Origin: Clostridiales bacterium
GTDB taxonomy: Bacteria; Bacillota; Clostridia; Oscillospirales; Acutalibacteraceae
Direction: 5' to 3'
Length of the DNA stretch: 59,114 bases
Assembly: GCA_021200555.1 (NCBI GenBank)
Contig: JAJQGK010000065.1
Span: forward strand, 1-59,114
Part shown: positions 1 to 59,114 of the stretch, in pieces
Position numbering within the stretch: position 1 is the stretch's first letter
Layout: every line of letters starts with the position of its first letter
Program-made: the position numbers and the translations under genes
Notes under the pieces: model-generated
The model's input: only the letters and a program-made list of their open reading frames with translations
Database searches by the model: none
What the model was told of the DNA's origin: nothing

Positions 1-452
1 ATGCGGCAAAGCTGGAAACCTTAACCAACGAACAGTTAAATGCCGCACAAGCAGTCAATTATGCTGCCGACAGCAGCTGTGCAAGAGATATACTCAGATC
101 TGCAGCAAAGCTGGATAACCTCGATGCAAAGTACATAGCAGTAGTAGGTGAGTCATACACTATTGATTCGCTTCGCACCGGCGGCAGCGGTATGTACTCA
201 TGGAGCTGCACTGTCATGACTGTTGACGGTGAAGAAACGGATAATGTATCTGTGACGGAAACAAGCAAAACCATTGTTGACGATCCTACAATAGTCGGAG
301 CACCTGTCAATCAAATTTTTACAATTGATGCAATTCAGGCAGGTGAATACATAATAACATTCAGGTATACCACCGGATGGAACTCCGATGAGGCTATCGA
401 TGAGTTCAGTTTTCAACTGACAGTCTATGCAACCGGTTTGCTTCCGGAATAA
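1..452 (+). CDS. C-terminal part of a secreted dockerin-chagasin (I42 inhibitor) protein
   Basis: The gene enters from outside the window; the open frame runs from base 3 to TAA at 450-452, so the listed 86-residue ORF is only its tail. The first ~45 codons read like the end of a type I dockerin (CARDILRSAAKLDNL), as in the dockerin of the LRR protein at 21.2 kb, but the Asp-rich calcium loop of this second repeat is missing. The rest resembles chagasin (MEROPS I42), an inhibitor of papain-like cysteine peptidases: a GGSGMYSW segment stands where NPTTGY-W is usual, followed by VGAPVNQIFTI and ITFRYTTGW. Established: chagasins insert three loops into the peptidase active site. Inference: an exported inhibitor docked on a cohesin. 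The chagasin call is fairly firm; the dockerin call rests on one half-repeat. Confidence 0.65.
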   Translation, partial: AAKLETLTNEQLNAAQAVNYAADSSCARDILRSAAKLDNLDAKYIAVVGESYTIDSLRTGGSGMYSWSCTVMTVDGEETDNVSVTETSKTIVDDPTIVGAPVNQIFTIDAIQAGEYIITFRYTTGWNSDEAIDEFSFQLTVYATGLLPE

Positions 453-591
453 AAAAACGAATATAAACAAATAAGACTAAATCATAAATAAAAATAATAA
501 TCTATAAAATTCACATCAGTATACAGCCGGTACGATATCAATCTTCCCGCTGTACGAAAAAATGAATTAAAGCATAGCTAAAAACACAAAG

Positions 592-620
592 CCCTGCGGT
601 ACATCGCCGCAGGGTTATAT
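592..620. terminator. Intrinsic terminator between convergent genes
   Basis: CCCTGCGG (592-599) pairs with CCGCAGGG (607-614) across a 7-nt loop, followed on the plus strand by a T/A-rich run. It lies between the dockerin-chagasin gene and the opposing PARG-like gene and may serve both strands. Confidence 0.7.
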
Positions 621-674
621 TTATTATGATTTTGATATAAAACAAACACCGATTAAATCATCACTTGCTTAATT

Positions 675-1541
675 TCAGTTTCCGAAGTTACGATTAAACT
701 CTTCAAAATTATACTGCTCATCATCTCTTGCCAACACAGCAAAGGCAATTCTGCGGAACATGTCGTTTTCATTCATACCGTCAAAATTAAATTCCTTTAA
801 CGCCTTATAAAACAAATCAGATACAAGTCCGGCATCATTACCAAAAGCACCGCAGCCGAATGCACCCAATACAAGAGTCGAATATCCCATATATGCAGCA
901 CATCGGAGCATTCCCTCAATTCTGCTATACAGCATATTTTTGTATTGTTGTCGTGACAAACCCTCCATACCGAAAAGCAGACATGGAGCGGCACAGGTCA
1001 TAACCGCAACAATAAAACTTTCGTCCAAAAGCTCCCCATTTTCATCCTTAAATATTTCAACCTTCGGCGTGATTATAACCGCATCGGAAGCCATATATGT
1101 ATTCAGCGAACGATTATAGTTATAGTATTTAGCCGCCTCATTACACTCCAAGGAAAGCAAAAGTGAGCTTTTTCTGCACAGATCCTCCTCCTGTGCCCTC
1201 GCACCGATACGGACTCCGCCGCCGGGGGTAACGGGATTGGCAAGATTAAGAACAAGTATTTCATTCGAACTCTTACCTGTAAGCTTATAATCGTAATACA
1301 TTTTCCGAGCAAGAGAGAACGAATCGATATTTTCACAGCTGTATACACATTTCTTATTTTCATGAATATGCTTAAAGTCTTTAACATGAGATAATGCAGA
1401 TATTTTATCCGGCAAAAACACACGCACTTGCTCCATTTCCTCCCAAGAAAGCATTAATTTATGTTTTTTGTCGTTACGCATATAAAAACCCTGCTCACAG
1501 ATTTTCAGAGTATCATCGAGCATATTTATATTATCGGTCAT
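675..1541 (-). CDS. TIGR02452-type microbial PARG-like macrodomain protein
   Basis: 288 residues. The segment NPVTPGGGVRIGARAQEEDL carries the poly(ADP-ribose) glycohydrolase signature GGG-x7-QEE, and VLGAFGCGAFGN matches the second conserved macrodomain block. The family (microbial-type PARG, TIGR02452) hydrolyses ADP-ribose polymers or ADP-ribosylated substrates; the Glu pair of QEE is catalytic. Length and order (helical N-terminus, then macrodomain) are normal, and the protein looks cytosolic with no signal peptide. The start is preceded by AAAGGA. It ends 41 nt upstream of ybaK in direction of transcription and may be cotranscribed with it. No ADP-ribosyltransferase is visible nearby, so the physiological substrate is unknown. 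Confidence 0.85.
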   Translation of the reverse strand: MTDNINMLDDTLKICEQGFYMRNDKKHKLMLSWEEMEQVRVFLPDKISALSHVKDFKHIHENKKCVYSCENIDSFSLARKMYYDYKLTGKSSNEILVLNLANPVTPGGGVRIGARAQEEDLCRKSSLLLSLECNEAAKYYNYNRSLNTYMASDAVIITPKVEIFKDENGELLDESFIVAVMTCAAPCLLFGMEGLSRQQYKNMLYSRIEGMLRCAAYMGYSTLVLGAFGCGAFGNDAGLVSDLFYKALKEFNFDGMNENDMFRRIAFAVLARDDEQYNFEEFNRNFGN

Positions 1542-1582
1542 AGTGAAATCCTTTTCTTTATCTGCAATCCATATTTATACGG

Positions 1583-2062
1583 TCAGGCTTTTACAAGGTC
1601 GGCATATTCAAATTTTATCACCTTTGCCAAATCTTCGGGAGTGATTTCAATCTGAAAGCCTATTTTTCCTCCCGAGCAAAATATTGTCCCGCACTCCTTT
1701 GCGGATATATTTACTACGGTGGTGAAAAACTTTTTCATACCTATTGGAGAGCAGCCTCCGTGAACATAGCCTGTGAGAGGCAGTAGATCCTTTGATTTCA
1801 GCATTTCCACGGATTTTTCTCCCACTGCCGCCGCAGCTTTTTTCAGGTCAAGCTCCGATGAAACAGGCACCATAAAGACATAGTGACTTCCCGATTTTCC
1901 CGTGGCGACAAGGGTTTTAAAAAGCTTATCGGGATCCTCATTAAGCGCCGCCGCAACCTCCGCTCCGCTTACTGCGCCGCTGTCGGTGTAGTAATGCTCC
2001 TTATAGCTTATTTTCATACTGTCAAGCTTACGCATTGCGTTTGTTTTATCATTCTTTGCCAA
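1583..2062 (-). CDS. ybaK: YbaK/EbsC-family Cys-tRNA(Pro) deacylase
   Basis: 159 residues, the usual length of the YbaK/ProX editing fold. The family hydrolyses Cys-tRNA(Pro) formed when prolyl-tRNA synthetase mischarges with cysteine. Seen here: the LFKTLV and GGCSPIGMKK segments that line the editing pocket, and the IEITPEDLAKV C-terminus. The start codon is TTG at 2062-2060, chosen because AAGGAG sits nine bases upstream; the next in-frame ATG would remove conserved sequence. It is transcribed before the PARG-like gene and has its own promoter just upstream. Confident family call; specificity inferred from the family. Confidence 0.88.
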   Translation of the reverse strand: MAKNDKTNAMRKLDSMKISYKEHYYTDSGAVSGAEVAAALNEDPDKLFKTLVATGKSGSHYVFMVPVSSELDLKKAAAAVGEKSVEMLKSKDLLPLTGYVHGGCSPIGMKKFFTTVVNISAKECGTIFCSGGKIGFQIEITPEDLAKVIKFEYADLVKA

Positions 2063-2118
2063 AGTATTACACTCCTTATTTTCCCTGAATTAAAATTTCC
2101 GGATTTATCAATGATTGC

Positions 2119-2146
2119 TTTATAATATTACCATATCACTTGTCAT
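2119..2146 (-). promoter_or_regulatory. Candidate sigma-A promoter of ybaK
   Basis: Minus-strand ATGACA, 16-nt spacer, TATAAA, upstream of the TTG start of ybaK in the divergent gap with the LOG gene. Confidence 0.45.
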
Positions 2147-2162
2147 TTTTCAACTTAAATAA

Positions 2163-2191
2163 TTGACTGTTTTTGATTTTTATGCTATGAT
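2163..2191 (+). promoter_or_regulatory. Candidate sigma-A promoter of the LOG-family gene
   Basis: TTGACT, 17-nt spacer, TATGAT on the plus strand, with the start codon at 2209, giving a very short leader that contains the AAGGTGAT ribosome site. Confidence 0.55.
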
Positions 2192-2208
2192 TATCCCAAG
2201 GTGATTTT

Positions 2209-2799
2209 ATGAGAATTTGTATTTACGGATCTGCAAGCAACGATATCGATAAGGAATATATGACGAAAACGGAAGAGCTGAGCATTGCATTGGCAAAAAG
2301 AGGTCATTCCCTTGTTTTCGGAGGCGGAGGACAGGGACTTATGGGAGCAGCGGCGAGAGGCTTCAGCTCTCAGGGCGCTTCAATTATCGGAGTTGTGCCA
2401 AAATTTTTCAATGTTGACGGCATACTTTTCGACAAATGCGATGAGATGATACGCACGGATACAATGCGCACAAGAAAGCAAAAAATGGACGACCTTGCCC
2501 AAGGCTTTATCACAACGCCCGGCGGCATCGGCACGTTTGAGGAATTTTTTGAAATTATTACGCTGAAGCAGCTGGGGCAAAGCAAAAAGCCGTTGGCGGT
2601 TTACAATATTAACGGCTACTTTAACAAGCTCAAGGCTCTTTTGGACAACTGCGTAGACGGGAAATTTATGCCTGAGCATTCTCTTGAGCTCTGCTTTTTC
2701 AGCAGCTCACAGTCTGAAATTATCGACTATGTGGAAAATTATTCATCCGATGATTTCAACATTTTAAAGTACAGAAGCATTACAGCCGAGGACAAATAA
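2209..2799 (+). CDS. LOG-family (TIGR00730) nucleotide 5'-phosphoribohydrolase-like protein
   Basis: 196 residues. The Rossmann-like lysine-decarboxylase/LOG fold is shown by GGGGQGLMGA near residue 45 and by PGGIGTFEE near residue 105; the latter is the PGGxGTxxE motif that holds the catalytic Glu. MRTRKQKM supplies the conserved Arg/Lys phosphate contacts. Family members cleave ribose-5-phosphate from nucleotides such as AMP or cytokinin nucleotides. The gene is followed with a 1-nt gap by the PanE-like gene, so the two are probably cotranslated. Bacterial roles are still poorly defined; the older label lysine decarboxylase is a misnomer. Confidence 0.88.
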   Translation: MRICIYGSASNDIDKEYMTKTEELSIALAKRGHSLVFGGGGQGLMGAAARGFSSQGASIIGVVPKFFNVDGILFDKCDEMIRTDTMRTRKQKMDDLAQGFITTPGGIGTFEEFFEIITLKQLGQSKKPLAVYNINGYFNKLKALLDNCVDGKFMPEHSLELCFFSSSQSEIIDYVENYSSDDFNILKYRSITAEDK

Positions 2800-2800
2800 A

Positions 2801-3733
2801 ATGAAATATTTAATTATCGGTTCAGGGGGAACCGGCGGCTGTATCGGCGCATATATGACACGAGCAAAGGCGGACGTCGCCATGATTGCCAGAGGCTGCC
2901 ACCTTGAAGCAATCCGCCGAAACGGGCTTTTTATGGAAACAACCGCTTTCGGACAATTTACGGTTTATCCGAAAATATCCGCAGCGGAGGAATACAGCGA
3001 GTCTCCCGATATAATTTTTGTCTGCGTAAAAGGCTATTCCCTTGACGGCGTTATACCGTTCATAAAAAGAATTGCGGGGAAAGATACAATTATTATTCCC
3101 GTTTTGAATATTTACACCGCCGGGGAATATTTGCAGGAGAAGCTGCCCGAAATAACCGTTGCGGACGGCTGTATTTACGTTGCCGCAAACATAACCGATT
3201 ACGGAAAAATCAAAATGCACGGCGATATTTTCCGAATTATTTTCGGCATCAGAGGCAGAGAAGCCACAGCAGCCGAAAAGATACGCTTACAGCAAACGGC
3301 TGCGGATCTTAACAGCAGCGGAATTATGGGCATTGTTTCGGAAAACATCCGGCGTGACGCTCTTTTAAAGTTTTCCTATGTTTCGGCTCAAGCCGCCTGC
3401 GGAGCTTACTACGGCGTAACGGCAGGCGCAATGCAAAAGGACGGAGAGGTACGCAATTGCTTTATCGAGCTTGTAAGAGAAATCGATACTCTTGCAAAAG
3501 CCATGGGAGTTGATTTCGGCGAGGACATAGTAAAACGCAACCTTAAAATTCTTGCGGATTTGCTGCCCTCATCCTCCACATCCATGCAAAGAGATATTGA
3601 AGCGGGAAAGCAATCTGAAATTGACGGGCTTATTTATTCCGTTGCGGACAATGGGGCAAAGCTGGGAATTGAATTGCCCATGTATGAAAAAATCACAAGA
3701 GAGCTTCGGAGCAAATTAAAAAATAAGTATTGA
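2801..3733 (+). CDS. panE: 2-dehydropantoate 2-reductase (ketopantoate reductase) family protein
   Basis: 310 residues, normal for PanE/ApbA. The N-terminal NADPH-binding loop GSGGTGGCIGAYM is at residues 7-19, and CVKGYSLDGVI holds the catalytic Lys. The C-terminal half has the helical ApbA_C features, with a conserved SSTSMQRDIEAG stretch. The expected reaction is NADPH-dependent reduction of ketopantoate to pantoate for coenzyme A. No panB, panC or panD lies nearby, and this superfamily contains paralogues acting on other 2-oxoacids, so the exact substrate is uncertain. The ATG lies one base after the LOG stop codon. The stop codon TGA is embedded in the -35 box of the next promoter. Confidence 0.8.
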   Translation: MKYLIIGSGGTGGCIGAYMTRAKADVAMIARGCHLEAIRRNGLFMETTAFGQFTVYPKISAAEEYSESPDIIFVCVKGYSLDGVIPFIKRIAGKDTIIIPVLNIYTAGEYLQEKLPEITVADGCIYVAANITDYGKIKMHGDIFRIIFGIRGREATAAEKIRLQQTAADLNSSGIMGIVSENIRRDALLKFSYVSAQAACGAYYGVTAGAMQKDGEVRNCFIELVREIDTLAKAMGVDFGEDIVKRNLKILADLLPSSSTSMQRDIEAGKQSEIDGLIYSVADNGAKLGIELPMYEKITRELRSKLKNKY

Positions 3734-3759
3734 CACTCGTTATTTATATGATGTATACT
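3730..3759 (+). promoter_or_regulatory. Sigma-A promoter of the PII-like/antiporter unit
   Basis: TTGACA (3730-3735), 18-nt spacer, TATACT (3754-3759). The -35 box overlaps the panE stop codon. It would start a transcript about 25 nt before the PII-like gene. Confidence 0.65.
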
Positions 3760-3793
3760 TACTGAAAATAAAAAATAAAAAGGAAGGATTATT

Positions 3794-4135
3794 ATGCAGC
3801 TGCTTGTTCTTATACTTACAAAAACAGAATGTATGCCGCTGATTGTTTCCGGCTTGGTGGGTGCAGGTCTGGGAGATCCCACAGTCATAAACTGCGAGGG
3901 AGCTTTAAACGTCATTGATAAATCAAACGTTGAACCGCCTCCGATTTTTGGCGGGCTCAGGTATATGATTCACCAAGGGAAAAAAGAGTCAAAAATGATG
4001 ATGGTTGTTCTGAAGGACGATCAGGTGGCAAAGGCAAAAAAGCTTATAGATGAAACGGTGGGAGGAATAAAAAATCCCAACACCGGAATAATTTTCACCG
4101 TGCCCGTGTCGGATGTTGACGGCTTAAGAAGCTGA
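3794..4135 (+). CDS. PII-superfamily (GlnB-like) signalling protein
   Basis: 113 residues, the size of a PII monomer. The N-terminal MQLLVLILTKTE strand and the C-terminal NPNTGIIFTVPVSDVDGL match the PII core; the latter corresponds to the GDGKIFVxPV strand of GlnB. The canonical T-loop with its uridylylated Tyr is not recognisable, so this is a divergent PII-like protein rather than GlnB. The SD is AAGGAAGG. It stands alone upstream of a CPA2-type antiporter (39-nt gap) under its own promoter. Established: PII and PII-like proteins bind nucleotides and often gate a neighbouring transporter. Inference: it regulates the antiporter. Superfamily firm, ligand unknown. Confidence 0.75.
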   Translation: MQLLVLILTKTECMPLIVSGLVGAGLGDPTVINCEGALNVIDKSNVEPPPIFGGLRYMIHQGKKESKMMMVVLKDDQVAKAKKLIDETVGGIKNPNTGIIFTVPVSDVDGLRS

Positions 4136-4174
4136 TTTTTTTTGCGTAAAGCAATCGGAAGGTTAATAAATTAA

Positions 4175-5362
4175 ATGGAAGTTTTACTTTATCTCGGAAT
4201 TGCCATGGCAATCGGTCTTGTGTTCAACCGAATTGTCAAAAAAATCGGTCTGCCCAATGTTACGGGTTATCTCCTTGCCGGTCTTATTGCAGGTCCCTAC
4301 GTGCTTAACATTTTGCCTGCCGAAGCCGTGGAGCAAATGGATGTTATCACAAATGTGGCGCTGGGCTTTATCGCCTTTTCAATCGGCGGTTCCTTTAAAA
4401 TTTCAAATATTAAGGCAATCGGTGCAAAGGTGCTTGTCATAACCGTATTTGAAGCCTGCACGGCGTCTCTTCTCGTTACGCTGGCGTTGTATATTTTCGG
4501 CTTTGACCTGCCCATATGTCTTGCCTTGGGCGCAATAGCCGCAGCGACTGCGCCTGCCGCCACTCTTTTGGTTGTAAGGCAGTACAATGCGGACGGTCCC
4601 GTCACAAGGATGCTTCTCCCCGTGGTTGCAATGGACGACGCCATATGTCTGCTGCTTTTTTCAATACTCTCAAGCATTGCGGCAGTTATTGCAAACGGCA
4701 CGGAGCTGTCTGTGGGAAAAATGCTTCTTGACCCGTTAAAGGAAATAGGGCTGTCTGTGGTTTTGGGAGCCGCAGTGGGCTTTGCTGTAACTCTTTGCGC
4801 AAAGCTGTTTAAGTCAAGAGCCAACAGAATTGCCGTTATCGTCTGCTCAATTTTCATCTGCGTTGCATTGGCGGACAAATACGACTTGTCCTCTCTTTTG
4901 GTATGTATGATGAACAGCGCAATTATGGTGAATTTCAGCAAGGAAAGCGACAAAATGCTTGATGTGTGCGACCGCTGGACCCCTCCGCTTTTCCTGCTTT
5001 TCTTTGTAATTTCCGGCGCAGAGCTTAATCTGTCCATTATCCCGCAAGTGGGACTTATGGGAATAATCTACATATTGGCGAGGGCTTTGGGCAAGTATGC
5101 CGGCGCAACCGCAGGCTCCGCAATTGTGGGAGCGGACAAACAAATAGTAAAATATCTGGGGCTTACGCTTATACCCCAGGCGGGCGTTGCAATCGCCATG
5201 AGCCAGCTCGCCATTGACATATTGCCTCAATACGGCGAAGAAATACGGGCGGTTATATTAAGCGCGACTCTCGTTTATGAGCTTGTAGGGCCTCTTATTA
5301 CAAAGCTGTCGCTTACAAGAGCCGGAGAAATTCAAAAAACCGCAAAGAAAAAATCGACTTAA
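4175..5362 (+). CDS. CPA2-type cation:proton antiporter (KefB/NapA-like membrane domain)
   Basis: 395 residues, almost entirely hydrophobic, with about twelve predicted membrane segments. PNVTGYLLAGLIAGPYVL is the typical N-terminal antiporter signature, and AATAPAATLLVVRQY with VVAMDDAICLLLFSIL holds the ion-binding acidic residues of the core (MDDA). There is no C-terminal TrkA-N/RCK domain, unlike full KefB/C proteins, so control may come from the separate PII-like protein encoded immediately upstream. The usual role is Na+ or K+ exchange for protons across the cytoplasmic membrane; the ion cannot be told from sequence. The gene is followed after 20 nt by an unrelated-looking oxidoreductase. 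Confidence 0.85.
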   Translation: MEVLLYLGIAMAIGLVFNRIVKKIGLPNVTGYLLAGLIAGPYVLNILPAEAVEQMDVITNVALGFIAFSIGGSFKISNIKAIGAKVLVITVFEACTASLLVTLALYIFGFDLPICLALGAIAAATAPAATLLVVRQYNADGPVTRMLLPVVAMDDAICLLLFSILSSIAAVIANGTELSVGKMLLDPLKEIGLSVVLGAAVGFAVTLCAKLFKSRANRIAVIVCSIFICVALADKYDLSSLLVCMMNSAIMVNFSKESDKMLDVCDRWTPPLFLLFFVISGAELNLSIIPQVGLMGIIYILARALGKYAGATAGSAIVGADKQIVKYLGLTLIPQAGVAIAMSQLAIDILPQYGEEIRAVILSATLVYELVGPLITKLSLTRAGEIQKTAKKKST

Positions 5363-5382
5363 CGTATAAAGGATGGTGCCTT

Positions 5383-6642
5383 ATGAAAAAAGACACATGC
5401 AAAATCGGATTTATAGGCTTAGGCGGCAGAGGGAGGAGTATGCTCGATCTTCTTCTTGACGTTCCCGGAGTAACCGTGCCGGCTGTTTGCGACAAGGTAG
5501 AGGACAGAATGAACGAAGGCGTGACAATCGTCACATCTCACGATAACTGCAATTATACGGTAAACGGCTACCTTGACTACAGGGAGCTTATTGAAAAAGA
5601 AAAGCTCGATGCTCTGTTTATAGCCACGACATGGATAACTCACATACCCATAGCGATTGACGCAATGAATGCGGGACTTCACGTGTGTATGGAGGTCGGC
5701 GGCGCAGGCTCTGTTGAGGAGTGTTGGCAGCTTATCCGCACAAGCGAAAAAACGGGAAAATTCTGTATGCTTGCGGAAAATTGCTGTTACGACCGCAAAG
5801 AGATGGCTGTTTTCAATATGGTAAAACAAGGGCTTTTCGGTGAAATCGTCCATCTTGAGGGCGGCTACAGGCACGATTTGCGGGATGAAATCGTATTGGG
5901 AAAGGAAAATATCCACGGCAGGCTTAAAAATTTCATGCACCGCAACGGCGAGCTGTACCCGACCCATGAAATCGGCCCTATCGCCAAGCTTATCGGCATA
6001 AACAGGGGCAACCGCTTCACATCCCTTGTATCCGTTTCAAGCAAATCCCGAGGACTTAATCAGTGGATAAAAAACGAAAAAGGCGAGGATTATTACCTTA
6101 ATGATTATCCGTGGAGCTGCGGAGATGTTACAAGCACAATAATCACCTGCGCAAACGGAGAAACAATTTCAATTCACCATGACTGCTGTTTGCCCAGACC
6201 CTATTCCAGAGAATACACCGTTCAGGGGACAAAAGCAATTTTCAAGGAAGCTCCGGACGATACAAACGGCGTGATTTATATTGACGGAGTATCTCCCGAA
6301 CAGCACAAGTGGGAGGATTTCAACGAAAAATACAGAGACAAGTACGACCATCCCCTTTGGGCAAGCTATCAAGTTCAGGGCATACAAAAGGGGCACGGCG
6401 GCATGGACTTCCTTATACTTGCTGCCTTTGCGGAAAGCGTTCTCCTTGACGAACAGCCTCCTATAGACGTTTACGACACAGCTGCATGGATGGCAATTAC
6501 TACACTTTCGGAGCAATCCGTTGCCTTAGGCGGCACGGCTGTACCGTTCCCCGATTTCACAAACGGCAGGTGGATAGAGAGAGAACCGTTCAGAAGAGGA
6601 CCCTTCTGCCTGGATGAAATATGCAGCGAATATTTTAAGTAA
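5383..6642 (+). CDS. Gfo/Idh/MocA-family oxidoreductase, GH109-like
   Basis: 419 residues. The N-terminal Rossmann domain has GFIGLGGRGRSML, the GxGGRG form of the NAD-binding loop. Then come ENCCYDRKEMAVF, GGYRHDLRDE and ELYPTHEIGPIAKLIGINRGNRF, which resemble the NAD-dependent glycosidases of CAZy family GH109 (alpha-N-acetylgalactosaminidase). These enzymes use a transient oxidation of the sugar to split the glycosidic bond; the H in the THEIGP region belongs to the catalytic centre. No signal peptide is present, so the protein acts in the cytoplasm on imported sugars. The start follows AAGGATGG. A dehydrogenase acting on a free sugar is the main alternative. Confidence 0.8.
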   Translation: MKKDTCKIGFIGLGGRGRSMLDLLLDVPGVTVPAVCDKVEDRMNEGVTIVTSHDNCNYTVNGYLDYRELIEKEKLDALFIATTWITHIPIAIDAMNAGLHVCMEVGGAGSVEECWQLIRTSEKTGKFCMLAENCCYDRKEMAVFNMVKQGLFGEIVHLEGGYRHDLRDEIVLGKENIHGRLKNFMHRNGELYPTHEIGPIAKLIGINRGNRFTSLVSVSSKSRGLNQWIKNEKGEDYYLNDYPWSCGDVTSTIITCANGETISIHHDCCLPRPYSREYTVQGTKAIFKEAPDDTNGVIYIDGVSPEQHKWEDFNEKYRDKYDHPLWASYQVQGIQKGHGGMDFLILAAFAESVLLDEQPPIDVYDTAAWMAITTLSEQSVALGGTAVPFPDFTNGRWIEREPFRRGPFCLDEICSEYFK

Positions 6643-6694
6643 CCGCCGGATAAATAATCTCACAACCTATACTCATATTTACATACACAGTAAA

Positions 6695-6732
6695 AGCGGC
6701 AGTACCAAAAGGCTGCCGCTCATGTTTTATTT
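6695..6732 (+). terminator. Intrinsic terminator after the GH109-like gene
   Basis: AGCGGCAG (6695-6702) pairs with CTGCCGCT (6713-6720) over a 10-nt loop, followed by a T-rich stretch. It closes the plus-strand run that begins at 2209 and faces the minus-strand pseudogene. Confidence 0.7.
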
Positions 6733-6757
6733 AAATTCTCGTATTTTTATTTAAATT

Positions 6758-7121
6758 CTACAAACTCAAACCGCCATACATATTCTCATACAACACAATA
6801 TTTATTGTTTCATTTGAGGTTCGGGATATGTTTACTTTATATGTTGTGCCGGGAAAATCATCTTCGGAGAGAACGACCATTAATAATTGATCGCCGTATT
6901 CCTGATCCTCCCACTGCACATTGCCGTTTTCGTCTGTTGTACCTATTGGAATATATACAAGATCGGAGTAATTATATCCGTATGGTTTTTTCTGTTGCTC
7001 ATAATAAACCACTGCGTCAGTGACAGCGCTGCCTTCCGAATCGGTAATATTTATTGTAACCGGATCGTTGGTTCCTATGCCTATGCTGCCTAAAAAATAC
7101 ATCAATGACATAATCAACGCC
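6758..7121 (-). pseudogene. Small membrane/secreted protein gene split at its start codon by the IS element
   Basis: The 148-aa ORF in the track is a chimera: its first ~28 residues come from the IS right end. Native codons begin at GCG (7120-7118). Joining the AT at 8479-8478 to the G at 7121 rebuilds ATG GCG TTG ATT, in frame, with AGGAGG seven T's upstream (8492-8487) and a TTGAAA/TATAAT promoter further out. The restored protein is 121 residues: a short hydrophobic N-terminus (MSLMYFLGSIGIG) followed by a beta-sandwich-like domain (TINITDSEGSAVTDAVVYY, GTTDENGNVQW), similar to carboxypeptidase-regulatory or Ig-like folds. I do not recognise the family. It is presumably off while the IS is present, unless translated from the internal ATG (MSLMYF), which has no ribosome site. 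Confidence 0.75.
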
Positions 7122-7330
7122 GTGACGTACTCCCACCACTTAAGCACTATCATGTTTTGAAGTGGGGGCTTCTCGCTCAATAATCCCAACGGACTAAGTA
7201 TCAACGAGCTATCCCCGTTCGCCCAACGGTTCTATATTTGGTTATGCTAACACAAGTCGCATACCCTCGTTTCTTATGTTGACTGCGGCATTTACATCTC
7301 TGTTGTGATGAGTGCCGCAGTTTGGACAAG
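7122..7330 (-). ncRNA. Candidate omega (reRNA) guide RNA at the right end of the IS
   Basis: TnpB proteins work with an RNA read from the 3' end of tnpB through the right end of the element, whose 3' extension into flanking DNA is the guide. Here the 3' tail of tnpB and the ~120 nt to the right boundary, including the 7132-7168 hairpin, fill that place. The guide would then begin GGCGTTGATTATG, which is the start of the interrupted gene. The 5' limit is arbitrary. Confidence 0.45.
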
Positions 7331-8354
7331 TCCACTGCCTTACGGACAAATCCTTTGTTTCATTATTTTTATATCCGCACTCACTGCACAATTGAGAGCT
7401 TGCAAAGAACTTATCCGTTTTTATAAGGCATTTGCCTAAATCGGAAAGCTTATAGCTAAGAAATGTTACAAGCATTCCCCAACCGTTATCAGCAACGGAT
7501 TTTCCGAAATTTAGGGATTGTGACATACCTTTCATATCAAGATTTTCTATACAGATACAGTCATAATTATCTGACAACATTTTTGACTGCTTGTGTAGAA
7601 AATCCTTACGCTGATTGGAAACCTTTTCGTGAAGCTTTGCAACCTTAATTCTCTGCTTATCGCGGTTATTACTGCCCTTTTGCATAAGAGAAAGCTTGCG
7701 TTGTTCGCATTTTAGTTTCTTTTCTGCTTTACGGTAGTATCTCGGATATTTAGGTTCGTTCCCGTTGCTGTCTACATACAATTCGTGCATAGAAAAATCT
7801 AAACCTAAGAAGGTTTGCGGTTCTGTTTTTTGTGCTTGGTTTTCGTACTCAAACAGAATACTCGCAAAATACTTTCCGCTTGGGTTTTGACTTACTGTTA
7901 CAGATTTAAGCTTATAGTTTTCTGGTATAGAGCGGTGCTGTTTCATTTTGACAAAACCGATTTTAGGAAGCTTTATACAACCGTCTTGTACGAAAATGTT
8001 TCCGTTTACACATACGGTTGAATAGCTTTTTTGATTAGCCTTTTTACTTTTGAATTTCGGAAACCCTGTTTTGGGATTTCTGAAAAAATTTTGAAAAGCA
8101 GTGTCAAGATGTCTTAATGATTGCTGCAGTGCGATACTGTCCACATCTTTAAGAAAAGTCTTTTCGGATTTTAGTTTTACCATATCTTTGGCACAATCTG
8201 TATAGCTAAGTGAAAGTTTATCCGCTTCATATATACGGATTTTCTTATCAAGATAGTAATTGTAGACCATTCTTACACAACCGAAAGTTTGTGAAAAAAA
8301 CTGAGTTTGTTCTTTATTTGGATATATTCTGAATTTATATGCTTTGTTCAACAT
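7242..8354 (-). CDS. tnpB: RNA-guided endonuclease TnpB (IS605/IS1341 family)
   Basis: 370 residues, full length. N-terminal helix-turn-helix region (LNKAYKFRIYPNKEQ) and OrfB core. RuvC residues are visible: D in FLGLDFSMHELYVD, E in CIENLDMKGM, D in HNRDVNAAVNI. The zinc finger CSECGYK...CPNCGTHHNRD is intact. TnpB cuts double-stranded DNA next to a transposon-adjacent motif using an RNA guide, which helps the element survive after excision. The motif here should match the insertion target TTTAT. The ORF looks active, with no stops or shifts. It is the only gene of the element. Confidence 0.93.
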   Translation of the reverse strand: MLNKAYKFRIYPNKEQTQFFSQTFGCVRMVYNYYLDKKIRIYEADKLSLSYTDCAKDMVKLKSEKTFLKDVDSIALQQSLRHLDTAFQNFFRNPKTGFPKFKSKKANQKSYSTVCVNGNIFVQDGCIKLPKIGFVKMKQHRSIPENYKLKSVTVSQNPSGKYFASILFEYENQAQKTEPQTFLGLDFSMHELYVDSNGNEPKYPRYYRKAEKKLKCEQRKLSLMQKGSNNRDKQRIKVAKLHEKVSNQRKDFLHKQSKMLSDNYDCICIENLDMKGMSQSLNFGKSVADNGWGMLVTFLSYKLSDLGKCLIKTDKFFASSQLCSECGYKNNETKDLSVRQWTCPNCGTHHNRDVNAAVNIRNEGMRLVLA

Positions 8355-8486
8355 CTTTCACCTTACTTTCAATTATTTTCTATATTTGTATTTTATAGGA
8401 AAAAGTAAGAAAAGTCAAAAAATAGTCGCAATTCATCTCACCGCTTACAGAAGCGGGAGTATTCTTGCGAAGTTTTGATAAAAAAA

Positions 8487-8492
8487 CCTCCT
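8487..8492 (-). promoter_or_regulatory. Orphaned ribosome binding site of the split gene
   Basis: AGGAGG followed by seven T's and AT, where the IS left end begins. With the IS removed, the AT is completed to ATG by 7121. Confidence 0.75.
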
Positions 8493-8595
8493 AATTTTAA
8501 ATTTAGAAATCGAATAAATACTTTCTGAGACACAATATCAGACCTTCATATTTAGCAATCGCCCCCTTTAATTCAGTAATATTTTACCCACATTT

Positions 8596-8624
8596 ATTAT
8601 AGTACAAATTATAATAAATTTCAA
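8596..8624 (-). promoter_or_regulatory. Sigma-A promoter of the gene split by the IS
   Basis: Minus-strand TTGAAA, 17-nt spacer, TATAAT. It would start an approximately 110-nt leader before the orphaned AGGAGG. It now reads into the left end of the IS. Confidence 0.6.
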
Positions 8625-8776
8625 GCGATTTTCAAAATATTGTCAATTAGTCTGAAATATTTTCATCTTTTTACGCAATATGCACAAACACAGCAGAGTC
8701 ATGGGCATTTTTTGTTTTTCAAATCTGAAATTCATCGTTCATAGGAAGCGGAAAAATGACGTTGTTTCTGCAAAGC

Positions 8777-9499
8777 TCAGACAACAATACTCCCCAGAAC
8801 CTCGCCAACCTTTTCACGGATAACAAGGTCTGCCGTGCTGTCCATCGGCGTTGCGTCTCGATTTATGAGAACAAGGCTGCCGCCGGAAAAATATCTTATC
8901 ATGCCTGCTGCGGGATAAACGGTAAGAGACGTTCCCGCAATAATAAGCGTATCGGCGCAGGCAATGGCGTTTACGGCGCCGCTGACGGTTTCATCGTCCA
9001 AGCCCTCCTCATACAGCACCACATCGGGTTTGATTGTTCCGCCGCATTGACATTTCGGTACTCCCGTTGAATTTAAAATATATTCGGCATCATAAAATTT
9101 GCCGCATTTTGTACAGTAGTTTCTGTGGACGGAGCCGTGAAGCTCGTAAACTCTTTTGCTGCCGGCTTTTGTGTGAAGTCCGTCAATATTTTGAGTGACA
9201 ACTGCCGAAAGCTTGCCCGCCTTTTCCATTTCCGCCAATTTCAAATGGGCTTTGTTTGGCTTGGCGTCAAGGCAAAGCATTTTATCACGGTAAAATTTGA
9301 AAAATTCCTCCGTATGACGGACAAAATATGTATGGCTTAAAATCGTCTCAGGCGGAACGTCGTATTTTTGATTATAAAGCCCGTCAACGCTTCTGAAATC
9401 CGGTATTCCCGATTCGGTGCTGACTCCCGCTCCCCCAAAAAAGACAATATTTTTTGATTTGCCGACTATTGCTTGAAGAAGATCCGTTTCCTTTGACAT
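8777..9499 (-). CDS. cobB: Sir2-family NAD-dependent protein deacylase (sirtuin)
   Basis: 240 residues from the chosen ATG at 9499, which follows GGGAGG by six bases; the ORF track's start ten codons earlier lacks a site. Motifs in order: GGAGVSTESGIPDFRS (NAD loop), TQNIDGLH, ELHGSVHRNYC with the catalytic His, zinc ligands CTKCG and CQCGG, IAGTSLTVYPAAGM and LINRD. This is a complete bacterial class U/III-like sirtuin. It removes acetyl or other acyl groups from lysines and uses NAD+, giving O-acyl-ADP-ribose. It stands alone, facing away from iorAB. A PARG-like macrodomain protein is encoded 7 kb upstream, but no direct link can be claimed. Confidence 0.93.
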   Translation of the reverse strand: MSKETDLLQAIVGKSKNIVFFGGAGVSTESGIPDFRSVDGLYNQKYDVPPETILSHTYFVRHTEEFFKFYRDKMLCLDAKPNKAHLKLAEMEKAGKLSAVVTQNIDGLHTKAGSKRVYELHGSVHRNYCTKCGKFYDAEYILNSTGVPKCQCGGTIKPDVVLYEEGLDDETVSGAVNAIACADTLIIAGTSLTVYPAAGMIRYFSGGSLVLINRDATPMDSTADLVIREKVGEVLGSIVV

Positions 9500-9583
9500 A
9501 TTTATCCTCCCGATTATTGTTTTTATCAATATATATTTTACCCTTTACCGTAAATTTTTTCAAGCGTCACAATACATATTCTC

Positions 9584-9612
9584 TTTACTTACCGTTAAAA
9601 TTGTGATAAAAT
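9584..9612 (+). promoter_or_regulatory. Candidate promoter of the iorAB unit
   Basis: TTTACT, 17-nt spacer, TAAAAT on the plus strand. The repeat element at 9619-9790 starts just after it, so the element would be transcribed as most of the iorA 5' UTR. Confidence 0.45.
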
Positions 9613-9618
9613 GTCATT

Positions 9619-9790
9619 AAGTAAGTACTGATTAAATCGAGTGCGTCGGATGCTTAGAGGATTTTTTGCAAGACAAGGAACAAAGCGCAAGGAATACTGA
9701 CGTATTTCGAGCATTTGTGACGATGTATTGCGGAAAATAATCAAGCAGGCGGCGGCGATGCGTCAGGCGTGATTTAATCAGTGTTTACTT
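9619..9790. repeat. 172-bp MITE-like intergenic element, copy A
   Basis: The ends are near-perfect inverted repeats: AAGTAAGTACTGATTAAATC at left, and at right GATTTAATCAGTGTTTACTT, whose reverse complement differs at two positions only. The interior is GC-richer than the flanks and has no ORF. A shorter element with the same ends lies at 46718-46816. Size and ends suggest a miniature inverted-repeat transposable element or a palindromic intergenic repeat. No clear target duplication is visible. Confidence 0.65.
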
Positions 9791-9817
9791 TACATCAACT
9801 GAAAGGACTTACATATA

Positions 9818-11632
9818 ATGAAGCAGCTTCTTATGGGCAATGAAATAATGGCTCTCGGCGCATTGAGAGCCGGAGTGGGACTTGTTTGCGGATACCCCGG
9901 CACGCCCTCAACAGAGGTTTTGGAGACAATCGCAAAGAAAAAATCAAAGGGCGAAATTCAGAACGTTTATGTGGAGTGGTCGGTCAACGAAAAATCCGCC
10001 ATGGAGGTTGCCGCCGGAGCAGCTTATTCCGGAGTCCGCTGTCTTGTTACGATGAAGCAGGTCGGCTTAAATGTGGCGTCCGATCCTCTTATGTCCCTGG
10101 AATATGTGGGAATTAAAGGCGGAATGGTGATTTTGGTCGCCGATGATCCCGGCCCCATATCCTCTCAAACCGAGCAGGACACGAGAAAGTTCGGTGAATT
10201 TTCAAAGGTTCCCGTATTTGATCCCTCAAGTCCGGAAGAGGCTTATCTTATGATAGCGGATGCCTTTGAGCTTTCCGAAGGAACAGGCTCTCCCGTATTT
10301 TTCAGACCTACAACGAGAATTTGCCATGCCACGGCTTCAATCGAACTCCTTCCCGATTTGCCGAAAAAGAAGCCGCAGGGATTTATCAAGGATTCGTCAA
10401 GATGGGTAATCTTTCCGAGAACGTCCTTTTTAAACCACAAGAAAATAGAGGAACGCAACGAAAAGCTGCGCACCGAGCTTTCATCATACAAATACAATGA
10501 AATCACAGGCACGGGCAAAAAGGGAATTGCCGCAGGAGGAGTAAGCGTTGCATATGCAAAAGAGGCGCTGAACATCATCGGCGGCGAGTGCAGGATGTTT
10601 AAGGTCGCAACGCCTTTCCCGTTCCCCGAAAAAAAGGCTCTTGAATTTTTAGACGGATTGGACGAGGTTCTCTGTTATGAAGAGCTTGATCCGGTTATCG
10701 AAAAGGAGCTTACATATATTTGCGGAAAATACAATTTAAATATCAAAATAAAGGGCAAGCTTTCCGGAGATACGCCCAACGCAGGCGAAAACAGCGTTGA
10801 AGCTGCCGAAGAAATTTTTGCAAAATTTTTGGGACTGCCCACGCCCGAAAAAATCGAACAGCCCGATATTCCCCTTCCCGTCCGTCCGCCCACACTTTGC
10901 GCAGGCTGCCCCCACAGGGCTTCATTTTACGCAGTAAAGCTGGCAATGAAGGGACGCAAAGCGGTATTTGCCGGCGATATCGGGTGCTATACTTTAGGCA
11001 ACGCCATGCCGCTCGATATGACGGATACCTGCCTTTGCATGGGTGCAGGAATTACCATAGCTCAGGGAATAAACCGAGCCGAGCCGGACACGGTGTGCTT
11101 CTCCTTTACGGGCGACTCAACGTTTTTCCACACCGGACTGGCGGGAATTGCAAACGCCGTTTACAATGACGCCCATATGGTTGCGGTAATTCTTGACAAC
11201 TCAACCACCGCCATGACAGGTCACCAGCCGAACCCGGGAACGGGAAAAAGCGCCATAGGAGAGGTAGCCGAAAAAATCGATATTGAGGGCGTTCTGCACG
11301 CTTTGGGAGTCAAAAGCATCTATACCGCAGATCCGCTGAAGCTTCCAGAAGCGGTTGAAACCGTAAAAAAAGCCGCCGATGCCCGAGGCGTTTCGGCAAT
11401 AATCTTCCGCTCCCCCTGCATTGCAATCGTCAACCCCCTTCCGCTTTTAACGGTAAACAAGGAAAAGTGCGTCGGCTGCAAAAAATGCATAAAGGAGCTG
11501 GGATGTCCCGCTATTGTTAAGGACGGCAAAAAGGTTAAAATCGACTCAACCCTTTGTTACGGGTGCGGACTTTGCGCTTACGTCTGTCCCACAAACGCCA
11601 TCAATGTAAAGGAGGAGAACCAAAATGCTTAA
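9818..11632 (+). CDS. iorA: Indolepyruvate ferredoxin oxidoreductase, alpha subunit
   Basis: 604 residues, usual length. The N-terminal pyrimidine domain (GNEIMALGALRAGVGL, GYPGTPSTEV) is followed by the TPP-binding domain (CAGCPHRASFY, GDIGCYTLG, FTGDSTFFHTG). The C-terminus has two 4Fe-4S motifs, CVGCKKCIKELGCPAI and CYGCGLCAYVCPTNAI. With IorB it oxidises arylpyruvates from aromatic amino acid transamination to aryl-acetyl-CoA and reduces ferredoxin, in the cytoplasm of anaerobes. The SD is GAAAGGA. The last 8 nt overlap iorB, so expression is coupled. The 5' UTR contains MITE copy A. A phenylacetate-CoA ligase partner is not visible in the window. Confidence 0.96.
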   Translation: MKQLLMGNEIMALGALRAGVGLVCGYPGTPSTEVLETIAKKKSKGEIQNVYVEWSVNEKSAMEVAAGAAYSGVRCLVTMKQVGLNVASDPLMSLEYVGIKGGMVILVADDPGPISSQTEQDTRKFGEFSKVPVFDPSSPEEAYLMIADAFELSEGTGSPVFFRPTTRICHATASIELLPDLPKKKPQGFIKDSSRWVIFPRTSFLNHKKIEERNEKLRTELSSYKYNEITGTGKKGIAAGGVSVAYAKEALNIIGGECRMFKVATPFPFPEKKALEFLDGLDEVLCYEELDPVIEKELTYICGKYNLNIKIKGKLSGDTPNAGENSVEAAEEIFAKFLGLPTPEKIEQPDIPLPVRPPTLCAGCPHRASFYAVKLAMKGRKAVFAGDIGCYTLGNAMPLDMTDTCLCMGAGITIAQGINRAEPDTVCFSFTGDSTFFHTGLAGIANAVYNDAHMVAVILDNSTTAMTGHQPNPGTGKSAIGEVAEKIDIEGVLHALGVKSIYTADPLKLPEAVETVKKAADARGVSAIIFRSPCIAIVNPLPLLTVNKEKCVGCKKCIKELGCPAIVKDGKKVKIDSTLCYGCGLCAYVCPTNAINVKEENQNA

Positions 11633-12200
11633 TATTCTTCTTGCCGGCGTCGGCGGTCAGGGAACCGTTTTAGCGTCAAAAATCATAGCGGCGTGTGTTA
11701 TGAAAAGGGGCGAAAATGCTCACACGGCGGAGACTATCGGAATGGCTCAAAGAGGCGGCTGCGTTGTAAGCCATGTGCGGATAGGCGAAAACGCCTACAG
11801 TCCGCTTATTCCAAAGGGGCAAGCTGACGTAATCATAGGCTTTGAACCGGGAGAGGCGGTCAGAGCGCTGCCCTATCTTAAAAGCAGCGGAACGGTTATA
11901 GTAAGCACAATGGCAGTAACACCCGCCACAGATTCGCTTTCGGACGGTACATACAACGGCAAGGATATGATTGATTTTCTCAAAAAGAAAAATATAAAGT
12001 ATATCGCCGTTGACGGTGAAGAAATCGTCAATCGGCTTGGCAGCTCAAAGTCCTTAAATATCGCTCTCTTGGGAGCGGGAGCAAAGGAAATGGGAATTTC
12101 TCTTGAGGATATCGAGGATGTTATCCGCACGTCTCTTAAGCCGCAATTCCTTGAAGGCAATCTTGCGGCGTTAAAAGCAGGCGCATTATACGCCAAATAA
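11625..12200 (+). CDS. iorB: Indolepyruvate ferredoxin oxidoreductase, beta subunit
   Basis: 191 residues. The gamma-type domain of 2-oxoacid:ferredoxin oxidoreductases is marked by NILLAGVGGQGTVLASKI at the N-terminus and ETIGMAQRGGCVVSHVRIG around residue 40. It pairs with IorA, whose stop codon lies inside this gene (8-nt overlap), and has an AAGGAGG site within the iorA end. It holds no cofactor of its own as far as the sequence shows; IorA carries TPP and Fe-S clusters. DUF3783 follows after 26 nt and may be in the same transcript. Confidence 0.95.
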   Translation: MLNILLAGVGGQGTVLASKIIAACVMKRGENAHTAETIGMAQRGGCVVSHVRIGENAYSPLIPKGQADVIIGFEPGEAVRALPYLKSSGTVIVSTMAVTPATDSLSDGTYNGKDMIDFLKKKNIKYIAVDGEEIVNRLGSSKSLNIALLGAGAKEMGISLEDIEDVIRTSLKPQFLEGNLAALKAGALYAK

Positions 12201-12226
12201 ACGGCAGTACGAAAAGAGGATTTTAA

Positions 12227-12598
12227 ATGCTTGAAAAGGTTTTGATTTTCAATTGCAGCGGCGATGTTAAAGCTTTAATCAATCGGACGCTGCTGCCTCT
12301 GAAGGTTAGGCTTGTCTTTGTTGAAAAGGAAGATTATTCAAAGCCCTTAGGCGTTCTTGCGGGCTTATCGGGAATAATCGGCGAGGATACGGCTTCCGAT
12401 TATCCCGAAATATCCGACACAATGATAGTGTTCGCATTTTTCGGCGACAAAAAGCTAAACTCGGCTTTATCCGCATTAAAAAAAGGCGGCTTAAACCTGC
12501 CGTACAAAGCGGTGCTTACCGATGAAAACAAGCTTTGGCCGGCAAACAAGTGCTTTAATGAAATAAAGCAGGAGCATGAAAAATTAAATAACCGATAA
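12227..12598 (+). CDS. DUF3783 domain protein
   Basis: 123 residues, soluble, no signal peptide. It resembles the DUF3783 family of Clostridia: an N-terminal beta-alpha unit (KVLIFNCSGD) and the C-terminal NLPYKAVLTDENKLWP block, the best conserved part. The function is unknown. Placement directly after iorAB (26-nt gap, SD GAAAAGAGG) may reflect cotranscription only. A strong terminator follows. No catalytic residues can be proposed. Confidence 0.7.
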   Translation: MLEKVLIFNCSGDVKALINRTLLPLKVRLVFVEKEDYSKPLGVLAGLSGIIGEDTASDYPEISDTMIVFAFFGDKKLNSALSALKKGGLNLPYKAVLTDENKLWPANKCFNEIKQEHEKLNNR

Positions 12599-12603
12599 TT
12601 AAA

Positions 12604-12641
12604 AACACCGTGGATTTTCGCAATTCACGGCGTTGTTTTTT
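12604..12641 (+). terminator. Intrinsic terminator of the iorAB-DUF3783 unit
   Basis: AACACCGTG pairs with CACGGCGTT (one G-U type mismatch) over a 13-nt loop, followed by TTTTTT. It separates the unit from the convergent DUF5662 gene. Confidence 0.8.
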
Positions 12642-12654
12642 ACTTATTTGCTTC

Positions 12655-13194
12655 TTAATATTCTTTATTATCCTTGAGAAGCTCTCTTATATATTTGAAG
12701 GTTTTTTCCTCTCCCTCACGGCTCAGCATTGTCAGAAGCTTTTCAAGAAGCTCGAAGGTTTCGGGATGAGCGGTTAGTCTCTTCCTGCTCTTTGAAAAAT
12801 ACTGAAGAGGATAAGAATCGTCATATTTGTCCCCCATGTAAATTTTACTGGCGGCAACTCGGTCGCAAAACATCTCAACCACATATTTCAGAGGCATTTT
12901 TACCGGTTCTACAAGCTTTGTTTCAATATTGTAATCCGTCCAATATTCAAAATGGTGCTTATTTCTGCCCTTATGATGAAGCCACGCCTTGGAATAACCG
13001 TATGTCTCCCTTTCCGCCTCATTGGGACTTCGGGTGCCCAAATAAAATTTTGCGCCCGTAAAAAATTCGGTAGGAGAATACTTCGACAAATCGTGCCTTA
13101 ATCCCTGCATGGGTATTCCCGCCTTAATGCAATTTTTAATCACTTCGTGCCTGTGGCGGGTTATAGTTTTAAAATGCTTAATCGGATGTGACAT
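12655..13194 (-). CDS. DUF5662 family protein
   Basis: 179 residues. His-rich blocks HRHEVIKNCIKAG, RHDLSKYSPTEF and HHKGRNKHHFEYW are characteristic of DUF5662, found widely in Firmicutes and phages. The spacing of His/Asp pairs recalls an all-helical metal-binding HD-like fold, but no activity is established. The gene ends head-on against the DUF3783 terminator. Its start lies 12 nt after the nucleotidyltransferase stop, so the two minus-strand genes are probably cotranscribed. The SD region (AAAGAGGCAAAA) is weak. Confidence 0.75.
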   Translation of the reverse strand: MSHPIKHFKTITRHRHEVIKNCIKAGIPMQGLRHDLSKYSPTEFFTGAKFYLGTRSPNEAERETYGYSKAWLHHKGRNKHHFEYWTDYNIETKLVEPVKMPLKYVVEMFCDRVAASKIYMGDKYDDSYPLQYFSKSRKRLTAHPETFELLEKLLTMLSREGEEKTFKYIRELLKDNKEY

Positions 13195-13206
13195 TTTTGC
13201 CTCTTT

Positions 13207-14082
13207 TTAAAGATAATATCCCTTTGCAATCATATCGCCGATAGCCTGAACGACTCCGTCTTTGTCCTCTTTGTATGTAACGCCGTACCATTTATCTTCA
13301 GCGGTGAGAACCCTGACCTTTTTTATGTCGTTCTCTATAAGCTCGGACACAACGGAAGGTAAATAGTATTCGGATTTTGGCTTTGTTATATTCTCTTTAA
13401 GAAACTCCTCAAAGCCCCTTTGAATATAGCCGAAAATATCAGGCTTAAAGCCCCATAAATTCATGGAAACCACCGTATCAGGCAAAAGAGCGGTCCAAGT
13501 TTTTCCGTCATCCTCCGTATACTTACAGTCCATAATTTTTGTCCGCTCGGTTACTCTTTTAAGTATGCCGTTCTCCGTCTCACATACTCCTCTTGAAACA
13601 CACCCGTTTTCGGTAAGAGTATTTTTAAGCCTGAAGCCTACCATGCAGTAATCCTCTGTTTCCTTAATAAGCTCCTCATAAATTTTGTCAAAGGCGGTTC
13701 TTCCGTAGTAATCATCGGCATCTACAACGGCAAAAGGTTCATGAACGGCATCTTTACAAGCGAGAATTGCCTGAGCCGTTCCCCATGGCTTTGTTCTGCC
13801 CTCCGGACATTTAAAGCCCTTCGGCAAGTCATCCGTTTCCTGAAATACGTATTCCACATCAACAGACTTTTCAATTCGTCTTCCGATAATATTTTTAAAA
13901 TCTTCCTCTATTTCATGCTTGATAACAAATACAGTTTTATTAAATCCTGCCCTTTTCGCATCGTAAACGGAAAAATCAAGAAGGACTCTTCCGTCCGAGG
14001 TGATAGTCTCCATTTGCTTTAATCCGCCGAAGCGGCTGCCCATACCGGCTGCCATAACCACAAGCGTTGCGTCATTTTTCAT
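13207..14082 (-). CDS. Sugar-phosphate nucleotidyltransferase family protein
   Basis: 291 residues. The N-terminus LVVMAAGMGSRFGGLKQME is the GxGxRxxxxxK nucleotide-binding loop of NDP-sugar pyrophosphorylases. PWGTAQAILACKD and FAVVDADDYYGRTAF give the substrate and metal-binding (DADD) blocks. Such enzymes join an NTP and a sugar or amino-alcohol phosphate to give an activated head group for wall polymers or glycans. There is no left-handed helix domain, so it is not GlmU or GlgC. The substrate cannot be told: no glycosyltransferase or kinase lies beside it. The SD is AGGAGG with an 11-nt gap. Confidence 0.8.
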   Translation of the reverse strand: MKNDATLVVMAAGMGSRFGGLKQMETITSDGRVLLDFSVYDAKRAGFNKTVFVIKHEIEEDFKNIIGRRIEKSVDVEYVFQETDDLPKGFKCPEGRTKPWGTAQAILACKDAVHEPFAVVDADDYYGRTAFDKIYEELIKETEDYCMVGFRLKNTLTENGCVSRGVCETENGILKRVTERTKIMDCKYTEDDGKTWTALLPDTVVSMNLWGFKPDIFGYIQRGFEEFLKENITKPKSEYYLPSVVSELIENDIKKVRVLTAEDKWYGVTYKEDKDGVVQAIGDMIAKGYYL

Positions 14083-14183
14083 TCAATCCAAAACCTCCTG
14101 CTCTTATTGCATTGATTAATTGTATCACATAATAAAAAAAAACACAAGATGAAATTTCCAAATCCTAAGCACAAATCCGACGC

Positions 14184-14215
14184 TCAAAAAAATTCCCGCC
14201 GATAAGGGCAGGAAT
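14184..14215 (-). terminator. Intrinsic terminator of nifS-nifU
   Basis: On the minus strand ATTCCTGCC pairs with GGCGGGAAT, followed by seven T's. It lies 16 nt after the nifU stop codon. Confidence 0.85.
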
Positions 14216-14230
14216 GTATATTAGATATTT

Positions 14231-14659
14231 TTAAAGCTCACAGTGCTCGCAGCTTCCACAGTCGGGGAAAATCGATCGGTCGTATTCAATGCCGTTTTTA
14301 TCGTAATAGTCTTTAACAGCCGCCTTGACTGCTTCCTCGGCAAGAACGGAGCAATGAATTTTATGGGCGGGCAAGCCGTCAAGAGCCTCTACAACCGCTT
14401 TGTTTGACAGCTTCAACGCATCCTCAACACTATGTCCTTTTATCATCTCGGTCGCCATACTGCTTGTGGCGATAGCCGAACCGCAGCCGAAAGTATTAAA
14501 CTTGCAGTCGGTTATTGTACCGTTGTCAATCTTAAGGTACATTTTCATTATATCGCCGCACTTGGCGTTTCCTACCTCGCCTACTCCGTCCGCATTTTCT
14601 ATTGTTCCCACATTTCTGGGATTGCGGAAGTGATCCATTACCTTTTCGCTGTATAACAT
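14231..14659 (-). CDS. nifU: Fe-S cluster assembly scaffold (NifU/IscU N-terminal type)
   Basis: 142 residues. The three scaffold cysteines are in NAKCGDIMKMY, FGCGSAIATSSM and KIHCSVLAEEA, with the Asp of CGD that modulates cluster release. This is the IscU-like domain alone, with no C-terminal NifU thioredoxin-like domain. The short C-terminal CGSCEHC tail adds Cys residues. It takes sulfur from the NifS encoded 17 nt upstream and builds 2Fe-2S or 4Fe-4S clusters, in the ISC/NIF-like arrangement common in Clostridia. SD AAGGAGG. Terminator directly downstream. Confidence 0.95.
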   Translation of the reverse strand: MLYSEKVMDHFRNPRNVGTIENADGVGEVGNAKCGDIMKMYLKIDNGTITDCKFNTFGCGSAIATSSMATEMIKGHSVEDALKLSNKAVVEALDGLPAHKIHCSVLAEEAVKAAVKDYYDKNGIEYDRSIFPDCGSCEHCEL

Positions 14660-14676
14660 ATTGTTTCCTCCTTAAT

Positions 14677-15867
14677 CTATTTGAAATAATATTGTCTTTT
14701 TCCGCTTTCAAGGTCCTTCCACACAGGAGACATTGATCTGAGATATTCCACAACCTCGGGTACGCTTTTTATTATATGGTCAATTTCCTCCTCGGTGTTG
14801 TATTCGCTTATCGAGAGCCTTAACGAACCGTGGGCAACCTCATGAGGCAAGCCTATGGCAAGCAGCACATGACTTGGGTCAAGAGAGCCTGAAGTGCAGG
14901 CGGAACCGGAAGATGCGCAAATTCCCTTTTCGTCCAAAAGCAAAAGCAGCGACTCGCCCTCAATTCCCTCAAAGCACATATTCACATTGCCGGGCAGCCT
15001 TTTTTGAATATCGCCGTTTACTCTTGAATGAGGGATTTTTGAAAGCTCGGCAATAAGCTTATCTCTAAGCGGCATCACCTTTGCGGTGTTTGTTTCAATA
15101 TTTTCACACGCCTCCTCCAAAGCGGCAGCCATACCCATAATTGCCGGGATGTTTTCCGTGCCGGCACGCTTGCCTCTCTCCTGTGCGCCGCCCTCAATTA
15201 TATTTACAAGAGGTATTCCCTTTTTACAATAAAGAGCGCCTACTCCCTTCGGTCCGTGGAATTTATGAGCGGAAATTGAAAGCATATCGATATTATCGTC
15301 TTTAACGTTGACCCTAATATGACCCGCCGCCTGAACCGCATCCGTATGGAAAACTACGCCCTTATCACGGCATACCCTTCCTATTTCCCGTATCGGCTCA
15401 ACCGTTCCTATCTCGTTGTTTGCATACATAACCGTCACAAGACAAGTATCGTCCCGAATTGCCTCGGCTACCTGCTCCGCCGTGACAAGACCGTTTTCGT
15501 CCGTGGGAAGAAGTGTTACATCATAGCCCTGTTTTTTTAATTTGTCAAGGGTGTGCAGCACGGCGTGATGCTCTATTGAGGTTGAAATAATATGCTTTTT
15601 TCCTTTTCTTGAACCCTTTGCGGCAGCGGAAATTATCGCCTGATTATCCGCTTCGCTTCCTCCCGATGTGAAGGTTATTTCATTTGGAAGGCAGCCCAAG
15701 CATTTTGCGACAGTCTCTCTCGCCGTGTATAACGCCTCGGCAGCTCTTTGCCCGGCGGAGTGAAGACTGGAAGGATTGCCGTAAATATTATCCATATAAG
15801 GAAGCATGGCGTTAATAGCCATCTCGCTCATTTTTGTCGTTGCGCCGTTGTCGGCATATACATACAT
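14677..15867 (-). CDS. nifS: Cysteine desulfurase
   Basis: 396 residues, group I (NifS/IscS). The PLP lysine lies in SISAHKFHGPKG, the catalytic cysteine loop in CASSGSACTSGSLDPSHVL, and the N-terminal block is YADNGATTKMS. It converts L-cysteine to alanine and passes persulfide to NifU, MnmA (encoded 4 kb away) and other acceptors. SD GGAGG, start ATG at 15867. It is first in a two-gene operon with nifU behind a promoter whose -35 box lies inside a perfect palindrome. The cysteine supply genes metY and cysK are transcribed divergently. Confidence 0.96.
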   Translation of the reverse strand: MYVYADNGATTKMSEMAINAMLPYMDNIYGNPSSLHSAGQRAAEALYTARETVAKCLGCLPNEITFTSGGSEADNQAIISAAAKGSRKGKKHIISTSIEHHAVLHTLDKLKKQGYDVTLLPTDENGLVTAEQVAEAIRDDTCLVTVMYANNEIGTVEPIREIGRVCRDKGVVFHTDAVQAAGHIRVNVKDDNIDMLSISAHKFHGPKGVGALYCKKGIPLVNIIEGGAQERGKRAGTENIPAIMGMAAALEEACENIETNTAKVMPLRDKLIAELSKIPHSRVNGDIQKRLPGNVNMCFEGIEGESLLLLLDEKGICASSGSACTSGSLDPSHVLLAIGLPHEVAHGSLRLSISEYNTEEEIDHIIKSVPEVVEYLRSMSPVWKDLESGKRQYYFK

Positions 15868-15934
15868 ATAAATTACCTCCGTTCCGTATATGTATTTATT
15901 ATTTGAATAACATACCTTTTTTGTAGGTAATTAT

Positions 15935-15968
15935 ACTATAGCATTATATGAAGTACTTGTCAAGTACT
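15935..15968 (-). promoter_or_regulatory. nifS promoter with an overlapping palindromic operator
   Basis: Minus-strand TTGACA (15963-15958), 17-nt spacer, TATAGT (15940-15935). AGTACTTG-t-CAAGTACT (15952-15968) is a perfect 8-bp inverted repeat around one base and contains the -35 box. A dimeric repressor bound here would block RNA polymerase; the regulator is not encoded in the window. Confidence 0.65.
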
Positions 15969-16021
15969 AAATTCAGATTTGTTGCCGCTGAAAAAAATTT
16001 CATATTTTTCCAAAATACCTA

Positions 16022-16050
16022 TTGACATAGTAGGAATAGTATGATATAAT
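16022..16050 (+). promoter_or_regulatory. Sigma-A promoter of metY-cysK
   Basis: TTGACA (16022-16027), 17-nt spacer, TATAAT (16045-16050): a consensus promoter. CCTA...TAGG and CTAT...ATAG dyads surround the -35 box and could be an operator. The transcript would carry a ~155-nt leader before metY that includes a 21-codon ORF. Confidence 0.8.
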
Positions 16051-16081
16051 TCATTCAACAACAGAGAAAGGGGTGCGGAAG

Positions 16082-16147
16082 ATGAAAAATTCATTTCCGA
16101 TTTTGTCCTACGCTGAGAATATCCGCAAACGAATGTGCCGATGTTGA
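16082..16147 (+). CDS. Candidate leader peptide of metY-cysK ending in RKRMCRC
   Basis: A 21-codon ORF, too short for the ORF track, starts at ATG 16082 about 10 nt after GAAAGGGG, within the leader made by the 16022 promoter. Its last codons are ATG TGC CGA TGT TGA, so two Cys codons and one Met codon sit just before the stop. Downstream genes make cysteine and homocysteine. CGAATGT (16130-16136), within these codons, is complementary to ACATTCG (16192-16198), which overlaps the metY ribosome site. Inference: when charged Cys-tRNA is scarce, a ribosome paused on the Cys codons would keep the metY site open. I know of Cys-codon leaders in other phyla but cannot confirm this one. Confidence 0.5.
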   Translation: MKNSFPILSYAENIRKRMCRC

Positions 16148-16214
16148 AAATCTTGCAACGCTGAATACAAAAACATAAATTATTAATTTTAACATTCGGA
16201 AAGGATATTACATT

Positions 16215-17498
16215 ATGAGCAAATATAAATTTGAAACAATCCAGCTTCACGCAGGACAGGAGCAGCCCGATCCGGCAACAGACTCCAGAGCCGTACCCAT
16301 TTACCAGACAACATCTTATGTATTCAAAAATTCCGCCCACGCCGCGGCTCGCTTCGGACTTACCGACTCAGGCAACATTTACGGCAGACTCACAAACTCC
16401 ACTCAGGGCGTATTTGAAACAAGAATAGCGGCGCTTGAAGGCGGCGTTGCGGCGCTTGCAACAGCCTCGGGCGCAGCGGCGATTACATATACGATTGAGG
16501 CTTTGGCTCAAAAGGGCGATAATATTGTGGCTCAAAAGACAATTTACGGCGGCAGCTACAACCTTTTGGCGCACACACTTCCCCAGTTCGGTATAAGCAC
16601 GACCTTTGTGGATGCGCATAATCTCAGCGAAATTGAAAATGCGATACAGGACAACACAAAGGCGATTTACCTTGAAACCTTAGGCAATCCCAACAGCGAC
16701 ATTCCCGACATTGACGCAGCAGCGGAGATAGCCCACAGGCACGGACTTCCGCTTGTTATAGACAACACCTTCGGAACTCCGTACCTTATCAGACCTATTG
16801 AACACGGAGCGGATATTGTCGTTCACTCGGCTACAAAATTTATCGGCGGTCACGGAACGACCTTAGGCGGCGTAATTGTTGACTCCGGAAAATTCGATTG
16901 GAAAAAGAGCGGCAAATACGCTCCCATAGCAGAGCCCAATCCAAGCTATCACGGTGTTTCGTTTACAGATGCGGCAGGAGAAGCGGCTTTTGTCACATAT
17001 ATAAGAGCGATACTTCTCCGCGATACGGGAGCGACAATTTCTCCATTCAACGCTTTTCTGCTTTTACAGGGAACGGAAACACTGTCATTAAGGCTTGAAC
17101 GCCATGTCGAGAACACAAAAAAGGTCGTGGAATTTCTTGCAAACCACCCGCAGGTTGAAAAGGTCAATCACCCGTCACTTCCGGACCATCCCGACCACGC
17201 ATTATACGAAAAATACTTCCCAAACGGCGGCGCTTCTATTTTTACATTTGAAATCAAAGGCGGACAGCGTGAAGCCCACGCCTTTATAGACAATCTTGAA
17301 ATTTTCTCACTGCTCGCCAATGTTGCGGACGTCAAAAGCCTTGTAATTCACCCTGCCACAACTACTCATTCGCAGCTGACGGCCGAGGAGCTTCTCGATC
17401 AGGGTATTAAGCCCAACACCATAAGACTTTCAATAGGCACAGAGCATATTGACGATATTATCGCCGACCTTCAAAAGGGTTTCGACGCTGTAAAGTAA
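16215..17498 (+). CDS. metY: O-acetylhomoserine sulfhydrylase (aminocarboxypropyltransferase)
   Basis: 427 residues, the length of MetY; MetB/MetC are about 40 shorter. PLP-binding motifs are YQTTSYVF, YGRLTNSTQGVFE and VVHSATKFIGGHGTTLGG with the Schiff-base Lys. The C-terminus RLSIGTEHIDDIIADL is typical. It makes homocysteine from O-acetylhomoserine and sulfide, or can act on O-acetylserine. SD AAGGA nine bases before ATG. cysK follows after 15 nt in the same operon. The leader has a promoter and a Cys-rich mini-ORF, and no T-box or S-box is visible. Confidence 0.95.
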   Translation: MSKYKFETIQLHAGQEQPDPATDSRAVPIYQTTSYVFKNSAHAAARFGLTDSGNIYGRLTNSTQGVFETRIAALEGGVAALATASGAAAITYTIEALAQKGDNIVAQKTIYGGSYNLLAHTLPQFGISTTFVDAHNLSEIENAIQDNTKAIYLETLGNPNSDIPDIDAAAEIAHRHGLPLVIDNTFGTPYLIRPIEHGADIVVHSATKFIGGHGTTLGGVIVDSGKFDWKKSGKYAPIAEPNPSYHGVSFTDAAGEAAFVTYIRAILLRDTGATISPFNAFLLLQGTETLSLRLERHVENTKKVVEFLANHPQVEKVNHPSLPDHPDHALYEKYFPNGGASIFTFEIKGGQREAHAFIDNLEIFSLLANVADVKSLVIHPATTTHSQLTAEELLDQGIKPNTIRLSIGTEHIDDIIADLQKGFDAVK

Positions 17499-17513
17499 TC
17501 GGAGGGAACCGTT

Positions 17514-18449
17514 ATGTCTGAAAAAATTTATAAATCCGCAGATGAACTTGTGGGAAACACTCCCCTGCTTGAATTGGTTCGCATTGAAAAAAATGAAGGG
17601 CTTGACGCCAAAATACTCGCAAAGCTTGAATATTTCAATCCCGCCGGCTCCGTAAAGGACAGAATTGCAAAGGCGATGCTCGATGATGCGGAGCAAAGCG
17701 GAAAGCTTAAAGAGGGCTCGGTAATTATCGAACCAACCAGCGGCAACACGGGCATAGGGCTTGCGTCTGCGGCGGCGGCAAGAGGATACAGAATTATAAT
17801 CGTTATGCCGGAAACCATGTCCGTTGAACGCAGACAGCTTATGAAGGCATACGGCGCCGAGCTTGTGCTTACGGACGGCGCAAAGGGAATGAAGGGAGCA
17901 ATTGCAAAGGCGGACGAGCTGGCAAAGGAAATCCCAGACAGCTTTATCCCCGGTCAATTTGTAAATCCTGCAAACCCCAAGACACATTACGAAACAACGG
18001 GACCTGAAATTTACAGGGACACAGACGGCAAGGTTGATATTTTTGTCGCAGGCGTAGGCACCGGCGGAACCGTTACCGGTGCGGGGCAGTATCTCAAGGA
18101 GAAAAATCCAAACATAAAAATCGCAGCGGTTGAACCTGCCTCCTCAGCCGTTCTTTCAACGGGAGTTGCCGGATCTCATAAAATACAGGGAATCGGCGCA
18201 GGCTTTGTTCCCGATGTTCTGAATACGAAAATTTACGATGAGATAATCACGGTAACAAACGAGGACGCCTTTGCAACGGGCAAGCTTATCGGAAAAACAG
18301 AGGGAATACTTGTGGGAATATCCTCCGGCGCGGCTGTTTGGGCTGCAATTGAGCTTGCAAAAAGACCTGAAAACAAGGGCAAAAACATAGTGGTGCTTCT
18401 GCCCGATACCGGCGACAGATACCTGTCAACTCCGCTTTTTGCCGATTGA
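17514..18449 (+). CDS. cysK: Cysteine synthase A (O-acetylserine sulfhydrylase)
   Basis: 311 residues. The PLP lysine is in [14 protein letters not shown], the substrate loop is [11 protein letters not shown], and the phosphate loop is [12 protein letters not shown], all canonical. It condenses O-acetylserine with sulfide to give cysteine, feeding NifS encoded on the other side of the shared intergenic region. SD CGGAGGGA. Cotranscribed with metY. Its stop codon overlaps the -35 element of the next promoter. No serine acetyltransferase (cysE) is in the window. Confidence 0.96.
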
Positions 18450-18474
18450 CAGTACAACCGACATCATATATTAT
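18446..18474 (+). promoter_or_regulatory. Candidate promoter of the HD-nadA-mnmA unit
   Basis: TTGACA (18446-18451), 17-nt spacer, TATTAT (18469-18474), with a second TATAAT three bases further on. The -35 overlaps the cysK stop codon. Confidence 0.5.
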
Positions 18475-18487
18475 AATGACAGACACA

Positions 18488-18517
18488 GGAAAAGGGCTGA
18501 GCATTTCACCCTTTTCC
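18488..18517 (+). terminator. Hairpin after cysK in the leader of the HD gene
   Basis: GGAAAAGGG (18488-18496) pairs perfectly with CCCTTTTCC (18509-18517) over a 12-nt loop. No T-run follows, so it may be an mRNA-stabilising or weakly terminating hairpin rather than a true terminator. Confidence 0.4.
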
Positions 18518-18556
18518 ATTGTTCGTTATATTAGAACACCGAAAAGGAAGAGAATT

Positions 18557-19114
18557 ATGGCATATACTAAAGAACAGGCATTGTCTCTGCTTGAAGAATT
18601 TAACAAGGGCGAGTTCCATTTAAAGCACGCCCATATTGTAGGCGACGTAATGAGGTGGTTCGCCAAGAGCTTAGGCTATGGTGAAGAGGCGGATTTATGG
18701 GAGATTGTGGGACTTTTGCACGATCTTGATTTTGAGCAATTCCCCGACGAGCACTGTATAAAGGAACAGGAAATTATGAAAGAGCGGGGAGTTGACGAGA
18801 AAATAATTCACGCTGCGGCAAGTCACGGCTATATGCTTACGGTTGACATAAAGCCTGAGCACGAAATGGAAAAAGTGCTTTACGCAACGGACGAGCTTAC
18901 GGGACTTATAGGAGCGGCCGCTATTATGCGCCCGTCAAAAAGCGTTGACGATTTAGAGGTTAAATCGGTTAAGAAGAAGTACAAGGACAAGAAATTTGCC
19001 GCCGGCTGCTCAAGAGAGGTTATCGAGCGAGGCGCGCAAATGCTTGGCTGGGATTTGGATTACCTTATCGGTCAAACGATTTTGGCGATGAGAGAAAGCG
19101 AATATGTGGATTGA
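18557..19114 (+). CDS. HD-domain hydrolase
   Basis: 185 residues from ATG 18557 (SD GGAAG, A-rich spacer); the track's start lies inside the promoter and hairpin and is rejected. KHAHIVGDVMRWF, GLLHDLDFEQFP, HAAASHGY and YATDELTGLI form the metal-binding H...HD...H...D set of the HD superfamily (HDIG-like). These proteins are usually phosphohydrolases of nucleotides or nucleotide second messengers. The substrate is unknown. It is first in a tight three-gene unit with nadA (5-nt gap) and mnmA, which hints at nucleotide or tRNA metabolism but does not prove it. Confidence 0.8.
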   Translation: MAYTKEQALSLLEEFNKGEFHLKHAHIVGDVMRWFAKSLGYGEEADLWEIVGLLHDLDFEQFPDEHCIKEQEIMKERGVDEKIIHAAASHGYMLTVDIKPEHEMEKVLYATDELTGLIGAAAIMRPSKSVDDLEVKSVKKKYKDKKFAAGCSREVIERGAQMLGWDLDYLIGQTILAMRESEYVD

Positions 19115-19119
19115 CTAAA

Positions 19120-20034
19120 ATGAATATTTCAACCATGCAATCGGAAATAATCAGGCTGAAAAAAGAGAAAGACGTGTGCATTTTGGCTCACAGCTACCAA
19201 TCTGCGGCAATTAAGGAAATCGCCGACTATACGGGGGATTCATTCGGATTAAGCGTTCAGGCGGCAAGGGCTGAGCAAGGCACAATTCTTATGTGCGGAG
19301 TGCGTTTTATGGCTGAAACCGTAAAGCTGCTGTCCCCGAATAAAAGAGTTATTCTCGCCAATCCCTACGCCGGCTGCCCCATGGCGGAGCAGATGGATAA
19401 GGATTTGATTAATTCCGTAAAAGAATATTATCCCGATTATACCGTTGTTTGCTATATCAACACCACTTCGGAGTTGAAGACAATTTGCGATGTCTGCGTA
19501 ACATCATCCTCTGCGGTGAATATCATACGAAAAATTCCAAACAAGAAAATACTGTTTATTCCGGACTGTAATTTAGGCTCCTACATAGCGAAAAAACTGC
19601 CGGAAAAGGAGATCAAGCTCTTGCAGGGCGGCTGTCCCATTCACGCAAGAGTCTCAAAAAAAGATATAATTGCCGCAAAAGCAGCGCACAGAAATGCGCC
19701 TGTCCTCGTTCATCCCGAATGTACTCCCGATGTGTTGGAGTTAAGTGACTTTGTGGGTTCAACAACGGAAATAATAAGCTTTGCCCGAAATTCCTCCGAA
19801 AACGAATTTATAATCGGAACGGAAATCGGCATTGCGGAGCAGCTCTCTTTTGAATTTCCCCACAAGAAATTTTATCCTCTGTCAAAAAATCTTATCTGTC
19901 CGAATATGAAGCTAACCGTATTATCCGATGTTTTTCAGGCGGTCAGCGGTACGGGAGGAGAAGAGATTATGCTTTCGGATGAAATTATGAGAGACGCCAA
20001 AAGGTGCATAGACAAAATGATTGAATTGGGATAA
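19120..20034 (+). CDS. nadA: Quinolinate synthase
   Basis: 304 residues from the ATG at 19120; the TTG at 19111 is possible but has no better site. The three cluster cysteines are in MCGVRFMAETVK, HPECTPDV and LICPNMKLTVL, and HSYQSAAIKEIADYTGDSF is the N-terminal substrate block. It condenses iminoaspartate with dihydroxyacetone phosphate to quinolinate using a 4Fe-4S cluster, in de novo NAD synthesis. nadB and nadC are not in the window. The neighbour mnmA (3-nt gap) and the nifS-nifU locus are linked to it by sulfur and Fe-S needs. Confidence 0.95.
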   Translation: MNISTMQSEIIRLKKEKDVCILAHSYQSAAIKEIADYTGDSFGLSVQAARAEQGTILMCGVRFMAETVKLLSPNKRVILANPYAGCPMAEQMDKDLINSVKEYYPDYTVVCYINTTSELKTICDVCVTSSSAVNIIRKIPNKKILFIPDCNLGSYIAKKLPEKEIKLLQGGCPIHARVSKKDIIAAKAAHRNAPVLVHPECTPDVLELSDFVGSTTEIISFARNSSENEFIIGTEIGIAEQLSFEFPHKKFYPLSKNLICPNMKLTVLSDVFQAVSGTGGEEIMLSDEIMRDAKRCIDKMIELG

Positions 20035-20037
20035 TCT

Positions 20038-21102
20038 ATGAGTAAAGCGATAATAGCCATGAGCGGAGGCGTAGATTCCTCCGTTTCGGCATACATAATG
20101 AAAAGCAAGGGCTTTGACTGTATTGGCGTAACAATGAAGCTCTTCAGCAATGAGAGCATTGCCGCAAGCCAAAGGACCTGCTGCTCAGCCGAGGATACGG
20201 AGGATGCCCGCAGCGTTTGTATAAAATTGGGAATACCCTATTATGTTTTTAATTTCACCTCGGATTTTGAAAACCGGGTTATCGAGAAATTTGCAAGGGA
20301 GTATGAAAGCGGCGCAACGCCCAACCCGTGCATTGACTGCAACAGATATTTAAAATTCGGAAGGCTTTTCCAAAGAGCAAAAGAGCTTGGAATTGGCACT
20401 GTTGCCACAGGGCATTACGCAAGGATTAGGGAAGAAAATGGCAGAATGATTTTGCTAAAGGCTGTTGACGCAAAAAAGGATCAAAGCTATGTTTTGTATG
20501 CCATGACGCAGGAACAGCTGAGGCATACGAATTTCCCATTAGGCGAAATGACAAAGGAGCAGGTAAGGGAAATCGCCGCAGAGCAGGGATTTTACAATTC
20601 CGCAAAGCCGGACAGCCAAGATATATGCTTTGTGCCGGACGGAAATTACGGTTCTTTTCTTGAAAAATACAGAGGAAGGCCCTATCCCAACGGTGATTTT
20701 GTCAATACAGAGGGTTCTGTTTTGGGAAAGCACAGGGGAATTGTAAATTACACCGTCGGTCAGCGGCGGGGACTTGGAATTTCATCCCGAAGCAGGCTTT
20801 ATGTCTGCGAAATCGACAACAGAGAGAACAAGGTTATTTTAGGGACAAACGAGGAGCTTTTCAAAAAAGAATTTGACGTAAAGGATTTTAATTGGATAAT
20901 GTTCGGTACAGCCCCCGACAAGCCCTTTAAAGCGGCAGTACGGGTTCGGTACCACCAAAAGGAGCAGGAGGCTGTTATTTCACCGACAGGCGAAAATACG
21001 GCGCACATCGAATTGAAAAATTCTATGAGAGCCGTAACAAAAGGACAGGCCGCAGTGGTTTATGACGGGGATTTTGTTATAGGCGGCGGAACGATTTTTT
21101 GA
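20038..21102 (+). CDS. mnmA: tRNA-specific 2-thiouridylase MnmA
   Basis: 354 residues. PP-loop ATP pyrophosphatase motif MSGGVDSSVSAYIM at the N-terminus, catalytic Cys pair in NPCIDCNRYLKFG and DSQDICFVPDGNYGSF, and C-terminal beta-barrel (VGQRRGLGI). It adds sulfur to U34 of tRNA(Lys), tRNA(Glu) and tRNA(Gln), drawing persulfide from a cysteine desulfurase such as the nearby NifS. The ATG comes 3 nt after the nadA stop. A shared bidirectional terminator closes the operon 20 nt downstream. Confidence 0.97.
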   Translation: MSKAIIAMSGGVDSSVSAYIMKSKGFDCIGVTMKLFSNESIAASQRTCCSAEDTEDARSVCIKLGIPYYVFNFTSDFENRVIEKFAREYESGATPNPCIDCNRYLKFGRLFQRAKELGIGTVATGHYARIREENGRMILLKAVDAKKDQSYVLYAMTQEQLRHTNFPLGEMTKEQVREIAAEQGFYNSAKPDSQDICFVPDGNYGSFLEKYRGRPYPNGDFVNTEGSVLGKHRGIVNYTVGQRRGLGISSRSRLYVCEIDNRENKVILGTNEELFKKEFDVKDFNWIMFGTAPDKPFKAAVRVRYHQKEQEAVISPTGENTAHIELKNSMRAVTKGQAAVVYDGDFVIGGGTIF

Positions 21103-21122
21103 AGCTGTAAATTGCATAGAAA

Positions 21123-21152
21123 ATTGCCGTAGGAGCAGCATCCTGCGGCAAT
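21123..21152. terminator. Bidirectional terminator between mnmA and the LRR-dockerin gene
   Basis: ATTGCCGTAGGA pairs with TCCTGCGGCAAT over a 6-nt loop, with T-rich flanks on both strands. A closely similar hairpin follows the dockerin relic at 56.08 kb. Confidence 0.8.
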
Positions 21153-21170
21153 AATTTTACATAAATTTTG

Positions 21171-24100
21171 TCAGTCAAGCTTTGCGGCAACCCTTAAAAT
21201 GGATCTTGCGTCCGCAGGCTTTATCACAGAGTCGGCGTCAAAGTCGGCTGCAGCAAGGTAAACATTCTCAAGAATGTCAATCTGAGCGGCTGCTCTCAGG
21301 GCAAGCCTTGCGTCCGCCGCCGTAATCTTGCCGTTGCCGTCCACATCGGAGGGAACGATAACAGTGTATTCAGACACAACGCCGCCGCTTTCGTCAAAAG
21401 TCTGCACCTTGCAGCCCGTACCTACAAGAGACTCGCCTTCAAGCTCCTCTCCGTCTGCATTAAAAAGCTTAAAGCTGCCGCCTGTAACAATCGCCGCAAA
21501 ATCCTCTGCACTTGTGTCCGCAGGAATTGTAATCCGCTTTGTTCCCTCAGCCAATGATGCCAACGCTTCATCTACCGCAAAAGGCACTTTCTCCGTGTCG
21601 GACTCCTCCGTTGAAGACTCTTCGGTGCTGGTTCCCGCCGCTCTCGCCGCCTCCGTTGTGGCTTCCGCCGTGGGCGGTTCTGCTGTGGTCGGCTCTTCCG
21701 TTGTTGGGTCTGCTGTTGGCGGCTCTGCTGTGGTCGGTTCTGTTGTTGTAGACTCCGCTGTAGTCGGCTCGACTGTAGTCAGCTCAACTGTTGTGGGTTC
21801 AGCCGTGGTTGGCTCCTCTGTCACAACATATTCACCTAAGGATACAAATATTATTCCATTTTCGTTGGCGTATATTTCCGCAGCCGTGCCGTCATAGCCG
21901 TAAATTATAAATCCGTCAATAAGAACATATGTCCAGCTATCATAACCATAATCGCAAATATATCCAAATGCATCATCACCGATTGAGGTTACGCCAATGC
22001 CGATTGTTACAGTTTTAAGAGATGTACAATTCACAAATGCATCACAGCCAATTGATGTTACGCTGTCGGGGATTTCTATACTTGCAAGGGATGTGCAGCC
22101 GGAAAATGCATCGCCGCCGATTGAGGTTACGCTGTCAGGAATTTCTATACTTGCAAGGGATGTGCAACCGGAAAATGCATCAACGCCGATTGAGGCTACG
22201 CTGTCGGGAATTGAATAGGATGTAATACTGCCTCCTTCAGGGAATTTAATAAGCCTTGTTTTATCCTTATTAAATAATACTCCATATTCATCGCTTGAAT
22301 AATATATGTTGTTTTCACCAACGGTTATGCTTGTAAGGGATGTGCAGTCTTCAAATGCACCATACCCGATTGAGGTTACACTGTCGTGGATTTCTATGCT
22401 TGCAAGAGATGAACAACCGTAAAATGCATAATCGCCAATTGCGGTTACGCTATTGCCAATTGTTACATTTGCGAGAGATGTGCAATTTCTAAATGCATAA
22501 TTGTCAATTGATGTTACGCTGTCAGGGATAGTTATGCTTACAAGAGATGTGCAGCCATAAAATGCAGAACTGCCGATTGAGGTTACGCTGTCAGGGATAG
22601 TTATGCTTACAAGAGATGTGCAGCCGGAAAATGCAGAACTGTCGATTGAGGTTACGCTATCTGGGATAGTTATGCTTGTAAGAGATGTGCAGTCGGAAAA
22701 TGCAGAACTGTCGATTGAGGTTACGCTATCTGGGATAGTTATGCTTGTAAGAGATGTGCAGTCGGAAAATGCAGAACTGTCGATTGAGGTTACACTGTCG
22801 GGGATTGTTATGCTTTCAAGAGATGAACAGCCGAAAAATGCTCCACTGTCGATTGTGGTTACACTGTTACCGATTGAAACACTTTCAAGAGATGAGCAGC
22901 CGGAAAATGCAGAACTTCCGATTGTGGTTACACTGTCGGGGATTGTTATGCTTTCAAGAGATCTGCAGTTGTAAAATGCATCTTTTGCTATTGTTTTTGT
23001 TCCCTCTTTTATTTCATAACTACCGCTAAGACTTGTTTGAGCTTCTATACAATGATTGCCTATATATAGAACTCCGTCTTCCCAATTGGAGCCATTGTTA
23101 TAATATGCGGTGTCGTAAAATGCCCAAACGCCGATTGTGGTTACGCTATCCGGGATAGTTACGCTTGTAAGAGATGTGCAATTGCAAAATACATAATCAT
23201 CGATTGAGGTTACACCGGTATCAATCGTTACGCTTATCAGGGATGTACAGCCGTAAAATGCATAGCTACCGATTGAGTCTACACTGTCGGGGATGATTAT
23301 GATTTCAAGAGATCTGCAATTGTAAAATGCATAATCATCGATTGAGATTACGCTGTCGGGGATTATCATGCTTTCAAAAGATCTGCAGTTGTAAAATGCA
23401 TAATCACTGATTGAGATTACGCTATCGGGGATTGTTATGCTTTCAAGAGATCTGCAGTTGTAAAATGCTTCACTTGCTATTGTTTTTGTTCCCTCTTTTA
23501 TTTCATAACTACCGCTAAGACTTGTTTGAGCTTCTATACAATGATTGCCTATATACAGTACTCCATCTTCCCAGTTGGAGTCTTCATTATAATATGCCGT
23601 ATTATAAAATGCTTTTCTGCCGATTGTGGTTACGCTGTTGGGAATTGTTATATTTGCAAGTGATGTACAGCCGTAAAATGCACCACTTTCAATTGAGACT
23701 ACACCGTCGGGGATTGTTAAACTTTCAAGGGACGAGCAGTATCCAAATGCATAACTGCCGATTGTGATTACACTATCGGGAATAGATACGCTTGTAAGAG
23801 ATTTGCAGTTGTAAAATGCACAATCTCCGATTGAGGTTACACTGTTGGGAATTGTTATATTTGCAAGAGATTCACAGTGCCTAAATATACTACTGCCGAT
23901 TGAGATTACACTGTCGGGGATGGTTATGCTTACAAGAGATCTACAGTAGGAAAATGCATAATTTCCGATTGAGGTTACATTGTTGGAAATCGTTACACTT
24001 GTAAGGGATTTACAGTTGTAAAATGCACCGGAGGAAGCAGAGCTTGCACTTTTGATTGCGGTTACAGGATACCCATCTATAGTATCCGGAATGGTATAAT

Positions 24101-24278
24101 CACCGCTGATTGAGGTATCGCAGTCGGTAATAGTCGCCTTGCCGTTTGATACAGTGTAGGTTAAATACCCGTCTTCAGATGTGTATGATGCTGCCGAGGC
24201 GGTTAGGGTTATGGGAGCTGCGGACAAGATAAGCAGCACGGACAAGACTACGCTGAGAAGTTTATTTAGCTTGGACAT
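21171..24278 (-). CDS. BspA-like leucine-rich-repeat surface protein with C-terminal dockerin
   Basis: 1035 residues. A signal peptide (about 1-31, ending ASAAS) is followed to about residue 800 by tandem 23-residue LRR_5/TpLRR units of the form SIxIPDSVTSIGxxAFxxCTSL. Two near-identical inserts read NWEDGVLYIGNHCIEAQTS. Then come a Thr/Glu/Pro linker (EPTTAEPTT...), a short spacer domain and a type I dockerin with DVDGNGKITAADARLALR and ADFDADSVIKPADARSILR. Family role: adhesion or host and matrix binding. The dockerin implies tethering to a cohesin; one is encoded at 47.0 kb. SD GGAGG, extended -10 promoter upstream, terminator downstream. DNA repeats make copy-number change likely. Confidence 0.92.
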   Translation of the reverse strand: MSKLNKLLSVVLSVLLILSAAPITLTASAASYTSEDGYLTYTVSNGKATITDCDTSISGDYTIPDTIDGYPVTAIKSASSASSGAFYNCKSLTSVTISNNVTSIGNYAFSYCRSLVSITIPDSVISIGSSIFRHCESLANITIPNSVTSIGDCAFYNCKSLTSVSIPDSVITIGSYAFGYCSSLESLTIPDGVVSIESGAFYGCTSLANITIPNSVTTIGRKAFYNTAYYNEDSNWEDGVLYIGNHCIEAQTSLSGSYEIKEGTKTIASEAFYNCRSLESITIPDSVISISDYAFYNCRSFESMIIPDSVISIDDYAFYNCRSLEIIIIPDSVDSIGSYAFYGCTSLISVTIDTGVTSIDDYVFCNCTSLTSVTIPDSVTTIGVWAFYDTAYYNNGSNWEDGVLYIGNHCIEAQTSLSGSYEIKEGTKTIAKDAFYNCRSLESITIPDSVTTIGSSAFSGCSSLESVSIGNSVTTIDSGAFFGCSSLESITIPDSVTSIDSSAFSDCTSLTSITIPDSVTSIDSSAFSDCTSLTSITIPDSVTSIDSSAFSGCTSLVSITIPDSVTSIGSSAFYGCTSLVSITIPDSVTSIDNYAFRNCTSLANVTIGNSVTAIGDYAFYGCSSLASIEIHDSVTSIGYGAFEDCTSLTSITVGENNIYYSSDEYGVLFNKDKTRLIKFPEGGSITSYSIPDSVASIGVDAFSGCTSLASIEIPDSVTSIGGDAFSGCTSLASIEIPDSVTSIGCDAFVNCTSLKTVTIGIGVTSIGDDAFGYICDYGYDSWTYVLIDGFIIYGYDGTAAEIYANENGIIFVSLGEYVVTEEPTTAEPTTVELTTVEPTTAESTTTEPTTAEPPTADPTTEEPTTAEPPTAEATTEAARAAGTSTEESSTEESDTEKVPFAVDEALASLAEGTKRITIPADTSAEDFAAIVTGGSFKLFNADGEELEGESLVGTGCKVQTFDESGGVVSEYTVIVPSDVDGNGKITAADARLALRAAAQIDILENVYLAAADFDADSVIKPADARSILRVAAKLD
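21920..24020 (-). repeat. Tandem ~69-bp LRR-coding repeats with a duplicated block
   Basis: The LRR array is a tandem repeat of about 69 bp (23 codons). Units between about 22.58 and 22.80 kb are almost identical at DNA level. A longer block covering the NWEDGVLYIGNHC insert occurs twice (about 22.98-23.10 and 23.47-23.58 kb), about 485 bp apart, consistent with segmental duplication by recombination. Confidence 0.8.
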
Positions 24279-24319
24279 TTAATTTTCCTCCAAATTGAAT
24301 TACATAAAACTTACATTGT

Positions 24320-24328
24320 ATTATAGCA
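24320..24328 (-). promoter_or_regulatory. Extended -10 promoter of the LRR-dockerin gene
   Basis: Minus-strand TGCTATAAT, 42 nt upstream of the start codon; no good -35 is seen, as is usual for extended -10 promoters. Confidence 0.55.
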
Positions 24329-24484
24329 TACAAAATGTCCCGTAAAAAGGTCTTTTAAAAATTTCTTGAAAAAATTTTAAAGGATTAGCGTGATTTTCGG
24401 CTGTTTTCGAGTAAAAAAAATAAAAGTAAATGCAATTCCGGTCGTTTTCGGTCAAAAAATACAACGGAAATGCTCCGCAATTTT

Positions 24485-24532
24485 ATCCGAAAAAAATGTA
24501 GACCGCCGATGCGATAATTATCAATCCACCGA
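24485..24532 (-). terminator. Terminator of the 24.5-25.3 kb transcript
   Basis: On the minus strand GTAGGCCG pairs with CGGTCTAC (one wobble) across a ~25-nt loop that is itself partly paired, followed by ATTTTTTT. It marks the 3' end of the non-coding unit. Confidence 0.6.
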
Positions 24533-25256
24533 CGGCCTACTTCTGAAATTCAATCATTAATTTCGTCCTTTTTATTCTTTTTAATTTTTAAATTTTCATT
24601 GGAATGGTTCTTAAACTTTAATTTACAAACAGTTTTATTTGACTTCAATTTCAAACGGTTTACTATATATAAATTTTTCCAATGGGGCAGTTTCTCTATC
24701 GGCCTTTTCTTTCTCTTATTTCATTGGCTTAGCTGCCATACGCTGCACATTTACATTAATTTTATTTTGTGCTTAATTTTAAAGGAACGATTTCGCCAAA
24801 TTCCGAATAGCAATCACAATCCACCTTTTAAGCCTTCGCCTTTTGAACATATGCCTTTTGGTTTTGGAACTTAGAATCAGATGAAATTTTTACTTAACCG
24901 GTACAAAAATACTTACGGACTATCTTTCTTTTAATTTCTCTTAAGAACGGTACTCATTATTTTATTTTTAATGCCGATCCTTTTCCTCTGACTGCTTTTG
25001 CGGAAGATATCGATACTGCTGCTTTATACTGACCGCCGGCGATCTGATTGATTAGGAGCTAAAGCATACATTGCACAGTTACATTATTTTGCAGCTGCCT
25101 TAAATCAAAGTCAACCATTTATTATTTTTGCCTTATGCGATCCGCCGATATTTTACGAGCCGACGTACTCATTACATGAACATTGGACTCACCTCCCGTG
25201 TTTTATTTGGTTGTTTCAAGGATTTATCTTATCATTTTGGGTTATCTCTCTTTTGC
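24488..25256 (-). ncRNA. ~770-nt transcript without a long ORF: structured RNA or multi-peptide leader
   Basis: Between a consensus promoter (25263-25291) and a hairpin plus T-run (24485-24532) lie about 770 nt with no ORF above 30 codons on this strand. The 5' third carries GC-rich, structured-looking segments in an otherwise AT-rich region. Mini-ORFs: a three-codon ATG TTC ATG TAA behind a perfect GGGAGGTGAG site, overlapping by TAATG a 16-codon ORF; then MYALAPNQSDRRRSV (25071-25024) and a 23-codon Arg/Lys-rich ORF starting MFKRRRLKRW (24850-24779). CATTGGAA and TTCCAATG (24677-24684, 24597-24604) can pair. It could be a large structured RNA (ROOL, OLE, GOLLD or raiA class) or a leader that lost its gene. 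I cannot assign it. Confidence 0.5.
25122..25172 (-). CDS. 16-residue mini-ORF MSTSARKISADRIRQK, reinitiation type
   Basis: Its ATG overlaps the stop of the preceding three-codon ORF (TAATG at 25174-25170). That ORF has a perfect GGGAGG site eight bases before its ATG at 25183. Such a stop-start overlap is typical of translational coupling in regulatory leaders. The peptide is basic and soluble. No downstream gene is controlled within the same transcript before the terminator. Confidence 0.4.
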   Translation of the reverse strand: MSTSARKISADRIRQK

Positions 25257-25262
25257 ACCCTT

Positions 25263-25291
25263 ATAATAGCATACTTTTCCCGCCTTGTCAA
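25263..25291 (-). promoter_or_regulatory. Strong sigma-A promoter of the 770-nt transcript
   Basis: Minus-strand TTGACA (25291-25286), 17-nt spacer, TATTAT (25268-25263). Confidence 0.75.
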
Positions 25292-25363
25292 GAGTTTTTT
25301 CATATTTTTTTCATTTTTTCTATCACTTTTATGTGTCATTTGTACAATAAAAATATGAACAAA

Positions 25364-25527
25364 TTATGAACAGAAGATTTCGACCTCCGAACAAGCCCTT
25401 TCGCCGTAATCGAATGCTTCATAAGGCACGGGGACGGGCACGGCCTGCTGCATTACAAAAATCTGCTGCACCTTGTTCCCTGTTCCGAAAAAAAATCATC
25501 TGTCAGGTTATACTTTTCATTGCTCAT
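25364..25527 (-). pseudogene. Small frameshifted ORF downstream of rplQ
   Basis: A minus-strand ATG at 25527 (weak GGAAG site) opens a frame MSNEKYNLTDDFF that hits a run of eight T's. Adding one T joins it to a second good frame, KVQQIFVMQQAVPVPVPYEA, which ends at TAA 25364. The repaired product would have 54 residues with sensible codon use. It may be a broken gene, a poly-T phase-variable gene or a sequencing slip. No family is recognised. The rplQ terminator lies upstream of it. Confidence 0.3.
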
Positions 25528-25548
25528 TGACTTCCGAAAAATACAATT

Positions 25549-25580
25549 TAAAAAGACGCCTGAAAAGCTCCAGACGTCTT
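25549..25580 (-). terminator. Terminator of the S10-spc-alpha operon
   Basis: On the minus strand AAGACGTCTG pairs with CAGGCGTCTT, followed by TTTAAATT. It lies 17 nt after the rplQ stop. Confidence 0.8.
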
Positions 25581-25596
25581 ATTATACATTTTGCTA

Positions 25597-25947
25597 TCAA
25601 ACAAGCTCGATAATGCACATTTCAGCTGCATCGCCTCTGCGTGCGCCTGTTTTGATTATACGGCAATAACCGCCGTTTACATCTTTGTACTTGGGTGCGA
25701 TTTCGTCAAAAAGCTTTTTAACGACATCTTCTTTTGTGATATAAGCCATAGCCTGTCTCTTATTATGAAGATTGTCCTCTTTTGCAAGAGTAATCATTTT
25801 TTCAGCCATTGAACGAACGTCCTTAGCCCTTGTAACGGTGGTTTCAATTTTGCCGTTTTCCAAAAGGTATGTTACCATCGCTCTGAGCATTGCTCTGCGC
25901 GAATCAGTAGGTCTGCCGAGTTTTCTGGTTCCGGGCATGTAATTCAC
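25597..25947 (-). CDS. rplQ: 50S ribosomal protein L17
   Basis: 116 residues, last gene of the S10-spc-alpha run. The N-terminus [26 protein letters not shown] has the conserved RKLGR block. L17 is a late-assembly protein near the exit tunnel. The gap after rpoA is 30 nt, and a strong terminator follows. The short bacterial form without C-terminal extension. SD GGAG with an ordinary spacing. Identification is certain from sequence and position. Confidence 0.97.
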
Positions 25948-25977
25948 TCCTTTACCGTTATTGGTATAAATTTGGAT

Positions 25978-26928
25978 TTACTCATCATCACGGCGAAGGG
26001 AAAGTCCGAGAGAACTGAGCTTTGCGATCACCTCATCAAGAGATTTTCTGCCTAAATTTCTGACTCTCATCATTTCATCTTCTGACTTTGAGATTAAATC
26101 CTCTACCTTGTGAATATTCGCTCTCTTTAAGCAGTTGAACGAACGAACTGAAAGGTCAAGTTCCTCAACAGTCATCTCTAAAATCTGAGTTTTGTTGTCT
26201 TCGCCCTTTTCTATCATAACCTCTGTATTGCTCGCCTCATCGGACAAGTCAATGAAGAGGTTGAGATGCTCGTTGAGAATCTTGGCTGCAAGGGAAACTG
26301 CGTCTTTTGCCGCAATAGTCCCGTTAGTCCAAACCTCAAGTGAAAGCTTATCATAGTCGGTTATATCCCCGACACGAGCATTTTCAACTTTGTAGTTTAC
26401 TTTTACGACAGGCGTATAAATAGAGTCGATTGCGATAACCCCTATAACGGGATCCATCATCTTTTTGTTACGTTCTGCCGAAATATAGCCTCTGCCACAG
26501 TCAGCCGTAAGCTCCATGCGTACATGAGCGTCCGAGTTAAGAGTTGCTATGTGCTGCTCCGGGTTAAGTATCTCAACCTCGGAATCAGCCTGTATATCGT
26601 CTGCCGTGATTTCACATTCACCGCTGCAATCGATATACAATGTTTTGGGTCCTGAGCCATGAATTTTCAGAATGACATTCTTTAAATTCAGGACGATTTC
26701 CGTTACATCTTCCTTTACGCCCTCAATTGTCGAAAATTCGTGAAGTACGCCGTCAATGCTTACCGAAGTAATAGCATATCCGGGAAGTGATGATAACAGA
26801 ACACGGCGAAGGCTGTTGCCGAGTGTTGTGCCGTAACCCCTTTCAAGGGGCTCAACCACAAACATACCGTAGGTACCGTCCTGTTTTAAATCAACAGCAT
26901 CAATTCTGGGCTTCTCAATACCTATCAT
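25978..26928 (-). CDS. rpoA: DNA-directed RNA polymerase subunit alpha
   Basis: 316 residues. N-terminal dimerisation domain ([23 protein letters not shown]) and C-terminal DNA/activator-binding domain ([32 protein letters not shown]) are both complete, joined by an acidic linker near residue 235. It nucleates assembly of beta and beta-prime and contacts UP elements. 63 nt follow rpsD, the largest gap near the end of the operon, with an AAGGAGGG site. Order rpsD-rpoA-rplQ is standard. Confidence 0.98.
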
Positions 26929-26991
26929 TCAAAACCCTCCTTAAGTTTTTGCAGTCAGGCTGCTAAAATATTCAATTTAGCCGCTGAGCTA

Positions 26992-27609
26992 TTATTTAGA
27001 ATAGAACTCAACAATAAGATGTTCTTCAACGGGAACAGAGATCTGCTCACGAGTAGGAAGAGCAACAACCTTTGCTGTATAATCAGAGCCGATTTCCAAC
27101 CATTCGGGTACTACGCCTGTCTTTTCAAGGATAGCTTTGAACTTTTCGGACTCAAGGCTTGACTTGCTGATTGCAACGGTATCGCCTGCTTTGCAAAGGT
27201 ACGAGGGAATATCAACTCTCCTGCCGTTTACAAGGTAATGACCATGAGTTACAAGCTGCCTTGCTTCCGCGCGAGAGGAAGCCCAACCGAGAGAATAAAC
27301 TACGTTGTCAAGACGGCTTTCACATATTTTCAATAAGTTGTCACCGGTTACACCTGCCTGACGAACTGCCATTGTGAAATATTTATGGAACTGACTTTCG
27401 TTCAATCCGTAAAAGCGTCTTGCTGTCTGCTTAGCGCGAAGCTGAAGACCGTATTCAGAGAGCTTCTTACGACCCTGTCCGTGCTGTCCGGGAGCATAGC
27501 TGCGGCGCTCGAATGCACACTTTGAGCTTGTGCATCTTTCACCCTTTAAAAAGAGCTTTTTGCCCTCTCTGCGGCACAATTTACATACCGCTCCGGTATA
27601 TCTTGCCAT
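26992..27609 (-). CDS. rpsD: 30S ribosomal protein S4, zinc-binding form
   Basis: 205 residues. The N-terminus [18 protein letters not shown] plus [14 protein letters not shown] gives the four zinc-ligand cysteines of the C+ form. The S4 RNA-binding domain is [27 protein letters not shown]. It starts 30S assembly on the 16S 5' domain and, in many bacteria, represses its own operon. Here it sits inside the alpha operon between rpsK and rpoA, whereas in Bacillus rpsD is elsewhere. SD GGAGG. Confidence 0.98.
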
Positions 27610-27635
27610 GTGTTAAAACACCTCCAGTTTTTAGG

Positions 27636-28040
27636 TTATACACGTCTTCTTTTTGGCGGACGGCAGCCGTTATGAGGAATGGGAGTAACGTCTTTGATCA
27701 TGCTTACTTCAAGACCTGCTGTCTGAAGGGCTCTGATTGCCGCTTCTCTGCCCTGTCCGGGACCCTTTACGAAAACCTCAACAGTCTTCATGCCGTGGTC
27801 GATAGCTGCCTTTGCGGCAGTTTCAGCTGCTGTCTGAGCTGCGAAGGGCGTTGACTTTCTTGAACCTCTGAAGCCCATTTCACCTGCACTTGCCCATGAT
27901 ACCGCATTACCCTGAGTATCGGTAATGGTAACGATGGTGTTGTTAAAGGTGGACTGGATATGAGCTGCACCGCGTTCAATATTTTTACGCTCGCGACGCT
28001 TACGGGAAGCGCCTTTTTTAGCGGTTGCTTTTGTAGCCAT
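27636..28040 (-). CDS. rpsK: 30S ribosomal protein S11
   Basis: 134 residues. Conserved [15 protein letters not shown]-like block (here [20 protein letters not shown]) and the C-terminal [15 protein letters not shown] tail. It binds the 690 loop of 16S rRNA on the platform. The N-terminus is Lys/Arg-rich and slightly longer than in Bacillus. The gap after rpsM is 15 nt and SD is GGAGGG. Firm call. Confidence 0.98.
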
Positions 28041-28055
28041 ACTTTTCCCTCCTGA

Positions 28056-28424
28056 TTATTTCTTCTTATTGGCTATCGTCTTCTTGGGACCCTTGCGTGT
28101 ACGTGCGTTTGTCTTTGAACGCTGTCCTCTTACGGGCAGACCCTTTCTGTGACGAACACCACGATAGCATCCTATTTCGATAAGCCTCTTGATGTCATAA
28201 GCTGTTTCTCTTCTGAGATCGCCCTCAACCTTAACGTTGTGGTCAATATACTCACGAAGTTTTGAAACATCATCTTCGGTTAAATCCTTGACTCTTGTAT
28301 CGGGATTTATGCCGGTTGCCTTAATAATGTCGCTTGCGGTTTTACGGCCGATACCATAGATATAGGTAAGACCGATTTCAATTCTCTTCTCTCTGGGAAG
28401 ATCAACACCGGATATACGCGCCAT
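28056..28424 (-). CDS. rpsM: 30S ribosomal protein S13
   Basis: 122 residues. [26 protein letters not shown] and the C-terminal [20 protein letters not shown]-type stretch ([18 protein letters not shown]) are diagnostic. It contacts the P-site tRNA and forms intersubunit bridges with L5. First gene of the classical alpha operon, 37 nt after rpmJ. SD GGAGGTGCAA. Firm call. Confidence 0.98.
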
Positions 28425-28461
28425 TTGTCAGTTGCACCTCCATTACGGTATTATCAGAGCA

Positions 28462-28575
28462 TCAACCCTGACGCTGCTTGTGCTTGGGATTTTCACATAT
28501 AACCATTACTTTTCCCTTGCGTTTAATGATTTTGCACTTCTCGCAAATTTTCTTTACAGAAGGTCTGACTTTCAT
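28462..28575 (-). CDS. rpmJ: 50S ribosomal protein L36
   Basis: 37 codons, below the ORF-track limit. [20 protein letters not shown] and the end [11 protein letters not shown] are complete, with the CxxC...C...H zinc ligands of the C+ form. It is the smallest 50S protein and binds domain V/VI of 23S rRNA late in assembly. Start ATG at 28575 behind AAGGAGG (28585-28591 region), between infA (23-nt gap) and rpsM (37-nt gap), its usual place. Confidence 0.96.
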
Positions 28576-28598
28576 TGTTTTACCTCCTTAAAATTAAC

Positions 28599-28817
28599 CT
28601 ATTTGGATCTCCATGTAATACGCCCTCTTGTGAGATCATAGGGCGACATGTCAACAGTTACCTTATCGCCGGGAAGTATCCTGATGTAGTTCATCCTGAG
28701 CTTACCGGAGATCGTGGCTACTATCTGGCGGCCGTTTTCAAGCTCTACCTTAAATGTTGCATTGGGAAGAGCCTCGACCACAACACCTTCGACTTCGATC
28801 ATATCCTGTTTGGACAT
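28599..28817 (-). CDS. infA: Translation initiation factor IF-1
   Basis: 72 residues, exact family length. [29 protein letters not shown] and ITWRSK at the C-terminus define the S1/OB-fold factor. It occupies the A site during initiation with IF-2 and IF-3. It begins one base after the KOW-protein stop codon, suggesting translational coupling, with GGGAGG at the end of that gene. Firm call. Confidence 0.98.
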
Positions 28818-28818
28818 A

Positions 28819-29079
28819 CTATTTTACCTCCCTTTCACCTTGGCGCCGGATTTTATTCAACGCCTTGTTTAAAGAATGATTTGCTGCTGTTTCGGCGTCT
28901 GTCAGAACATAACGGGTAGGGGCTAAGTGGATAAGGTTTTTCTTTTTTGGTCTTTCAACCGGTCTTTCCTTACCGTCGCACACCATAGCGCTTTTTTCGG
29001 ATAATTCCACAACCGCCAAAAGCTTCCCCTTGTCTCGCCCTGCCTTTGATATTACTACGCTGCCCTGCTTTATTTCCAT
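28819..29079 (-). CDS. KOW-domain RNA-binding protein (L14e-like)
   Basis: 86 residues from ATG 29079 behind AGGTGAG, 4 nt after the map stop; the track's longer start lies inside map. [26 protein letters not shown] is a KOW motif like that of archaeal and eukaryotic L14e/L27e, and [12 protein letters not shown] is conserved in Clostridial homologues. Its place between map and infA is fixed in many Clostridia and Bacilli. It probably binds rRNA or ribosomes, but its role is not established. The C-terminus is basic ([16 protein letters not shown]). Confidence 0.88.
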
Positions 29080-29083
29080 ATTC

Positions 29084-29842
29084 TCACCTATCGGGAAGAG
29101 TAAGGATTTCGCAGCCGCCGTCATTTGTTATGGCAATTGTATGCTCAAAATGAGCGGATAATTTGCCGTCCTCAGTTATGACAGTCCAGCCGTCCGACAG
29201 TTGTTTTACCTGCCAGCTGCCCTGATTAATCATGGGCTCAACAGCAATAGTCATGCCCGGCAGCAATCGGACTCCTTTACCGGGAGTTCCGTAGTTCGGA
29301 ACCGATGGATCCTCATGGAGCTCTCTGCCTACGCCGTGACCAACAAAATCACGTACAACGCCGTAGCCTCGCTCCTCGCAATACACTTGAACCGCATGAC
29401 CGATATCGCCGAGTCTGTTGCCAGCGACAGCCATTTTAAGCCCCTCATAAAGAGAGTCCCTCGTGGTGTCGATCAGCCGCTTTGCCTCATCGGAGATGTC
29501 CCCGACCGCAAAAGTGGCAGCATTGTCGCCGTTGTATCCGTCCTTAACCGCACCGAGATCGATACTAACAATATCGCCCTCTTTTAAAATACGGTTCTTT
29601 TTCGGTATTCCGTGTATTACCTCATCATTTATGGAAATGCATGCCGTTGCAGGGAAGCCGTACAAGCCGAGGAAGTTCGGCTTTGCCCCTTGACTTTCAA
29701 TGTACTTGCGGGCAATTGTGTCAATCTCAAGAGTAGAAACTCCCGGACGGACAGCTTCACCTGCCAACTTAAGTGCCGTTGCGGAAATTCTTCCCGCCTC
29801 ACGCATGAGTTCAATTTCCCGGCGTGTTTTCAGCACTACCAT
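29084..29842 (-). CDS. map: Methionine aminopeptidase type I
   Basis: 252 residues. Metal ligands D, D, H, E, E are in VSIDLGAVKDGYNGDNAATF, VGHGVGRELHEDP, AVEPMINQGSW and HFEHTIAITNDG. It removes the initiator Met from nascent proteins. No N-terminal zinc-finger extension. It starts 2 nt after the adk stop. The secY-adk-map-(KOW)-infA order is the Firmicute norm. SD GGAGG at the adk end (GCATTGGAGGATTAAGC). Confidence 0.97.
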   Translation of the reverse strand: MVVLKTRREIELMREAGRISATALKLAGEAVRPGVSTLEIDTIARKYIESQGAKPNFLGLYGFPATACISINDEVIHGIPKKNRILKEGDIVSIDLGAVKDGYNGDNAATFAVGDISDEAKRLIDTTRDSLYEGLKMAVAGNRLGDIGHAVQVYCEERGYGVVRDFVGHGVGRELHEDPSVPNYGTPGKGVRLLPGMTIAVEPMINQGSWQVKQLSDGWTVITEDGKLSAHFEHTIAITNDGGCEILTLPDR

Positions 29843-29844
29843 GC

Positions 29845-30477
29845 TTAATCCTCCAATGCTTTGAAGGTAAGGCTTGTAGTATCGGCAATATTTTCCTGAC
29901 CTTCAACTATAGACAGCTTGCCTTTGCTCTTATAGAAATCCTTAAGAGGTTCGGTTTCACTGTGATAAACCTTTAATCTTTCAAGGACAGTTTCCGCTGC
30001 ATCGTCCTTACGCTGAACGAGCTCGCCTCCGCAGCTGTCGCAAACACCATCCACCTTAGGCTTGTTAAACTCAAGGTGATAGGAGCTTCCGCACTTTGCG
30101 CAGACTCTCCTGCCTGACATTCTGCGGACAATAGCGTCGTCGCTGACCTCAATATCAATTACCTTATCGATTGCAATACCCATTTCGTCAAGAGCCTGAG
30201 CCTGAGGAATTGTGCGAGGGAATCCGTCAAGGATAAATCCGCCTTTACAATCATCCTCGGATAATCTCTCTTTGATGATGCCGATAACAATATCATCCGG
30301 AACGAGTCTGCCCGATTCGGTATATTCTTTTGCCTTAAGCCCCATTTCCGTGCCGTTTTTAAGAGCCGCACGGATAATGTTGCCCGTTGAAATTGTGGGG
30401 ATAGCAAGCTTTTCACTTACTTTCTCCGCCTGCGTGCCCTTGCCTGCGCCGGGAGCGCCGAGAAAAATTATATTCAT
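29845..30477 (-). CDS. adk: Adenylate kinase
   Basis: 210 residues from ATG 30477 (AAGGAG seven bases upstream), preferred to the track's start six codons earlier. P-loop GAPGAGKGTQAE, NMP-binding FPRTIPQAQ and a long lid with the zinc site CAKCGSSYH...CDSCGGEL, typical of Gram-positive Adk. It interconverts ATP+AMP and 2 ADP. Between secY (10 nt) and map (2 nt). Firm call. Confidence 0.97.
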   Translation of the reverse strand: MNIIFLGAPGAGKGTQAEKVSEKLAIPTISTGNIIRAALKNGTEMGLKAKEYTESGRLVPDDIVIGIIKERLSEDDCKGGFILDGFPRTIPQAQALDEMGIAIDKVIDIEVSDDAIVRRMSGRRVCAKCGSSYHLEFNKPKVDGVCDSCGGELVQRKDDAAETVLERLKVYHSETEPLKDFYKSKGKLSIVEGQENIADTTSLTFKALED

Positions 30478-30487
30478 CAGCCGCTCC

Positions 30488-31828
30488 TTAATCAAGGAAG
30501 CCCTTGTAATGGCGCATCATCATCTGGCTTTCCAGCTGCTGTACTGTTTCAAGAGCAACACCTACAAGGATTATGATTGAAGTACCGCCGATGGAAATGG
30601 AAACTCCCGCTGAGCTTTCCGAAATAACCGCATCCATAGCCGTGCAGATAACAGCTGTAATCTGAGAGTAAAGGATGGGGAAGATAGCTACTACGCTGAG
30701 GAGCAATGCACCCAGAAGAGTGATTTTTGAAAGCACCTTTGCAATATAATCCGAAGTGGGTCTGCCGGAACGGATTCCGGGGATTGTGCCGCTGTTCTTG
30801 GCAAGGTTATTGGCCATGTCAATAGGATTATACTGAATTGAAGCATAGAAATATGCGAAGAAAATTATAAGGACAAAGTAAATCAGTCCGTATGCCCAAT
30901 GGTCCGTTGTAAACACATTGAAGAACTTGTACCAGAAGGTACCCTCCTCGGGGTTTACAAACATCTCAATCGTTGAAGGAAGAGAGAGAATTGAGCTTGC
31001 GAAGATGATGGGGAGAACGCCGGACATATTGACCTTAATGGGAATATGCGAGCTTTGACCGCCGTACATCTTACGGCCTACAACACGCTTTGTGTACTGC
31101 ACGGGAATCCTGCGCTCGGCATTGTCCATCCAAACGATGAACACAACCATCAAAAGCAAACAAACTACTGCGATGGGAACGAGAACATAATAAATTCCGC
31201 CGTGATCCATGTAATTGTAAAGCTGAGTTGCATATGTGGGAAGCCTTGATACGATACCCGCAAAAAGAAGTATTGAAATACCGTTGCCGATACCCTTGTC
31301 GTTTATCTGCTCACCCAACCACATTGTCAGTGCGGTTCCTGCGGTTAGAATAAGTATGATTGTAATTGCCTGGAAAACCTCTGCAAATGTTGAGGTTGTA
31401 GCTGTCAATGCACTTTGGCTGCGAAGATATACATAATATGCCACAGCCTGAAGAAGCGCAAGACCGATTGCGGTGTATCTTGTGATGGCGCTGATCTTTT
31501 TGCGTCCTTCTTCACCCTCTTTTGAGAGCCTCTCAAGAGCGGGGATTGCAACTGTAAGAAGTTGGATGATAATCGATGCGTTAATATAGGGCGAAATCGA
31601 CAAGGCGAAAAGCGTACCCATACTGAAAGCGTCGCCGGATATCATATTGATATAATCGAGGAATGTAGCGGTCGTAGTTGACGAATCGAGAAGACCGCCC
31701 TCCGCAATATTAAGAAACGGTACCGGAATTGCTGAACCAAGTCTGTATATAAAGATAATGAATGCGGTAAACAAAATCTTTCTACGCAGTTCCGGAATCT
31801 TCCAGGCGTTTTTGATTGTCTGAATCAT
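30488..31828 (-). CDS. secY: Protein translocase subunit SecY
   Basis: 446 residues with ten membrane helices; MIQTIKNAWKIPELRRKILFT is the canonical start. ATG 31828 chosen over GTG 31840, which is only one base from the AGGAG site. Plug and gate region GSAIPVPFL, cytoplasmic loops RRIPVQYTKRVVGRKMYGG and GIRSGRPTSDYI for SecA and ribosome binding. It forms the SecYEG channel. 58 nt follow rplO, the junction of the spc operon and the adk-map segment. Confidence 0.97.
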   Translation of the reverse strand: MIQTIKNAWKIPELRRKILFTAFIIFIYRLGSAIPVPFLNIAEGGLLDSSTTTATFLDYINMISGDAFSMGTLFALSISPYINASIIIQLLTVAIPALERLSKEGEEGRKKISAITRYTAIGLALLQAVAYYVYLRSQSALTATTSTFAEVFQAITIILILTAGTALTMWLGEQINDKGIGNGISILLFAGIVSRLPTYATQLYNYMDHGGIYYVLVPIAVVCLLLMVVFIVWMDNAERRIPVQYTKRVVGRKMYGGQSSHIPIKVNMSGVLPIIFASSILSLPSTIEMFVNPEEGTFWYKFFNVFTTDHWAYGLIYFVLIIFFAYFYASIQYNPIDMANNLAKNSGTIPGIRSGRPTSDYIAKVLSKITLLGALLLSVVAIFPILYSQITAVICTAMDAVISESSAGVSISIGGTSIIILVGVALETVQQLESQMMMRHYKGFLD

Positions 31829-31886
31829 TTTGTTACACACGCTCCTTTTTTTCGGATAAACCGAATTAAGATCTCATGTGGTGCAA

Positions 31887-32330
31887 TTAAAGAGTTTCTG
31901 CTTTGCCGCCGGCTGCCTCGATTTTCTCTTTTGCTCCTGCGGAAAAGGCGTTTACTTTAATTGTAAGCTTCTTTGTAATTTCGCCGTTACCCAGAACCTT
32001 AACACCATCAAGCTGCTTTTTGATAAGACCGGATGCTATAAGCGCGTCGACATCAACAACTGCGCCGTCATCAAACTTATCGTTGATTGCACCCACATTT
32101 ACGGTTGCAATCTCCTTTGCAAAGATGTTGTTAAAGCCTCTTTTGGGCACACGTCTCTGAAGGGGCATCTGACCGCCTTCAAAGCCCGGACGGGGACCTG
32201 CTCCTGCACGAGCCTTTTGACCCTTATGACCTTTGCCGGCTGTTTTGCCTTGACCCGATGCCGGACCGCGGCCTATACGCTTTGAAGGTCTGTTTGAACC
32301 TGCTGCAGGTGCTAACTCATGTAATTTCAT
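31887..32330 (-). CDS. rplO: 50S ribosomal protein L15
   Basis: 147 residues. [34 protein letters not shown] is the diagnostic Gly/Lys-rich N-terminus; [18 protein letters not shown] follows. It is a late 50S assembly protein reaching into the core by its N-terminal tail. 19 nt after rpmD. Firm call. Confidence 0.98.
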
Positions 32331-32349
32331 TAGTTTGACCCATCCTTTC

Positions 32350-32529
32350 TTAAGCTTCGGTTACTTCGATAAGATGAGAAACCTTCTTAATCTTACCGAG
32401 AGTCTGAGGATTGTTCGGCTGAACAGCCTCATCACCTATTTTACGAAGACCGAGTGCATAAACGGTAGCAATCTGATCTTTCTTGCTGCCTATAAGGCTT
32501 TTAACAAGTTTAACTTTTAAGTCTGCCAT
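32350..32529 (-). CDS. rpmD: 50S ribosomal protein L30
   Basis: 59 residues from [17 protein letters not shown] 32529 follows AGGAG with good spacing, so the track's three extra codons are dropped. [21 protein letters not shown] is the L30 core. It binds 23S domain II. 12 nt after rpsE. Firm call. Confidence 0.96.
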
Positions 32530-32541
32530 ACCGTACACTCC

Positions 32542-33045
32542 TTATCCTAAGATTTCCTTAACTGTTTTTCCTCTTGTAGCCGCAACTGTTTCAGCGGAGC
32601 GAAGCTGTGAAAGACCGTTAATGGTTGCTCTTACAACATTACAGGGATTGTTCGAGCGGAGAGCCTTTGTACGGATATCCTTAATACCGACTGTCTCAAC
32701 AACAGCACGGACAGGACCGCCGGCAATAACTCCCGTACCGGGTGCGGCAGGCTTCAGAAGAACAACGCCTGCGCCGAATTTGCCTATAACTTCGTGTGAA
32801 ATTGTTGTGCCCTTAAGTGGAACAGTAATAAGATTTTTCTTTGCATCCTCGATACCCTTGCGGATTGCATCGGGTACCTCGCCGGATTTACCAAGACCAA
32901 AGCCGATGGTTCCCTTTTGATCGCCGACTACTACGAGAGCGGAGAATTTCATAATACGACCGCCCTTAACAGTCTTTGATACACGGTTAATGGAAACGAC
33001 TCTTTCCTGGAGCTCTTCCTGCTCCTGTGTTTCAAATTTAGCCAA
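32542..33045 (-). CDS. rpsE: 30S ribosomal protein S5
   Basis: 167 residues from a TTG start at 33045 with GGGAGG eight bases upstream, giving [17 protein letters not shown] and the usual S5 length. The track's start is inside rpl[29 protein letters not shown] and [17 protein letters not shown] are conserved. S5 supports decoding fidelity with S4 and has mRNA helicase activity with S3 and S4. The TTG start is unusual for a highly expressed ribosomal gene. Confidence 0.95.
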
Positions 33046-33064
33046 AAGTATATCCTCCCTTTCG

Positions 33065-33424
33065 TTAGAAATCAAGTCCGCCTTCACGGGCGCCTTCGGC
33101 CAAGCTTGCTACACGGCCGTGATAGATGTAACCGCCGCGGTCAAAAACGCATTCTTTGATGCCCTTTTCAGCCGCACGTTCTGCAATTTTTTTGCCTACT
33201 TCTTTAGCAGCGTCTGCATTGCCGCCGTACTGCTGAAAATCCTTCTCAACAGTTGAAGCGGAAGCAAGAGTAACACCCTTATCGTCATCTATAAGCTGAG
33301 CGTAAATGTGCTTAAGGGAGCGGAATACATTAAGGCGGGGGCATTCAGCCGTGCCGTAAACCTTGCCGCGAACTCTTTTATGACGCTGAATTCGTGCCTG
33401 CTTTGTATCAGGTCTGTTTACCAT
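33065..33424 (-). CDS. rplR: 50S ribosomal protein L18
   Basis: 119 residues. [30 protein letters not shown]-type core (split here as [11 protein letters not shown] and [17 protein letters not shown]) and C-terminal [24 protein letters not shown]. It binds 5S rRNA with L5. 18 nt after rplF, GGAG site. Firm call. Confidence 0.98.
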
Positions 33425-33442
33425 TTGATATTCACTCCTTTA

Positions 33443-33988
33443 TTATTTACCGCCCTTGCCGGCCTTGCCCTCTTTGCGTCTTACGTGCTCATCGGCGTAT
33501 CTGATACCCTTGCCCTTGTAAGGTTCGGGAGGACGAACGCCTCTGACCTCAGATGCAAACTGACCTACCAACTGTTTGTCGGGACCGGAAATAACGATCT
33601 GATTGGGTGAAGGCACTGTAATAGTGATTCCTTCGGGAGGAGCCATGGTAACGGTGTGGGAGTAGCCTACCGAAAGAACTACATCCTTGCCCTGCATATT
33701 TGCACGGTAGCCGATACCTACTATTTCAAGCGTCTTGCTGTAACCGGTATGCACGCCCTCAACCATATTGGAAATAAGTGTGCGTGTAAGACCGTGAAGA
33801 GATCTGTTCTCTTTTTCATCGTTGGGGCGGGTAACCGTAATTGTGTCGCCGTCCTTAGCGATAGTCATATTTTTGTTGAATGTTCCGGTAAGGGTACCCT
33901 TGGGACCTTTTGCTGTTACTGTGCTGCCGTCGATTGTTACATCAACGCCTGCCGGAACTGTAATGGGCTTTCTGCCAATACGTGACAT
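33443..33988 (-). CDS. rplF: 50S ribosomal protein L6
   Basis: 181 residues from [18 protein letters not shown] 33988 follows AAGGAGG, so the track's seven extra codons (inside the rpsH gap) are not used. Two-fold repeat structure, with [14 protein letters not shown] near the C-terminus. L6 lies near the factor-binding site and the sarcin-ricin loop. Lys/Gly-rich tail. Firm call. Confidence 0.97.
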
Positions 33989-34002
33989 CCCTTTGTACCT
34001 CC

Positions 34003-34401
34003 TTACCAAACATAAGCAAGAACTTCGCCGCCAACGTTGGCTTTGCGTGCGTCCTTGTCGGTCATAATACCCTTGTTTGTTGAGATTATGGCAATTCCAA
34101 GTCCTTTAATAACCTTGGGCATATTCTCAACATCCGTATATATACGCAGGCCGGGTTTGGAAACTCTGCGTATACCCATTATTGAGGGGGTTTTATTGGG
34201 ACCGTATTTGAGAGCGATTTCGATAACGCCCTGCTTATTGTCCTCAATTACCTTATAACTCTTTACATATCCTTCATCAACAAGAATTTTGGCAATTGCC
34301 TTCTTCATGTTGGATGCAGGAACTGTCACTACATCATGCTTAGCGGAACTTGCGTTTCTGATTCTTGTAAGCATATCAGCGACCGGATCGGTAATCTGCA
34401 T
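34003..34401 (-). CDS. rpsH: 30S ribosomal protein S8
   Basis: 132 residues. [21 protein letters not shown] at the N-terminus and [21 protein letters not shown] near the C-terminus are diagnostic. It binds 16S helix 21 and is the translational repressor of the spc operon in E. coli; whether that applies here is unknown. 13 nt after rpsN. Firm call. Confidence 0.98.
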
Positions 34402-34414
34402 TGAATGTTCCTCC

Positions 34415-34600
34415 TTACCAGCTTGATTTCTTTACTCCGGGAATCTGACCTGCATGAGCCAGCTCTCTGAAGCATATACGACACACACCGTATTTACGGA
34501 GATAAGCGTGGGGTCTGCCGCAAATTTTACATCTGTTGTGCTGTCTTGTTGAATATTTGGCAGGAGCGGCTGCTCTTACCTTTTGTGATGTCTTTGCCAT
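34415..34600 (-). CDS. rpsN: 30S ribosomal protein S14, type Z
   Basis: 61 residues, the short zinc-binding form. Ligands CKICGRPH and CRICFREL are complete, and the C-terminus [10 protein letters not shown] is typical. Presence of the Z form here fits a Gram-positive spc operon. 13-nt gaps on both sides. Firm call. Confidence 0.98.
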
Positions 34601-34613
34601 TCCAACCCCTCCT

Positions 34614-35153
34614 TTACTTGGCGAACGGTGCGCCCATAAGGCTTAACAGCTCACGGGCTTCTTCGTCTGAATTAGCTGTGGTAACAATACAGATATCCAT
34701 TCCGCGAACCTTATCAACCTTGTCGTACTCAATTTCGGGGAAGATGAGCTGCTCTTTAACGCCCATGGAATAATTTCCTCTTCCGTCAAATGAATTGGGG
34801 TTGATACCTCTGAAGTCACGAACTCTGGGAAGTGCGAGATTGAAAAATCTGTCAAGAAATTCATACATTTTCTCGCCTCTGAGAGTTACCTTAACGCCGT
34901 TGGGCATGCCTTCACGGAGCTTAAAGTTTGCAACCGATTTTTTAGCGTTGCAAACCACAGGCTTCTGACCTGTAATAAGTCCGATATCATGAACAACCGC
35001 ATCAATAGCCTTGGGATTTTCTCTTGCTTCGCCGCATCCTACGTTGATAACGATTTTATCAATCTTAGGAATCTGCATAACGCTCTTGTAGTTGAATTTC
35101 TTCATAAGTGCGGGAGCAACTTCTGCTTTGTACATTTCTTTAAGTCTTGCCAT
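34614..35153 (-). CDS. rplE: 50S ribosomal protein L5
   Basis: 179 residues. [22 protein letters not shown] and [20 protein letters not shown] are conserved. L5 binds 5S rRNA and contacts P-site tRNA and S13. 17 nt after rplX, with an AGGAGG site. Firm call. Confidence 0.98.
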
Positions 35154-35170
35154 TTTTATGCTCCTCCTTA

Positions 35171-35497
35171 TTACTCAAACTTAGCGCCGCAGTCGGCTTT
35201 CTTGCATACACGAACCTTTTTGCCCTTGTCGTCTATCATGTGTCCCACTCTTGTGGGTCTGCCGCACTTGGGGCAAATAAGCTGAACCTTATCGGCATAC
35301 AAAGCGCTTTCTGCCTTGATAATTCCGCCGGGCTCACCCATCTTGCGGGGCTTAACATGCTTTGAAACAATATTTATGCCCTCAACGATGACTTTGCCTT
35401 CGGAAGGGCTGACCTGGAGCACCTTACCCTGCTTGCCGCGATCCTTACCGTTGATAACTACAACCTTATCTCCGGTTTTAACATGAACTTTACTCAT
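35171..35497 (-). CDS. rplX: 50S ribosomal protein L24
   Basis: 108 residues from [21 protein letters not shown] (KOW motif); ATG 35497 follows GGGAGG, so the track's 20 extra codons are rejected. The C-terminus has a zinc-ribbon-like [11 protein letters not shown]...[11 protein letters not shown]24 nucleates 50S assembly at the tunnel exit. 16 nt after rplN. Firm call. Confidence 0.97.
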
Positions 35498-35513
35498 TAA
35501 TCCTACCTCCCGA

Positions 35514-35882
35514 TCACAGAACTTCAGGAGCAAGACTGAGGATTTTTGAATAATCATGATCTCTCAGCTCTCTTGCCACAGGTCCGAAAATACGAGTTCC
35601 CCTCGGGTTCTTATCCTCTTTGATTATAACGGCTGCGTTTTCGTCGAAACGGATATAAGTACCGTCATCGCGGCGAACGCCCTTTGCTGTACGGACGACT
35701 ACCGCCTTTACAACTTCGCCTTTTTTAACAACGCCGCCGGGTGTAGCTTTTTTTACGGAAGCTACGATAACATCGCCGATATTGGCGTATCTTCTGCCGG
35801 TACCGCCAAGAACACGAATGCACATAAGCTCTTTAGCGCCTGTGTTGTCGGCAACCTTGAGAAGCGTTTGCTGCTGTACCAT
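35514..35882 (-). CDS. rplN: 50S ribosomal protein L14
   Basis: 122 residues. [27 protein letters not shown] and [23 protein letters not shown] are diagnostic. It forms bridge B8 with 16S rRNA and is the docking site of the silencing factor RsfS. 12 nt after rpsQ, with AGGAGG. Firm call. Confidence 0.98.
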
Positions 35883-35894
35883 TGGTAGCCCTCC

Positions 35895-36149
35895 TTATTT
35901 AGCTTTTTCTATGATTTCAACCACGCGCCATCTCTTGTCTTTTGAGAGAGGACGGGTTTCCATGACCTTTACACGGTCGCCGATGCCGCACTCGTTATTT
36001 TCGTCATGAGCCTTTAATTTGATTGTACGGTTGACAATCTTTTTATAAAGGGGATGCCTTACACGATCCTTAACGGAAACGACTACAGTCTTATCCATTT
36101 TATCGCTGGTAACGAGTCCAACACGGGTTTTTCTTAAATTTCTGTCCAT
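35895..36149 (-). CDS. rpsQ: 30S ribosomal protein S17
   Basis: 84 residues. [19 protein letters not shown] and [23 protein letters not shown] are conserved. It binds the 5' domain of 16S rRNA early in assembly. 21 nt after rpmC, with GGGAGG. Firm call. Confidence 0.98.
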
Positions 36150-36170
36150 TACCGATTATCCTCCCTTTTA

Positions 36171-36374
36171 TCAAGCATCTGTGCCATGAAGCTCAATATC
36201 ACGCTGAACAGTAAGTATTCTTGCGATATCCTTCTTAACGGCACTGATACGCGCAGGGTTTTCGAGCTGGTTGATGGCCTGCTGGAAGTGCAGCTTAAAA
36301 AGCTCGTCCTTCAGTTCAAGAAGCTTAGCATCCAACTCCTCGGCGGACATTTTTCTTATTTCACTGGCTTTCAT
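36171..36374 (-). CDS. rpmC: 50S ribosomal protein L29
   Basis: 67 residues, two long helices. [18 protein letters not shown] and the [18 protein letters not shown] block are typical. It lies at the tunnel exit near L23 and the trigger-factor site. The ATG overlaps the rplP stop by 4 nt, so translation is coupled. Firm call. Confidence 0.98.
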
Positions 36375-36799
36375 TGCTGCTCACCACCCTGTTCTTCCTT
36401 AGATACAAACTTACACTTAATGGGAAGCTTGTTTGCTGCAAGACGCATTGCCTCACGGGCAACGGACTCGTCAACGCCGGCAATCTCAAACATAACTCTG
36501 CCGGGCTTTACCACCGCAACCCAATATTCGGGGGAACCTTTACCGGAACCCATTCGGGTTTCAGCGGGCTTCTCTGTAATGGGTTTGTCGGGGAATATCT
36601 TTATCCAGACCTTACCGCCTCTTTTTGTATATCTTGTCATGGCGATACGGGCTGCTTCGATTTGATTGGCTGTGATCCATGCGGGCTCAAGTGCTACAAG
36701 ACCGTAGTCGCCGTAGTTTACCTTATTGCCTCGGGATGCCTTACCTGTAAGGCGGCCTCTCTGTACTCTGCGGTATTTAACACGCTTAGGCAGTAACAT
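36371..36799 (-). CDS. rplP: 50S ribosomal protein L16
   Basis: 142 residues. [25 protein letters not shown] and [21 protein letters not shown] are conserved. L16 organises the A-site side of the peptidyl-transferase region and joins late in assembly. 2 nt after rpsC, 4-nt overlap with rpmC. Firm call. Confidence 0.98.
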
Positions 36800-36801
36800 T
36801 A

Positions 36802-37470
36802 TTAAGCCCTCTCTTTCCTTGAATTTACTTTGCGGGTATCGTGAAGAACCTCGCCTCTGTAGATCCAGACCTTAATTCCGAGACGACCGGTCATTCTTGC
36901 CTCTGCAAAACCGTAATCGATGTCGGCACGGATAGTCTGAAGGGGAATTGTTCCCTCATGGTATGTTTCGGAACGTGCGATTTCGGCACCGCCGAGACGT
37001 CCGCTGACCTGAATTTTAATACCCTTGGCGCCGAGCTTCATAGTTCTGCCGATAGCCTGCTTAAGAGCGCGGCGGAAAGACACACGCCTTTCAAGCTGAG
37101 CCGCTATATTCTCAGCAACGAGCTGAGCGTTAAGATCGGGCTGCTTGATTTCAACGATATTGATATAAACATCCTTATCGCCGCCGAGCATCTCTTTGCA
37201 TTTTGCCTTGAGCTTCTCTATTTCGGCGCCGCCTCTGCCGATAACCATACCGGGCTTGGCGCAGTGAATGTTTATACGAACCCTTTTGGGGTCTCTCTCG
37301 ATTTCAACCTTAGGTACACCGGCGGGAGCGAGAGTTTTAAGAAGATATTCACGGAGGTTGTAGTCGTCTACAAGATTATCTCCGAAGTTTTTCTTATCCG
37401 CATACCAACGGGATTCCCAGTCTTTAATAACTCCGATTCTCAAACCGGTAGGATTTATTTTCTGTCCCAT
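36802..37470 (-). CDS. rpsC: 30S ribosomal protein S3
   Basis: 222 residues. [22 protein letters not shown], the KH domain around [17 protein letters not shown], and the C-terminal [12 protein letters not shown] are diagnostic. It lines the mRNA entry channel. 19 nt after rplV. Firm call. Confidence 0.98.
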
Positions 37471-37489
37471 TTATTTTTCCTCCTCCCGA

Positions 37490-37831
37490 TTATTCTTCCT
37501 CAGACTCTTTGAGCGTAAGGGTTACATGAGAAGTCTTTTTGTTGATTCTGTATGCGCGTCCCTTAGATCTGGGTCTGATTCTTTTAAGTGTGGGTCCCTG
37601 GCTTACTGCGCAATATGAAACGTAGAGCTTGGAGACATCCATATCAAAATTGTTTTCGGCATTTGCCATAGCCGACTTAAGAAGCTTTGCAAGAGGTTCA
37701 CACGCAGCCTTAGGTGTGTACTTCAGGATTGCCATAGCTTCATCAGCGGGCTTATTTCTTATAAGGTCGAGAACTATCTGAACCTTACGGGGTGCAATGC
37801 GCACAAAAGTCGCTTTTGCTGTTGCTTCCAT
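37490..37831 (-). CDS. rplV: 50S ribosomal protein L22
   Basis: 113 residues from [23 protein letters not shown] 37831 has AGGAG upstream, so the track's GTG start within that site is dropped. The beta-hairpin loop [19 protein letters not shown] lines the exit tunnel where macrolide-resistance changes occur; it is ordinary here. 18 nt after rpsS. Firm call. Confidence 0.97.
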
Positions 37832-37849
37832 TACTTCCACTCCTTTGAC

Positions 37850-38131
37850 TTATTTACCGTTGTTAGAGGTTTTTGAACCTGCATGGCCTCTGAATGTTCT
37901 TGTCGGAGCAAATTCGCCCAGCTTATGACCGACCATATCCTCGGTAACATAAACGGGAACATGCTTTCTGCCGTCATGAACTGCAAATGTATGACCTACA
38001 AAATCCGGGAAAATCGTAGAGCTTCTGCTCCATGTTTTAAGGACTATTTTTTCTCCGGCATCGTTCATTTTCTGAACCCTTTCAAGCAGCTTGGGCTGCA
38101 CATAAGGTCCCTTTTTAATACTTCTACCCAT
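37850..38131 (-). CDS. rpsS: 30S ribosomal protein S19
   Basis: 93 residues. [19 protein letters not shown] and [18 protein letters not shown] are diagnostic. It binds with S13 at the 30S head. 21 nt after rplB, GGAG site. Firm call. Confidence 0.98.
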
Positions 38132-38152
38132 TATTAATAGCTCCTTTCCCGA

Positions 38153-38986
38153 TTATTTGTCGTTGCAGCGTCTCACGATAAGCTTATCGGAGCGCTTATA
38201 TTTCTTACGAGTCTTGTAGCCGAGAGCAGGCTTGCCCCAAGGCGTTACAGGACCGGGACGACCGATAGGTGATTTGCCCTCGCCGCCGCCGTGAGGATGG
38301 TCGTTGGGGTTCATTACGGAACCTCTGACCGTAGGACGGATACCCATGTGACGGGTACGGCCTGCCTTGCCGATTTTAACGTTTTCATGGTCGGCGTTGC
38401 CTACCGTTCCGATAGTAGCCATGCAAATTGCGGGAACGTTGCGAAGCTCGCCTGAAGGAAGTCTGAGAAGAGCGTAACCGTTCTCCTTAGCCATAAGCTG
38501 AGCTGCGTTTCCTGCCGCTCTTGCAAGCTGTCCGCCTCTGCCGGGATAAAGCTCCACGTTATGGATAAATGTACCGGTGGGGATATTTACAAGAGGAAGA
38601 GCATTGCCCGCCTTGATATCCGCATCGGGACCGGCGACAACCGTATCTCCGACTTTAAGACCCTCGGGAGCAAGGATGTAGGTCTTCTCGCCGTCCTCAT
38701 ACTCCAAAAGTGCGATATTTGCGCTTCTGTTGGGGTCATATTCCAAAGTTTTTACTTCCGCCTTAACACCGAATTTGTTTCTCTTGAAATCGATAACACG
38801 GTACTTACGACGGTTTCCGCCGCCCTTGTGGCGAACGGTAATTCTTCCGTAGCTGTTGCGGCCTGAATGCTTTTTCAGCGGTTCAAGCAGGCTTCTTTCG
38901 GGACCGCAGTCCGACAGCCCGGAATAATCCGTAACAGACATATTTCTTCTGCCGTTAGTAGTCGGATTATAGACTTTAATAGCCAT
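38153..38986 (-). CDS. rplB: 50S ribosomal protein L2
   Basis: 277 residues from [18 protein letters not shown]; the track's four extra codons (GTG start) are not needed. [17 protein letters not shown] and the C-terminal [20 protein letters not shown] are diagnostic, including the His near the peptidyl-transferase centre. It follows rplW after 106 nt, the widest gap inside the S10 segment. The AAGGCAAG site is weak. Firm call. Confidence 0.97.
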
Positions 38987-39092
38987 TTTCTGAGTCACTT
39001 GCCTTTCTTGTCCGAAAACGGACCGGATTTATATGCTCAGACAGCTTAGCGGTCGGCAACCATACATCACTGTCTGAAAATGTGATTTTTTA

Positions 39093-39389
39093 TCAATACA
39101 TTCCGTCAAAGAACTCAATGGGCTTTGAGTCTTCGGTCAGAGTTACGATTGCCTTTTTCCAATCGGGCTTATAGCCTGTAAAACGGCCGTAAGTTCTCTT
39201 ATGACCTTTGACGTTCATTGTGTTGACCTTGGAAACCTTTACCTCGAAAAGCTCCTCAACAGCCTTTGCAATATCAATTTTTGTAGCGTCCTTTGCCACC
39301 TTGAAGGTATATTTCTTTTCGGGAATTTCAGCCATACTTTCCTCGGTGATAACGGGCTTAAGGATTATATCCTGAGCAATTTTACTCAT
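39093..39389 (-). CDS. rplW: 50S ribosomal protein L23
   Basis: 98 residues. [36 protein letters not shown] and KKAIVTL are conserved. L23 is the docking site for trigger factor and SRP at the tunnel exit. Its start overlaps the rplD end by 4 nt (coupled). Firm call. Confidence 0.98.
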
Positions 39390-40009
39390 GCGTATACCTC
39401 CTCGATCTTATCAACGGCATCCTTGAGGATTACAAGCTTATTGCAGTTAAGCATATCGTAAACGTTGAGAGTGTTTACAAGAGTAACCTTAACGCCTGCA
39501 ATGTTTCTTGCGCTCTTGTAGATAACGTCATTCTTTTCGGGAAGAACGATAAGGGACTTCTTGCCTGCGTCGATAGCGGAAAGAGTTTTTGCAGCTTCCG
39601 CAGTCTTGATTGCTTCAAGCTCGAAGGAGTCAAGAACGATGATTTCGTCAGCCGCAAGCTTTGCGGACAAAGCCGACTTCATAGCGAGTCTTCTTACCTT
39701 CTTGTTGATTGTGTATTTATAGCTTCTGGGCTTGGGTCCGAGAGCTACGCCGCCGTGGTACCACTGGGGAGATCTCGTTGAACCCTGACGGGCTCTGCCT
39801 GTACCCTTTTGTCTCCAGGGCTTTTTGCCGCCGCCGCTTACCTCTGAACGGGTAAGTGTGGACTGTGTGCCCTGACGCTGATTTGCAAGATAATTTACAA
39901 CAGCGGTGTGCATAGCGGAGGTGTTGGGCTCGATTGCGAAGATTTCATCACTGAGAGATATCTCGGAAACCTCTTCGCCGGCCTTATTAACTACTTTAAT
40001 ATTAGGCAT
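39386..40009 (-). CDS. rplD: 50S ribosomal protein L4
   Basis: 207 residues. The extended loop [19 protein letters not shown] reaches the tunnel constriction and is the site of macrolide-resistance changes; it looks wild type. In E. coli L4 is the autogenous repressor of the S10 operon. 13 nt after rplC. The long structured leader upstream of rpsJ is a possible target, not proven. Firm call. Confidence 0.98.
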
Positions 40010-40022
40010 ATTTACTTCCTCC

Positions 40023-40658
40023 TTACACTTTCTTCACGGCATCTGAAATAACAACATATCCGCCCTTGGGACCGGGGATGGCGCCCTTGATTGCGATAAG
40101 GTCGTTTTCAGTGTCTACCTTAACGATGTCAAGATTTTGAACGGTGACTCTTTCAGAGCCTAAATGACCGGCAAGCTTCTTTCCCTTGTAAACTCTTGAG
40201 GGATCGGAGCAAGCGCCCAATGAGCCTGCGTGCCTTGCAACGGGTCCTGTACCGTGGGATTCCTTAAGTCTGGAGAAATTCCATCTCTTGATTGCGCCTG
40301 CGGTGCCTTTACCCTTGCTGGTGCCTACAACGTCCACTTTGTCGCCGACTGCGAAAACCTCAGCCTTTACAACAGAGCCTACCTCGTAAGCCGCCGTATC
40401 GTCAAACTTGAATTCCTTGAGCACCTTCTGCGGTGCAACGTCAGCTTTTGCAAAGTGACCCTTAAGGGGCTTTGTAACACGCTGCTGCTTCTGAGCTGCG
40501 AAGCCGAGCTGAACTGCGGCATAACCGTCTGTCTCAACGGTCTTTTTCTGGACTACCGGACAGGGACCGGCTTTGACTACCGTTACGGGAATAACATTTC
40601 CGTTGTCGTCAAACACCTGAGTCATACCGATTTTTTTACCGATAATACCTTTTTGCAT
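40023..40658 (-). CDS. rplC: 50S ribosomal protein L3
   Basis: 211 residues. [20 protein letters not shown] and [16 protein letters not shown] with [19 protein letters not shown] are diagnostic. It is an early 50S assembly protein reaching the peptidyl-transferase centre. 83 nt follow rpsJ, containing a perfect 6-bp hairpin GTTGAC-acaa-GTCAAC (40685-40700). SD GGAGG. Firm call. Confidence 0.98.
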
Positions 40659-40741
40659 TGATTTTTCCTCCTGTCAGATTATTGGTTGACACAAGTCAAC
40701 ATGACCTGCGGTATATAATTGTATATATATCCTGTGTTAAA

Positions 40742-41053
40742 TCAGAGCTTGATTTCGATATCCACGCCTGCGGGAAGCTCAAGGTTTGTAAGAGCTTCAA
40801 CGGTTTTGTTGGAAGGTCTGAGGATGTCGATAAGTCTCTTGTGCGTACGCTGTTCAAACTGTTCGCGGGAATCCTTGTACTTATGAACGGCACGGAGAAC
40901 GGTAACGATTTCCTTTTCCGTGGGAAGAGGCACGGGACCCGATACCTGAGCGCCTGTACGCTTTGCTGTTTCTACGATTCTTTCGGCTGCCTTGTCAACA
41001 AGGTTGTGATCGTAGCCTTTAAGTCTGATTCTGATTCTTTCCTTAACTGCCAT
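40742..41053 (-). CDS. rpsJ: 30S ribosomal protein S10
   Basis: 103 residues, first gene of the operon. [22 protein letters not shown] and [23 protein letters not shown] are diagnostic. S10 (NusE) also forms the antitermination complex with NusB. SD GGAGG. About 300 nt of structured leader and a TTGCAA/TATAAT promoter lie upstream. Firm call. Confidence 0.98.
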
Positions 41054-41352
41054 TGTTAATTACGCCTCCTGTAAAATTTGGCGGGCTTCATGAATTTCAT
41101 AAACGCACCCGGGTGTTTCGGATTTTTCCGTTTTAAAAACCGGAAATTCCTATTTCCGGGTCGGCTGAAATATCACGTCCGACAGGCAATTTTGCGGTTA
41201 AGGCACAAAAAGACCCCTTGTCGGATAGTTTCGCCCGGTTTGAAATCGGACATACTCCGCAGAAGTTTCCTGCATCAAAGTGCAGCCACATCCTGCATCA
41301 TCGCATGGCTTGCGGGAAAAACGGACATAATTGTCCCCTCTTTTTCGCACGC
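41054..41352 (-). promoter_or_regulatory. Structured 5' leader of the S10 operon
   Basis: The ~300-nt untranslated leader between promoter and rpsJ contains TCCGACA/TGTCGGA paired over ~35 nt (41178-41184 with 41219-41225), a CCGGAAAT/ATTTCCGG hairpin near 41.15 kb, and further GC-rich dyads. It is the expected place for L4-type autogenous control, but the known E. coli leader fold is not recognised. Confidence 0.5.
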
Positions 41353-41358
41353 TAAAGT

Positions 41359-41387
41359 ATTATACATCATTGTTTTTTAAATTGCAA
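41359..41387 (-). promoter_or_regulatory. Main promoter of the ribosomal protein operon
   Basis: Minus-strand TTGCAA, 17-nt spacer, TATAAT (41364-41359), with an A/T-rich UP-like stretch just upstream. Confidence 0.75.
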
Positions 41388-41761
41388 CAACTTTTTTAAT
41401 TTTTTTCATATAAACAAGGATTTTTTTCTTTTAAACAGTCAGCGGCTGTGCTTTAAAACGGCACGGCAGTGTTTAAACGGAAAATTAAGGCTGTCATCTA
41501 TAAGAATTTGCAATAATCTTGATCCGGTTGATACTATCAAAAATTCTCCGTTTATGTGGTTTTTCGTGCGGATTTTGACAAAAAGTCTGCAAATTATTAC
41601 ATTTTTCACACAAATCCAAAACTTTATGCTATGGTATAACCACAATACAGCTGTATTAAATACGAAATGAAGGTGATAAAGAAAAAAAATAAGCTATATT
41701 GCAGAAATGCAGCCTAATTATGGAGAATAACAAAAAAAACATTCAAAAGGAGAATAACATT

Positions 41762-43513
41762 ATGATTAAAAAGCAAATCAAACGCTCAATTGCAATTTTA
41801 TTGGCGGTAATAACAATTTTTTCAGCTTTCGGCATTACAAGCTTCGCTCACAACACCACGGCTTACAATAAAATAAATTCATCCTCCGTAAGCTATGCAA
41901 AGACCTATACCATTTCCACCTCCGGCAGAACAATACCTTATACATCCACATCTCTTTCCACAAGAGGAACAGTAACCTACGGAAAAAGCTCCGGTGCTTA
42001 CATCGACAATGCAGCTGACGAAATTTATGTTTACAGTGTAGGCAAAAATTCAAGCGGCACATACTACGCCAAGGTCACATATCCTTCGGGAAACAAGAGA
42101 TTGACGGCTTATATTGCGCTTTCCGCAATTTCCTCAGGAAACGGCTCGAATAAATCGGTTACGTCCACAGGTAAATTTTACTGTGCAAAGAGATACGGCA
42201 ATTCCACATCGAGCAGCTATTATGTAGCGAAAGGCGACACGGTATATCTTCTTGCAACAAACGGAAGCTGGTATCAAATTCTTTACCCAACAAGCGGAAG
42301 TGTGTGGAGAATAGCTTGGTGTAAGCAGACCGATTACAACAAATACTGCGGATCCTCCACAAAAACAACATACAACGACGTATTTGCATCATCTAAAGGC
42401 AAAGGCTATTCTCACACACAAGCGCTGGCATCGGAAAAGACATCCTTTACAAAAGGCGACTACATATATGTTTGGGGTATGCTTCATGACGGAAGCAAAA
42501 ATCTCTACGAAACATATTCTTCAGGCAAATGCAATATGACGCTTTCTGTTTACAAGCCTGACGGTTCATGTAAGTTTACTTACACATACAGCAACTGCTG
42601 CTGCAACTGGATCGGCGTTTCCTTGGATGTGGCAGGAACATGGAAAATCCAATCTAAGGTTACCGGCGCTCTTACAGGCACAAACACGAGAACAATCACG
42701 GTTACCAACGGTTCATCCGGCAGTTCCTCCTCTACATCGACAAAAACCTACACGGGATATGTAAACACATCCTCGGCGCCTCTGGTACTCAGAAAATCCG
42801 CATCTACAAGCTCATCCGCTATCACCAATATGCCTAAAGGCAGCTCTCTTACGGTTCTTGATAACAAGGCGCAGACAAACGGCTTTTACCATGTAACGTA
42901 TAACGGCAAAACGGGTTATGCGTCTGCAAGCTATATAAGCTTTACAAAGCCCACTACCGGCTCAACTTCCACATCATCCAAAATTACATTTTCTTATTCA
43001 AATTCAAAAACAGGCTACACAACCTCAAGCAGTTCAAAATTAGTTGTAAACGGCACAACCATTACCGTGGGTTCTACATTTTACACATACAACTCCAACG
43101 GCTCAGGCAGAACCACAGCGGCAACAAGCGGATATACATATGCTAAGGTAGGAAGTAAATATGTAAACATGAACGGATGGCAGTGCTGTGCTTATGCAAG
43201 ATATATTCAATATTTGCTGTACGGCTGTCAAGATTTCAGCAGTAATAAATTTACGAGCATAAGCGCTGCAAAAGGAGCAACAGCTACTGCATCTTCAATA
43301 AAGACTTGGGTAAATACAGCAGGTGTCGGTGCACACATTCGTTCATCCCGTCCCCATTCACTCATTGTAATCGGAATTGACAATAACGGTTTCTATTATA
43401 CAGATGCCAATGTTTCCGGAACCAATCAGATCAGAGTAGGATATTATACTTGGAGCGGTTTTGCATCAAGCAGTTTTAAAAATATTGAGTCTATTAAATA
43501 CTACAAGGGTTGA
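41762..43513 (+). CDS. Secreted SH3-domain protein with C-terminal CHAP-like cysteine peptidase/amidase domain
   Basis: 583 residues from ATG 41762 behind AAAGGAG; the track's 21 extra codons precede that site. Signal peptide to about residue 32 (ITSFA). Then Ser/Thr/Tyr-rich SH3-like segments, the clearest being GYVNTSSAPLVLRKSAS...GKTGYASASYISF (SH3_3, about 335-405). The last ~130 residues have GWQCCAYARYIQYLLYG and RPHSLIVIGIDNNGFYYTDAN, a Cys-then-His order like CHAP/NlpC amidases or C39-like peptidases. Probable role: cleavage of peptidoglycan or surface peptides. A CNCCCNW-like Cys cluster (YSNCCCNWIG) mid-protein is unusual for an exported protein. No dockerin or sortase signal. Terminator follows. 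Confidence 0.75.
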   Translation: MIKKQIKRSIAILLAVITIFSAFGITSFAHNTTAYNKINSSSVSYAKTYTISTSGRTIPYTSTSLSTRGTVTYGKSSGAYIDNAADEIYVYSVGKNSSGTYYAKVTYPSGNKRLTAYIALSAISSGNGSNKSVTSTGKFYCAKRYGNSTSSSYYVAKGDTVYLLATNGSWYQILYPTSGSVWRIAWCKQTDYNKYCGSSTKTTYNDVFASSKGKGYSHTQALASEKTSFTKGDYIYVWGMLHDGSKNLYETYSSGKCNMTLSVYKPDGSCKFTYTYSNCCCNWIGVSLDVAGTWKIQSKVTGALTGTNTRTITVTNGSSGSSSSTSTKTYTGYVNTSSAPLVLRKSASTSSSAITNMPKGSSLTVLDNKAQTNGFYHVTYNGKTGYASASYISFTKPTTGSTSTSSKITFSYSNSKTGYTTSSSSKLVVNGTTITVGSTFYTYNSNGSGRTTAATSGYTYAKVGSKYVNMNGWQCCAYARYIQYLLYGCQDFSSNKFTSISAAKGATATASSIKTWVNTAGVGAHIRSSRPHSLIVIGIDNNGFYYTDANVSGTNQIRVGYYTWSGFASSSFKNIESIKYYKG

Positions 43514-43570
43514 TACAGCACATATAATTCACCAAGTGAATGCATAGAAATAAAATAATCAATTCAACAA

Positions 43571-43603
43571 AAGCCGGGTACAGCAAAATGTACTCGGCTT
43601 TGC
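43571..43603. terminator. Terminator after the secreted SH3/CHAP-like gene
   Basis: AAGCCGGGTAC pairs with GTACTCGGCTT (one mismatch) over an 8-nt loop, followed by a short T-run; it may also stop the opposing zinc-ribbon gene. Confidence 0.75.
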
Positions 43604-43670
43604 ACATAATCAACTTTAATTAATAAGCAAAATGAAGTTGTATGTTTATTTAAACATCGGTTTGTCTTTT

Positions 43671-44912
43671 TTATTCCACATAAGCTCCGCAGGAGTGGCA
43701 GAACGAATCGCCGGACATAACGGGTTTACCGCAATTTGGACAAATCCGAGTTTCACTGCTTTCGGATTTCTCATCACCGGCATTATCCGTTTCATCCTTA
43801 GCCGAACCGTCAATTTCATCGGGAGTCGAATTCAATGAAACGCTGACGCCGCTTACATCGCCGGCATATTTTTCACCGGCTGTGATTTCGTTAAGCATAG
43901 ACTCTGTGGCTTTAAGTATATCCTCGCCTGTGGCGCTGTCGGGATCAAGATCGATTGTATTTTGAGAAGACGAAGGAGAGTCCGTATATTTTCTAATAAG
44001 GTCATCATCGTATGAAGCATCTGACGAATTGGAATTAATTCCTGAGAAGCTGCCGCCGGTAAGCTGTCCCAAAAGAGCAGCATTTTTAATTGCCGCCGCC
44101 GATTCCTCGCTGGTCATTGCGCCGCCGTTTGCGGATGTTCCTCCTGCCGATGAGGCAGAGCCCAAAAGCTCGGCAATACGTTCGGGAGTCATAATCTCAG
44201 GGATAACCGGAGTAGCGGAGGTGTTGTCCGTTCCGCCTACGAAAGTTGAAGCTGAACCGCTTTTTTCAACGGCAGGTCTGTTGTTCCGCTGGATTACAAG
44301 CGCTGCAACAAGAGCCGCAAGAATGACAAACAATACTGCCGCTGCAATCAACGCAACCGTCTGCCAAGGAACGGATGAGTCCTCGTCATCGTTATTTATT
44401 GTTAATGCGGAACCTATTGTATAAGCCTCGGTTGGTGTTTGAACTATAACCGCCGCCGTATCCTCTTCAAACAAATCAGTAAGAGATGCGGAAAAAGGCA
44501 AAGACGAATCCTCTTCCTCTTCGGCTGCGGTAGTTGTGACCGTTGTAAGTTCGGTTGCGGTTTGAGTTGTATAAGTATATTGATAATTTGAACTGCTGTA
44601 GGTTGTGGCTTCGGTTGTGGTAACAGTACCCGTTCCCGAATTGTTTACCGGGTCGGCAACCGTAGTGTTGTCGTCCGACGCCGCCGTAGTTGTCGTATTG
44701 TCTCCTGACGGTTCCGTAGTGGTGGTATTATCATCGTTGGCAGCAGTTGTGGTGCTGTCGGGATATAACAGAGAATACAGCCAATCCGTCAGTGGTGAAC
44801 TTCCGATAGCCGCTGTGCTGACATTACTCATTGCGGCAACCGTAACATGTACACTGCACACACAGCCGACAGCCATTGCAACGACCAATAATTTTTTAAG
44901 GTATTTTTTCAT
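43671..44912 (-). CDS. Single-pass membrane protein with Thr-rich ectodomain and cytosolic zinc ribbon
   Basis: 413 residues; ATG 44912 has AAGGAG seven bases upstream, better placed than the ATG two codons earlier. Signal peptide to about residue 30, then a low-complexity TTT/DDNT/TE ectodomain, a membrane helix (TVALIAAAVLFVILAALVAAL, about 185-208), a long Ser/Asp/Ala-rich tail, and a C-terminal zinc ribbon CPNCGKPVMSGDSFCHSCG. The zinc ribbon would be cytosolic. No enzyme domain is seen. It is last in the cohesin/dockerin cluster and shares its layout with the 46.7-kb protein. Function unknown; a surface sensor or anchoring partner is a guess. Confidence 0.7.
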   Translation of the reverse strand: MKKYLKKLLVVAMAVGCVCSVHVTVAAMSNVSTAAIGSSPLTDWLYSLLYPDSTTTAANDDNTTTTEPSGDNTTTTAASDDNTTVADPVNNSGTGTVTTTEATTYSSSNYQYTYTTQTATELTTVTTTAAEEEEDSSLPFSASLTDLFEEDTAAVIVQTPTEAYTIGSALTINNDDEDSSVPWQTVALIAAAVLFVILAALVAALVIQRNNRPAVEKSGSASTFVGGTDNTSATPVIPEIMTPERIAELLGSASSAGGTSANGGAMTSEESAAAIKNAALLGQLTGGSFSGINSNSSDASYDDDLIRKYTDSPSSSQNTIDLDPDSATGEDILKATESMLNEITAGEKYAGDVSGVSVSLNSTPDEIDGSAKDETDNAGDEKSESSETRICPNCGKPVMSGDSFCHSCGAYVE

Positions 44913-44992
44913 GGACATTCTCCTTAATACGGTTATTCCACACCTGTCAAATCACATCTACACTAAGACAATTATTAAGCTACTTAACTTTT

Positions 44993-45790
44993 TTAAAAGC
45001 TGCTCGCTATTCCTGCCGCATATCTTAATATACTGCGGGCATCCTTCGCCGTAACGTTTCCGTCGCCGTTTACATCGGCTGCATAAAATTCAAGTTCGCT
45101 GAGCTCCGTAAGCTGAGCGCCCGCACGCAGCGCAAGCCTCGCATCCGCAGCGGTTACCTTGCCGTCTCCGTTTGCATCGCCTGTCATATAGCTGTCCGCC
45201 GTTTCCGTATTGCTTTGCGTGTTCTCATCGGACTCCTGCGTTGTATACTCAATCTGCTCCGTTTGCTCCGACTGCTCCGTTTGCTTTTCCGACTCGGTCT
45301 GAGCGGCTGCGGTTGAAGAAGGAACAAATTGATATTTGGTTGTTGTTTCGCCTGTGCTTCCTGCGGAATTTAATGCCATTCCCGAAATATAAGACAACAG
45401 CTCATCCGCCGAAAGGCTTTCCACTGACTCCGGAACGGTATAAGCCTCTCCGAATGTTTCCGCAATCCAATCCTCAAAACTGCCGCCCTGTTGAATGTAA
45501 TTAATGAGGTCGATTATCTCCATAACGCTCATATTCAGTCCGGAAATAAAGCTTTGCAAATCCCCTTCCGCATTTTCATAATAAACCGTGGTTTCGGTGG
45601 TTTCCGCAGCGGATGTGGGAATTAACCCGCTTATATCAAAGCCCCAATCGGAGCCTGCCGACACAACCACATTCAAAAGGCTTTCGCCCTCTTCTGAAAG
45701 CGCCGATACGCTTGAAGCTCCTATGGTGCAGGCTACAGCCAAAATTGTTATAGCCGCAATTACGGTTTTCAATCCGATGTTATTCTTCAT
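44993..45790 (-). CDS. Secreted dockerin type I protein
   Basis: 265 residues. Signal peptide to about residue 30 (VSALS), a ~120-residue domain of unknown fold (GLNMSVMEIIDLINYIQQGG), a Gln/Glu/Thr-rich linker and a C-terminal type I dockerin with two intact calcium loops: GDANGDGKVTAADARLALR and DVNGDGNVTAKDARSILRY. No catalytic domain is recognised, so it may be an adaptor. Its ATG shares the A of the upstream stop codon (TAATG), so it is translationally coupled to the 299-aa membrane protein. The cohesin gene 1.3 kb upstream offers a natural partner. Confidence 0.85.
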   Translation of the reverse strand: MKNNIGLKTVIAAITILAVACTIGASSVSALSEEGESLLNVVVSAGSDWGFDISGLIPTSAAETTETTVYYENAEGDLQSFISGLNMSVMEIIDLINYIQQGGSFEDWIAETFGEAYTVPESVESLSADELLSYISGMALNSAGSTGETTTKYQFVPSSTAAAQTESEKQTEQSEQTEQIEYTTQESDENTQSNTETADSYMTGDANGDGKVTAADARLALRAGAQLTELSELEFYAADVNGDGNVTAKDARSILRYAAGIASSF

Positions 45791-46665
45791 TAAATATCAT
45801 CCCAATAATTGATATTGCTGTAATCGATATTGCCATATTCATCATTACTGCTGTCAACACTGCTGTCAACGCCGTCATAGGAACCGTCTTCCTCATCAGC
45901 GGCGGGTTCAGCATTCTCCTCCGAAGAGCCGTCGTTCCAATAAGTAATATTGTCAAATCCACCGCTGTCTCCGTCATCCTCGAAGAATTGAGCAAGCGTT
46001 TTGGGCTTGTCCACGGAAGGAATGGTAGACTTGTCCATAACGGCTGAATTAAACTCGCTTCTCCTCGTCATTACGACAAGCACTATTACAATCACAAGCA
46101 CAAGCAAAACGACTGCCGCTATAAATACAACGAGAGTAAGGGTACTCCCCGAAATGCCGGAGGAGTCATCGGAGGTATTGTTGACGACAATTATAGAGTT
46201 GACCTCTGCGGAGTTGTTGTTTTCCTGAGCCGCTGCGGTGGTGCTTTCGGCCTGCTGCGTCGTTGCGGCTTCAGTGGATGCGGCGGTAGTCACCGAAGAC
46301 GAATAAGCCTGTCCGCCGGAGGACTGCATTGTGGTAAGCTCGCTTGTTGTGGTTTCCGCTGCTGCGGTCGTACCGCTGCCGTAGCTCTGGATGCCTGAAG
46401 AAAAACCCGACAAAAGCGAATCCAATCCGTCGCTTATTGAATCTGCAAACTGATCGATATAGCTGTCAACGGCATCGCTGTCAACAAGATCTCCTATGGC
46501 ATCCCTCAGCGTGGTGGTTGTTTCAGCTTGAGTGGTAGTTGTTTGATCCGTAGGGTCATATTTGTCCTCTCCGTCTTCCACAACATAGACATCGTCCGCA
46601 AACGCAACCACGGGAAGGGACAAACATATGAAAACAGATACAAATATACATAACAATCTTTTCAT
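45790..46665 (-). CDS. Single-pass membrane protein with Thr-rich ectodomain and acidic tail
   Basis: 291 residues from MKRLLCIFVSVFICLS (ATG 46665). The start is uncertain: GGGGAGGAG lies ~13-15 bases upstream and a GTG lies in between. Signal peptide ending VVAFA, then a helical segment (DLVDSDAVDSYIDQFADSI), Thr/Ala/Gln-rich linker, membrane helix (LVVFIAAVVLLVLVIVIVLV, about 170-192) and an acidic, Asn/Tyr-rich cytosolic tail containing NITYWND, NIDYSNINYWDD repeats. No known domain. Layout resembles the zinc-ribbon protein two genes down. Its 5' UTR contains MITE copy B. Confidence 0.65.
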   Translation of the reverse strand: MKRLLCIFVSVFICLSLPVVAFADDVYVVEDGEDKYDPTDQTTTTQAETTTTLRDAIGDLVDSDAVDSYIDQFADSISDGLDSLLSGFSSGIQSYGSGTTAAAETTTSELTTMQSSGGQAYSSSVTTAASTEAATTQQAESTTAAAQENNNSAEVNSIIVVNNTSDDSSGISGSTLTLVVFIAAVVLLVLVIVIVLVVMTRRSEFNSAVMDKSTIPSVDKPKTLAQFFEDDGDSGGFDNITYWNDGSSEENAEPAADEEDGSYDGVDSSVDSSNDEYGNIDYSNINYWDDI

Positions 46666-46717
46666 TGTGCTAAACACTCTCCTCCCCATTGGCAGTCAGC
46701 GACAATGCTTTTACTTT

Positions 46718-46816
46718 AAGTAAGCACCGATTAAATCACGCCTAATTCCGAGTGTGCGGTTTTTTAGCGGAAATCCTCCGCACATCCGATACGCTTGATT
46801 TAATCAATATTAACTT
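46718..46816. repeat. 99-bp MITE-like element, copy B
   Basis: Left end AAGTAAGCACCGATTAAATC and right end GATTTAATCAATATTAACTT form inverted repeats nearly identical to those of copy A at 9619-9790. The interior is shorter and contains GTGCGG...CCGCAC. It lies between a TATAAT-like -10 (46862-46857) and the start of the 46.7-kb gene, that is, in its 5' UTR. Confidence 0.6.
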
Positions 46817-46856
46817 TATCTGAAAAACTTTCTCCCACTTTAAAAACTATCAATTT

Positions 46857-46862
46857 ATTATA
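46857..46862 (-). promoter_or_regulatory. Candidate -10 box upstream of the 46.7-kb gene
   Basis: Minus-strand TATAAT; the matching -35 is poor. It would place MITE copy B in the leader. Confidence 0.35.
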
Positions 46863-47045
46863 CTACATAAAATACGCTTTTTAATTCTTATTAAGAATAA
46901 TAAAAAAGTAATTTCAATATCAATCCGCACTTCCGTTGCCGGAGACTTTTACAGATTACTTTATAAAGCCATAAATGAGCATAAAGACAGAGATACTTTT
47001 TTGTTTGTACTCTGTCCGCCGCCTCATATTTAAACTAATCTTGGT

Positions 47046-47828
47046 TTAATCTTCCGTATTATTTTGACCGTCTTCTGCTGCAGTCTCTGTTTCAGCCTCT
47101 GTATCGCTCTCCGCTGACTGCGTATTTTCAGATTTATCCTCTGTATCCGCTTCTCCGTTTTCCTCATCCTCATCGTTATCCATACGGTTGCTTCTGATAA
47201 CGAGAACAACAACTGCTGCGATTGCCGCTGCGGCAACAATTCCGATTATAACATACACATACCATTTTGTACCGCCGTCGTCATCGCTGCTGCTGTCGCT
47301 GCTGTCCGTGTCGTAACGAACGACAATATCCTCTTCCGCCTGAGCGTTATCTTCATTGCCCTGCCCGTCAAGCTGATCCGCAATATCTCCGTCTTCTATG
47401 TCAAAAGCTCCCGCCTGGAGATAAAAATCGTCTATATCATAATCATCGGCTGCGGGTGTAAATGTATAAGTTGCCAATAAAAGATTGCCTTCATCGTCAC
47501 AGTCCGATTCTACACACTCCTCCGCAAACATAAAGGCACAGGACAAAAGAGTTTCATCGGTCTGAGTTTGACCTGCAACGACAATTGCGCTGCTTCCCGT
47601 AGCTTCCTCAACACTCTTATACTCGAACATATCCGGATCGTAAGTAAGGAAAAGCGATCCGCTTTGAACACCTACGGCATTTTTAATGTAAACGGTTACG
47701 GTAACCGTGTCGGTGTCGGCATCATACGCCGAATCATACGCTATGGCGTAATCATATGCAAAGGCCGTAACCATTCCGCAAACCATTAAAACCACCGTCA
47801 TAAACAGCGCACATATTTTTCTTTTCAT
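47046..47828 (-). CDS. Membrane-anchored cohesin-domain protein
   Basis: 260 residues from ATG 47828 with GGAGG upstream. Signal peptide (CGMVTAFA), then one cohesin-like domain at about 25-165: TVTVTVYIKNAVGVQSGSL, LTYDPDMFEYKSVE, LLSCAFMFAE, GNLLLATYTFTP, matching the beta-strand order of cohesins. Next a Ser/Asp linker, a membrane helix (VYVIIGIVAAAAIAAVVVLVI) and a very acidic cytosolic tail. Cohesins bind dockerins; this one would hold dockerin proteins on the cell membrane without sortase or SLH anchoring. It is the first gene of the surface cluster. Confident on fold class, less so on cohesin type. Confidence 0.78.
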   Translation of the reverse strand: MKRKICALFMTVVLMVCGMVTAFAYDYAIAYDSAYDADTDTVTVTVYIKNAVGVQSGSLFLTYDPDMFEYKSVEEATGSSAIVVAGQTQTDETLLSCAFMFAEECVESDCDDEGNLLLATYTFTPAADDYDIDDFYLQAGAFDIEDGDIADQLDGQGNEDNAQAEEDIVVRYDTDSSDSSSDDDGGTKWYVYVIIGIVAAAAIAAVVVLVIRSNRMDNDEDEENGEADTEDKSENTQSAESDTEAETETAAEDGQNNTED

Positions 47829-47919
47829 TTGTAAAACCTCCATTGAGTTTGGTAGACATCTGCCGATTAAATCAACAGAAATATCGGGGGTTTCTCCCTA
47901 ATCATAATACCCCATATAT

Positions 47920-47948
47920 AAATTACAATATCGTGACAAAAAAGTCAA
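47920..47948 (-). promoter_or_regulatory. Candidate promoter of the cohesin gene
   Basis: Minus-strand TTGACT, 17-nt spacer, TAATTT, with a ~90-nt leader before the cohesin start. Confidence 0.45.
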
Positions 47949-48004
47949 CAGTTAAATTTATCATCGGTTTGCCGTTTTTAATACACAAATCGGCTGTTGT
48001 GCTG

Positions 48005-49171
48005 TCAAACATAAGGTCTGTCAATATTTATAACCGCAAAATAATTTTCTTTTTCATTTTTTATCTGCCGGGAAATTGTATTTTTGAGTTCATCGTCCGA
48101 CAGCTTCACGGTGTAGGGAACCACAATATCAAAAATCAAATTCGTATGAGTCTTGCCCGGAACTATTCTGAAATCGTGGATTGTAATGCTCTCGTCCGTC
48201 TGTTTTACAGCTCTTTCGGCTGTTTCCTTTGCGGCGGTCACATTTTCATTATCAGTCTCTATTGGGTCCATATGTATTACCGCAATACAGCCCAGCTCCT
48301 TTGACAGACGGTGTTCGGCGTTGTCTATCACATCATGAAGCTCAAAGATATCGTTTTTGCCGTCAACCTCAGCGTGAAGAGAAACCATAACCCGTCCCGG
48401 ACCGTAATCGTGAACCACAAGATCGTGAATGCCGATAATCTTGTCATAGGACATAACAATTTCTTCCACACTATCCACAAATTCTTTTTCCGGCGGAGAG
48501 CCCAAAAGAGGACTTACCGTATCTCTTGCGGAAACAATTCCCGCATAAATAATAAACAGGGACACGAGTATTCCGCAATATCCGTCTGCGTGGAAATCGG
48601 TAAAATATGCGATTACCGTTGAAACAAGAACGACAAAGGTTGCCGCAACATCACCCAAGCAGTCGATAGCCGTTGCCTTCATACCGGATGAATTGATTTT
48701 CTTGCCTATTTGCCGATTATAGTAAAACATATAACCCTTAACCAGAATTGAAAAAATCAAAATAACAAAGGAAATTACGCTTGTATCTATATCGGAAGGA
48801 TTTTTTATTTCATCAACGGAGGCGAGAAAAAGCTGTACGCCGACCACCACAATAATAACCGAAACGGCAAGGCCGGAAAGGTATTCCACTCTGCCGTGGC
48901 CGAAGGGATGGTTGGGATCCGGCTTTTTACCTGCCAATTTAAGTCCGACAAGAGTTATAACGGATGAGCCTGCATCCGAAAGATTGTTAAAGGCGTCTGC
49001 CGTAATGGCAATGGAACCGCTTAAAACTCCGGCAAAGTACTTTAAAGCGAAAAGAACGGCGTTCAAAACTATTCCCACAACGCAGCAAAGAGTGCCGTAG
49101 GATTGCAAAAGCTGATTTTTTGTCAGACCGTCGCTGTTCTTTATGAAAATTTTACTTAAAACCGTTATCAT
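48005..49171 (-). CDS. Cation diffusion facilitator (CDF) family transporter
   Basis: 388 residues, six membrane helices plus a cytoplasmic C-terminal domain. Metal-site motifs are ITADAFNNLSDAGSS and HPFGHGRVEYLSG, with IIGIHDLVVHDYGPGRVMVSLH in the C-domain. CDF proteins export Zn2+, Mn2+, Fe2+ or similar ions by proton exchange; the NNLSD and GHGRVE pattern suits a MntE/FieF-like exporter but selectivity is not certain. Its start overlaps the DUF2207 stop by 4 nt, so it is the last gene of the aspS operon. A ~70-residue C-terminal extension is present. Confidence 0.9.
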   Translation of the reverse strand: MITVLSKIFIKNSDGLTKNQLLQSYGTLCCVVGIVLNAVLFALKYFAGVLSGSIAITADAFNNLSDAGSSVITLVGLKLAGKKPDPNHPFGHGRVEYLSGLAVSVIIVVVGVQLFLASVDEIKNPSDIDTSVISFVILIFSILVKGYMFYYNRQIGKKINSSGMKATAIDCLGDVAATFVVLVSTVIAYFTDFHADGYCGILVSLFIIYAGIVSARDTVSPLLGSPPEKEFVDSVEEIVMSYDKIIGIHDLVVHDYGPGRVMVSLHAEVDGKNDIFELHDVIDNAEHRLSKELGCIAVIHMDPIETDNENVTAAKETAERAVKQTDESITIHDFRIVPGKTHTNLIFDIVVPYTVKLSDDELKNTISRQIKNEKENYFAVINIDRPYV

Positions 49172-50640
49172 CGCTTTTTATCCTTTTTATTATCGGCTTT
49201 ATTATCGGCGGCTGCTTTCCCCTCATCGTAAATTCTGCGGAGTGTAAAGAGATTTCTCGGATACTTGCTTTCGTCTGTTTCTATTTCTCCTCGAATTGCC
49301 TCCTCCGTAACGGACAGCAGCAAATCAAACACGGAGTATCTTTTTCTTGTGAAAAAGTCGTCTGATATTTCAACGGGACTTACCGTTTCATATCCCTCGG
49401 CGGCAAGCTTTATTTCAAAGCAGTGTCTTATAAGCTTTCTCTTTTTCGGCACAAGCTCCGCAAAGGGGGAAAATGTCTTGACTTTCTTGTTAAAGGAATT
49501 GACAAAATCGTAAAAATCCAATTCTCTTACGCCGTCTTTATTTTCGGAAAATTTGCGGACGAACTCAATGACGGCTTTTTCATGGGAGCAAAGCTTTCTT
49601 TTTACGGCGTCATTCTCAGATACAAGCTCGGCGTTAAAGCCATCCTTACCGGCTGTTATATACCCTCTTGAAATAAGCTCAAGAGCTGTAACGATAAACA
49701 TATCCGCCTTATTCAGAGTGTTTTTTAAGGTTGTTTTCATAATTTCGGCAGGGCTTATCTCGTAAAGCGCCGAGGACATTGTCTCATAGGACGACTCCTC
49801 TCTCGCTTTTTTTCTGCATCTGCGTTCCCAGCGTTTTCTGAAAATCTTTTTGTAATTTACAAAGTAAACAACGGCGGCGACAATAATGACAAATCCCGCC
49901 GCACCGCTTATTCCGGACGCTGTTTTTGCGGCGGTATAATCATCGACAATGTGAATTAGCGAGTCGGAGTCGAATATTTCCGACGGCATAGACAAGCCTA
50001 TTTTTATTCCGCCCATAGAGGTTACGCTTTTAAACACAACTCCGCTCTTTGATTTTTCGCCTGCAAGAGATCCGGACTCAATAATTGTAAAATCTTCGGG
50101 AAAGCACTCCTCCGGAACTGTTACGGAAATTGTAACGTTTCGGCAAAACAGTTCGCTGTCCTCATTGACAACATTGCAATAAAAATAAGCTCTGCCGTTA
50201 TATATTTTAACTGCTCCGGATTGAATATATCTCAGTGAGAACTCGTGAGTTTCGCTCTGTCCCTCCATATTCCAAAAAACAGAGTAAACATTATCCTCAT
50301 ATGAGTAGGAATATGTGCCGTCTGCGCCGTTTGACTCCTCCTCGGAGCAATTGTAGCCGTCGGCGGAAACGGACATATCGCTTATCCCTATTATATATTC
50401 AAAGTCGCTGTCCGATATAACTATGTTGCGGCTAAATCCTTCCGAACCGTCTTCGCCGTATGCAACCGTCCAATTTTCCGTAATAACCGCGCTGCCGTCA
50501 GACATAAGCTCGGCGGTATACTCAACGGACTCAACGCTGTAATCCTGATTTTCGGATGCGTCAACGGCTGCTGCCGGCAAAAAGCAAACCGACAACAGCA
50601 TTATAATCGCCGCTGCAAAAAAACTTACGGCTTTTTTCAT
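49168..50640 (-). CDS. DUF2207 predicted membrane protein
   Basis: 490 residues. Signal peptide, then an extracytoplasmic beta-rich DUF2207 domain (YTAELMSDGSAVITENW, SRNIVISDSDFEYIIGI), one membrane helix near residue 245 and a cytosolic basic domain (RKRWERRCRKKAREE) ending in Lys/Asp. The role of DUF2207 is unknown. Both ends overlap neighbours by 4 nt (gatB upstream, CDF downstream), so it is coupled to the tRNA-amidation operon although no functional link is evident. Confidence 0.85.
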   Translation of the reverse strand: MKKAVSFFAAAIIMLLSVCFLPAAAVDASENQDYSVESVEYTAELMSDGSAVITENWTVAYGEDGSEGFSRNIVISDSDFEYIIGISDMSVSADGYNCSEEESNGADGTYSYSYEDNVYSVFWNMEGQSETHEFSLRYIQSGAVKIYNGRAYFYCNVVNEDSELFCRNVTISVTVPEECFPEDFTIIESGSLAGEKSKSGVVFKSVTSMGGIKIGLSMPSEIFDSDSLIHIVDDYTAAKTASGISGAAGFVIIVAAVVYFVNYKKIFRKRWERRCRKKAREESSYETMSSALYEISPAEIMKTTLKNTLNKADMFIVTALELISRGYITAGKDGFNAELVSENDAVKRKLCSHEKAVIEFVRKFSENKDGVRELDFYDFVNSFNKKVKTFSPFAELVPKKRKLIRHCFEIKLAAEGYETVSPVEISDDFFTRKRYSVFDLLLSVTEEAIRGEIETDESKYPRNLFTLRRIYDEGKAAADNKADNKKDKKR

Positions 50641-52076
50641 TGCTTCAGGCTTTCAAGAGCTTCGGTCAGAAGCTTATCGATGAGAATGGGATTTCCTCTG
50701 CCTTGAGTTCTTCCCATAACCTGCCCCATAATAGCTTTGGCGGCTGCGGTTTTTCCCTTTTTGTAATCCTCAATCGACTTCGGATTTTTCTCAATCGCTT
50801 CTTTTATATAAGCTCTGAGTATACCTTCATCGTTTATCTGAGCCAAATCGTTGCGTTTTACGTATTCGGCTGCGTCCTCGTCATTTTCCCAAAGAGCCTT
50901 TACAACCTTTCTTGCAACGGAGCTGTTGATTTCTCCGCTTCCCTGCATTTGAGCAATCTGCGCCATATGCAACGGCTCTACCGTAATCTCTCCGTTTTCG
51001 GAATCGTACAGCTTCATAATTTCCGAAATTATAAGGTTTGCAAGGATTTTCGGGTATTCGGTATTTTTCGCCGCCTCTTCAAAATAATCGGCAGTAGACA
51101 AATCGTTTGTAATAAGCTCGGCGTCATAAGGAGTCAATCCGTACCTGCCAACATATACCTTTTTTCTCTCATCGGGAAGAGTCGGAATTGAATTTTTAAT
51201 CTCCTCCATCTTTGCCTTTGACGTTACGATGGGAGCCAAATCCGGATCGGGAAAATAACGGTAGTCGTTGGCGTCCTCTTTTTTACGCATGGAATAAGTC
51301 TTTCCGCTGTTTTGGTCGTAACGCCTTGTCTCCTGAACAATCGTACCGCCCTTTTCTATCTCCTCAACCTGTCTTTTATATTCATATTCGATTGCCTTTT
51401 GAATAAACGTAAACGAGTTAAGGTTTTTCATTTCCGTTCTCGTGCCGAATTTTTCCGCGCCTTTTTTTCTGACTGAAAGGTTTACGTCGCACCTCATGGA
51501 GCCTTCCTGCATTTTACAGTCGGAAATACCCGTATAAAGTATAATGGCGCGCAGCTTTTTAAAGTAGGCTATTGCCTCCTCGGCGCTTCTTATATCCGGC
51601 TCGGAAACTATCTCAATAAGCGGAACTCCGCAGCGGTTGCAGTCAACCATGGTGCCGTATTCGTCATTGTGGATAAGCTTCCCCGCATCCTCCTCGATAT
51701 GGATTCTGGTTATGCCTATTTTTTTTGCGCCGTTTTCGCCCTCAATCTCAAGCCATCCATGCTCGCAAAGAGGCAAATCATACTGTGAAATTTGGTATGC
51801 TTTGGGAAGGTCGGGATAAAAGTAATTTTTTCTGTCCTGCTTTGAAAACTCCGCTATTGTGCAATTTGTGGCAATTCCCGCTTTTATTGCATATTCGACA
51901 ACCTGCTTGTTGAGAACGGGAAGAGTTCCGGGCATTCCCATACAGACGGGGCAGCATTGAGTGTTTGGTTCTGCGCCGAATGTTGTGGGGCAGCCGCAGA
52001 AAATTTTTGTTTTGGTGCCGAGCTCGCAGTGGACCTCAAGCCCTATAACCATTTCATAATCTTTTATCATATTCAT
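50637..52076 (-). CDS. gatB: Asp/Glu-tRNA amidotransferase subunit B
   Basis: 479 residues. VIGLEVHCELGTKTKIFCGC, the zinc-site Cys around PNTQCCPVCMGMPGTLPVLN, and HIEEDAGKLIHN are conserved; the YqeY tail (GRTQGRGNPILIDKLL) is complete. GatB phosphorylates the side-chain carboxylate of Asp-tRNA(Asn) or Glu-tRNA(Gln) and hands it ammonia from GatA. SD AGGAGG seven bases before ATG. Follows gatA after 12 nt and overlaps DUF2207 by 4 nt. Confidence 0.97.
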   Translation of the reverse strand: MNMIKDYEMVIGLEVHCELGTKTKIFCGCPTTFGAEPNTQCCPVCMGMPGTLPVLNKQVVEYAIKAGIATNCTIAEFSKQDRKNYFYPDLPKAYQISQYDLPLCEHGWLEIEGENGAKKIGITRIHIEEDAGKLIHNDEYGTMVDCNRCGVPLIEIVSEPDIRSAEEAIAYFKKLRAIILYTGISDCKMQEGSMRCDVNLSVRKKGAEKFGTRTEMKNLNSFTFIQKAIEYEYKRQVEEIEKGGTIVQETRRYDQNSGKTYSMRKKEDANDYRYFPDPDLAPIVTSKAKMEEIKNSIPTLPDERKKVYVGRYGLTPYDAELITNDLSTADYFEEAAKNTEYPKILANLIISEIMKLYDSENGEITVEPLHMAQIAQMQGSGEINSSVARKVVKALWENDEDAAEYVKRNDLAQINDEGILRAYIKEAIEKNPKSIEDYKKGKTAAAKAIMGQVMGRTQGRGNPILIDKLLTEALESLKQ

Positions 52077-52088
52077 TTTCAGCCCTCC

Positions 52089-53525
52089 TTACCCTGCATA
52101 ATTTTCGTAAGCATAACCGGCTCTCAAAAGAGTGCTTTCGGAAAACGCTTTTCCTATAAGCTGCATACCTATGGGAAGTCCGTTTCCGTCCTTTCCGCAC
52201 GGCATTGACAGTCCGGGCAGTCCGGCAATATTAACGGGAACAGTATAAATGTCGCCTAAATACATTTCAACCGGATCTGCGGTTTTTTCTCCGATTTTAT
52301 ACGCCGTTGTGGGAGCTACGGGAGAGATGATAAAGTCGTGTTTTTCAAAAACCGAGTTAAAATCATTGATTATGAGAGTTCTCACCTGAAGAGCCTTTTT
52401 GTAATAGGCATCGTAATATCCCGAGGACAGCGCAAACGAACCCAGCATTATACGCCGCTTAACCTCTTTGCCGAATCCCTCGCTTCTTGTATTTTTATAA
52501 AAGTCGTCCATTTCCTCAAAATCGCCCTGAGCTCTGTAGCCGTAGCGAACGCCGTCAAACCTCGCAAGGTTGGATGACGCTTCCGATGAAGATATAACGT
52601 AATATGCAGGCAAAGCGTATTCCATAGCGGGAATTGACACCTCTTCGATTTCAGCGCCCATTTTCTCAAAGGCCTTCGCCGCATTCATAACGGCTTCCTT
52701 TATTTCCGGATGAATACCCTGTCCGAAATATTCCTTCGGCAAAGCGGCCTTCATGCCCTTTACTCCCATACCTATATCAGCCGTAAAATCGCCGTATTCC
52801 CTGTCAACGGATGTGGAGTCGAGAGGATCATGGCCGGCAATGGCGTTTAAGATGATTGCGGCATCCTCAACCGTTCTTGCAAGGGGACCGATTTGATCCA
52901 GGGAAGAGGCGAATGCCACAAGACCGTTTCTTGAAACGGTTCCGTAAGTCGGCTTCAGTCCCACAACCCCACAGAATGCGGCAGGCTGACGGATGGATCC
53001 GCCTGTGTCCGAGCCCAACGCAAAAGCCGTCTCTCCGGCTGCAACGGCAGCTGCCGAACCGCCGGACGAGCCTCCGGGGACGCAGGATGTGTCGCGGGGA
53101 TTTTTTGTGACATGGAACGCCGAATTTTCCGTAGTCGAACCCATGGCAAATTCGTCCATGTTCATTTTGCCCAGCATTACGGCATTTGCTTCCTGCATTT
53201 TCTTTGTTACAAAAGCGTCAAAGGGCGGAACAAAATTTTCAAGCATTTTTGAGGCGCAGGAGGTTATGCTCCCTCTTGTGCAGATATTGTCCTTCATACC
53301 GTAAGGAATACCGGTTAACGCCGCAGCACTGCCCTCGGCAATCGCTTTATCGGCATTTTCGGCCTGTTTTAAAGCCGCTTCCCGTGTAAGTCTGACAAAT
53401 GCCCCTATTTCATCGTCTGTATTCTCTATTTTGGAAAAATATTCTTCTGCGGCATCCACAGCGGAAATTTCCCTTTTGTGAAGCTTTTCCGACAGCTCCT
53501 TAACTGTTAAATCCGTAATATTCAT
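52089..53525 (-). CDS. gatA: Asp/Glu-tRNA amidotransferase subunit A
   Basis: 478 residues, amidase-signature enzyme. Lys of [12 protein letters not shown], cis-Ser and Ser nucleophile in [30 protein letters not shown]-type region (quoted core [15 protein letters not shown] and [11 protein letters not shown]). It releases ammonia from glutamine for GatB. It follows the aspS-gatC fusion after 23 nt, in place of the missing free-standing gatC, and precedes gatB. SD GGGGGAAA. Firm call. Confidence 0.97.
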
Positions 53526-53548
53526 AATTGCCGTTTCCCCCTGTACTT

Positions 53549-55630
53549 TTATTCAAATGTTTTCGGAACGGTCATATATCCGTCCGCTTTTGTGGGAGCG
53601 TTTGACAAAAGCTCATCTCTGTTTGGCTTGTTTGTAACTTCGTCCTCTCTGAAAACATTGTTAATGGGAACGATATGAGCCGTTATCGGAACACCGTCCG
53701 TATTGATTTCCGCAAGTCTGTCCGCAAAATCGATAATAGCGGAAAGCTCGGTTTTCATGGACTTTTTCTCATCGGGAGTGAGCTTAAGCTTTGACAAATT
53801 TGCAACGGTATCAACATCAATATCGGCTTTTTTCTTCTTTTTGCCCTTTCCCTCTTTTTCATCATTATCTTGGAACTGCCCCAAATTTAAGGCCTCAAGC
53901 TGTTCCTTGTCAACGAAATCGGGAGCGCCCGTCATGGGACAAGAGGCGTCCTTGATTTTCGGGAAGGCTATAACCTCTCTTAAGGACTCTGCGCCGGTCA
54001 AAAGCATTACGAGCCTATCCAAGCCGAATGCAAAGCCCGCATGAGGAGGCGCGCCGTACTTAAAGGCATTTACCATAAAACCGAAACGGCTTTCAATCTG
54101 TTCATCGTCAAAGCCCAAGGCTTCAAACATTTTCGTCTGTACGTCGGGTCTGTGAATCCTTACCGAGCCGGATCCAAGCTCCACGCCGTTTAAAACAACG
54201 TCGTAAGCCTGAGCCCTTACTCTGCCCGGGTCGGTTAAAAGATATTGAATGTCCTCTTCATAGGGCATTGTAAAGGGATGATGAGCCGCCATAAAGCGGT
54301 TCTCCTCGTCGCTCCACTCGAATTGAGGGAAATCCGTCACGATAAGGAATTTATATTCATCGTCTTTTATAAGGTGCTGTATCTCGGCGACGTCAAGACG
54401 GAGAGCGCCCAGCACTCTTCTCACCGTTTTCAGCTTGTCGGCGCAAAACAGTATAAAATCTCCCTTTTCGGCTTTAACGGCTTTGATTATGGCATCGATG
54501 TCCTCCTGCTTAAAGAACTTGTTAAGCAAAGAATACACCTCGCCGTCCGGACGAATCATAATCCAAGCCATGCCCTTTGCCCCGTAGGAGAGAGCCTTTT
54601 CCGTAAGATTTTCGATAACGGTTCTGGTGAAGTCTGCGCCACCTTTGACGTTAATCGCTCTTACGACTCCGCCGTCGTCAACAGCCTTTCTGAATACGGA
54701 AAATGAGCATGTTTTCGCAATATCGCTTATATCGACTATAGGCAGCTCAAAACGCAGATCCGGCTTATCGCTGCCGTAAACATCCATACAATAGGTCCAC
54801 GTAAGGCGGGGAAAATCATATTTAATTTCGCTGCCCATTGTCTCCTTGAAAATGTACTTGAACAGCTTTTCAAGATGCTGCAAAACGTCCTCCTGATCCA
54901 CAAAGGACATTTCCATATCGACCTGAGTAAATTCCGGCTGGCGATCCGCTCTGAGATCCTCATCTCTAAAGCATCTCGCGACCTGATAATATTTGTCAAC
55001 TCCGCCCACCATAAGCATTTGCTTGAAAATCTGGGGTGATTGGGGCAGCGCATAAAAGGTCCCCGGATGAACCCTTGAGGGGACGAGATAATCTCTTGCG
55101 CCCTCCGGAGTGGATTTCATAAGCATAGGCGTTTCCACATATATAAAGCCGTCGTTGTCAAGGTAATCCTGAGTTACCTTCTGAACCTTGTGGCGGAATT
55201 TTAAGTTGTTTATCATAGGCTGACGGCGTAAATCAAGGAATCTGTATTTAAGCCTCAAATCCTCACGGACGTTTTCATCATCGTCAAGAGAAAAGGGCAA
55301 TGCTGCGGATGTGGAAATAAGCTCAATGTGATCCGCCATAAGCTCAACCGTTCCCGTTGCGATTTTCGGATTGACGGTTTCCTCATCTCTGAGCTTAATT
55401 TCTCCCTCAACAAGAATTACCGACTGATTTCTCAAATTCTCGGCAATATTAAATTCCTCTTCCTTTAAATTCTGAGCGTTGAACACAACCTGCAAAACGC
55501 CCTCACGGTCACGCAGGTCAACGAAAATAACGCCGCCCATATCCCGCTTTGTAAGCATCCAGCCGCAGCAAACGGCTCTTGAGCCTATGTCTTTTTCACG
55601 AACTTCTCCGCAATAAATTGTTCTCCGCAA
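53549..55630 (-). CDS. aspS-gatC: Fused aspartyl-tRNA synthetase and GatC (amidotransferase subunit C)
   Basis: 693 residues from a TTG at 55630 with GGGAG nine bases upstream, giving [16 protein letters not shown] as in other AspRS; the ATG five codons earlier has no site. Residues 1-~583 are a complete bacterial-type AspRS: OB-fold, class II motifs ([33 protein letters not shown]) and insertion domain. A Lys/Glu linker ([11 protein letters not shown]) leads to a full GatC at ~602-693 ([16 protein letters not shown]...[16 protein letters not shown]). With gatA and gatB next, one polypeptide both mischarges tRNA(Asn) with Asp and joins the amidotransferase: a covalent transamidosome. No separate gatC is present. 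AspRS is inferred to be non-discriminating. Confidence 0.95.
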
Positions 55631-55699
55631 ATTTATCACTCCCATTTGTTAAAATAATCTTCAAACACAAAAATAAGTCTATTTCATTATCCGTATCCG

Positions 55700-55738
55700 C
55701 TTAAAAATATTAAAGTCCCACGCCAAACAGCATGGGAC
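55700..55738 (-). terminator. T-box regulatory terminator
   Basis: GTCCCATGC pairs with GCGTGGGAC over TGTTTG (55738-55715), followed by TTTAATATTTTT. Mutually exclusive with the antiterminator formed by the T-box sequence. Confidence 0.9.
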
Positions 55739-55990
55739 GAAAATTTCTTCCGCGGTACCACCCAAATAAACGGCTCCCGCCGCTCACTCACGGATACGGT
55801 GTATATCCTGCGGCTGTAACGTACCGTAAACGGCTGAATCTACAGGCATTTTACGCCGAGACGGCAAATGCTTTCGGACAGCGGCTCAGGGATGTTCTTC
55901 ACTTAACGGCGGATACCGCTTTCCAGCTTCGGCGGCTCTCTGTAATCCGTAAAAATTAAGCTACTCTTCCCATCATTGCCTTTATTGAGT
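55700..55990 (-). promoter_or_regulatory. T-box riboswitch controlling the aspS-gatC/gatA/gatB operon
   Basis: The minus-strand leader has GATGGGAAGAGTAG (K-turn base), AGAGAGCCGCC and GCTGGAAAGCGG (distal stem I), a specifier region GTGAAGAACATCCCTGAGC, the T-box proper GGGTGGTACCGCGGAAG (55763-55747) and the terminator arm. The specifier can read AAC (Asn) or GAA (Glu) within GAAC at 55897-55894. Uncharged tRNA would favour the antiterminator and turn on the operon. The terminator is immediately followed by ~70 nt to the aspS start. Confidence 0.93.
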
Positions 55991-56004
55991 ATTTTATTGT
56001 ATAT

Positions 56005-56033
56005 ATTATATGCTGCAAATCGGGATTTGTCAA
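56005..56033 (-). promoter_or_regulatory. Promoter of the T-box/aspS operon
   Basis: Minus-strand TTGACA (56033-56028), 17-nt spacer, TATAAT (56010-56005). Confidence 0.8.
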
Positions 56034-56075
56034 GAAAAATTATTTACGCCTTTATAAGGACGCCGAAACCGCAAA

Positions 56076-56103
56076 ATTACCGCAAGATTTCTCCTGCGGC
56101 AAT
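56076..56103 (-). terminator. Hairpin after the dockerin relic
   Basis: ATTGCCGCAGGA pairs imperfectly with TTGCGGTAAT over a short loop, followed by TTTTG. It is homologous in sequence and position to the hairpin after the LRR-dockerin gene at 21.12 kb. Confidence 0.6.
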
Positions 56104-56120
56104 AATTTTATATAAATTTT

Positions 56121-56336
56121 TCACTCAAGCTTTGCGGCAACTCGGAGAATCATTCTTGCGTCCGCAGGCTTAACCGCCGAGTCGGAGTCATAGTCCGCCG
56201 CTATAATGTAAACGCCTGCAAGAATGTCTATCTGCGCTGCGGTTCTCAGCGTTATTCTCGCATCCGACGCCGTAATCCTGCCGTTGCCGTCCACATCGGA
56301 TGGAACGATAACTTCATATTCCGATACAATATTGCC
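56121..56336 (-). pseudogene. Orphan dockerin fragment (relic of an LRR-dockerin-like gene)
   Basis: The minus strand reads VSEYEVIVPSDVDGNGRITA, then DARITLRTAAQIDILAGVY and AADYDSDSAVKPADARMILR, ending AAKLE-TGA: 71 codons closely matching the C-terminus of the 1035-residue LRR protein. There is no start codon; a TAA lies two codons upstream, and the frame differs from that of the 836-aa gene just ahead. The homology continues past the stop into the terminator. It looks like the 3' end of a lost dockerin gene, overwritten upstream by the beta-helix gene. It would not be translated unless by frameshift. Confidence 0.8.
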
Positions 56337-56374
56337 GATTTAGCGGGCTTGTGAAGCAATTTAATATTTTAAAT

Positions 56375-58885
56375 CTACATCAATCCCAAAAACTCAAATA
56401 TTCTTCTGAAAAATGCGATAATTCTTTGGAAAAATCCCAAAATTCCCGAAGCCGATCCCGAAGAATCACTGCTGTCTTCAAGTGTATCGATAATTCCGCT
56501 GAGTTCGTAGATCACAACGCCGGTATAAGTCGAAGACGGGATAAATACCGCATAAAGCTTGCCGTTTAATTCAAAAATCGATTCGATTTCGTAGTTTGTA
56601 TTGGAGATACAAAATGCTTCTATATAATTCCCGTCCCAATCGTAAACAACGATATAATTGTTCCTGTTTGTATTGACCGATGTGCGAACCGAATAAATAT
56701 ACTCGTCCGACAAGTAGTTGTTTTGCCTTGTAAAGCCTGACATTCCGATTATATATTCAAAATCTCCAAAATTTTCATCGGTAAAAGCAATATTATATGA
56801 ACCCTTAATGCCTACGACATATTTATCATATGCTGAACTGTATGACAGAGAATACATTCCGTTTGTAATACCGGTGAAGTTAATCTCTATGGTTCGGGTG
56901 ACTTCAAAAGTTTCCGTGCTTATGCAGGTGACGACATGAGACTCGTCCACATCATCTGTGGTTGCATTGTCGGAGTTATTTGTAATTATCAGCTCTCTTG
57001 TTTCGGGATTATAAGTCATATCGTTGCTGTGGTTTGTATCATAGGGTCCGTAAACTCCCAAAACCGACCAACTCGAAGGGTCGATTTTTAAGATATGGCA
57101 TGTTCCGCTTATGTAGCTGCTTCCGTCTTTTACTGCCTGTTCAATTGCAATATAAACATATGTACCGTCGGTGCAGGCAGACTGAACATTACCCCCTATG
57201 TTGCCTGCCGTTTTATAGCTGAAAACCTCACTGCTCGATACCTTGGCTGTTTTAAATTGACTTTCATCCACTGCCATTACAGCAGTTTTAAGCTCTTCGT
57301 CATAAACAATCTTAAAGAATGACCATGTTTCGATTAATTTGAATTTACTGTAATTGTCGGCGTTGTATTCGCTTGCGCCCAAAATCACATAACCCTTTTC
57401 CGCTTCTTCGCTTCCGACAAGAGGGCTGACAGAGACGCCTATAGTGTCTGCTGTCGTCAAATTTCCCGCAACGATTATATTACATCCCTCAAGATTTGTG
57501 TCAAGAAGAATAATATCCGCATACGCCGATCCCGAAATTTTAAATGTTGAGTCCTCGCCAACTATTCGTATGCTGCTGTTATCCTGTTCGAAATTAGTAT
57601 GATTGCCCGTAACGGAGCCGCCGCACATTTCAACCGTACCGCCGTCTCTGACGGCAATTCCGCCGCAGCCGCTCATTTCCATACAAGTATTATCGGTAAT
57701 TGTTCCGCCGCTCATATAAAGATAGCTGCCGTTAGATACGCTGATTGCTCCTGCGCCGTATGCGTTGCTGCACATATTTCCGACAAAAGAACCGCCGTCA
57801 AGATAAAATATTCCGCCCTTAGCAATATATACGCCGCCTGCTCCCGAAGAATATGCGCTGCTGTTATCCTTTATCGTGCCGCCGGTCATATGTAGACATC
57901 CGGCATTGCAAACCCTTATTGCGCCACCTGTACCTTTGGCGGAATTGCCCTCTATAACGCCGTCGTCAAAATACATATTTCCGTCTGTAGCTATATATAC
58001 CGCTCCTGCGCCTGTGGAAATTCCGCTTGTATTATTTTTTATAGTGCCGCCGGTCATATAGAGAACAGCATCGCTGTGAACGCTGATTGCGCCGGATACC
58101 GCTTCGGGAGCGGAGTTATCGGCAATAAGTCCGCCGGACATATACATTGTTCCGCCTGACGAAACATAAACTGCGCCGGAGCCTTGATCATCTGAATTTA
58201 CATTGTTGACAATGGAACCGCCGTTTAAATAAAATACGGCATCCTTACGCACATAAACCGCACCTGCATACGCTTCGGACGAATTGCCGTCGATAATACC
58301 GCCGTTCATATACGCTTCGCCCCACACACTTAATGCTCCGGCTGCATTTGAATTGTTATTGTTTGTCAGCCTAACTCCGGCATTTAATATAAATATCGAT
58401 GTTGCCCCCTGAGCATTTCCGATAGACACAATTTGTGCGTTAGCCAACGCATCCGTTCCGCCGCCGTCAATCGTCAAAGTGATATTTTCGTCATTTCCCG
58501 ACGAGCCTGAAAAAGTCAAAGAAGCATCATCGTATATGTAAAACATTCGGTTATGAAGAGGCGATGAGCTTTTTTTCCACTCGTCAGCTCTTGAAATGGT
58601 TCTTGCTGTTCCGTCGTCCGTAATTGTAATGTTTCCCGTAATTTTTACGGTTGAGGATATTTCCACATTCGACAAAACAACGACTGTCGCCGACTCCATG
58701 GAATTTGCCGCCGATACCGCATCTTCAAAGAAGTCATAATAAATATCGCCTATTTTTGCTTCATACGCATCGCCGCCGGCAGCAGCGGCTCCGACATTCA
58801 GACCGAAAATCAGACAAAATACCGAAAGCAATATCAGGCATGAATAAATTGCCGAGGTTAAAATATGAATTTCTTGTTTTTTCAT
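56375..58885 (-). CDS. Secreted right-handed beta-helix repeat protein with beta-propeller-like C-half and amphipathic tail
   Basis: 836 residues. An N-terminal hydrophobic signal (LILLSVFCLIFGLNVGAAAAGG) leads to a region at about 60-170 and then ~10 parallel beta-helix coils to ~residue 470 with the ladder GGTIKDNSSAYSSGAGGVYI (pectate-lyase-like polymorphic outer-membrane/autotransporter type repeats). From about 560 to 800 the pattern (GTCHILKIDPSSWSVLG, YIYSVRTSVNTNRNNYIVVYDW) suggests a beta-propeller. The end ILGFFQRIIAFFRRIFEFLGLM is an amphipathic helix, perhaps for membrane or wall attachment. GGAGG site nine bases upstream. A terminator-like hairpin sits in its leader. No catalytic residues seen; adhesin or glycan-binding role likely. 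Confidence 0.75.
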   Translation of the reverse strand: MKKQEIHILTSAIYSCLILLSVFCLIFGLNVGAAAAGGDAYEAKIGDIYYDFFEDAVSAANSMESATVVVLSNVEISSTVKITGNITITDDGTARTISRADEWKKSSSPLHNRMFYIYDDASLTFSGSSGNDENITLTIDGGGTDALANAQIVSIGNAQGATSIFILNAGVRLTNNNNSNAAGALSVWGEAYMNGGIIDGNSSEAYAGAVYVRKDAVFYLNGGSIVNNVNSDDQGSGAVYVSSGGTMYMSGGLIADNSAPEAVSGAISVHSDAVLYMTGGTIKNNTSGISTGAGAVYIATDGNMYFDDGVIEGNSAKGTGGAIRVCNAGCLHMTGGTIKDNSSAYSSGAGGVYIAKGGIFYLDGGSFVGNMCSNAYGAGAISVSNGSYLYMSGGTITDNTCMEMSGCGGIAVRDGGTVEMCGGSVTGNHTNFEQDNSSIRIVGEDSTFKISGSAYADIILLDTNLEGCNIIVAGNLTTADTIGVSVSPLVGSEEAEKGYVILGASEYNADNYSKFKLIETWSFFKIVYDEELKTAVMAVDESQFKTAKVSSSEVFSYKTAGNIGGNVQSACTDGTYVYIAIEQAVKDGSSYISGTCHILKIDPSSWSVLGVYGPYDTNHSNDMTYNPETRELIITNNSDNATTDDVDESHVVTCISTETFEVTRTIEINFTGITNGMYSLSYSSAYDKYVVGIKGSYNIAFTDENFGDFEYIIGMSGFTRQNNYLSDEYIYSVRTSVNTNRNNYIVVYDWDGNYIEAFCISNTNYEIESIFELNGKLYAVFIPSSTYTGVVIYELSGIIDTLEDSSDSSGSASGILGFFQRIIAFFRRIFEFLGLM

Positions 58886-58911
58886 TGTGCGATACCTCCA
58901 ATAGTGTTAAC

Positions 58912-58960
58912 AAAAATAAAAAAAGCACAACTCAAAGCGATGGACTGCTTTAAGCTGTGC
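58912..58960 (-). terminator. Leader terminator (possible attenuator) upstream of the beta-helix gene
   Basis: GCACAGCTTAAAGC (58960-58947) pairs with GCTTTGAGTTGTGC (58938-58925, with G-U pairs) over an 8-nt loop, then TTTTTTTATTTTT. Only 12 nt separate the T-run from the GGAGG of the 836-aa gene, so no promoter fits between; the gene's own transcript should have to pass it. Confidence 0.75.
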
Positions 58961-59008
58961 GAATATTACAAAAATATTGATATAAAGGATAAAATTACAG
59001 TATTAGTG

Positions 59009-59064
59009 CTTGCTTGCTTGCTTGCTTGCTTGCTTGATTGCTTGGTGGATTGCTAGCTTGATTG
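59009..59064. repeat. Tetranucleotide tract (CTTG)7 followed by degenerate units
   Basis: Seven perfect CTTG units (59009-59036; CAAG on the gene strand) then ATTG CTTG GTGG ATTG CTAG CTTG ATTG. It lies ~125-180 nt upstream of the beta-helix start in its probable promoter or leader region. Beyond 59064 to the window end the DNA is AT-rich with no gene seen. Confidence 0.9.
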
Positions 59065-59114
59065 GTATATATGTTATTAATGTATAATTAATTTAATATT
59101 GAAATTATTTTATT

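Follow-up and report, generated by a model that had tools for sequence, protein, structure and literature searches.

The leader upstream of the amidation operon described here raises the question of whether one T-box can sense two tRNAs. When codons overlap in the bulge of a T-box, dual specificity is often inferred, and the present case tests that inference: in the analysed stretch of Clostridiales DNA (59,114 nucleotides, hereafter the window) the tetramer GAAC contains a triplet for glutamate (GAA) and, shifted by one base, a triplet for asparagine (AAC). The original prediction proposed that the switch responds to both tRNAs. Our sequence analysis argues that the leader is very probably a tRNA-Asn-specific T-box riboswitch of the transcriptional type, which would control aspS-gatC, gatA and gatB for the formation of Asn-tRNA-Asn.

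The leader lies on the minus strand. Positions 55985-55730 matched the T-box family RF00230 over the full model (1-219) with 112.4 bits and an E-value of 4.4e-24, compared with a curated gathering score of 93 bits. This match, which covers stems I, II and III and the antiterminator, is well outside chance expectation and bears out the assignment as a T-box. The range 55700-56033 fits the entire leader, which begins with the -35 box (56033) and whose terminator U-tract ends at 55703. A sigma-70-type promoter (TTGACA, 17 nt, TATAAT; 56033-56005) agrees with the consensus at 12 of 12 positions. The RF00230 alignment placed the 5' strand of the specifier loop, AGAGUA, at 55967-55962, in accordance with the comparison of 18 leaders, the antiterminator at 55763-55734 and, within it, the bulge UGGU, the pairing partner of the tRNA NCCA end, at 55760-55757. 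An intrinsic terminator with a 10-pair stem and a U-rich tail (55738-55703) overlaps the 3' arm of the antiterminator, and the two structures have the arm GUCCC in common. When stem I was folded alone, the expected helices were obtained, yet the result was not significant against shuffled sequences (z -0.43); the structure is therefore based on the covariance model and on covariation.

The gene order downstream of the leader, read directly from the minus strand, confirmed the predicted AspRS-GatC fusion and amidation operon: an aspS-gatC fusion of 698 amino acids (53549-55645) is followed by gatA (52089-53525; TIGR00132, 652 bits) and gatB (50637-52076; TIGR00133, 569 bits), the only GatB gene of the genome. 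The fusion protein combines an AspRS domain (TIGR00459, 763.5 bits, residues 7-588) with a GatC domain (TIGR00135, 85.8 bits, residues 609-698; PF02686). A second, discrete AspRS is encoded on C17; in it, RDLGSLIF takes the place of the fusion's RDMGGVIF, and the Leu form is typical of a discriminating AspRS. The end of gatB is overlapped by four bases by a gene for a DUF2207 membrane protein (49168-50640), which may share a transcript with the amidation genes. Near the contig end, a short tandem repeat of GCTT units (59005-59065) was observed upstream of a gene for a large repetitive secreted protein.

GatCAB amidates Asp-tRNA-Asn and Glu-tRNA-Gln; tRNA-Glu is not a substrate. The rationale that the pathway handles both sensed tRNAs thus fails, the more so as the genome encodes a GlnRS (TIGR00440, 769.5 bits), adjoining a GluRS, which makes GatCAB unneeded for glutamine. 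GlnRS was present in all 18 fusion-bearing genomes searched, so that this motive for a two-codon leader is missing throughout. A search for AsnRS in the genome yielded LysRS as sole full-length match. Because the assembly is a draft (143 contigs, 97% complete), the absence of AsnRS is less than certain, but it is supported by four other fusion-bearing genomes of the same genus, in which AsnRS was likewise not found. Overall, AsnRS occurred in 10 of the 18 fusion-bearing genomes and in none of the five within the genus. The two AsnB genes suggest that free asparagine can be obtained, yet without AsnRS it could not be loaded onto tRNA. Given a GlnRS, no AsnRS and a single GatB, GatCAB would be needed for asparagine only, and the operon should serve Asn-tRNA-Asn alone, which makes the sensing of tRNA-Asn a sensible regulatory logic. 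The Asn codon of the specifier matches an aspS-gatCAB operon in a genome without AsnRS.

The specifier region was located in the string GTGAAGAACATCCC (55902-55889), in which the letters GAAC stand at 55897-55894 as originally reported. On its 3' side the specifier loop reads GAA-G-AAC-A; the UCCC that comes next is paired with GGGA of the 5' side. The boundary of the bulge was derived from all orthologous fusion leaders that retain this type of stem I (n=18), in which the closing pair was A-U in 13, C-G in three, U-A in one and mismatched in one. Because these bases change as a pair, the bulge stops one base past AAC (GAA-N-AAC-A). In the TBDB, the standard frame is the triplet that occupies positions 2-4 counted from the bulge end, and shifted frames are given as alternatives (PMC7778990). 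In the leader at 55985-55730, the boundary obtained from covariation places a single codon, AAC (55896-55894), in this position, and the overlapping GAA (55897-55895) in the '-1' frame. The standard frame gave the right codon in all four other T-boxes of the genome: GUA for valS, CUC for leuA, GCC for alaS and UGG for trpE. In the valS T-box, GUA is likewise preceded by GAA-G, where the G is plainly no codon base.

The conservation of GAAC was assessed in orthologous operons that had been collected via the AspRS-GatC protein, so that the leader sequence was no selection criterion; the invariance of AAC was judged solely on these leaders. AAC was found in all 18, the leader of the window included, and together with the covarying closing pair this bears out AAC as the Asn specifier. 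The preceding base varied: G in 11 leaders, A in five (L110, L011, L264, L266, L267), C in one (L112) and U in one (L269). Variation occurs even within the genus of the window, to which the AAAC leader L110 and the CAAC leader L112 belong. Among additional fusion leaders, taken from named genomes, two carry G (L235, L249) and one carries U (L224); L187 is a duplicate of L270. In a phylogeny of 20 fusion proteins, the presence of G ahead of AAC required at least four independent changes, and inclusion of L110, which is absent from the tree, would add one more. In the fusion operons of L224 and L269 the leader appears to have been swapped for an unrelated-looking T-box with TAAC, UGGC and a stem I containing GAGAAAAGAGAAGTAAT. 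In L112, L047, L124, L125 and L126 the triplet one base ahead of AAC is CAA, a Gln codon that would fit tRNA-Gln, a genuine substrate of GatCAB; as the base ahead of AAC is so free, this is probably due to chance.

As a control, the GTDB genome collection was scanned for an AAC T-box pattern with any preceding base, which yielded at least 119 loci that were classed by similarity and length of the downstream gene. Since this set is conditioned on AAC, it informs only on the base ahead of it. Among the matches listed, G preceded AAC in 15 of 37 AsnRS, four of nine AsnA and five of 11 AsnB leaders, as compared with five of 17 AspRS, one of seven gatA, none of one gatC and three of four fusion leaders. 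GAAC was thus not enriched ahead of aspS and gat genes (9/29) relative to asnS, asnA and asnB (24/57; Fisher p=0.36, 86 leaders among the matches listed); leaders without conceivable interest in glutamate carry it equally often. The protein-found fusion leaders (11/18) did not differ significantly from the control among the matches listed either (p=0.18). In AspRS and gatA leaders of this set, U was the most frequent preceding base among the matches listed, and UAA is no sense codon. The presence of the overlapping tetramer at 55897-55894 would be expected for about 42% of AAC T-boxes among the matches listed and is, once a T-box has AAC, within chance expectation. With the base ahead of AAC nearly free across AAC T-boxes among the matches listed, GAAC alone is weak evidence.

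Two groups of leaders stood apart. At least 21 matches to the AAC pattern, from Planococcaceae and other taxa (among them L144, L152, L153 and L159), preceded hisS-like genes; among the matches listed, these mostly carry the rare bulge UGGA and a His codon, CAC, 1-2 bases downstream, and they were excluded as having another specificity. The other group comprises divergent T-box-like leaders (L047-L049, L051-L053, L055, L065 and, from the same genus, L124-L126 and L128) ahead of a second AspRS with about 40% identity. Those scanned reached 32-48 bits, under the Rfam cut-off of 93, and L124-L128 were judged by eye. In place of AGAGA, most of them carry AGGGAG or AGGGAA in stem I; they have UGGC as the bulge, and AAC is flanked by GG(G/C) on its 5' side and by CUUC or CUCU on its 3' side. 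They represent a poorly modelled T-box subtype.

A single bulge that recognises tRNA-Asn by AAC and, shifted by one base, tRNA-Glu by GAA, so that the operon answers both, has a published precedent: the two-codon (Asn/Glu) T-box of Clostridium acetobutylicum, mentioned in the original prediction, is described in PMC4052509. The acceptor ends are compatible with such a leader. The discriminator base is G73 in tRNA-Asn and tRNA-Gln of the genome and A73 in both tRNA-Glu; UGGU is predicted to form a Watson-Crick pair with A73 and only a G-U wobble with G73, although this bulge is common among T-boxes generally. Moreover, UGGU was found in 12 of 13 fusion leaders with G ahead of AAC, as compared with two of eight with another base (21 leaders; p=0.003, ignoring kinship). 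This association was dropped as evidence for dual specificity, as the alternative bulge UGGC occurs in one genus and in the replaced leaders, and as the link is absent from the wider AAC set (22/33 versus 39/53; p=0.63 among the matches listed).

Weighed against the invariant AAC and its freely varying neighbour, the missing enrichment and the presence of GlnRS, control by both tRNAs appears unlikely. A leader that senses tRNA-Glu solely or mainly would also find its triplet and a suitable bulge, but GAA is shifted by one base from the frame that is correct in the four other T-boxes of the genome and is missing from seven of the 18 orthologous leaders, which renders this reading hardly conceivable. 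It is similarly improbable, to the same degree as two-tRNA control in general, that dual specificity, with GAAC and UGGU, exists in this species and some relatives while others reverted to tRNA-Asn only; if true, these leaders would trace, as a natural series, how dual specificity was gained and lost. That this particular leader binds tRNA-Glu is conceivable by analogy with C. acetobutylicum (PMC4052509), but conservation, control set and pathway are all unsupportive, and the predicted sensing of tRNA-Glu found no support. The fusion clade, with GAAC, AAAC, CAAC and UAAC leaders on orthologous operons, offers a handy test set for the published two-codon claim.

Specificity for tRNA-Asn suggests the following mechanism, in which we infer tRNA binding, the direction of control and the charging of tRNA-Asn by the fused AspRS. 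Uncharged tRNA-Asn would pair through its anticodon GUU with the AAC of the stem I bulge and through its free GCCA end with the UGGU bulge. This pairing would stabilise the antiterminator over the terminator and permit transcription of aspS-gatC, gatA and gatB. The fused AspRS-GatC together with GatA and GatB would then make Asn-tRNA-Asn by charging with aspartate and subsequent amidation, presumably the sole route to this product in a genome without AsnRS. Most likely, then, a switch that responds to the build-up of uncharged asparagine tRNA turns on the only Asn-tRNA route of the bacterium.

The AspRS-GatC fusions of the NCBIfam family NF009460 have the same domain order as the protein described here, which scored 635 bits over residues 9-693, under the curated cut-off of 1379 bits, and is thus outside the exact equivalog. 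In the asnS, asnA and asnB leaders of Firmicutes, AAC occupies the same frame, with similar frequencies of G, U and A ahead of it among the matches listed; those leaders control direct charging with asparagine or its synthesis, whereas the present one would control amidation. In C. acetobutylicum, as here, a T-box with overlapping Asn and Glu triplets precedes an operon for AspRS and GatCAB. Saad et al. reportedly characterised this tRNA-Asn T-box of the aspS-gatCAB operon in 2012 and 2013. Unlike in C. acetobutylicum, AspRS and GatC are fused in the present genome, GatCAB is single-copy, GlnRS is present and relatives do not consistently retain the first base of the Glu triplet. The leader is best classed with a known kind, the tRNA-Asn T-boxes of aspS-gatCAB operons, with the fused AspRS-GatC as its local variation.
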